The notes beneath the pieces are model-generated. The model saw nothing but the letters and a program-made list of their open reading frames with translations, ran no database searches and was not told the DNA's origin. From positions 1-29,092 of IMG/VR virus record IMGVR_UViG_3300024431_000021: DNA of 29,092 nt; one strand, given 5' to 3'. This document shows, one piece after another, positions 1-29,092 of the stretch (the first letter of the stretch is position 1; each line of letters opens with the position of its first letter). Origin of the DNA: a virus. The translations under genes were made by a program, and so were the position numbers.

Positions 1-102
1 TAACAAATCTAAGTCAACAGTAGTTGTGGTTATGTCATGCTGTGTTCTCTTAAATTCGGTTAATGTTGTAGGGTTTGACTCTGCATTTTGAATTTCAGTC
101 AT
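1..102 (-). CDS. Hypothetical protein, N-terminal 34 codons only
   Basis: A reading frame opens with ATG at 102 and runs off the left edge, giving 34 residues that begin MTEIQNAESN and are rich in Thr and Asp. The start overlaps the TGA of the preceding gene (ATGA). An AAGGAGTGATG sequence just upstream is a plausible Shine-Dalgarno site, which fits translation inside an operon rather than from its own promoter. The neighbours are putative tail or fibre proteins, so a virion role is possible. Function cannot be told from this fragment. Confidence 0.6.
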   Translation of the reverse strand, partial: MTEIQNAESNPTTLTEFKRTQHDITTTTVDLDLL

Positions 103-482
103 TGGTCATCACTCCTTATTTCCTCAACTCTTGCGTGTGGCACACTCTTAATAGAACCCTCTAAGACTGCACTTTGAAATGTCACCTTCTGATCTATGTC
201 CTTTCCATTTAGATTAACAACAGCATCCTCGGCATTTGTGGGAAAATCAGTAGTCCATAATTTTTGTGACACTGAACGATAGTTTATATCATCAACCTTC
301 TCATAGACTCGAATTGTTGTGTCCTGTGTGATATTAATCATATCAAAGGAAATCTCTACATTGTTTTTGTTGGCAGTAATTTCAAGGGCATTTGATTCTG
401 TGGTCGCATTTGGATGAGAATATATGCCTTTGAATATGTCGATCTCTTTTGGCTTTCCTTGGAAGGTCGAAAAATCAGGCAT
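99..482 (-). CDS. Putative virion protein, MPDF-type N-terminus
   Basis: 127 aa beginning MPDFSTFQGK. The opening MPDFxxF is shared with the two protein genes upstream at 484-1284 and 1435-1863, while the rest of the three proteins differs. The body alternates polar and hydrophobic residues (for example EISFDMINITQDTTIRVYEK), suggesting a small beta-rich domain of the kind seen in phage fibre or baseplate-associated proteins. It lies one base after the 266-aa gene and overlaps the next gene by ATGA, so it is translated as part of an operon. The family is not recognised and the virion role is inferred from context and the shared N-terminus. Confidence 0.6.
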   Translation of the reverse strand: MPDFSTFQGKPKEIDIFKGIYSHPNATTESNALEITANKNNVEISFDMINITQDTTIRVYEKVDDINYRSVSQKLWTTDFPTNAEDAVVNLNGKDIDQKVTFQSAVLEGSIKSVPHARVEEIRSDDQ

Positions 483-483
483 A

Positions 484-1284
484 TTATAACCCCGTATTTC
501 CTTGTTTTATAATAAACACGCTTTCGTTTGAAGAACCATTTGTTGTGACAAGTTTACATCGAAGTTTTCCAGCTATAGAGTTTGGTAAATCGAATTTATT
601 TAGCGTTTCTGTAATTACACCTGTACTTGGATCTGTTATTTGTGTGGCTGTTGCTACAGTCTGCCATGCTGATGTTTCATCGTTTAGAATTTCAAACGTG
701 AGTGCAGACACTCCACCTGATACTGATGGCTCCCATATCTCAAATAAATCAATATTAACATCTACAATACTTGGACAGGCGACTGTTATTTTTAAATATC
801 TAAAACTTGATAGTGAGCCTAAATCATCATCGTTTGTTCTTTCCTCAGTTGGAACATAGGTTTTATTAAGAAATGTAGTAGAACCACTATAACTTATATC
901 ATCATCACTTAAATAATATTTCCAAACACATGACGCATTACTACCTAATGACCTACCACCAGTGTTTATACTGATTGTTCTTGTTGCATCACTACCAAAA
1001 TCAACAATAAGCTCTTTTTCTGAAACATCAGCTGCGGGTATATTTTTAGCTGCGTGTAGTGTGTAACTACTATCTATGGCGTTATCAGGGCTACCAAAAT
1101 CCGAACCCGAAACAACACTTCTTCCACCGAGTATTGAAGTAGCAACGTGTAAAACATATACAGAATAATTTGAATCCATCGTAAACTCCCTGTTAACTGT
1201 GCCAATTACCCTGTCCTGTGTTGGAAATAATGTCTCAGTTTTAGTTAGTCCTAATCTAAAATTAAAATTAGTAAAATCAGGCAT
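484..1284 (-). CDS. Discoidin-like (F5/8 type C-like) putative tail or fibre protein
   Basis: 266 aa beginning MPDFTNFNFR. Residues of roughly 45-190 look like a galactose-binding or discoidin-type jelly roll: an ELIVDFGS strand, a SDDDISYSGS turn resembling the family's SxDGxxW loop, then FRYLKITV and a closing VNIDLFEIWE strand. The C-terminal 75 residues (TFEILNDETSAWQTVATATQ onward) look like a second small beta domain. Such modules usually bind carbohydrate and are common on phage adsorption proteins, so a host-surface role is plausible. GGAGTGA lies just upstream of the ATG. The domain call comes from pattern reading only. The N-terminal MPDFxxF is shared with two neighbouring genes. 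Confidence 0.55.
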   Translation of the reverse strand: MPDFTNFNFRLGLTKTETLFPTQDRVIGTVNREFTMDSNYSVYVLHVATSILGGRSVVSGSDFGSPDNAIDSSYTLHAAKNIPAADVSEKELIVDFGSDATRTISINTGGRSLGSNASCVWKYYLSDDDISYSGSTTFLNKTYVPTEERTNDDDLGSLSSFRYLKITVACPSIVDVNIDLFEIWEPSVSGGVSALTFEILNDETSAWQTVATATQITDPSTGVITETLNKFDLPNSIAGKLRCKLVTTNGSSNESVFIIKQGNTGL

Positions 1285-1438
1285 AGTTCACTCCGTTCTT
1301 AATGTCATATCTAACGTGTTGCTTGCATTTGAGGCATTTGTGGAGATGATAATATCCAGTGCCGTCACTAATAACACCAAGATAATCTCCTCTCCCCTGT
1401 TCTTTACAATTAGGGCAATCAATAACTGTAACTTTCAT
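1277..1438 (-). CDS. Small zinc-ribbon protein (53 aa)
   Basis: A 53-aa frame starts at ATG 1438, which overlaps the TGA of the upstream MPDF gene (ATGA), and ends eight bases inside the next gene. It encodes MKVTVIDCPNCKEQ near the N-terminus and HLHKCLKCKQHVRYDI near the C-terminus, giving two CxxC knuckles about 24 residues apart, the layout of a classical zinc ribbon. The stop-start overlaps on both sides and the paired cysteines support a real gene. It may bind nucleic acid or be a structural mini-protein. Nothing in the sequence decides between these. Confidence 0.75.
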   Translation of the reverse strand: MKVTVIDCPNCKEQGRGDYLGVISDGTGYYHLHKCLKCKQHVRYDIKNGVNYA

Positions 1439-1863
1439 GTGTCCTCAATCCATCCTACTATTGTTCCACGTATAGTTTCAGAGAAACTATTTGAGATTAT
1501 ATCTATACTATAAGCCTTTGCAGAATCTCCTACCAAGGAGTCACCAATCATATTAAAATCATTTTTGAGGCTAGACAATTCACTTGGAGAATTGTCATGG
1601 TAATGAAACCAACCATCTCTAGTTGTTCCATCATTTTGTAACTCAACCCTAACACTATGTTGAGTAGCAAAGGGATCAACACTCTCGACTGTAAGTGAAG
1701 CTGAAATCAGAAAGAATGTTTTTCCTGTTACTGGCACGTATGAGACTGTATCACCTGTTCCACTATTAGTACCAGTTATTTTAATTAAATCACCATCTAA
1801 TTCTTTTTGTCTTAGAAATTCCAAATCTGATAATTTATTATTAAATAAATTAAAATCAGGCAT
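1435..1863 (-). CDS. Putative virion protein, MPDF-type N-terminus
   Basis: 142 aa starting MPDFNLFNNK. An in-frame ATG at 1917 would add 18 residues (MKPYIFLRES...), but the internal ATG at 1863 gives the MPDFxxF start shared with the two downstream proteins and is preferred. The body has beta-type stretches such as KTFFLISASLTVESVD and ends TIRGTIVGWIEDT. No catalytic motif is visible. It is followed directly by the zinc-ribbon gene with an ATGA overlap. A tail or fibre accessory role is inferred from the gene cluster and the common N-terminal tag. Confidence 0.6.
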   Translation of the reverse strand: MPDFNLFNNKLSDLEFLRQKELDGDLIKITGTNSGTGDTVSYVPVTGKTFFLISASLTVESVDPFATQHSVRVELQNDGTTRDGWFHYHDNSPSELSSLKNDFNMIGDSLVGDSAKAYSIDIISNSFSETIRGTIVGWIEDT

Positions 1864-1936
1864 TTGAATCCGTACCTTTTTTCTTTGGCTTTCCCTTAGA
1901 AAAATATACGGTTTCACCTACGTCTATAATATCCAA
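1856..1936 (-). CDS. Possible tiny ORF (26 aa, TTG start)
   Basis: Between the 205-aa gene and the MPDF gene there is a frame starting with TTG two bases after the upstream TAG. It reads LDIIDVGETVYFSKGKPKKK and further, and its TGA lies just inside the next gene. The stop-start packing matches other tiny genes here and the tail is strongly basic, but the start is non-ATG and no ribosome site is clear. It could equally be an untranslated spacer or part of a longer N-terminus of the next gene. Confidence 0.22.
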   Translation of the reverse strand: MDIIDVGETVYFSKGKPKKKGTDSNA

Positions 1937-1938
1937 GG

Positions 1939-2556
1939 CTATACACCCACCAGTGAATGATTTACCCAAACGTCTAATGGCTCTGTGTTTAACTTACCAA
2001 AAGCTACTGAAAAGTTCCAGTGATTTAATATTGGATCTGTACCAGTTGGGGTATTGTCTTTAACTATTGCTCCACCTTTAATGGTAGTACCACCACTTAT
2101 AAATTGAGCACCTGTCCAACTTTGTTTCCAAGTTAGAATACTTGCTCCACCACCGGGATTTCCAGCATCTCCATTATTTAGATTTGGATAAGTTGCTGTT
2201 ATATTTTGACCAGCTACAAAACTGTTAGCAATAGGTGAACTGACATCTGCCCAATTATCTCCAACTGCTAGTGAATCTGCTGATGCCGGATTATTTATTG
2301 CCATAGATCCAGCTGTAAAAGGATTTGCTGGTGAATCACCAGCCATTAATTCTAAATAGAAAAATGTTCCATCAGTTGTTATGATATTTGCTCCAAAGAA
2401 ATAGTCCTCAATGGTTTTTCCACCCTCTTCTCTTAATACTTGTGCAATAACATTATCACTAGGGTTATATTCAACTCCTCTAAATAAATAATTAGGCTGA
2501 TTATCCTTCCAAGAAGCTAGTTTTTCTTCAAGATCCAACCTATCAGATATATACAT
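1939..2556 (-). CDS. Putative phage-type tail or virion protein
   Basis: 205 aa. The C-terminal half is Gly, Asn and Thr rich (NLNNGDAGNPGGGASILTWK) and ends LDVWVNHSLVGV, a style common in small phage fibre or virion surface proteins. The N-terminus (MYISDRLDLEEKLASWKDNQ) is helical and charged and could be the anchoring part. A TATA-like box, CTTAAATA, ends 21 nt before the ATG, so this gene probably begins its own leaderless transcript, which then reads on through the MPDF genes. The exact family is not recognised. Confidence 0.55.
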   Translation of the reverse strand: MYISDRLDLEEKLASWKDNQPNYLFRGVEYNPSDNVIAQVLREEGGKTIEDYFFGANIITTDGTFFYLELMAGDSPANPFTAGSMAINNPASADSLAVGDNWADVSSPIANSFVAGQNITATYPNLNNGDAGNPGGGASILTWKQSWTGAQFISGGTTIKGGAIVKDNTPTGTDPILNHWNFSVAFGKLNTEPLDVWVNHSLVGV

Positions 2557-2577
2557 GAATAATTATATTAATAAAAC

Positions 2578-2585
2578 TATTTAAG
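2578..2585 (-). promoter_or_regulatory. TATA-like box for the 205-aa gene
   Basis: On the minus strand CTTAAATA lies with its end 21 nt from the ATG at 2556, and there is no Shine-Dalgarno sequence between. The box overlaps the stop codon of the upstream 49-aa gene. The spacing matches the other boxes in this window. Confidence 0.6.
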
Positions 2586-2730
2586 GATTGCCCTCACGAG
2601 GTAGTATAAATCCTAATTCATTCATAATAAAGAACAATTCACTAGAAAAATCTGGATCATGAGCATATCTGTGCCAGTATAAAAAGGCTCTATTATACCA
2701 TATTTTATTACCAGATTGAGGAAACTTCAT
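2581..2730 (-). CDS. Small hypothetical protein (49 aa)
   Basis: A 49-aa frame starts at ATG 2730 (MKFPQSGNKIWYNRAFLYWH) and ends TAA at 2581. It is rich in aromatic residues (F, W, Y) and ends with a hydrophobic helix-like stretch, ELFFIMNELGFILPREGNP. It fills an otherwise empty 190-bp gap between the winged-helix gene and the 205-aa gene, and its stop codon is embedded in the promoter of the next gene. The codons read like a real small protein, but no family is recognised. Confidence 0.6.
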   Translation of the reverse strand: MKFPQSGNKIWYNRAFLYWHRYAHDPDFSSELFFIMNELGFILPREGNP

Positions 2731-2745
2731 GCCTATTTTAAACCA

Positions 2746-3045
2746 TTAGGCTATATTAATCTTTTCTTGATCTATCGAGTACCAAACACAATTTCCGCAA
2801 TCAAACTTTGTTTCTAATATTACACCAGCCCTGACAAGACCTAATATGATTGTACTGCACACACCACTTCCACTTATATGTATGAATAATTCGTCTTTTT
2901 GTACTTTTTCATGTGTTAATATATACTCAATTATTCTATCCCGCATTATAGTTTTTGGTTTATATATTTGCTCGTTTGATACATCTGAATTTGTCTTTCC
3001 TATAATAGATCCATTAAGGTTATCATCATCTTCTATAAGTGACAT
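2746..3045 (-). CDS. Winged helix-turn-helix-like DNA-binding protein
   Basis: 99 aa. After a polar N-terminus, residues of about 34-92 read as a winged helix: helix 1 MRDRIIEYILTHE, helix 2 KDELFIHIS, recognition-like helix VCSTIILGLVRAGV, then a strand pair ILETKFDCGNCVWYSID. A CxxC pair lies in the wing. Such proteins are usually transcription regulators or small DNA-binding factors. The gene overlaps the phosphoesterase gene by 13 bp, so the two are likely co-transcribed and translationally coupled. Its target is not evident, although the palindromic divergent promoters in this window are natural candidates. Confidence 0.55.
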   Translation of the reverse strand: MSLIEDDDNLNGSIIGKTNSDVSNEQIYKPKTIMRDRIIEYILTHEKVQKDELFIHISGSGVCSTIILGLVRAGVILETKFDCGNCVWYSIDQEKINIA

Positions 3046-3848
3046 GATAACTTCCCACCATAGGCATCAAAGCTGACTGTAATAGTTCCCGGTCTTGACT
3101 GTACAGCCTTGTTTCTGTGTTCCCACCAGCTATCTCTACCTTTGAGAATACTGTTAGCAAATGTGCCTGTATTACCAAGTACAACTTCTTTTTCAACATA
3201 ATCGTGCTCTACAAATGAATAATCATATACAATCTGTTGGGTAATGAATTTTCTATGTAAATGTCCCATAAGGAACACATCTGCATAATTGTTTACTTTC
3301 ATATCTTCCAATGGTTTTTCCAAAGCTGCTCCCCCACCAAATCCGTGTGCTACAAACAGTTTCCATCTTCTCAATGGCTTGTCATTATGGCTTATTTGAA
3401 GTCCTATCCAACCCTTACTTCCCAAATATTTGATATGTTTAGGTGTAAACAACTTGTTCATCCAAGCATGATCTATATTTTTATCTTGGTATTCGTGATT
3501 CCCTGCAAGTCCGTACCAAATCTTAGGTGCTTTATTTTGTGAAATTAAACTGCTGTTTAAATCAAATAATTCTGCATGGTGTTCTTCCCATGTTTCTACC
3601 TCTGTAGTAAGTGAAGGCATTGGTAATCCCTCGTCTATCGTATATCTTTGATCCCAAGTCATAATATTGTTAAACTGATCTCCACCAAATGCAGTATATC
3701 TGTTAGGATCATCTAATAGTGCTTTTTCTCTTCTTTCACATAATTCAATATCCCTTTTAGGATCTCCATAATGCTCATCACTAAAAACTTCTAAATGTAT
3801 AATATCATCAATCTTATCCAAATTAATGTTAATGAAGTTTGAATCCAT
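3033..3848 (-). CDS. Calcineurin-like metallophosphoesterase
   Basis: 271 aa with the ordered signature blocks of the dimetal phosphoesterase fold: SDEHYGD (D24, H26), FGGDQFNN (D57 with N60 or N61), GNHEY (N117, H118), VAHGFGGG (H168) and GHLHRK (H196, H198). The family hydrolyses phosphomonoesters or diesters, including nucleotides and nucleic acid ends. Viral members often act in DNA repair, recombination or nucleotide control. The substrate cannot be read from the sequence. A TATA-like box 22 nt before the ATG indicates its own leaderless transcript, continuing into the winged-helix gene. Confidence 0.88.
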   Translation of the reverse strand: MDSNFININLDKIDDIIHLEVFSDEHYGDPKRDIELCERREKALLDDPNRYTAFGGDQFNNIMTWDQRYTIDEGLPMPSLTTEVETWEEHHAELFDLNSSLISQNKAPKIWYGLAGNHEYQDKNIDHAWMNKLFTPKHIKYLGSKGWIGLQISHNDKPLRRWKLFVAHGFGGGAALEKPLEDMKVNNYADVFLMGHLHRKFITQQIVYDYSFVEHDYVEKEVVLGNTGTFANSILKGRDSWWEHRNKAVQSRPGTITVSFDAYGGKLSCHL

Positions 3849-3870
3849 GTTAATATATCAGATTATCCTT

Positions 3871-3878
3871 AATATAAA
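3871..3878 (-). promoter_or_regulatory. TATA-like box for the phosphoesterase gene
   Basis: Minus-strand TTTATATT, ending 22 nt before the ATG at 3848, in a short AT-rich intergenic space with no Shine-Dalgarno sequence. Confidence 0.6.
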
Positions 3879-3890
3879 GTTTTAAAAAAA

Positions 3891-4313
3891 TTAAGAATTT
3901 TGGAAAATGTAAATGTTTATAAGTTTCTCAGTATATGCACTTACAATCATTCCAAATTTCTGTGAGTCTGTTCTTTCATTTGGTAGTTTCTTTTGAATTT
4001 CTACTACTGCTATTGCTTCAAGTCTTTTTAATGTAATCAACGATTCTGTTTCTGCTGTACTCATTATTGGTACTTCTCCCCAAATTACGTCACTTTTTGC
4101 CACGTATTCTGTGGGTAAAAATTCAGCATATTTAGTGTTATTCATGTCTAATAGTTCCCATTTTGGATCTACTTCTTTAGCCTGTTCAGATAATTTACAT
4201 ACTTTACCGCAAGCAACAGTTCTTTCTTTTTTTGTCTTTTTATCATCTTTGAGAATACCCCATTGTGTTTTTAGACCAGCCAATATGTCTACCATTTCTT
4301 GTTTCATAGTCAT
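3891..4313 (-). CDS. Hypothetical protein (140 aa)
   Basis: 140 aa, mostly charged and helical (MTMKQEMVDILAGLKTQWGI; LITLKRLEAIAVVEIQKKL). Two cysteines sit close together in VACGKVCKLSE. The start at 4313 is preferred over the ATG two codons later because it lies 22 nt from a TATA-like box, matching the leaderless spacing used elsewhere. It follows the OB-like protein gene after a poly-T terminator. No family is recognised. The position among small DNA-related genes suggests, but does not show, a role in DNA metabolism. Confidence 0.55.
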   Translation of the reverse strand: MTMKQEMVDILAGLKTQWGILKDDKKTKKERTVACGKVCKLSEQAKEVDPKWELLDMNNTKYAEFLPTEYVAKSDVIWGEVPIMSTAETESLITLKRLEAIAVVEIQKKLPNERTDSQKFGMIVSAYTEKLINIYIFQNS

Positions 4314-4335
4314 TGTATTACAATAAATATTCCCA

Positions 4336-4343
4336 AATATAAA
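4336..4343 (-). promoter_or_regulatory. TATA-like box for the 140-aa gene
   Basis: Minus-strand TTTATATT ends 22 nt before the ATG at 4313. It lies just beyond the poly-T terminator of the upstream gene. Confidence 0.6.
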
Positions 4344-4348
4344 CGTTT

Positions 4349-4368
4349 AAAAAAAAAAGATGTAGTGC
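4349..4368 (-). terminator. Poly-T terminator after the OB-like gene
   Basis: About ten bases after the stop at 4369 the minus strand carries a run of ten T residues (plus-strand A run 4349-4358). Archaeal RNA polymerase commonly terminates at such T tracts without a hairpin. Confidence 0.5.
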
Positions 4369-4719
4369 CTATACAGCAGCTACTAGGTCGAAATAGTCAT
4401 TACCACCACTGGTGTTTTTGACTTTTTCTGTAGGGCATTTCACTTTGAAATGTTCTCCCCCATCAAGAGCTTTCACAAATTCTGCGTCAGTCAACTTTGA
4501 AACTACTGCTCGTCTAGTCGTATGAATCTTGTTTACTTCTTCGCCTTTGTCGGTTGTCCAAGTTTCTTCAGTTGTGATCTTTACTCCCGGAGAGATAGTA
4601 CCATCTTGTGCTTTATATGGTGAATCTTCTACTGCGAGTATGGTGAATGTCTTATCACCGATCTTTGACAGATTTATGGAATCTCCTGATTTGTTTCCGA
4701 AATCATTAAAGTTCGTCAT
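4369..4719 (-). CDS. Possible OB-fold single-stranded DNA-binding-like protein
   Basis: 116 aa from the ATG at 4719 (MTNFNDFGNK). An in-frame ATG at 4734 would sit too close to the TATA-like box at 4742-4749, so 4719 is chosen. The pattern KTFTILAVEDSPYKAQDGTI, SPGVKITTEETW, KIHTTRRAVVSKL and HFKVKCPTEKV looks like the successive strands of a small beta barrel, as in viral OB-fold DNA-binding proteins, with basic and aromatic positions. It has its own promoter and terminator, so it is expressed separately. The ssDNA-binding idea is an inference from the strand pattern. Confidence 0.4.
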   Translation of the reverse strand: MTNFNDFGNKSGDSINLSKIGDKTFTILAVEDSPYKAQDGTISPGVKITTEETWTTDKGEEVNKIHTTRRAVVSKLTDAEFVKALDGGEHFKVKCPTEKVKNTSGGNDYFDLVAAV

Positions 4720-4741
4720 TGTTAGAATATACATATCCTAG

Positions 4742-4772
4742 AATATAAACCTTTACAATAAACCTTTATATA
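4742..4772. promoter_or_regulatory. Divergent promoter pair (OB-like gene / RHH gene)
   Basis: The 75-bp gap holds two TATA-like boxes facing apart: minus-strand TTTATATT at 4749-4742, 22 nt from the ATG at 4719, and plus-strand TTTATATA at 4765-4772, 22 nt from the ATG at 4795. Neither has a Shine-Dalgarno site, consistent with leaderless mRNAs. Confidence 0.65.
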
Positions 4773-4794
4773 TCACACTTATAATAGTTATGGT

Positions 4795-4998
4795 ATGGCA
4801 AGACCAGAAAACGTAAACAGGGTTTCAACTCCTATCAGTATATTAAAATCACAAAAGAAAAGACTTAGAAAATATGCACAGCCTGATGTAAAAAGAAAAG
4901 GTAACGAAAGTGATGCAGTTGTATTTGAAAGAATACTTCGATCATACGAAGAAAAACATCCGGCTAATTGTGAACCTAAACCAACATATTCTAATTAG
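4795..4998 (+). CDS. Ribbon-helix-helix-like small regulator (67 aa)
   Basis: 67 aa, one of only three plus-strand genes. VSTPISILKSQKKRLRKYA could be the DNA-contacting strand plus first helix of a MetJ/Arc fold, and NESDAVVFERILRSYEEKH the second helix. The N-terminus is basic. RHH proteins bind operators as dimers and often repress neighbouring or divergent promoters, so it may control the gene next to it. Its 3' end overlaps the minus-strand zinc-finger gene by eight bases, the palindrome CTAATTAG, which supplies both stop codons. Confidence 0.6.
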   Translation: MARPENVNRVSTPISILKSQKKRLRKYAQPDVKRKGNESDAVVFERILRSYEEKHPANCEPKPTYSN

Positions 4999-5167
4999 CC
5001 AGTTCCATTTCGTCTAATCTTTTTTTCTGATCCTCACCATTCATTCCGTGCCAAATTTTTCTACAAACTGGTGAATCAAAAAATATTTTTTCTCTTCCTT
5101 TATATCTTGAAGGCAGTTCCCTATTACAAGGACACTTGCAACGTCTGATCTTTTCTCTTCTTTTCAT
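4991..5167 (-). CDS. Small Cys-rich, basic protein (58 aa)
   Basis: A 58-aa frame with ATG at 5167 and TAG at 4991. It begins MKRREKIRRCKCPCNRELPS and continues to a SPVCRKIWHG motif, so four cysteines plus a histidine could bind one zinc ion (CxCxC...C..H). The basic N-terminus suggests nucleic-acid binding. It follows the 238-aa gene after 11 bases with an AGGTT-like weak ribosome site, and ends tail to tail with the RHH gene. Function is unknown. Confidence 0.65.
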   Translation of the reverse strand: MKRREKIRRCKCPCNRELPSRYKGREKIFFDSPVCRKIWHGMNGEDQKKRLDEMELAN

Positions 5168-5178
5168 AATTTAATAAC

Positions 5179-5895
5179 CTAATACTGATTGTGCTGTACT
5201 TCGTCAGAATCCTTTTTACCTTTTGGTTTTTCTTTTTCTGTCTCTGGTGGCATTTCAGTCTTTTCAACATCTTTTTCTTTTCCACCAGTTTCTCCATGCT
5301 GTCTTTTCATTTCCTGTTTAATTCTTTCGTCTACAGTTGTCTCTTCGTTTATCGGATTGTAAATAGGATTATGAATACCAGTTGTACTTGTAGTTGTCCC
5401 TGCTGGACTTGTATTCTTCAATAATTGTTCTCTTACTTCTGGTGCAAGATTGCCCCAATTTTGTTTGTAATAAAATGTCGGTAGATTTGACGACTTTAAA
5501 AGTTGTGCCCTATCTACATTTGTAATTGTGTCCCAATGGACATCACCTATAAGTTCTGATTTCTTAAAAACGTGATTTTTTAAAACTGGGTACATTCTGC
5601 CTTCTGACAAAATCTTAATTGTCAAGCCATCAAGCCCTGTTACAATACCTGATTTTTTATATTCTGCAAAAACAACTTCATCTCTTGGTTTAAATGGTGA
5701 TTTAATCAGATCAAATCTCTTTTTATACATTGATTTTTGTGCTTCTTTTGTGTTTGATTCCTTTTCTCCCCTAAGACTTGGCATTTTTGGTCTTGTAAGT
5801 TCCTCTTTATCCTCACCGGCATCAACTCTCATCTTTTTACCACCTATAGTTATCCACTCTTCGGTGTCCTTATTCTCAATAGGTTTATCAGGCAT
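5179..5895 (-). CDS. Hypothetical protein next to the terminase (238 aa)
   Basis: 238 aa beginning MPDKPIENKD. Charged, disordered ends flank a core (about residues 60-165) that has a small beta-barrel-like stretch (DEVVFAEYKKSGIVTGLDG, TIKILSEGRMYPVL) followed by a helical WDTITNVDRAQLLKSS and WGNLAPEVREQLLKN segment. This second part resembles short segments seen near portal or terminase genes of some phages and haloviruses, from memory only. The C-terminal 75 residues are almost purely polar. It has its own TATA-like box 21 nt upstream. It is too short and lacks the shape of a portal, so a packaging or head accessory role is a guess from position. Confidence 0.45.
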   Translation of the reverse strand: MPDKPIENKDTEEWITIGGKKMRVDAGEDKEELTRPKMPSLRGEKESNTKEAQKSMYKKRFDLIKSPFKPRDEVVFAEYKKSGIVTGLDGLTIKILSEGRMYPVLKNHVFKKSELIGDVHWDTITNVDRAQLLKSSNLPTFYYKQNWGNLAPEVREQLLKNTSPAGTTTSTTGIHNPIYNPINEETTVDERIKQEMKRQHGETGGKEKDVEKTEMPPETEKEKPKGKKDSDEVQHNQY

Positions 5896-5916
5896 AGTTA
5901 AATTATATATAGTAGG

Positions 5917-5924
5917 TATTTAAA
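5917..5924 (-). promoter_or_regulatory. TATA-like box for the 238-aa gene
   Basis: Minus-strand TTTAAATA ends 21 nt before the ATG at 5895. The short space after the terminase stop holds nothing else. Confidence 0.65.
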
Positions 5925-5934
5925 TATATTGGTA

Positions 5935-7395
5935 TTACCAGCCAACATAGTCACCTACATAGTCTGATGTGAAAATATCCGATACATCGTGCATAAAATC
6001 AGTTTTTTGTTGTCCAAATGTTACTAATGCGAGGCTATCTGAGTAATCATCTGCGTGTTCACTACGAACTTTAGGTACTTGATCTTTGAATTTACCATGT
6101 TCCCAGTACATATATGACAGCTGTTCAGCCATTTTATCCTTGTGAAAGTCCTCTAAAAGAGATAAATTTATCAGTCGTTCCTCAAATAAACGTTCTAAAT
6201 TAACATATATGTCTGTTTTATCTGACTTGAAGTTAATACCATATACATTCATCAATGGATCTACATCCCTGCACAAGTCCATCAACGTGTCACCCATTCC
6301 TGTTTCATCAATATATATCCTTCTTAGTCCGTATATTCTGTTAAATTGTTTTAGTTTTCTAGCAAGTGCTGGCTGTTCTGTTGTAAGTTCCGTGTAACAT
6401 TCTACTGGATATACTACACCATTTCTTATTCCCGCAATAGTTACAACTGTTTCATCTGCACCTTTGCCTGATGTATCTACACCACATTCATAGTATTCAA
6501 ACTCTCTTAGTTTTACAGGTAGTAAGGACACTTGAAGTAGGTTATAAGGTATTAGTGAGTTACCACCATCCAAGAACTCACCATATAGTTCCTGTTTTTC
6601 ACTTGCCCTTGTAGTACCACCAATCAGTTTAAGCACCTGTGGATCGTCTTTTGCCATCGGGTTGTCAAATGTAGTTACATGAAACTGTGTCCAAGGATAT
6701 TTATCCTTATCGTCATGTAATTTTTTAGGCTTGCCGTGTTCGTATATAGTGTGTGATTGCATACAGGATTTGAAAAACTGTCCCGCTTTTCCTTTAGGCG
6801 TACTTGTAAGTAAAATATGTGGCTTGGTTGTAACCGTACTAGGCAAGAAAGCGTTATAAACTACTTCTGGTATATAAGCTGCCTCATCGAGTATGGCGAA
6901 ATGCACAGTAAATCCCCTAAGTGAATCACCTGTATCTCCTATAGGTCTTACTATAAAGTTGGTAACACCCGTACCGTCATACCACTCTAATGTAATCTGT
7001 GTCTTTATTTCATTCCTAATTTTTCCACTAAGCGTAGGACTCATGTGTAAGAACTCACTAATCTTGGATAAAATTAAATGTGCTTGATCCTTAGACAGTG
7101 AAGCTATAACAACGTTCGCCACACCTGTATCTATATTACTTGCAAATAGCGGAGCAAAGTAGGCAAAATGAATTGCCTTTATCCCTGCATTGGTTGACTT
7201 GCCTACCTGTCTACCTGTACGATACACAATGAAACGATCATAACAGTCTAGGAAAACCTTGTTGTAATCAAACACCTTAAAGCCTGTAAACATTTTTATA
7301 AAATATGAGCATGATTTGGCACATTTTACAAGCTCTTGTGCGTATTTGACAGGATCTACTATGTTATCCATGTCAGGTAATACTCTAAGACTCAT
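5935..7395 (-). CDS. terL: Terminase large subunit (TerL)
   Basis: 486 aa, normal length for the family. This is the ATP-driven motor and nuclease that packages DNA into the prohead. The ATPase half shows Walker A GRQVGKS (61-67), Walker B HFAILDEAA with D170-E171, and the coupling motif LLTSTPKGK (196-203). The RNase H-like nuclease half shows CGVDTSGKG (D307), RRIYIDETG (D363) and HADDYSDSLAL (D450 or D453), giving three metal-binding acids. It overlaps the Cys4 gene by 11 bp, so the two are translationally coupled, like terS-terL pairs. No portal follows it, which departs from the usual order. Confidence 0.95.
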   Translation of the reverse strand: MSLRVLPDMDNIVDPVKYAQELVKCAKSCSYFIKMFTGFKVFDYNKVFLDCYDRFIVYRTGRQVGKSTNAGIKAIHFAYFAPLFASNIDTGVANVVIASLSKDQAHLILSKISEFLHMSPTLSGKIRNEIKTQITLEWYDGTGVTNFIVRPIGDTGDSLRGFTVHFAILDEAAYIPEVVYNAFLPSTVTTKPHILLTSTPKGKAGQFFKSCMQSHTIYEHGKPKKLHDDKDKYPWTQFHVTTFDNPMAKDDPQVLKLIGGTTRASEKQELYGEFLDGGNSLIPYNLLQVSLLPVKLREFEYYECGVDTSGKGADETVVTIAGIRNGVVYPVECYTELTTEQPALARKLKQFNRIYGLRRIYIDETGMGDTLMDLCRDVDPLMNVYGINFKSDKTDIYVNLERLFEERLINLSLLEDFHKDKMAEQLSYMYWEHGKFKDQVPKVRSEHADDYSDSLALVTFGQQKTDFMHDVSDIFTSDYVGDYVGW

Positions 7396-7906
7396 CGAAT
7401 ATATCCCTTGTTAATTTAACAGTACGTGCTATCTCATGTATCTCATCCTGTGATAGTGTGGTTTTTTCTGTTACTTCTACTGTATCTCTTTTTGTTTTAA
7501 TCTCGTTAATTATCTTTCCCAAATTATTGAGTGAGTTTATACGCTTGGTAACTTCGGGATTTAATTCTCCTTTATAATCTTCTAGTTTCTCAAAAAACAT
7601 TAGTTTCTCAAAGTTATTATGAAACTCTACTTCCATCAAGTCAAGTGTTCTACCACCATATTTATCCACAAGTTTAGCAATATCCTTTCTAATTACACAT
7701 AAGGAATCTTCTTTATATTCAGTACATAAGTCATTACCACCTTTTTCTATAGGTCTAAACGGACAGTTATTACACTCAGGCGGTAGATTTCTTGCAAAGT
7801 TCAAATCCTTTACATTATGTGGTTTTTTCTTTGGTAAAGTGCGTTTATCTATTTCTAAATTAACTATGCCAGTTCTTTCATCTTTTTTCTGAAATGTCCT
7901 TACCAT
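7385..7906 (-). CDS. Cys4 protein, possible small terminase subunit
   Basis: 173 aa. After a basic N-terminus there is a four-cysteine site (C45, C48 in ECNNCPF; C61 and C70 in LCTEYKEDSLC), then a helical region (residues 72-130) and a second charged helix ending VKLTRDIFDES. It sits immediately upstream of and overlapping terL and has its own TATA-like box. A small DNA-binding terminase subunit is the usual occupant of this place, and zinc-binding plus helices would suit DNA recognition. The assignment is from position, not from a recognised TerS fold. Confidence 0.45.
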   Translation of the reverse strand: MVRTFQKKDERTGIVNLEIDKRTLPKKKPHNVKDLNFARNLPPECNNCPFRPIEKGGNDLCTEYKEDSLCVIRKDIAKLVDKYGGRTLDLMEVEFHNNFEKLMFFEKLEDYKGELNPEVTKRINSLNNLGKIINEIKTKRDTVEVTEKTTLSQDEIHEIARTVKLTRDIFDES

Positions 7907-7919
7907 ATATAAAGGTTTT

Positions 7920-8657
7920 CTAAGTAGTATTTAAGGCTTGTTGTTGCTCTACAAGTACAAGTTTTCTCATAAGGTCTACTTCATAATCATCTAAATTTAC
8001 TTTAAATACTGTTAGTGTTTCATCCCAATTAATAATAATATTCACACCTTGTTTAATTTTCTGTCCTGTACAAAACTCCCACATCTTACCGTATGCACAC
8101 ATTTGTACAAAGTAATCTTTTTTAGCACACTCTGATTTAGTTTTACGTTTCCTACTGTTTTTAAAGTCTATAATACTTAACATTCCTTCATATTCTGCTA
8201 TACAATCCACTGTTCCCGCTAATTCTAAATCATCTGAATATATTGATTTTTCTACTCCGTATATATTTCCTATTGTCGTGGCAGAAGCTAAGTGTGCCAT
8301 TAAAGGCTGAAACAAATCAGCAGGGTTAATATCTTCTATATCCTCTGCACTTTTCAATGGTACATATTTAGCATTATTAAGATAATCTTCTGCATATTTA
8401 TGTATAATATTTCCCATTTTTATAGAGTTATCACCAATTTCCTTACATCTAGCCTTAGCCTGTGTTTCACTTATCTTCTCTTTTTTAGCAACAGATGTAA
8501 CCCACCAACCATACCATTCCTTAGTATCTAATAATTTGAGTACGGTAGTTATGCTTGGGTATCTCTTACCTTCATTTGTAATATAATAATGCCCCGATTC
8601 ATCATGGTCAGTCTTGGCGAATGGTCTTATTATATCAGTTTTTATATGTTTAAACAC
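7920..8657 (-). CDS. PD-(D/E)XK nuclease, RecB/Cas4-like
   Basis: 245 aa from a GTG start at 8657. Blocks in order: KRYPSITTVL (32-40), GNIIHKYAEDYL with H86, E136 in GVEKSIY, GTVDCIAEY with D151, SIIDFKNSRK with D164 and K166, and DYFVQMCAYG with Q185 and Y189. This is the RecB-family layout H-E-D-DxK-QxxxY. These enzymes degrade or process DNA ends, and viral copies serve recombination, replication or packaging. No iron-sulfur cysteine cluster of the Cas4 type is obvious. The GTG directly abuts a palindromic divergent promoter. Confidence 0.85.
   Translation of the reverse strand: MFKHIKTDIIRPFAKTDHDESGHYYITNEGKRYPSITTVLKLLDTKEWYGWWVTSVAKKEKISETQAKARCKEIGDNSIKMGNIIHKYAEDYLNNAKYVPLKSAEDIEDINPADLFQPLMAHLASATTIGNIYGVEKSIYSDDLELAGTVDCIAEYEGMLSIIDFKNSRKRKTKSECAKKDYFVQMCAYGKMWEFCTGQKIKQGVNIIINWDETLTVFKVNLDDYEVDLMRKLVLVEQQQALNTT
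7928..7935 (-). promoter_or_regulatory. TATA-like box for the Cys4-terL operon
   Basis: Minus-strand CTTAAATA ends 21 nt before the ATG at 7906 and lies inside the last codons of the upstream nuclease gene. A new transcript therefore probably starts within the 3' end of that gene. Confidence 0.6.
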
Positions 8658-8685
8658 ATAAATACATGGTTATGTATGTATTTAT
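8658..8685. promoter_or_regulatory. Palindromic divergent promoter
   Basis: ATAAATACAT at 8658-8667 and its exact complement ATGTATTTAT at 8676-8685 flank an 8-bp spacer. The palindrome fills the whole gap between GTG (8657, minus) and ATG (8686, plus). Each arm serves as the TATA-like box about 18 nt from the gene on the far side. It could also be an operator for a dimeric regulator. Confidence 0.65.
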
Positions 8686-8838
8686 ATGTTTGCAGAAGTA
8701 GAAAGACTGTTAAAAGAAGTGAATGAAAGTGTTTTAAATACTAATAAGATATTGACAAAAATAGAGGAAAATCTTAGAGTGCCTGATGTTATTACTTGGG
8801 CTAAGGTATTAAAAGAAATACAAGAAATTAAATCGTAG
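8686..8838 (+). CDS. Small helical protein (50 aa)
   Basis: A 50-aa plus-strand frame (MFAEVERLLKEVNESVLNTN...) that reads as one or two amphipathic helices with regular hydrophobic spacing (ILTKIEENL, WAKVLKEIQEIK), compatible with a short coiled coil. It starts directly after the palindromic promoter and its stop overlaps the 3' end of the tail hub gene by 11 bp. This isolated, self-promoted position is typical of a small accessory gene. It may be a regulator or adaptor, but no family is recognised. Confidence 0.6.
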   Translation: MFAEVERLLKEVNESVLNTNKILTKIEENLRVPDVITWAKVLKEIQEIKS

Positions 8839-10963
8839 TTTCGTCTAGTGTAGTATCTAATAACCCGTCACTCATTCTACTTGTATTTACAACATCATCA
8901 TAGTAATCAATATCATTTTCTCCTACCTTAATCATTGTTTTACCTGATGGATAATGGTATTCTAATTGTCTTACAATCATAATTTCATCTAAATCATCAG
9001 TACCCCTTGTTGGATCAAATGTTATACTATCATTATATCCGTTATTACGTTTAACTTGTACTGTATGATTATATCTTACATGGTGTATTGGTGAAGATGA
9101 TTGTATTAAATATTTTGTTGGTGAAACATCCAATGATATATCACCCTGTAAATCTAAAGCAGTTCTGTTGGTTAATTCAAGTAAATCAAACTCATTATCT
9201 ATTTGTTGTACGTTTCTTCTTAATGCTCTTATTATTCCCGATGATGGTGTAAATGATTTTCTTTGTGTTGGAGTTGGAGTAGTAAGATCCATAACATCAA
9301 CATTAGCCCTGCCTGTAAGTGTAACATCATTGACTAATTTAACATCGTTTGTTTCTGAATCTTTAATATGATAAGCAATAGCAGTATCAGATGATTCTAT
9401 TCCGTTTTGATCAAATACATAGTCTGTTGCCTGACCTATATTCTGTTCTATAATTATATTTTTTCTAGGTGTCATATACATAGTAGTATCACTATATAAT
9501 AATAACACTGATAGAAACTGGAAAAATGCACCTATTTCAAGTATATTACTTCTTATATCAAAAACTATTTTTGTTGTTTCCTCAAATAAATCTACGTTTC
9601 TCACTGTAAAACTAGAATCTATTACATCAACCACCTCTTGTAATAATGGAGTAAATGATGGATATGTTATAACTTCCGAATCAGCTACAAAATTACCTGT
9701 CCAATCACTAGACACTCCTGATTCCGTACAAGCTTCACCATTTGTATATAATTTAAATGAACTTGTAAAGCTTTCTCTATCTTGTATTCTTATGGTTGCA
9801 GTTGCATCTCCTAAACTCCCTGATATATATTCAATAACTCTCCCCCTAGCACCACTTGAGCTACCTGTTATAAAGTTACCAATCTGTAAGTTACCAGATC
9901 CGTTATCAAAATCTATAGTTGTTTCTCTAAAATTACGTTCAACTGGTGGATCTCCACTTTCTATTGCATCCCCACCAAGTTTTCCCTTTGTAAATTTAAA
10001 TGAATTACTTTGACACATTAATTTATTTGATACTTGGTTACTGGTTAATTTAACAACCCTTCCCGCAAACTTCATAACCTGTGGAATTGGTTTTGACCAT
10101 CTAATTCTTTCTGCCTCTTCATCATCCAAATCAGTTCCACAATATACTCTAATCTCATGTATTTGTCCTATATACTCATCATTAGTTGAAGTTTCTGTAT
10201 CACCAAATACCATTGGTACAGTTGTTGTAGGTTGCATAGTCCTAGATTCATTTACTGATATTTCTTCAATACCATCAACATAAGCTTTTATTTTTCCATC
10301 TTGACCTCTTTTCACTCTTATATGGACAGGAGATCCGTCTGTGTGCATTATTAAACCATTAGTTGTTCCTTGAGCCGAAAAAATACCACCAGTTGTATGA
10401 TATAGTATATGTACCTTCCATGATGGATCGTCACCATTAGTACCTTGGAATCCTATATCAAGACCTTTGTTACCATCTTTAAGTGACCATAGTATAGGTT
10501 CTTTAGTACCATCCTGAAGCTGTGTTGTATTAGGTGTAAATTTTATATGTATATCAAACTGTTTTGATAGGTCTATTTTTCCACCATCTTCTACTCGTGC
10601 ATTTGGTACTTCCACTCCCTGAGCATCAGCTGTGAAATCAAGTGCATAGTGTCCTCTATATCTTCCCGATGTTACTTTAACAAACCTAGATGTTGGTGGA
10701 TCTATAGGATCTTGATCAAATCCTGATTCATCTAAACATGACAAGTGCATGGGGTATATTGCTCTTAAATAAGTTGTATCTATTATATCCTGTATGTAAG
10801 TTATCTCAAAATTCTCTTTTATATTATTACTCGTTGGAAATGAAACATCAAGTGTATCTGGTTTTTTATTACCTTCCAATTTTACAATCGCACGTAAAGG
10901 AAAATATGCGTGTGTTGAAAAAGGACTCTCATTTGATTTCACTATACATCTAACAAGAGGCAT
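8828..10963 (-). CDS. Tail hub or tail-tip protein with LamG-like insertion
   Basis: 711 aa, directly after the FnIII tail protein in transcription order, where tail-tip or baseplate-hub proteins lie. The N-terminal 60 residues and the part after about residue 295 (MKFAGRVVKLTSN; later SSFTVRNVDLF, TNRTALDLQGDISLD, MIVRQLEYHYPSGKTMIKVG) have the strand-rich look of a hub fold. Residues 100-285 resemble a concanavalin/LamG lectin domain: GHYALDFTA, QFDIHIKFTPN, DGSPVHIRVKR, GKIKAYVDG and EYIGQIHEIRVYCG. Such a lectin-like insertion suggests carbohydrate contact at the tail tip. The domain calls come from sequence pattern; the hub role is from order. Confidence 0.65.
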   Translation of the reverse strand: MPLVRCIVKSNESPFSTHAYFPLRAIVKLEGNKKPDTLDVSFPTSNNIKENFEITYIQDIIDTTYLRAIYPMHLSCLDESGFDQDPIDPPTSRFVKVTSGRYRGHYALDFTADAQGVEVPNARVEDGGKIDLSKQFDIHIKFTPNTTQLQDGTKEPILWSLKDGNKGLDIGFQGTNGDDPSWKVHILYHTTGGIFSAQGTTNGLIMHTDGSPVHIRVKRGQDGKIKAYVDGIEEISVNESRTMQPTTTVPMVFGDTETSTNDEYIGQIHEIRVYCGTDLDDEEAERIRWSKPIPQVMKFAGRVVKLTSNQVSNKLMCQSNSFKFTKGKLGGDAIESGDPPVERNFRETTIDFDNGSGNLQIGNFITGSSSGARGRVIEYISGSLGDATATIRIQDRESFTSSFKLYTNGEACTESGVSSDWTGNFVADSEVITYPSFTPLLQEVVDVIDSSFTVRNVDLFEETTKIVFDIRSNILEIGAFFQFLSVLLLYSDTTMYMTPRKNIIIEQNIGQATDYVFDQNGIESSDTAIAYHIKDSETNDVKLVNDVTLTGRANVDVMDLTTPTPTQRKSFTPSSGIIRALRRNVQQIDNEFDLLELTNRTALDLQGDISLDVSPTKYLIQSSSPIHHVRYNHTVQVKRNNGYNDSITFDPTRGTDDLDEIMIVRQLEYHYPSGKTMIKVGENDIDYYDDVVNTSRMSDGLLDTTLDETTI

Positions 10964-10964
10964 A

Positions 10965-11762
10965 CTAAGCTTGCACCACTACATTTTTAAGTTTAGATGG
11001 TTTGCCAAATCCTAACACTGTAAAAGGCACTACAGCCACTTCATATACTTCATTATCTAATCCACCACTTGATATATCATCTAGGAATGTGACTGGTGGA
11101 GTACCACTTACATCTGTAAACAGAAAAGGATCTGATGTTCCGAATTTTCTGTAGTGTACCCTGTAAAGAGTAAGGGCACTTGTACCGGGATCTTGAGGCA
11201 CATCCCAATCTGCATCTATTTCACCAGATGCGGGTGATGTAACTACTAAATTAAGTGGTTCACTTGAAACATCTACTGCAAATCCTAATGCAACGTTTCC
11301 TTCAAAGAACTTTGCTTGAGCTTTAAATGTAAGTAATTCGGGATCTGCCATGCCAAAACCAAACTGTGCAAATGTACCGTCAAAAGTAATGTCCTGACTG
11401 GTATCTGCATTATCAAGTCGAAGTATTAGTTGATAACTATCTGCGATTGATTTAGGTCTAAATTCTTTCCTGATAAATTCTATCTGTTCTCTTACTGTTG
11501 AAGAAGGAAATCCGGTTGGTGCATCAAATTTTGTTTCTAAATTAACTCCATTATTGTCTTTTACAATCCAGTTTAATGTTATATCAGAACTGTTACCCTC
11601 AATTTTTATAAGTACATTTTCATTAGAATCTTCTTCTGGTAGTGGCATTGGACTTACAGGGGTATTAATATTATATTGTAATCGTTTAAAATTACCCAAT
11701 TTATACCTATATAATTCAGTAGTTGAATTGGCTACAAATTTAACTATAAATATACTACCCAT
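10965..11762 (-). CDS. Tail protein with C-terminal FnIII domain (Dit-like position)
   Basis: 265 aa, placed between the tape measure and the hub, where siphoviruses encode the distal tail protein. The N-terminal 165 residues are mixed beta with a short helix (TVREQIEFIRKEF). Residues of about 168-265 form a fibronectin type III-like domain: PLNLVVTSPASGEIDADWDV, SALTLYRVHYRKFG, VTFLDDISSGG, EVYEVAVVPFTVLGFGKPS. Its ATG overlaps the tape-measure stop (TAATG). FnIII modules on tail proteins usually aid surface adhesion. The Dit label is positional only. Confidence 0.6.
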   Translation of the reverse strand: MGSIFIVKFVANSTTELYRYKLGNFKRLQYNINTPVSPMPLPEEDSNENVLIKIEGNSSDITLNWIVKDNNGVNLETKFDAPTGFPSSTVREQIEFIRKEFRPKSIADSYQLILRLDNADTSQDITFDGTFAQFGFGMADPELLTFKAQAKFFEGNVALGFAVDVSSEPLNLVVTSPASGEIDADWDVPQDPGTSALTLYRVHYRKFGTSDPFLFTDVSGTPPVTFLDDISSGGLDNEVYEVAVVPFTVLGFGKPSKLKNVVVQA

Positions 11763-12961
11763 TATGGAAACACACTCTTTAATGAATCACTTAGGGAGCT
11801 TTTAATATCATCAATAAAATCTGGTATTCCGTTATTGTTAGAATCAGATAACGCAATTATTACTGGATTTATTACTGTTTGTTGTATTTGTTTTTGAGCT
11901 GCACCAGTTATCATGTCTATTAACCCAGTTATCAATCCCCATACTAAATCCATTAATTCCTGAGCACTAGACATAATTGATGTTATTCTAGCATTTACAT
12001 CATCCCATGTTGGTAGACTCAGCCCATCAATCCATGTTGTTATATCTAGTATAAATACATCCCATGTAGGTAGTGAAAAATCTAAATGCCCAATCCATCT
12101 GTCTATAAAACCATTTATTAATCCCCAACCCGGTAATTTACTAACCTGTTCTAATATCCACGCTCTTATACCAGCTCCAATTCCATCAAATGAAGGAAGT
12201 TCTAATGAATCTATCCAATTTGTAACAAATAGTGAAATACCGGCTAGTGAGGGAAGATTTAATGAATCTATCCAGTTTGTAACAAATAGTGAAATACCGG
12301 CTAGTGAGGGAAGGTCTAATGAATCTACCCAATTTGTAACAAATAGTGAAAAATCTGCTAGTGAAGGAAGATTTAAGTTATTTATCCATTTTTCAATTCC
12401 AAGTTGAAGCTTCATAAGATGCCCTTGTACTGAACCAAGTATGGCTTCAATATTAATTATAAACGAACCACCAACCCCACCAAGAGTTGCTATAATTGAA
12501 CCTATTGGATTATTAATGAAAGCTTGACCAGCTTTTGCACCAGCTGTCATAAACCAATTTCTTGAAAGTCTATACCAAGGGATTGCAATATTTCTTAAAA
12601 AGTATAGAATTATAGGTCTGAGAAAGAATCCAATAAAGTCTCCGATTGGTCTTAATATTAACATTATTCCAAAATTAAATAGTTTTAACATTTGTTGTAA
12701 CATTGGAGAGGATTGAATTAACATATCAGTTAGTTTTCTAACCATAGCTACTATTGCTATTACACCTACAGCTATTCCCGCAATTTTAGCTATGTTCTTC
12801 ATCATATTAGCATTTTTTCCACCGCCACCAGCAACAGTGGTCATTTGACTACCAATTCCACCAGCTTTACCGCCACCTACAATATTCATTAGTCGTTGCT
12901 CTATGGCTCTAATCTTAGTATCATCAATATCTATTTTTAGAGTATATACGTTACTGCTCAT
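11762..12961 (-). CDS. Tape measure protein
   Basis: 399 aa, short for the family, which would predict a short tail. It lies right after the frameshifted tail chaperone, the diagnostic position. Gly-rich N-terminus, then hydrophobic helices (about 55-80, IAKIAGIAVGVIAIVAMV; 95-130, GDFIGFFLRPIILYFLRNI). Residues 200-280 hold a 19-residue repeat (NWIDSLNLPSLAGISLFVT) with further W-containing variants after it. The C-terminus contains DSNNNGIPDFID, an acidic calcium-binding-like loop. The ATG overlaps the stop of the frameshift product (ATGA), and its own stop overlaps the next gene (TAATG). It sets tail length and threads the tail tube. Confidence 0.8.
   Translation of the reverse strand: MSSNVYTLKIDIDDTKIRAIEQRLMNIVGGGKAGGIGSQMTTVAGGGGKNANMMKNIAKIAGIAVGVIAIVAMVRKLTDMLIQSSPMLQQMLKLFNFGIMLILRPIGDFIGFFLRPIILYFLRNIAIPWYRLSRNWFMTAGAKAGQAFINNPIGSIIATLGGVGGSFIINIEAILGSVQGHLMKLQLGIEKWINNLNLPSLADFSLFVTNWVDSLDLPSLAGISLFVTNWIDSLNLPSLAGISLFVTNWIDSLELPSFDGIGAGIRAWILEQVSKLPGWGLINGFIDRWIGHLDFSLPTWDVFILDITTWIDGLSLPTWDDVNARITSIMSSAQELMDLVWGLITGLIDMITGAAQKQIQQTVINPVIIALSDSNNNGIPDFIDDIKSSLSDSLKSVFP
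12204..12374 (-). repeat. 57-bp direct repeats in the tape measure gene
   Basis: Three consecutive 57-bp units start at 12204, 12261 and 12318 and are nearly identical in DNA, with a more diverged partial copy on each side. Each unit encodes 19 residues (NWIDSLxLPSLAGISLFVT). The high identity points to recent in-frame duplication. Confidence 0.85.
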
Positions 12962-13451
12962 CTTAATTTAATCCCGCCAATAACGTCTTTAAGCATTTGC
13001 ATACTTATAAACATTGTATCATGTACGTATTTTGCTGGTAGTTTATCAACTGTAAATTTATCCCACCCAAATGCTAATGCACAATAAGCGTAAACCTGTC
13101 CTTCTACTGTTTTGGAATTTCCACTTGACTCATCCCTAGGTTGCTGAAATAGCTCTCTAAAGGGATTATTTTCATAATCTCTCCTAAGATTATACTTAGT
13201 TCACTCATTGGCAAATCCTTCATTTTAACCAGATTTGTAGCTGGAAATGGTAAACCAGAAATTATGGTCTTTGATAGTAAAACATCACAAAAGTTATTAA
13301 AATTAAAATCTTTTTGACCGTTTTCCAACTGTCTGACAGATTTAGACAAAAGATCCTGTGTTTCTCCCCAAGTTAAATCAGTCTTTATTTTAACTGTTAC
13401 TTCTTCACCATTAACCTTACATTTAAAATCATGTGTTGTGATAACAGCCAT
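12958..13451 (-). CDS. Tail assembly chaperone, -1 frameshift fusion (gpGT-like)
   Basis: Translation of the first 98 codons from 13451, followed by a -1 shift at CCCTTTA (13164-13158), continues for 66 codons in the overlapping frame. It starts RELFQQPRDESSGNSKTVEG, passes through VYAYCALAFGWDKF and ends GGIKLR with a TGA overlapping the tape measure ATG. The result is a 164-aa fusion. The -1 frame is open from well before the slip site to the tape measure gene and explains the otherwise empty 143 bp. A short and a frameshifted long chaperone upstream of the tape measure is a conserved arrangement in long-tailed phages. No product data exist here. Confidence 0.8.
13104..13451 (-). CDS. Tail assembly chaperone, short form (gpG-like)
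   Basis: 115 aa, between tail tube and tape measure. It has a strand-rich start (DFKCKVNGEEVTVKIKTDLT) and then helices (WGETQDLLSKSVRQLENGQ, LSIILGEIMKII). In long-tailed phages the gene at this place makes a chaperone that coats the tape measure during tail assembly, as a major short product and a minor frameshifted long one. The slippery heptamer lies at codons 97-98, 17 codons before this stop. It has its own TATA-like box 21 nt upstream. Confidence 0.75.
   Translation of the reverse strand: MAVITTHDFKCKVNGEEVTVKIKTDLTWGETQDLLSKSVRQLENGQKDFNFNNFCDVLLSKTIISGLPFPATNLVKMKDLPMSELSIILGEIMKIIPLESYFSNLGMSQVEIPKQ
13158..13164 (-). promoter_or_regulatory. -1 ribosomal frameshift site CCCTTTA
   Basis: In the zero frame the bases read ATC CCT TTA, so C CCT TTA fits the X XXY YYZ slippery heptamer exactly (XXX = CCC, YYY = TTT). 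The -1 frame downstream is open to the tape measure start. No stimulatory hairpin or pseudoknot was obvious by eye. Confidence 0.7.
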
Positions 13452-13472
13452 ATATTATATAATATATGTGAT

Positions 13473-13481
13473 GTATATAAG
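13473..13481 (-). promoter_or_regulatory. TATA-like box for the chaperone-tail operon
   Basis: Minus-strand CTTATATAC ends 21 nt before the ATG at 13451. It likely starts a transcript covering chaperone, tape measure, FnIII protein and tail hub, which have no gaps large enough for further promoters. Confidence 0.55.
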
Positions 13482-13486
13482 CCTTT

Positions 13487-14461
13487 CTAAACTGAATCTG
13501 GTAAATCTGCGAGTTCGTTCTTGGCTATTACATTAATTCCTCTTGCTTGAAAATCAAGATTCTCAATTACCAATTCTCCGGGTTCAATACCAACTGTGCT
13601 GTGTACTGAAAAACTAACCCCGCTTAATTTAATTACGATTTCTCTTAAAGCATCACCAGCACCACCATTTGATAATGTGATTACCATTTCATTTGATGAT
13701 TCTGCTCTTCCTAAAACTTCTTCCCAAAAATGTGAATCCTTTAATGTTACACCTACTTTACCAGTTAGTTCTAATATCTTTCTATAAGCATCTTCACTGT
13801 TTGCAGAGTTAAATCCATAAACTAATTCTGCGTTTGAGTTAATATTCAAGTCGAATGTTTGTATTGTAGTAAGTGTACTACCTGTTGTTGGATCTGTTAT
13901 TAATACATGGACAAATGTATATGGTATTTCCCCTGCTAATGGCACACCATCCGGTTCAGTAAATGTTTGATTAACTGTTTCCTCACCCCAAATTAATTCT
14001 TGTGTTATTTTAACAGTTTCATTTAATGCCATTTTAAAAGATAGTGAAGGACATACTACACCGACTGGTAATCTTGTATAATCAGAATTTACATCGAAAC
14101 CAATTTGGAGTGCCATTGAATTAATAGTCTTAATTGTTGATCCATTTATTGTTGGATCTGAATCCCATTCATGCGAAAATAATGTAGAACCAGAAGAATC
14201 TACAGAATCTAAAATTGCCTCAAAGAACCAAGGATTGCTTACAACATATTCCATACTAACCTTGCCCTCATTTTTACCCCATGCAAATGTTTCCAATTCT
14301 GGTGAATATAATTGACCAAGTGGAATCTGATTATTCTTAAATTCTAAACCAGTAGCCTTTACTTCTTTACCAAATTGTATTGGAAAACTGGTAGTTGCTC
14401 CGCCACCAAAATCATCCTCATAAGCATACTCTACATATACACTAGAAGCTGATCTTGTCAT
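13487..14461 (-). CDS. Major tail tube protein
   Basis: 324 aa, directly before the tail chaperone and after the tail terminator. It is rich in beta strands and Thr/Ser/Gly, with typical tube-protein features: an N-terminal VYVEYAYEDDFGGG segment, GKVSMEYVVSNPWFFEAIL, the strand LSFKMALNETVKITQELIWG, and a C-terminal half (ALREIVIKLSGVSFSVHS, PGELVIENLDFQARGINVIA) with the closing-strand character of tube folds. The tube forms the hollow tail shaft. It is a single gene with its own TATA-like box, which fits high expression. No sheath gene is seen, so a siphovirus tail is likely. Confidence 0.75.
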   Translation of the reverse strand: MTRSASSVYVEYAYEDDFGGGATTSFPIQFGKEVKATGLEFKNNQIPLGQLYSPELETFAWGKNEGKVSMEYVVSNPWFFEAILDSVDSSGSTLFSHEWDSDPTINGSTIKTINSMALQIGFDVNSDYTRLPVGVVCPSLSFKMALNETVKITQELIWGEETVNQTFTEPDGVPLAGEIPYTFVHVLITDPTTGSTLTTIQTFDLNINSNAELVYGFNSANSEDAYRKILELTGKVGVTLKDSHFWEEVLGRAESSNEMVITLSNGGAGDALREIVIKLSGVSFSVHSTVGIEPGELVIENLDFQARGINVIAKNELADLPDSV

Positions 14462-14482
14462 AGTCTTAGTTTATATACAAGG

Positions 14483-14490
14483 TATTTAAA
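14483..14490 (-). promoter_or_regulatory. TATA-like box for the tail tube gene
   Basis: Minus-strand TTTAAATA ends 21 nt before the ATG at 14461, with no Shine-Dalgarno sequence between. Confidence 0.65.
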
Positions 14491-14495
14491 TATTT

Positions 14496-14960
14496 TCATG
14501 GGTTAAACCTGAGTGCATCTACGTCTATGGTATATCTGAATATATTTCTAAATTCTTCGTTTAATGAGGTTATATTTCCGGGTAATATTTGAATATAATC
14601 CCGATTATTTATGGTAGTTACGACATTATTCTTCAATATTCTTACTATTTCATCTACTAATTGTAATACTCTATCTTCACTTACGCTCGTATATACATCT
14701 ATTGTTACTGATATGTCATGTAACCAGTCATAGTCAAACGTACCGTCTGCACTTACACCTGAAATTAGACTAAATATCTTTGGATCTTCCGTATCTAATT
14801 CAACAATAACCTCGTCATAAGCCCTTTTACCTACTCCCACAGCCTTGATCTTCCATTTAGTTGTAAATGTAGGCAGTTTACCACCATTAATTGTCCAATT
14901 ATTTTTTAGGTGTGATACAATATCGTTTGCAAATGGTAGTCCAGCCATTCCATCGGTCAT
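14496..14960 (-). CDS. Tail terminator / tail completion protein
   Basis: 154 aa, between the gp10-like gene and the tail tube, where the tail terminator normally lies. The layout suits that alpha-beta fold: helix MAGLPFANDIVSHLKNNWTI, strands YDEVIVELDT and DISVTIDVYTS, helix EDRVLQLVDEIVRILKNNV, then a final strand RNIFRYTIDVDALRF. Terminators cap the tube and join it to the head. GGGGGA lies 8-9 bases before the ATG, and the gene overlaps its upstream neighbour by 4 bp. The call combines position and secondary-structure pattern. Confidence 0.65.
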   Translation of the reverse strand: MTDGMAGLPFANDIVSHLKNNWTINGGKLPTFTTKWKIKAVGVGKRAYDEVIVELDTEDPKIFSLISGVSADGTFDYDWLHDISVTIDVYTSVSEDRVLQLVDEIVRILKNNVVTTINNRDYIQILPGNITSLNEEFRNIFRYTIDVDALRFNP

Positions 14961-15598
14961 GGGTTATTTCCCCCTGCCCTAGAAATCCTTCGTGCTTTCT
15001 TTTGTTTAACTCGTTTATTCCATTGAACTGCAAATAATGGACTTTTTATCGATCTTTGTATATTATCAATTTTTCTCAATATTCTCTTTACTGCTCTTAT
15101 AGCCTTGTTTATTTTTCCAACAGTTTTCATAATTCTTGATTTTCTCTTTCTTTTATTTCCTGTCTTACGTCTGAGTGTGGCAACACCGTGTTTACCAATA
15201 ACCATTTTTAATGCCTTTTTAACATATCTTTTTGGTCTTATTCCATCTCTTTGAATTTTTTTTAATATCTTCCAAGTAACATTAACTGCTTCAGGATCAT
15301 CAATTCCTAACTTAATAACAACCCAATCATGTAAAGCATCATAATTTACCCATTTTCCCGGTTTCATACCTCTATCCACCAAACCAGCATATCTATTACT
15401 AGATTCTATGTGAGCCTTACCCATCCACATTACCAATGAAAATGAATTTGCCAAATCTTCTGTGAAATTAATATCTTCATCTCTAAGTATCTGTCTTATA
15501 TTAAGTATAATCTCTGAGCCTACATCCTTTTGTAGTCGTAAAAATTCATATTCATTTGCAGAAACCTGAATAGGTGGAGAAACAGCTAGTGCTGGCAT
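14957..15598 (-). CDS. HK97 gp10-like protein with long basic C-terminus
   Basis: 213 aa. Residues of about 20-110 match the HK97 gp10-type tail completion pattern: a long helix (EIILNIRQILRDE), SFSLVMWMGKAHIESSNRYA, then AGLVDRGMKPGKWVNYDALH. After that, residues 125-213 are extremely basic (KRYVKKALKMVIGKHG, RRKTGNKRKRKSRIMKTVGK, RVKQKKARRIS), which is not part of the usual fold and could contact DNA or the acidic inside of the portal ring. It begins three bases after the connector stop. Confidence 0.65.
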   Translation of the reverse strand: MPALAVSPPIQVSANEYEFLRLQKDVGSEIILNIRQILRDEDINFTEDLANSFSLVMWMGKAHIESSNRYAGLVDRGMKPGKWVNYDALHDWVVIKLGIDDPEAVNVTWKILKKIQRDGIRPKRYVKKALKMVIGKHGVATLRRKTGNKRKRKSRIMKTVGKINKAIRAVKRILRKIDNIQRSIKSPLFAVQWNKRVKQKKARRISRAGGNNP

Positions 15599-15601
15599 TA
15601 T

Positions 15602-16273
15602 CTACCACGTTGAAGTGATTTCACTTCTACTCCACATTATTTCATGTATCTCTTTTTCCCATCTGTCCATTACTTTGTCTTTATTAATATTTCCTTCCCC
15701 ACCGTATGCAATTTGTGACATTTGGAAATCAGTTCCAAGTAAATCTACACAAGTCATAAGTTTACAAAGTTTTTGAATATCCCTTGGTATTGTTTCATCT
15801 TCAGCAAATCGCTTATCATTATCTCCCCCGTATCTGTATGTAATTCTAAATCTGTTTGTAGTAAGTATTGTAAATAAATATCCCCTCAAATATATTATAC
15901 CTTTAACTTCTTGGAAATATATAATTCCGTTTGAACCAGAAAGTTCTGATATATCAGGTGTATTATCAACCCATTCACCACCATCCCAAATTTCAAGTTT
16001 ATCTCCTAGATCATCATCAAATGTTTTAAGATTTCTATGTCTTGGAAACAAAGGCATACCTCTACCCCAATCATAAAGTTTGGTTACACTAAATTCCTCA
16101 GTAGCCTGTCTATCAGGCATCCATGTATGTTGAGTCATTCTGTCAATTCTATCCTCGTTATCCAATATGTTATTTTTAATCATATTTTCATTAGGATCAG
16201 TATTAGGATTTATATCAATTCTAAGCCAATCTGCTATATCTTTAACAGTGCAATAAATGGGTTCTGTACGCAT
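15602..16273 (-). CDS. Head-tail connector (adaptor) protein
   Basis: 223 aa following the capsid genes and preceding the gp10-like gene. The N-terminal half has the adaptor look: CTVKDIADWLRIDINPNTDP, then a helix with DNEDRIDRMTQHTW. The middle is beta (KLEIWDGGEWV, GIIYLRGYLF, NRFRITYRYGG), and a C-terminal helical stretch (IPRDIQKLCKLMTCVDLL) matches the usual segment after the tyrosine-rich strand. Adaptors bind under the portal and recruit the tail. A TATA-like box lies 21 nt upstream. Confidence 0.72.
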   Translation of the reverse strand: MRTEPIYCTVKDIADWLRIDINPNTDPNENMIKNNILDNEDRIDRMTQHTWMPDRQATEEFSVTKLYDWGRGMPLFPRHRNLKTFDDDLGDKLEIWDGGEWVDNTPDISELSGSNGIIYFQEVKGIIYLRGYLFTILTTNRFRITYRYGGDNDKRFAEDETIPRDIQKLCKLMTCVDLLGTDFQMSQIAYGGEGNINKDKVMDRWEKEIHEIMWSRSEITSTW

Positions 16274-16294
16274 ATATAAGGTTTAAGTCTATCG

Positions 16295-16302
16295 TATTTA
16301 AA
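16295..16302 (-). promoter_or_regulatory. TATA-like box for the connector operon
   Basis: Minus-strand TTTAAATA ends 21 nt before the ATG at 16273 and touches the stop of the preceding gene. It probably drives connector, gp10-like and terminator genes. Confidence 0.65.
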
Positions 16303-16563
16303 TTATTCGTATATAATATTGATTTCGCCTGTTCCACTCACAAATTCAGCGTATAAAGCTGTTCTAAATCCCAAGTCTAAATCTTGGTGAATTTGAGCAT
16401 TTTCAGAAACGTCTAGTTTGTATATAACATTACCAGATACATCAACTTCCCTAAGATTAATAATTGCACTTGTTGAATCTATGATAGTAATATGTTTTAA
16501 TTTTCCACTTCTACCTACAACTTCCTCAGAAGAAGAAGTTATTTTATGAGCGTTTCTTGCCAT
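16303..16563 (-). CDS. Small beta-rich protein next to the capsid gene (86 aa)
   Basis: 86 aa with an N-terminal polar stretch (MARNAHKITSSSEEVVGRSG) and a run of short strands (LKHITIIDSTSAIINLREVD, NVIYKLDV, ALYAEFVSGTGEINIIYE). Small beta proteins in this position of HK97-type genomes are often capsid decoration or head completion proteins, but the family is not recognised. It has its own TATA-like box 20 nt upstream. Confidence 0.5.
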   Translation of the reverse strand: MARNAHKITSSSEEVVGRSGKLKHITIIDSTSAIINLREVDVSGNVIYKLDVSENAQIHQDLDLGFRTALYAEFVSGTGEINIIYE

Positions 16564-16583
16564 AGTATATAAAAAAAGTAATA

Positions 16584-16592
16584 GTATATAAG
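16584..16592 (-). promoter_or_regulatory. TATA-like box for the 86-aa gene
   Basis: Minus-strand CTTATATAC ends 20 nt before the ATG at 16563. Confidence 0.5.
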
Positions 16593-16598
16593 ATTTAC

Positions 16599-16967
16599 CT
16601 ATACACCACGTACTGCGACAGTTAGCACTGTGTCAGCTAAATCAGCATCATCATTAACAAGTCCATCATCACGGTCTGTTACATGGAATCTTGCCAAAGC
16701 TGCATCTGAATTTGCATCTGGTACAAAGTCGAGTGTAATTGCAAAGTTGTCTTGTGCTAGTATTTCACAGGCGTAAACTTGCTTTAGTCTTACTTGTGTA
16801 AAGTCAGCAATAAATTCACCAATTACTGAATTGGACAAATCTTCGTCTACGAGTGTTATATCACATACAACCTCTTTTTCTACGCCTACTCCACCAACTT
16901 TGATAACTTGGCTTCTGTCAGCGTTAAGGTGTCTAAACCTTGAATTTTCTACTATTGTTACAGTCAT
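16599..16967 (-). CDS. Small capsid-region protein (122 aa), possible decoration protein
   Basis: 122 aa, the first gene downstream of the major capsid gene. Beta-rich: MTVTIVENSRFRHLNADRSQ, VVCDITLVDEDLS, QVRLKQVYACEILA, FAITLDFVP, ALARFHVTDRDDG. The length and place fit a head decoration or stabilisation protein, but no family signature is seen. It lies after the terminator of the capsid operon and has its own TATA-like box, so it may be made in separate amounts. Confidence 0.5.
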   Translation of the reverse strand: MTVTIVENSRFRHLNADRSQVIKVGGVGVEKEVVCDITLVDEDLSNSVIGEFIADFTQVRLKQVYACEILAQDNFAITLDFVPDANSDAALARFHVTDRDDGLVNDDADLADTVLTVAVRGV

Positions 16968-16987
16968 AATTCAAAATATATTCCCGC

Positions 16988-16995
16988 CATATAAA
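16988..16995 (-). promoter_or_regulatory. TATA-like box for the 122-aa gene
   Basis: Minus-strand TTTATATG ends 20 nt before the ATG at 16967, between the capsid terminator and the gene. Confidence 0.6.
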
Positions 16996-17040
16996 GATTA
17001 TTATATATGGATTTATAAATCTTATTTCATATATGTATAA

Positions 17041-17075
17041 TTTTTAAAAAATTAAAAAAAAATAAAATTTGGGTT
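17041..17075 (-). terminator. Terminator after the major capsid gene
   Basis: Right after the capsid stop the minus strand has a short GGGATAAAACCC hairpin-like element, followed by T-rich runs including nine consecutive T residues (plus-strand A run 17054-17062) and further T tracts. This suits archaeal poly-T termination of the protease-scaffold-capsid transcript. Confidence 0.6.
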
Positions 17076-17081
17076 TTATCC

Positions 17082-18320
17082 CTAGATTCCTGAAGCTATG
17101 TCTCTAATCTTGGCTTGTGCTTTAAAGTTTCTACAAGTTGTTTCTGCTAACATATTGTACAAAGCTCTGTCGTTGAAAGCTTCGTTTATGAAAGGATAAC
17201 CTTGTTGTCTCTTTCCAGCCTCATAGTAAACTATTGGTTTAAGTACCTGAATACCTATCAATGGTTTATTTGGGGCGTTCTTGTCTGCACTTGTGTTTAA
17301 GATGAATAAATCACCTACTGAACCTTCTGCTGATTGTGGTGTGTCCTTTGAAGGAATGAATGGCAAGCCATATATCGTGGATATATGTAAACCCGCACCT
17401 GTACCAGTAAAAGTGTCAACACCGTTTACGCCAACACTAAATTCTGTTCTCAAGTCTGCTGTGTTTTGAATCCTGTATGCGTTCATGTAGATTGATTGAA
17501 CTTCTGCATAGGTGTCTTGTCCACCAATAAATACAGTTGGTTCTTTTCCACCAGCAATCCTCACATCTGAAAGTACCTTTCTAAGAATAGCATCTGTTAA
17601 GACATCTGCTGTTCCGATTGTACCGGATGGTGAAGTTACTGTTGCATCATAAGTATCAACAGTTCTATCAATTCCGTTACTGTTAGCTGATCTCCAAGGA
17701 TCATAGTTATCAATTACGTTTGCGTGTGACTCAAATGTATATTCTGCGAAAGAAGCTACGATTCGGTCTAATGATTCTAGGTCTAGTTGCTGTGAAGTGT
17801 CGTCTGCTGATACATCAACTGGAATACGTGTGAGCATTAGATTTACTCTTTCCTTGAATTGATCGCTAGCATAGACTCTTTGTTGTGCAAGAGAACCATA
17901 GTTATCATCTCTGCTGTTGTCTACTAATTGTTCCAAAAGCTCAGAAGCCTCGAATACATACTGTAATGTCTTTGGTTTGACAGTTACCTCTTCAACGTCT
18001 GGTTTAATTGCACCTGCAATATCTCCACCTTCTATTGTACCACCAAATTCTGATAGGTTAGATGTTGGAGTGTATAATCCAGCTTTTGCTGAGAAAATTC
18101 TCCATCCTGAAAAGTCCCAAACATATTTTGGTAAAGCTGCGAATATGTTTGCTTCTAGGTTGAAGTTTGCCCAAGCCATAGCACCAAATAGTGGGTTGTA
18201 GTTTCCGCCTGCTCCCGGATCGGTTGTGCTGAAACCAGCCTTTAGTATCTCATCTGGTGTTCGGTTGTAAGTATAGTTTACAAGCTCGTCAATAGTGCGA
18301 AGTCCTAAATAGGTAGACAT
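17082..18320 (-). CDS. Major capsid protein, HK97 fold
   Basis: 412 aa forming the icosahedral shell. It follows the scaffold-like gene by two bases and a GGGGGAG ribosome site precedes the ATG. The protein has an N-terminal arm (residues 1-50), a likely E-loop and P-domain region with long helix TLQYVFEASELLEQLVDNSR, an ERVNLMLTRI spine-helix-like part, and a C-terminal A-domain (PTVFIGGQDTYAEVQSIYM, YGLPFIPSKDTP, LFILNTSADKN, RALYNMLAETTCRNFKAQAK) typical of capsid proteins. Residues 29-45, GFSTTDPGAGGNYNPLF, recur in another gene (22246-22953). The fold call is from pattern and gene order. Confidence 0.88.
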   Translation of the reverse strand: MSTYLGLRTIDELVNYTYNRTPDEILKAGFSTTDPGAGGNYNPLFGAMAWANFNLEANIFAALPKYVWDFSGWRIFSAKAGLYTPTSNLSEFGGTIEGGDIAGAIKPDVEEVTVKPKTLQYVFEASELLEQLVDNSRDDNYGSLAQQRVYASDQFKERVNLMLTRIPVDVSADDTSQQLDLESLDRIVASFAEYTFESHANVIDNYDPWRSANSNGIDRTVDTYDATVTSPSGTIGTADVLTDAILRKVLSDVRIAGGKEPTVFIGGQDTYAEVQSIYMNAYRIQNTADLRTEFSVGVNGVDTFTGTGAGLHISTIYGLPFIPSKDTPQSAEGSVGDLFILNTSADKNAPNKPLIGIQVLKPIVYYEAGKRQQGYPFINEAFNDRALYNMLAETTCRNFKAQAKIRDIASGI

Positions 18321-18322
18321 TA

Positions 18323-19006
18323 TTAATATGCTCCCCCAAATGTTGGCTGTCCGTTTCCGAACTGACCTTCTTCGTATTTTTGGTGCATAAGAATTAATGC
18401 TTGTTCTGCACTTTGAGTTTCACCAAATCCATTAATAGTTGCCTTCAACATTTGATATGCTGTTGGAATATTGGATCTTGGTTCATCTTGATAAACTTTT
18501 GGTCTAACTGTTTTGACAATTTCGTATGTATTATCAGAACTTTTCTTAACCTCTTCGTCTTTCTTTTCTTCATCCATTTTTGTTACCTCTTCTTTCTCAT
18601 CTTTCTTCTCTTCTTTCTTATCATCATCATCTGCTTTGTTTTCCATTTTCAGACCTTCTACGTCTGCTGTATTGGATTCAAGAGCTGGTGCTATGATTGA
18701 AGCTTGGGAATCAGATGGTTTTGGAGCTACTTCGTTACCAATGGTAACTTTGTCGCCAACATCATCCTTATCCTCGGTCTTTGGCTTATTTTCAGCCTCT
18801 ATACCTGAGTCTACTGGATTAGAGTTGTTTTCCTTAATCAAGGTAAACAGATCATCGAATCTTTTAGTAAAAGTTGCCTCTTGCTGGTCGATTCGTTCGT
18901 CTTGTTTCTTAACAAGTGAAGCTATGATTGAAAGAGCTGAAGGATCAGATTGTTCTGTCTTTTTTACTTCAGAAATTTCTTCTGTTTTTGTTTCTTCGTT
19001 AGTCAT
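18323..19006 (-). CDS. Scaffold-like protein
   Basis: 227 aa, immediately before the capsid gene. It is very rich in Lys, Glu and Asp with little hydrophobic content: an N-terminal coiled-coil-like segment (LSIIASLVKKQDERIDQQEA, FTKRFDDLFTLIKENN), a long low-complexity acidic-basic centre (residues 120-160), and a more ordered C-terminus (NIPTAYQMLKATINGF, AEQALILMHQKYEEGQFGNG). This composition and place are typical of prohead scaffolding, which guides shell assembly and is then cut by the prohead protease. The C-terminal part would contact the capsid protein. Confidence 0.68.
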   Translation of the reverse strand: MTNEETKTEEISEVKKTEQSDPSALSIIASLVKKQDERIDQQEATFTKRFDDLFTLIKENNSNPVDSGIEAENKPKTEDKDDVGDKVTIGNEVAPKPSDSQASIIAPALESNTADVEGLKMENKADDDDKKEEKKDEKEEVTKMDEEKKDEEVKKSSDNTYEIVKTVRPKVYQDEPRSNIPTAYQMLKATINGFGETQSAEQALILMHQKYEEGQFGNGQPTFGGAY

Positions 19007-19024
19007 GTTATTAATAAAATTGAC

Positions 19025-19042
19025 TATTTATAGTATATAAAC
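19025..19042 (-). promoter_or_regulatory. TATA-like boxes for the scaffold-capsid operon
   Basis: Two candidates lie before the ATG at 19006: the palindromic CTATAAATAG about 18 nt upstream and TTTATATAC about 27 nt upstream. The second would leave a short 5' leader if used. Confidence 0.45.
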
Positions 19043-19070
19043 ATCATTTTCAGAATTAAAAAGATTTATA

Positions 19071-20615
19071 TTAGTTATACTTACGTGCTAATTTTTTTAT
19101 GTACTCTAATGTATCATAATCTTCTATTGCTTTTCTAACATTATCTACCCCGAAATGTTTGAGATATGCGTTTACATTCTTATCTTTCCAATGTTTAGGT
19201 GTATCTTCTGGTACAGCCACACCACCACCTTCTTTCTCTACTTCTTTATCTACCACTTCTCCAAGTTTACCTTGTTCTATTTGTATCTTTTTTAAGTTAT
19301 TAGGTTGAATAGCCCTAGTGTGCATCCTATCATCTATTGACTGTGCGTGTTCTGCTGGATTGTTAGATTCATCATGTAGTTCTTTATCTACTGATATTGT
19401 TCTACTTCCAGCTTTTTCACCTTCTTTCTTTGCCTTTGCACCATATTCTTGTTCATCTGTTAATCCTAATTGATGATGTTTTTCAACTTCATCATCTTTC
19501 TCTACTTCATCCCCACCTGAAACAGCTTCAGTGATACCAGATATTATAGCTCCCGCAATAATTGGTGCTATTTTTTCAATAACCCCTTCTTTAATTTTAC
19601 CTTCCATTTTTTTCTGTTGATCTTCTGGTGTTAATCTATTCTGACTGTCCTGAGAAGCATAGTCTTTTTCTACTGCATTGTCTTTAATTCTTCCCTCTAA
19701 TTGTTTCTTTTGTTCTTCTGGTGTTATGTCAGCAAATGTGTGTGATGATTCTGAATCTTTCTTATGTCCTTTAGTACCAGAACTAATAGCATTTATTATA
19801 TCATTAACTTCTTTTGGACTACCTGTACTTTCCCCGACACTTTCTGATCTGGTTTCTGCACTTCTACCAACAAGTGAGGTTGCATCTCCTACGCCTTTCT
19901 TATGTTCTTCCTCTTGTAGTTCTTTACGTTCTATTGAATTACCTGTTATAAATTTCTCTACAGGTTCTTTATCAAACTGTTCTAATTTTTTGTTATCAAC
20001 ATCAACATCTGCATCTAAGTTAGTACCTTTTTCAAACATACAGCCTAGACTTGTACATTGAATAAACTCCCTACCGTTCTCTTCTTTAATCATTTCCTGA
20101 TCCAAGCCTACTGATTTGGCAAATATATTTACTTCTGATATAATAGCAAATGGATTTGCTGGTGTCTCACATAATGCTATCTCATATAACTCTAATTGTT
20201 TTAATTCTAATACCATTCTACCGTCTTTCATTATAGGTTCTCTTTGTTTACTAGCTCCACCCATTGAAAGTCCCGCATATATTCCCTTAACTACCTTATC
20301 CCAAACCTTGTCATATAGTGTAATTCCATCTTTCTTATAGATTTCACCAGTAATTAATACTGTGGCTACTCCTTGATATTCAGATTGTTCATATTTTAAT
20401 ACAGTTCCTACCATTCTATTTGAGTGAAAATCTGATATGACTGGGTTTACTTCCATAAATGCCTTCATTATTTTCATTACTTCTGCAACAAAGATGAACT
20501 CCTGTTGCCTGTCTACTATTTCAGCAGTAATATGTCCTTTAAATATCCTACGATCTCCCTTCTCAACTGTTATTCCTTTTGTTATGAATCGATCAAACTT
20601 TACCCATTCAGTCAT
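19071..20615 (-). CDS. Prohead maturation protease, XkdF-like, with long C-terminal extension
   Basis: 514 aa. The N-terminal 160 residues match the XkdF-type serine protease: DRQQEFIFVAEVMKIM, SDFHSNRMVG (H64), GIYAGLSMGG (S117) and the conserved LELYEIALCETPANPF. These proteases cleave scaffold and capsid during head maturation. Residues 180-514 are a polar, coiled and partly repetitive extension containing a duplicated segment (ITPEEQKKQLEGRIKD and LTPEDQQKKMEGKIKE), a hydrophobic patch (IAPIIAGAIISGITEAVSGG) and an ordered C-terminal end (NAYLKHFGVDNVRKAIEDY). The extension looks scaffold-like although a separate scaffold gene follows. A TATA-like box lies 22 nt upstream. Confidence 0.8.
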   Translation of the reverse strand: MTEWVKFDRFITKGITVEKGDRRIFKGHITAEIVDRQQEFIFVAEVMKIMKAFMEVNPVISDFHSNRMVGTVLKYEQSEYQGVATVLITGEIYKKDGITLYDKVWDKVVKGIYAGLSMGGASKQREPIMKDGRMVLELKQLELYEIALCETPANPFAIISEVNIFAKSVGLDQEMIKEENGREFIQCTSLGCMFEKGTNLDADVDVDNKKLEQFDKEPVEKFITGNSIERKELQEEEHKKGVGDATSLVGRSAETRSESVGESTGSPKEVNDIINAISSGTKGHKKDSESSHTFADITPEEQKKQLEGRIKDNAVEKDYASQDSQNRLTPEDQQKKMEGKIKEGVIEKIAPIIAGAIISGITEAVSGGDEVEKDDEVEKHHQLGLTDEQEYGAKAKKEGEKAGSRTISVDKELHDESNNPAEHAQSIDDRMHTRAIQPNNLKKIQIEQGKLGEVVDKEVEKEGGGVAVPEDTPKHWKDKNVNAYLKHFGVDNVRKAIEDYDTLEYIKKLARKYN

Positions 20616-20637
20616 ATATAAAGGGATATACTTATAC

Positions 20638-20645
20638 TATATAAA
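20638..20645 (-). promoter_or_regulatory. TATA-like box for the protease gene
   Basis: Minus-strand TTTATATA ends 22 nt before the ATG at 20615. Confidence 0.6.
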
Positions 20646-20658
20646 AATTAGGGTTGGT

Positions 20659-20892
20659 CTACGACTGTCCTATCGCAGAGCCATTTGTTTGACCAGCTCT
20701 AAATCCAAAGTAGAACAATGCAGCTCCACCAAAGATTGTACCAAATTGCCATATCTGGTTAAATTGGTCTTGTGACATCTTTATATCGCCATAAACAAAG
20801 CCTGTTCCAATACCTGTAACAATAGTTAGCAAGAAGATTGCTATAACTCCTGTAGCTAAGGTCAATGCGATTTCTCTTTTTGAGATAGCCAT
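20659..20892 (-). CDS. Two-transmembrane-segment protein (77 aa), holin-like candidate
   Basis: 77 aa with two clear membrane segments: residues 8-31 (IALTLATGVIAIFLLTIVTG) and about 48-68 (IWQFGTIFGGAALFYFGFRA), joined by a short polar loop, and a polar C-terminus (GQTNGSAIGQS). Small two-TM proteins in virus structural regions are often holins or membrane-acting release proteins. No lysis enzyme was recognised nearby, and archaeal release differs from bacterial lysis, so the role is open. It shares a palindromic divergent promoter with the plus-strand 193-aa gene. Confidence 0.6.
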   Translation of the reverse strand: MAISKREIALTLATGVIAIFLLTIVTGIGTGFVYGDIKMSQDQFNQIWQFGTIFGGAALFYFGFRAGQTNGSAIGQS

Positions 20893-20907
20893 AGCTTATC
20901 ATAAAAT

Positions 20908-20927
20908 ATACCTTTATATAAAGGTAT
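20908..20927. promoter_or_regulatory. Perfect 20-bp palindromic divergent promoter
   Basis: ATACCTTTATATAAAGGTAT is its own reverse complement and contains TTTATATA on both strands. Its centre is about 25 bp from the minus-strand ATG (20892) and about 25 bp from the plus-strand ATG (20942), so one box can serve two leaderless genes. It could also be a regulator-binding site. Confidence 0.75.
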
Positions 20928-20941
20928 TGTGGTGTTAATTC

Positions 20942-21523
20942 ATGGACTTCTACGTGTATGACAATGTTTACACCTACAACAAACGTGAGCCTTTTAACGG
21001 TGTGCCTACCAGTAGATTAAAGGTTAATTCAATAGATATACAGAGTAACCACTCATTTTGGTTTCACACTGATATGAATTTAGTGACTAATAATGTAAAT
21101 ATACAAAAAAGATATGTGCATATACATGAGGGTATAGGTAGTACAAATCAGATGGAATTTAAGAAAGATCCACTTCATGTAAGCAGAAGTAACATGATAT
21201 ATAATCCTAAAGAAAAAAGGATTGAGATTGGCGGTGGGTGGTTTAAAAAACCTATATTTGCTAAGAAATGTATTTACTATGGAAGCGAGTTACCTCATAA
21301 GAAAATGAACATTGTTGGTGAGTGGTATTATAATTTTGGTGTTGATTCAATGATCTTTATTATAGATTACAGTCCTCAAAAGATACACTTTCATTGGGAA
21401 GATGTAGAAGATGTACCAACACAAGCAGAACAACTAACTAAGATAGCCAAGTTAGAAATAGAGATTGAACAGAAAGAAGCTACTATCGCCCAGCGAAACG
21501 CTGGTCTTGTGTCTGATCTCTAG
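20942..21523 (+). CDS. Hypothetical protein on the plus strand (193 aa)
   Basis: 193 aa, rich in aromatic residues and histidine (MDFYVYDNVYTYNKREPFNG; HSFWFHTDMNLV; KIHFHWEDVEDV), probably a beta-strand domain, ending in a short coiled coil (AEQLTKIAKLEIEIEQKEAT). It is driven by the palindromic promoter and runs against the surrounding virion genes. Its last 41 bases overlap the 3' end of the zinc-ribbon gene on the opposite strand. An accessory gene acquired separately is plausible. Family not recognised. Confidence 0.6.
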   Translation: MDFYVYDNVYTYNKREPFNGVPTSRLKVNSIDIQSNHSFWFHTDMNLVTNNVNIQKRYVHIHEGIGSTNQMEFKKDPLHVSRSNMIYNPKEKRIEIGGGWFKKPIFAKKCIYYGSELPHKKMNIVGEWYYNFGVDSMIFIIDYSPQKIHFHWEDVEDVPTQAEQLTKIAKLEIEIEQKEATIAQRNAGLVSDL

Positions 21524-22025
21524 TAATTCCTTGACCTAATATCTGATTCATATCCTTTCCGAATATACTTCTTTTCTTTCTTTCATCAGGTGCTAGTTTT
21601 GCTCTTCCACCACCTTCTCTATAAGCCGTATGTAATTTCTTTATCCTACGCATACAGGTATCACAAAATGAGGCATTTATCTGCCATATATCGTTGAATT
21701 TCCATTGTTCACATTTATCACACAGTTCCCAAGAAGTTTTCTTTACAACTAGACACATTAATCCCTCTGCTCCACGTTTCTCAATACACTCCCCGCACAT
21801 ATATATCAGGGTACTTAGTATCTTGTCATTCTTACTGCAACCATAACAGTAGCCCTCACTGTAATTATTGATCTTAGTGTGTTCATCAGCCTGTACTCTT
21901 TCCCGAAGTTTCTTAGTTTGATCGTTTTCTTTGGCAGCTCGTTCCTTTAAATCATGTTTCTGAATACGGTCTTTTTGATCTAACCCATCTTCTGTGAAAC
22001 CAAATCTACCGTCATTATTTCCCAT
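21483..22025 (-). CDS. Double zinc-ribbon protein (180 aa)
   Basis: 180 aa. The N-terminal 50 residues are charged helix (KHDLKERAAKENDQTKKLRE). The centre has four CxxC knuckles: GYCYGCSKN, YMCGECIEK, ELCDKCEQW and SFCDTCMRR, enough for two zinc ribbons. The C-terminus is basic and Gln-rich (GGGRAKLAPDERKKRSIFGK, GQGITRDQTQDQ). Such proteins bind nucleic acid or act as small virion parts. The stop of the tiny gene upstream is almost at its ATG, so it is operon-encoded, and its 3' end overlaps the convergent plus-strand gene. Confidence 0.65.
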   Translation of the reverse strand: MGNNDGRFGFTEDGLDQKDRIQKHDLKERAAKENDQTKKLRERVQADEHTKINNYSEGYCYGCSKNDKILSTLIYMCGECIEKRGAEGLMCLVVKKTSWELCDKCEQWKFNDIWQINASFCDTCMRRIKKLHTAYREGGGRAKLAPDERKKRSIFGKDMNQILGQGITRDQTQDQRFAGR

Positions 22026-22027
22026 TA

Positions 22028-22111
22028 TTAATCATCCTCTGCTAACAATAAAAACAATTTCTCATATTTCTTAATAAGTTCATCTGTTATCTTATTATGT
22101 TTTGGTGACAT
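22028..22111 (-). CDS. Tiny ORF (27 aa)
   Basis: ATG at 22111 gives MSPKHNKITDELIKKYEKLF and further, 27 aa, a single charged amphipathic helix ending LLLAEDD. It starts one base after the stop of the 49-aa gene, and its TAA is two bases before the next ATG. The tight packing supports translation, but so short a frame can arise by chance. Confidence 0.45.
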   Translation of the reverse strand: MSPKHNKITDELIKKYEKLFLLLAEDD

Positions 22112-22112
22112 T

Positions 22113-22262
22113 TTAACCGTATATTTCCCTCAAAACAAACAATATTGTCTCCTCAGGTATTCCCTTTGCACTGAAATATTTTACAATATCATAAGCAGTT
22201 ACGAATGGTTTTAACTGTATATAATCTCTTATATTTCGTATTAGATCAGTGTCGTATTGCAT
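22113..22262 (-). CDS. Small helical protein (49 aa)
   Basis: ATG at 22262 gives MQYDTDLIRNIRDYIQLKPF and onward to EETILFVLREIYG, 49 aa. It reads as two or three helices with a turn near SAKGIPEE, a little like a helix-turn-helix unit. It overlaps the 3' end of the 235-aa gene by 17 bp and is followed at once by the 27-aa frame. It fills an otherwise empty gap. Family not recognised. Confidence 0.6.
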   Translation of the reverse strand: MQYDTDLIRNIRDYIQLKPFVTAYDIVKYFSAKGIPEETILFVLREIYG

Positions 22263-22953
22263 ATATCGTTTCCACATCCTTTATTATATCAAGCATTTCT
22301 ATCTCACTTATACTTCCCACATCGTTATATAAATAACTACCGTCTGAAACTCTGGTTCTAATCTTACATTTAGCTGTAATAAACACCCCTAGCTTCGATA
22401 GTAGATTCCTCTTTATCCAAAGCTTCACGCTTATTGGGGTATAATTTTGTGAATACAAATTAGTATTTATGTTTAGTGTATCTGAATTATACCCCCCGCA
22501 ATTTGTTAAAATGTGTAGTTTTTGCAATTTTTGGCGGGGTATAATAGATTTATTTACACCTAATGATGTAATTCCTGATACCCCTATATTTTGACATATT
22601 TGTAAAATACCCTTATAAAATAGGGGTATTTGGGAACAGTTTATTTTTAATCTGAACTTTTGGGAACGTTCTTTATCACATATAACAATTAAATGGTGTC
22701 CATAATTAAACTCAAATTTCTTTTTTGTATAGTTATCCCTTCTAGTATTTCTCCAAGGTGCAGTTAATCTCTTTGCTTTAAAGCCACTGAATACAGGGTT
22801 ATAGTTACTCCCTGCACCACCATCAGTTGTACTAAACCCATTGAATAATATCTCTTCTAGTTCCCTAGCAGTTAATGTCCTAAGATGTAGGTTTTCTCTA
22901 ATTGCATCTAGTTTATTAATAAAATTGATTAAGTGAAGATCGGTTACAGGCAT
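22246..22953 (-). CDS. Protein with a capsid-like N-terminal motif (235 aa), possibly carrying an insertion
   Basis: 235 aa starting at ATG 22953, which overlaps the stop of the repeat protein (TAATG). Residues 39-55 read GFSTTDGGAGSNYNPVF, matching residues 29-45 of the major capsid protein at 14 of 17 positions. LHLRTLTARELEEIL before it also echoes LGLRT and DEIL in the capsid arm. The rest does not resemble a capsid protein. The middle (about residues 95-175) looks poorly protein-like and coincides with the ATACCCC inverted repeats. The C-terminal 45 residues look coding again (GSISEIEMLDIIKDVETIYA). It could be a minor virion protein sharing an assembly signal, or a gene enlarged by an insertion. 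Confidence 0.55.
   Translation of the reverse strand: MPVTDLHLINFINKLDAIRENLHLRTLTARELEEILFNGFSTTDGGAGSNYNPVFSGFKAKRLTAPWRNTRRDNYTKKKFEFNYGHHLIVICDKERSQKFRLKINCSQIPLFYKGILQICQNIGVSGITSLGVNKSIIPRQKLQKLHILTNCGGYNSDTLNINTNLYSQNYTPISVKLWIKRNLLSKLGVFITAKCKIRTRVSDGSYLYNDVGSISEIEMLDIIKDVETIYAIRH
22436..22630. repeat. Cluster of ATACCCC / GGGGTAT inverted repeats
   Basis: Six copies of GGGGTAT or ATACCC(C) lie in under 200 bp. GGGGTATAATT at 22436-22446 pairs exactly with AATTATACCCC at 22485-22495. ATTATACCCCCCGC at 22486-22499 pairs with GCGGGGTATAAT at 22534-22545. ATACCCCTATATTTT at 22578-22592 pairs with AAAATAGGGGTAT at 22617-22629, with a further ATACCC at 22607-22612. A direct TTTGGGAAC pair follows at 22629 and 22659. 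The GC-rich motifs stand out in an AT-rich genome. This may be an origin, a structured RNA or the remains of a mobile element. Confidence 0.7.
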
Positions 22954-25900
22954 TATTGATCCTCTGGTTTTAAGTTATGATCAGTAACATCTTGGGTTCT
23001 TTCAACACCATCATCCCAGCCTGTTACATAGTATTGAGCATCATCATCTTCAAGTCCTAAGAATACATATACGCCTGTCACAGCATTACTAATCACTTCT
23101 GCTATAAAAGTGCTTGTGTTATTTAGGTTATCCTTATGAAGTCTACAAACAACACTTCCCAAAATTGTGCCTACACCGTTACCTAGATATGTTATTCCAG
23201 TAATCTTGAACACTGGATTAATGTCATGTCTTAGATTCCATATTCTAAACACTGTTGCCTGAGCAATGTCGTGTCTTAGATTCCATATTCTACCAATAGT
23301 ACCAGCCAAATCATGTCTAATATTCCATACTCTTCCAATAAAGTCAGATATATCATGTCGTATATTCCATATTCTAAATACTGTCTGTTGTGCAACATCA
23401 TGTCTAATATTCCATATTCTTCCAATGAAGTCAGAAATGTCATGTCTTAGATTCCATACTCTGCCAATTAACTCAGATATGTCATGTCTTATATTCCATA
23501 CTCTTCCAATAAAGTCAGATATATCATGTCTTAGATTCCATGTACGATTAATGAACTCTGCTATATCATGTCGTAAGTTCCATGTTCTTCCAATAAACTC
23601 TCCTATGTCATGTCTTAGATTCCATGTTCTGCTAATGAAATCACTTATGTCATGTCTTAGATTCCATACTCTACCAACAGTACCAGCCAAATCATGTCTA
23701 AGATTCCATGTTCTGTTAATGAACTCACCTATGTCGTGTCTAATATTCCACACTCTACCAATGAAAGCAGATAAGTCATGTCTTAGATTCCATGTTCTAC
23801 CTATTGCAGTCTTTATATCATGTCGTATATTCCATGTACGATTAATGAACTCTGCTATATCATGTCGTAAGTTCCATGTTCTTCCAATGAAGTCAGAAAT
23901 GTCATGTCTTAGATTCCATACTCTGCCAATTAACTCAGATATGTTATGTCTTATATTCCATACTCTTCCAATAAAGTCAGATATATCATGTCGTATGTTC
24001 CATGTACGATTAATGAACTCACCTATGTCGTGTCGTATATTCCATACTCTACCAATGAAAGCAGATAAGTCATGTCGTATATTCCATACTCTACCTATGA
24101 AAGCAGATAAGTCATGTCTTAGATTCCATGTACGATTAATGAACTCTGCTATATCATGTCTTATATTCCAAGTTCTTCCAATAAATTCACCTATGTCATG
24201 TCTTATATTCCATGTTCTTCCAATGAAAGCACTCAAATCATGTCTAAGATTCCATACTCTACCAACAGTACCAGCCAAATCATGTCTAAGATTCCATACA
24301 CGACCTATGAACTCGGCAATATCATGTCTAATATTCCATACTCTTCCAATAGATGTCTTAATGTCATGTCTAATGTTCCATGTTTGTGAAATGAACTCAG
24401 CAATATCATGTCTTATATTCCATACTCTACCTACAGTTCCAGCTAGATCGTGTCTTATATTCCATACTCTACCAACAAACTCAGCAATATCATGTCTAAG
24501 ATTCCATGTTCTACCAATCGAGGTCTTTATATCGTGTCTTAGATTCCATACTCTACCTATTGAAGTCTTAATATCATGTCGTATGTTCCATGTTCTACCT
24601 ATGAACTCAGATATATCATGTCTAATATTCCATACTCTTGTAGCAAATGCAATTACTTGGTGTCTAAGATTCCATGTTCTACCTATCAAGGTCTTTATAT
24701 TGTGTCTTAGATTCCATACTCTACCTATTGAGGTCTTAATATCATGTCTAAGATTCCATGTTCTTCCAATAAATTCAGCAATATCATGTCTTAGATTCCA
24801 TACTCTACCTACAGTTCCAGCTAGATCATGTCTTAGATTCCATGTTCTACCAATTAACTCGGCTATGTCATGTCGTATGTTCCATGTTCTTCCTATTAGA
24901 GTCTTAATATCATGTCTAAGATTCCATGTTCTTCCAATAAATTCAGCAATATCATGTCTGATATTCCATACTCTACCTACAGTTCCAGCTAGATCATGTC
25001 TTAGATTCCAAGTCTGTGAAATGAACTCTTCAATATCATGTCTAATATCCCAAGTCTGTGAAATGAACTCTTCAATATCATGTCTTATATTCCAAGTCTG
25101 TGAAATGAAAGCAGAAATATCATGTCTTAGATTCCACACTCTACCAACAGATCCAGCTAGATCATGTCTTAGATTCCAAGTTTCTGATATGAACTCAGCA
25201 ATATCGTGTCTAATATTCCATACTCTTCCAATAGAGGTCTTAATATCATGTCTAAGATTCCATGTTCTTCCAATAAATTCAGCAATATCATGTCTGATAT
25301 TCCATACACGACCTACAGTTCCAGCTAGATCATGTCTAAGATTCCATACACGACCTACAAACTCTGCAATATCGTGTCTGATATTCCAAGTTCTACCTAT
25401 GAACGCAGATATATCATGTCGTAAATTCCATGTTCTACCAATTAACTCGGCTATGTCATGTCGTATATTCCATGTTCTACCTATGAAATCAGCAATATCA
25501 TGTCTAATATTCCAAGTTCTTGAAATGAAATCAGATATATCATGTCTAAGATTCCATACTCTACCTATGAAATCAGATATATCATGTCTAATATTCCAAG
25601 TCTGATTAATAAACTCTGCAAGATCATGTCTAAGATTCCATACTCTACCTATGAAATCAGATATATCATGTCTTATATTCCATACTCTTCCTATGAACTC
25701 ACCTATGTCATGTCTTAGATTCCATATTCTAAACACTGTTGCCTGAGCTATGTCATGTCTTAGATTCCATATTCTATTAACTTTATCACCTATATCATGT
25801 CTAATATTCCATGTTTGATTAACGAAATCAGAAATATCATGTCTAATATTCCATACTCTATTTACAAATAGGACTGTTATAATATCATGTCTAATATTCC

Positions 25901-26441
25901 ATCTTTCTCTAACCTGACAATTCTCTTTAAGTAATGGTCTACCACTCTCAGTTAATAATTGTATGCCACTCTCAGTTAAAAGTCCACAAGTAATTACTTG
26001 ATGTCTAAGATTCCATATTCTAATTACTGTTTGTTGTGCTACGTCATGTCTTATGTTCCATATTCTCCCGATAGCAGTCTTTATATTATGTCTTATATTG
26101 AAAGTTTGATTAACGAAAGCAGATATATCATGTCTTAAATTCCATATTCTAAATACTGTCTGTTGTGCTACATCGTGTCTTATATTCCAAACTCTACCAA
26201 TGAACTCAGAAATATCATGTCTTATATTCCATACTCTACCAACAAACGCAGATACATCATGCCTAATGTTCCATGTTTGACCTGTCTTACCACCAAGATC
26301 ATGTCTAATATTCCAAGTTCGGGAAACTGTTTGTATAGCACGTTTATCTTCTTTTCTAAGATAACCTTTGATTAATACAGCAGTACCAGTAGTTCTTTCT
26401 AAACTTGCTCTAATATAACCCTTAATAGGTACAGTTACCAT
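22953..26441 (-). CDS. Giant WN(I/L)RHD repeat protein, putative fibre (1162 aa)
   Basis: 1162 aa. A short N-terminus contains two related pieces (PIKGYIRASLERTTG, LIKGYLRKEDKR). Then about 72 tandem units follow, consensus R-V/T-W-N-I/L-R-H-D-I-x-x-F-I-G, almost always 14 residues. A few are 15 residues (VAQQTVF or IAQATVF endings), and there is one break near residue 115 with a duplicated LLTESG motif. The C-terminal 85 residues are a beta domain (GVGTILGSVVCRLH, TFIAEVISNAVTGVYVFLG, YYVTGWDDGVER). AGGAG precedes the ATG. The neighbouring upstream genes carry the same repeat. A long rod-like virion fibre is the simplest reading; short WNxR-type repeats are, from memory, seen in some phage virion proteins. 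Confidence 0.7.
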   Translation of the reverse strand: MVTVPIKGYIRASLERTTGTAVLIKGYLRKEDKRAIQTVSRTWNIRHDLGGKTGQTWNIRHDVSAFVGRVWNIRHDISEFIGRVWNIRHDVAQQTVFRIWNLRHDISAFVNQTFNIRHNIKTAIGRIWNIRHDVAQQTVIRIWNLRHQVITCGLLTESGIQLLTESGRPLLKENCQVRERWNIRHDIITVLFVNRVWNIRHDISDFVNQTWNIRHDIGDKVNRIWNLRHDIAQATVFRIWNLRHDIGEFIGRVWNIRHDISDFIGRVWNLRHDLAEFINQTWNIRHDISDFIGRVWNLRHDISDFISRTWNIRHDIADFIGRTWNIRHDIAELIGRTWNLRHDISAFIGRTWNIRHDIAEFVGRVWNLRHDLAGTVGRVWNIRHDIAEFIGRTWNLRHDIKTSIGRVWNIRHDIAEFISETWNLRHDLAGSVGRVWNLRHDISAFISQTWNIRHDIEEFISQTWDIRHDIEEFISQTWNLRHDLAGTVGRVWNIRHDIAEFIGRTWNLRHDIKTLIGRTWNIRHDIAELIGRTWNLRHDLAGTVGRVWNLRHDIAEFIGRTWNLRHDIKTSIGRVWNLRHNIKTLIGRTWNLRHQVIAFATRVWNIRHDISEFIGRTWNIRHDIKTSIGRVWNLRHDIKTSIGRTWNLRHDIAEFVGRVWNIRHDLAGTVGRVWNIRHDIAEFISQTWNIRHDIKTSIGRVWNIRHDIAEFIGRVWNLRHDLAGTVGRVWNLRHDLSAFIGRTWNIRHDIGEFIGRTWNIRHDIAEFINRTWNLRHDLSAFIGRVWNIRHDLSAFIGRVWNIRHDIGEFINRTWNIRHDISDFIGRVWNIRHNISELIGRVWNLRHDISDFIGRTWNLRHDIAEFINRTWNIRHDIKTAIGRTWNLRHDLSAFIGRVWNIRHDIGEFINRTWNLRHDLAGTVGRVWNLRHDISDFISRTWNLRHDIGEFIGRTWNLRHDIAEFINRTWNLRHDISDFIGRVWNIRHDISELIGRVWNLRHDISDFIGRIWNIRHDVAQQTVFRIWNIRHDISDFIGRVWNIRHDLAGTIGRIWNLRHDIAQATVFRIWNLRHDINPVFKITGITYLGNGVGTILGSVVCRLHKDNLNNTSTFIAEVISNAVTGVYVFLGLEDDDAQYYVTGWDDGVERTQDVTDHNLKPEDQ
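23220..26320 (-). repeat. Tandem array of about 72 units of 42 bp
   Basis: The DNA repeats with period 42 bp (core on the plus strand TCATGTCTTAGATTCCAT with small changes), with a few 45-bp units and one interruption near 25905-26000. Units differ mainly at the six codons after RHD, drawn from a small set of versions. The antisense strand also stays open for long stretches because the period is a multiple of three. Confidence 0.95.
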
Positions 26442-26450
26442 GATTTACTC

Positions 26451-28037
26451 CTATGAGGCAATAAATTCACCTGACATATCCCATTCATCAGGACTTAGTT
26501 CTTTCAGATAAAGTATTACATATACAGAGCCATCTACATCTACAGCGAAGTTATGTGTTCCTAAAGTTCCGTCTGTTGTTGCACTAGCTGTTTGTGTATA
26601 TGTATATGGAAATGAACCAGTCTTTTTGAACAAAACTACCCCGACTGAGCCAACTATAATATCATCGTTATCTCTACTTTCTGCTGGAACAATAACAAAC
26701 GCAGCTATGTCATGCCGTATATTCCATGTACGACCTATTAATTCTGCTATATCATGCCTTATATTGAAAGTTTGATTAACAAAGTCAGATATATCATGTC
26801 GAATATCCCAAGTACGACCAACTAAAATAGCACTAAATCCTTCCCAAGCTACCCAGCCTACACCCCATGCGTTACTATCGTTTGTAGTCCATGTAATAGT
26901 AAATCCACCAGTATCAAAGGATTTGAAATCTGCCTCAGAATCTATAGTTGCATTACTAGCATTTGTATGAAGTCCAATTACTTTAGTTTCAGACCATAAG
27001 GAACTATCTACGACAGGATCATCAGTTGCATTTTCTCGCATATCAGAAGATGAATATGTTTCAAGTGTATCAAATGCACAACCGTAAGCTGCGTGGTATT
27101 CATTTGATCTTGCTGTATTAACCGCTTCACCACCAGCAGTAACAAAAGAAACCATTGTAGGATCACAACCAATACTTGTTATAGCATCATCGGTAGGTGC
27201 ACCACTTGTTGATTTATTAAATGTACCAAGTTGAACGTCTGCTGGTGTAGTAAGCTTCATGTATAATCCACATACTATACCCCCTGCGTTCATAGGAGCA
27301 TCAGAAGTATTATAAGTTAATCCATCAGTATCATAACTGACTAACTCAGCCTCACTATCATATTGAGCAGTTTTCTTTCTAACTGAAAACATACCATTAG
27401 AATGTAATGCTCCACCACCTTGAAGTGTCTTTGTAATCTTATTCTTGTTAGAACCAGATAAATTCCATCTATCACTAGCTGATTTTCCGACTCCATATGC
27501 AAAAATAATCTTATTAGCAAAAGCATTAGCAAGTACATTTCCATCAGTAACAATCATACCAAAGTCAGGCTGGAATCCCATTCCTGTTTCAGAATGATTA
27601 CCTGTTGTAGCAGATAATCCAAATTCAAATACAGTAATATTGGTTACATCAGTTCCACCCCATGCTTCGACTTTAAATTTCATTAATGTAGTTGTTGATG
27701 TTGTCCAGTCTAATGTAATACCATCACTATCCATAGAATCGAGGTCGGCTTCTTCTTCTATAGTTCCAGTATTACTTATGATTCCCATTATAGAAGTGTT
27801 TGAATGTCTTTCTCCACCAAGGTCAGTTCCCTGATGCTTGGTGTGTATCAAACAACCTCTATTAGTAGATGAAGTTCCAAATCCTATTGAGTAATTAATA
27901 TCTGTCTTTTGTCCACTTGCAGTATTCTCTACCATTGTAATTTTTACACCTTTAGGTAAAAATCCAAATCCAGTTATTGCTTGTGTACCTGTTCCACTTC
28001 TTTTTTCAAATACTCCCGCAAATACTTTAAGAGTCAT
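26451..28037 (-). CDS. Fibre-like protein with three related domains and three WNxRHD units (528 aa)
   Basis: 528 aa. Three related beta domains of about 120-135 residues occupy 1-405. Each ends with a version of the same motif: EEADLDSMDSDGITLDW, SEAELVSYDTDGLTYN and SEADFKSFDTGGFTITW, and each has a Gly-rich GxGFxPxxxxI-like start. DGF/IT-type domains of this sort occur in phage tail and fibre proteins. Residues 406-447 are three repeat units (RTWDIRHDISDFVN, QTFNIRHDIAELIG, RTWNIRHDIAAFV). The last 80 residues form a beta domain like the end of the 1162-aa protein. It overlaps the 114-aa gene by 11 bp. A host-binding or fibre role is likely. Confidence 0.65.
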   Translation of the reverse strand: MTLKVFAGVFEKRSGTGTQAITGFGFLPKGVKITMVENTASGQKTDINYSIGFGTSSTNRGCLIHTKHQGTDLGGERHSNTSIMGIISNTGTIEEEADLDSMDSDGITLDWTTSTTTLMKFKVEAWGGTDVTNITVFEFGLSATTGNHSETGMGFQPDFGMIVTDGNVLANAFANKIIFAYGVGKSASDRWNLSGSNKNKITKTLQGGGALHSNGMFSVRKKTAQYDSEAELVSYDTDGLTYNTSDAPMNAGGIVCGLYMKLTTPADVQLGTFNKSTSGAPTDDAITSIGCDPTMVSFVTAGGEAVNTARSNEYHAAYGCAFDTLETYSSSDMRENATDDPVVDSSLWSETKVIGLHTNASNATIDSEADFKSFDTGGFTITWTTNDSNAWGVGWVAWEGFSAILVGRTWDIRHDISDFVNQTFNIRHDIAELIGRTWNIRHDIAAFVIVPAESRDNDDIIVGSVGVVLFKKTGSFPYTYTQTASATTDGTLGTHNFAVDVDGSVYVILYLKELSPDEWDMSGEFIAS

Positions 28038-28371
28038 CTCTCATTTCCTGTGCTTTTGTAATGATCTTTAGAAAAAGATCAGTATCAATAGTCATACCAC
28101 ATTTAATACCATCTGGTTGACATTCATCGGGATATGAAAAACCATCACCTTTATTGCACCCTTCAAATCTAATTCCATGTTGATTTTTCCACATACAATA
28201 AAGCCCTGCTCCTTTTGATATAACTTCTGGTTTACCATCTTCGTATCTTAATAGAATTGCTTGGACATTTTCATTTGGTGCATTGTGCCATGTATCAATA
28301 TTATCTCCTTTGATAACTGTCTCATCACCATAGAAAATATACCACTCTTTAATCTTAAGTTGAAAAGGCAT
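28027..28371 (-). CDS. Phage-type hypothetical protein (114 aa)
   Basis: 114 aa from ATG 28371 (MPFQLKIKEWYIFYGDET), which overlaps the upstream TAA as TAATG. A TTG three codons earlier is less likely as a start. EWYIFYGDETVIKGDNIDTW followed by AILLRYEDG resembles a widespread small phage family that reads WxVFYxDGS...WxxAPxxGVQ, recalled from memory. The later part has cysteines in LYCMWKNQHG, EGCNKGDG and DECQPDGIKCG that could bind metal. The role in those phages is unknown, but they sit near tail and fibre genes, as here. Confidence 0.6.
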   Translation of the reverse strand: MPFQLKIKEWYIFYGDETVIKGDNIDTWHNAPNENVQAILLRYEDGKPEVISKGAGLYCMWKNQHGIRFEGCNKGDGFSYPDECQPDGIKCGMTIDTDLFLKIITKAQEMRDDS

Positions 28372-28799
28372 TAGTTCCAAACCACATCATTAAACGCTAG
28401 AAGTTGTATAGCTGCAATTAATGAATAATCCCTTATGACCATTGGATAGTCATGTGCACCCGGTGGAATATCAGATGAGAAGCCTTCTTCAATTAACATA
28501 GTATTATCATCCATCCAATAATTCGTAGCATCATCACTATCTGTATTAGTATGAATTAAAAATCTATAGTTACGCCATCTGAGAACTCCATCTGATTCAT
28601 ATACACCAAATCGTTGATTTTGAAATAAAACAACAGATACTAAGTTTGCATGATCTAAATTATTCCATGCAATTTTAAATACAATATCTGCACTTAAATC
28701 TGCACTAATTATATCCCCATTTAACATATAGGCTCTAAAACCCGCAGCTCTTCTTACAAATGCTTGACCGGGGTTTTCTTGCCCAACAACTACTGACAT
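28371..28799 (-). CDS. Hypothetical virion-region protein (142 aa)
   Basis: 142 aa starting MSVVVGQENPGQAFVRRAAG. Probably alpha-beta: SADIVFKIAWNNLDHANLVS, FLIHTNTDSDDATNYWMDDN, then a C-terminal helix YSLIAAIQLLAFNDV. It is the first gene of the fibre operon, with a TATA-like box 21 nt before the ATG. Position next to the repeat and fibre genes suggests a virion or assembly role. Family not recognised. Confidence 0.55.
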   Translation of the reverse strand: MSVVVGQENPGQAFVRRAAGFRAYMLNGDIISADLSADIVFKIAWNNLDHANLVSVVLFQNQRFGVYESDGVLRWRNYRFLIHTNTDSDDATNYWMDDNTMLIEEGFSSDIPPGAHDYPMVIRDYSLIAAIQLLAFNDVVWN

Positions 28800-28820
28800 G
28801 AATGATATATATGATTTTGG

Positions 28821-28828
28821 TATTTAAG
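28821..28828 (-). promoter_or_regulatory. TATA-like box for the fibre operon
   Basis: Minus-strand CTTAAATA ends 21 nt before the ATG at 28799. No further gap is large enough for a promoter until after the 235-aa gene, so one transcript may cover all fibre and repeat genes. Confidence 0.6.
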
Positions 28829-28873
28829 TTTGTAGGTACTTTTAAGTTATTATGCCTGAATTATAGACATCAC

Positions 28874-29092
28874 TCATATCAGAGTTTCACCTGTTATTAC
28901 GTTGCTTGTTAAATTTGCATTTCTTTTCTTCATTATTATTTCTACTGGATTAACTATTGGAAATGCTTTAAATGGTGTTACTTGGTGTCTTAGATTCCAT
29001 ACTCTACCTATTGAGGTCTTAATATCATGTCTAAGATTCCATACTCTACCAACAGTACCATCCATATCATGTCTAAGATTCCACACTCTTGT
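28874..29092 (-). CDS. C-terminal end of another WN(I/L)RHD repeat protein (partial)
   Basis: The frame is open to the right edge and reads TRVWNLRHDMDGTVG, RVWNLRHDIKTSIG, RVWNLRHQVTPF, then a non-repeat tail KAFPIVNPVEIIMKKRNANL to a TGA at 28874. These three units are the same 14-residue repeat as in the two downstream genes, in an order similar to units inside the 1162-aa array. The 5' part lies outside the window, so total length and repeat number are unknown. An apparent start at 29086 is only a GTG valine codon inside a repeat. Confidence 0.85.
   Translation of the reverse strand, partial: TRVWNLRHDMDGTVGRVWNLRHDIKTSIGRVWNLRHQVTPFKAFPIVNPVEIIMKKRNANLTSNVITGETLI

Follow-up and report, generated by a model that had tools for sequence, protein, structure and literature searches.

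What does a tailed virus build from a protein that consists largely of a single 14-residue unit, and what does the recurrence of that unit in neighbouring genes say about its role? Both questions are raised by a 29,092-nt stretch of viral DNA (IMG/VR record IMGVR_UViG_3300024431_000021, positions 1 to 29,092; hereafter the window). We propose that its WN[IL]RHD units form the stalks of virion appendages and that such stalk repeats can be exchanged; the genes lie in an accessory island of a probably thaumarchaeal virus. We regard this as the probable explanation, with some reserve.

The window comes from a siphovirus-like tailed virus, in which PHROGs profiles recognise the terminase large subunit (TerL), the portal, the head protease, the major capsid protein (MCP) and a tail tube-like gene. 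The MCP matches PHROG 24667 (major head protein) and is related to that of the HCTV/HVTV haloviruses (23% identity across 98% of its length, E 2e-17), a homology that the virus shares with the HCTV/HVTV-related archaeal tailed viruses. In IMG/VR we found 43 relatives with MCP identities of 76–99%. The host is most probably a marine ammonia-oxidising archaeon, a call based on a single gene, RadA, of the sibling contig L050 (99.7–99.9% identical to the window where the two overlap): all 44 cellular matches to it among bacterial and archaeal genomes were to Thaumarchaeota, at 45–50% identity, with search patterns derived from the query itself. A search for proviruses with this MCP in 201 genomes of the order of a Nitrosopumilus genome, run with no positive control, returned none.

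Two features at a distance from the repeat genes deserve mention. A 57-nt tandem repeat at 12191–12376 (3.3 copies, 89%) corresponds to the 19-residue LPSLAGISLFVTNWIDSLN repeat in a 399-aa protein that is the putative tape measure. The structural module's other end (99–2556) encodes three small proteins that start with MPDF (MPDFSTF, MPDFTNF and, from an inner ATG, MPDFNLF), perhaps members of a paralogous family; the fetched loci contained relatives of the 205-aa member and of no other.

The WN[IL]RHD repeat and its evolution

An earlier note on this DNA had described a 14-residue repeat common to three adjoining genes, with about 72 units in the first protein (P0001), three in the second (P0002) and at least three in a gene cut by the right edge. 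The repeat is real, the open reading frames, coordinates and strand were all correct, and counting by regular expression gave 72, 3 and 3 visible units (Table 1). L050 contains the whole of the edge gene (8619–9164), which encodes 181 aa with 8 units. Across the whole window and the fetched pieces of L050, no unit lay outside these three genes. The array of P0001 follows a short N-terminus with IKGYIR motifs. Unbroken 14-residue spacing holds for 64 of its units, five have 15 residues (VAQQTVFRI/AQATVFRI type) and one has 16, and the array is interrupted once, by 38 residues after residue 143. Tandem Repeats Finder (TRF) called it at 23272–25860 with a period of 42/84 and 70% matches. The figure of 72 stems from one metagenome assembly, L050 breaking off 84 nt past P0002, just inside P0001.

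Table 1. Repeat genes, island neighbours and capsid-like segments in the window.
Feature	Position	Strand	Remarks
P21483, conserved gene	21483..22025	(-)	right island boundary; directly after portal in island-less relatives
P0004, 235 aa, last island gene	22246..22953	(-)	candidate capsid anchor or adaptor
29-residue capsid-like segment of P0004	22780..22866	(-)	18/29 identical to MCP, E 2e-8
Matching MCP segment, residues 20–48	18177..18263	(-)	within MCP gene 17082–18320
P0001, 1162-aa repeat protein	22953..26441	(-)	residues 1–42 N-terminus, 43–1081 array, ~1072–1162 C-terminal domain
C-terminal domain of P0001	22956..23228	(-)	68% identical to C-terminus of L021 protein with other repeat
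Array of 72 WN[IL]RH[DNQ] units, mostly 42 nt	23199..26315	(-)	regular expression and TRF
P0002, 528 aa	26451..28037	(-)	three ~130-aa domains (residues 1–405), 3 units, C-terminal domain
Three WN/FN-IRHD units of P0002	26685..26810	(-)	regular expression; three DEILDL-type units at this place in the L051 homologue
Island gene, 117 aa	28027..28380	(-)	84% identical homologue in L051
Island gene, 142 aa	28371..28799	(-)	71% identical homologue in L051
Right-edge repeat gene, 3' part, open ORF	28874..29092	(-)	3 visible units
Three visible units of right-edge gene	28958..29083	(-)	regular expression

The consensus unit reads W-N-[IL]-R-H-D-[ILV]-x-x-[F/x]-[IV]-[G/N/S]-[R/Q]-[TV]. In the 64 units with regular spacing, R4 and H5 never change and W1 and N2 do so once each; constraint is strongest at these four residues (and D6), alongside aliphatic residues at 3, 7 and 11 and T/V at 14. 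The 14-residue unit of the earlier note holds, with its hydrophobic positions 3, 5, 9 and 13 corrected to this pattern and with the six residues after the core being, as a minor correction, positions 7–12.

Pairwise Nei–Gojobori type counts over the 64 units gave a pS of ~0.55–0.63 throughout, close to saturation. The core W, N, R, H and D has a pN of only 0.019 (pN/pS 0.03), while positions 8–14 are nearly free (pN/pS 0.72). High pS with a near-invariant core indicates units that are old on the scale of synonymous change and whose core is maintained by selection at the protein level. With pS at ~0.6, most of the array is old and does not represent a zone of fast shuffling. Copying has nevertheless left traces in the DNA. 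Against a protein-preserving codon shuffle, a null that keeps neither local codon preference nor the common descent of neighbouring units, the array contains 26 exact matches of at least 30 nt (6.5 expected), the longest being 71 nt (shuffle mean 38; p 0.002). The right-edge gene in turn has a 58-nt exact block in common with it (against a null mean of 15; p 0.002), and the excess of exact blocks points to units having been copied or exchanged. Exact blocks between the array and P0002 were nothing unusual by the same shuffle (p 0.27). The modular exchange between genes that had been suggested is accordingly borne out within the array and with the right-edge gene (p ~0.002 each) and not with P0002. 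These comparisons support local copying within the array and exchange with the right-edge gene, presumably by recombination.

The conformation of the repeat is predicted inconsistently. AlphaFold2 folded 13 units into one long helix at low confidence (pLDDT 73.5, pTM 0.32; other models 28–64), and adjacent repeats became helical again when the C-terminal domain was included. The invariant W, N and H would then occupy heptad positions b, c and f, the outer positions of a coiled coil, which is odd for such a structure. The hydrophobic moment of the window array is higher at 160 degrees (0.48, beta) than at 100 degrees (0.35, helix). The C-terminal domain of P0001 is predicted as five strands in a beta-sandwich-like arrangement (core block mean pLDDT 84–86). 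On its own it has no match in Pfam or NCBIfam, and a fold search against the PDB gave nothing below E 0.001; the best matches, a macroglobulin-like domain, transthyretin and Ig folds, superposed poorly.

The accessory island and its capsid-like segment

The repeat genes lie in an island of ~13.7 kb, a distance pieced together from two contigs (L050 and the window), with the portal gene on one side and the head-protease and capsid genes on the other. Of the 43 sampled relatives, 20 have contigs that cover the junction between portal and P21483 and show no island there, the two genes being 151–322 bp apart and a P0004 homologue absent; some of these contigs are near-duplicates, so that they do not amount to 20 independent cases. 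In L054, which derives from the same virus as L037, the spacing is 8,663 bp. In each of the five island viruses that show the right boundary (window, L007, L021, L037 and L038), P0004 is the gene immediately upstream of P21483. What lies further inside the island varies, including a 1095-aa propeller-like protein with a weak BNR match (L050), a LamG protein (L051) and a right-handed beta-helix protein (L037). Such variable, cassette-like gene content among close relatives is as expected of appendage proteins. Within P0002, the ~130-aa domains (26823–28037) resemble one another (pairwise identity 25–33%, E 1e-7 to 7e-11) and have no Pfam match. Taken with the linked propeller, LamG and beta-helix genes, the position of the repeat genes makes a virion-appendage role likely; the place of the island among head genes speaks against a tail fibre in the strict sense. 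In L108, a virus with THDTDS-type repeats, the island also carries an apparent methyltransferase-like gene (L108:3781–4422, LDVGGCIGNYSHLGKKLG), whose product might modify a sugar or a protein at the surface.

Residues 30–58 of P0004 (GFSTTDGGAGSNYNPVF) match the N-terminal region of the MCP (Table 1), and L037 has an MCP-like segment at the same place with a weaker score (E 0.002). The segment is possibly a capsid-docking motif or a processing signal common to both proteins, and P0004 may fix the appendage to the head.

Repeat types in related viruses

The C-terminal domain of P0001 is kept in L021, a close relative, at 68% identity over 85 residues. The array before it consists there of 14- and 15-residue units of a different kind (THDTDSVLKKLDNV and THDTDSYLLKKGLE) and not of WN[IL]RHD, and a P0004 homologue (38%) follows the array gene's C-terminal domain. 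L108, from the same sample, has L021-type units in a single polypeptide comprising a propeller-like region, a pair of sandwich-type regions separated by two units, and then an array. Its propeller-like region is 27% identical to the 1095-aa island protein of L050 (E 8e-19). A possible origin of L108 and L021 as two ends of one gene found no support in an end overlap. In L051, a more distant relative, the replacement is of another type: its P0002 homologue (~51–54% identity; 54% over residues 1–400) carries three 20-residue DEILDL (DEILDLVED) units in place of the three WNIRHD units of P0002, and an adjoining ORF of at least 795 aa, next to the LamG protein, is built from the same DEILDLVED unit.

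The array of P0001 scored 38.9 bits against that of L021, above all of 40 column-permuted controls (at most 34.7), so that the two may be remote variants of a single 14-residue repeat. Against the L051 array it did not exceed its 40 column-permuted controls, and by that test the 20-residue type is unrelated to the other two. Replacement of the repeat type is seen in three viruses, namely the window with L050, L021 with L108, and L051. Scans with P0001, its C-terminal domain and P0004 yielded few loci, and the P0001 scan missed even L050, probably through repeat filtering. The pattern of replacement suggests exchange of entire repeat types between related viruses, with the flanking domains left in place. 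We know of no earlier description of a flank kept at 68% identity beside a swapped repeat type, with one type extending over several genes.

Possible roles and known counterparts

How might these elements work together? In the explanation that we favour, each WN[IL]RHD unit would be a repeating segment of an extended stalk in virion appendage proteins. Globular, putatively binding domains (beta-propeller-like, the triple-domain P0002, LamG in a relative) would be combined with short unit runs, one long run and a small C-terminal beta-sandwich, and P0004, with its copied capsid N-terminal segment, may anchor the appendage to the head; the whole would be displayed on the virion surface. Recombination at the 42-nt DNA repeat would copy units both within the array and from gene to gene, with at least two genes involved, and whole repeat types would swap between related viruses as the flanking domains stay. 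If so, these swaps are a natural experiment that shows which features a fibre repeat has to retain: a period near 14 and a few hydrophobic positions. Ammonia-oxidising archaea are very abundant in the ocean, and the locus may offer a first handle on virus attachment to them; the capsid-like segment of P0004 turns anchoring into a testable idea.

A different role for the units would be homotypic docking, with the long array as a backbone, the runs of 3 and 8 units as tags that bind like to like, and the type replaced in all genes together. Each repeat-bearing virus has a single repeat type, which makes up a long array and in two of the three viruses also short runs in other proteins; P0002 has exactly three units, and so has its L051 homologue in the corresponding position, each protein with the type of its own virus. 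Gene-to-gene copying explains this pattern equally well, and in L108 the short and long runs sit on one polypeptide, leaving docking as a minority reading that is unlikely to be correct. Somewhat less probable still is its extension to a private assembly code, in which capsid-anchored appendages would use a virus-specific repeat on backbone and tags alike and the whole type would be replaced at once.

Tape measure proteins of phages that infect Gram-positive bacteria typically have Trp-marked repeats, and P0001 could be such a protein or another internal helical ruler. Its array matches PHROG 58 (tape measure, E 6e-24) and, weakly, Paenibacillus tape measure proteins (E 4e-3), and AlphaFold2 prefers a helix, with the low confidence noted above. 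W/F-marked repeats with duplications and losses have been described in tape measure proteins, with a period of 11 or 11-11-18 (PMC3271669). The period of P0001, however, is 14 (some 15) rather than 11, its invariant residues sit awkwardly for a coiled coil, and its units also occur in a different protein, P0002. P0001 is flanked by the portal gene and the gene of the head protease, as part of an island missing from 20 relatives, whereas the place expected of a tape measure gene, between a small post-tail-tube-like gene and the distal tail genes, is taken by the 399-aa ORF at 11762–12961. We consider a tape measure role improbable. Least probable of all is neutral growth of a 42-nt repeat by slippage or recombination into a functionless, disordered or loosely folded spacer: exact DNA blocks, tandem structure and the other repeat types of relatives, which suggest that sequence is uncritical, speak for it, but it is disfavoured by near-saturated synonymous sites beside an almost invariant core (pN/pS 0.03), a regular hydrophobic pattern and a 14/15-aa spacing in frame.

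Stalk repeats on virion appendages, the reading we prefer, can be compared with characterised families. As the earlier note had supposed, no family with exactly WN[IL]RHD emerged, matches in Pfam, NCBIfam and PHROGs being patchy repeat artefacts. Those in Pfam and NCBIfam (Herpes_UL92, BAR_4 and other unrelated families) are summed over repeats with no single stretch passing the cut-off; the PHROGs matches are likewise sums, apart from three stretches for PHROG 58. A match to a Streptomyces linear plasmid (E 3e-71) reflects a simple HNVSMLL repeat, and one in a single genome of the 201 from the order of a Nitrosopumilus genome involves a different repeat in another reading frame; both are artefacts. 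A PDB sequence search gave nothing below E 0.7, and tblastn found the repeats of L021 and L051 in none of the isolate phages. Bacterial proteins with LRYDI-type repeats look similar to WN[IL]RHD units. Similar repeats of 14 residues are nevertheless present in phage proteins annotated as virion components.

The closest of these lie in the C-terminal part of gp15 (tail sheath stabiliser and completion protein) of KVP40-like vibriophages, exemplified by Vibrio phage QD01 (IDWSVRSDLSATTD). gp15 is a virion protein, and its repeats, like those of P0001, have a period of 14 and, in the P0001 register, the pattern W-x-[IV]-R-x-x-[IL]; the two sets score 74.7 bits against a maximum of 59.3 in 40 column-permuted controls. 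The gp15 repeats are fewer and more divergent and the host is bacterial, and P0001, with its 42 pre-array residues and its place among archaeal virus head genes, has neither the N-terminal domain nor the genomic setting of gp15. The likeness may reflect homology or convergence. In MG592456.1 (238014–238550), the annotation of a vibriophage tail sheath stabiliser gene lists its repeats as CRISPR spacers, which is probably an error caused by their repetitive nature.

A large tail protein of Aeromonas phages BUCT552 and PhAER-6 ends in repeats (APYNLRSTVQAELL) with the same 14-residue period in a [WY]-N-[IL]-R-x-x-[IV] register, scoring above all column-permuted controls. Unlike those of P0001, its units each contain a proline and are fused to a 1200-aa tail protein. 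Hydrophobic moments favour beta in both phage arrays (Vibrio and Aeromonas) and helix in that of L021. Tape measure proteins resemble P0001 in their Trp-marked repeats and differ in period, gene position and domain context (PMC3271669). In crAss-like phages, arrays of tandem BACON domains are reported as evolving parts of a phage protein (PMC6949934); there each repeat is a whole domain, whereas the units of P0001 have 14 residues and are replaced as a type. As a kind, repeat stalks on virion proteins are already known.
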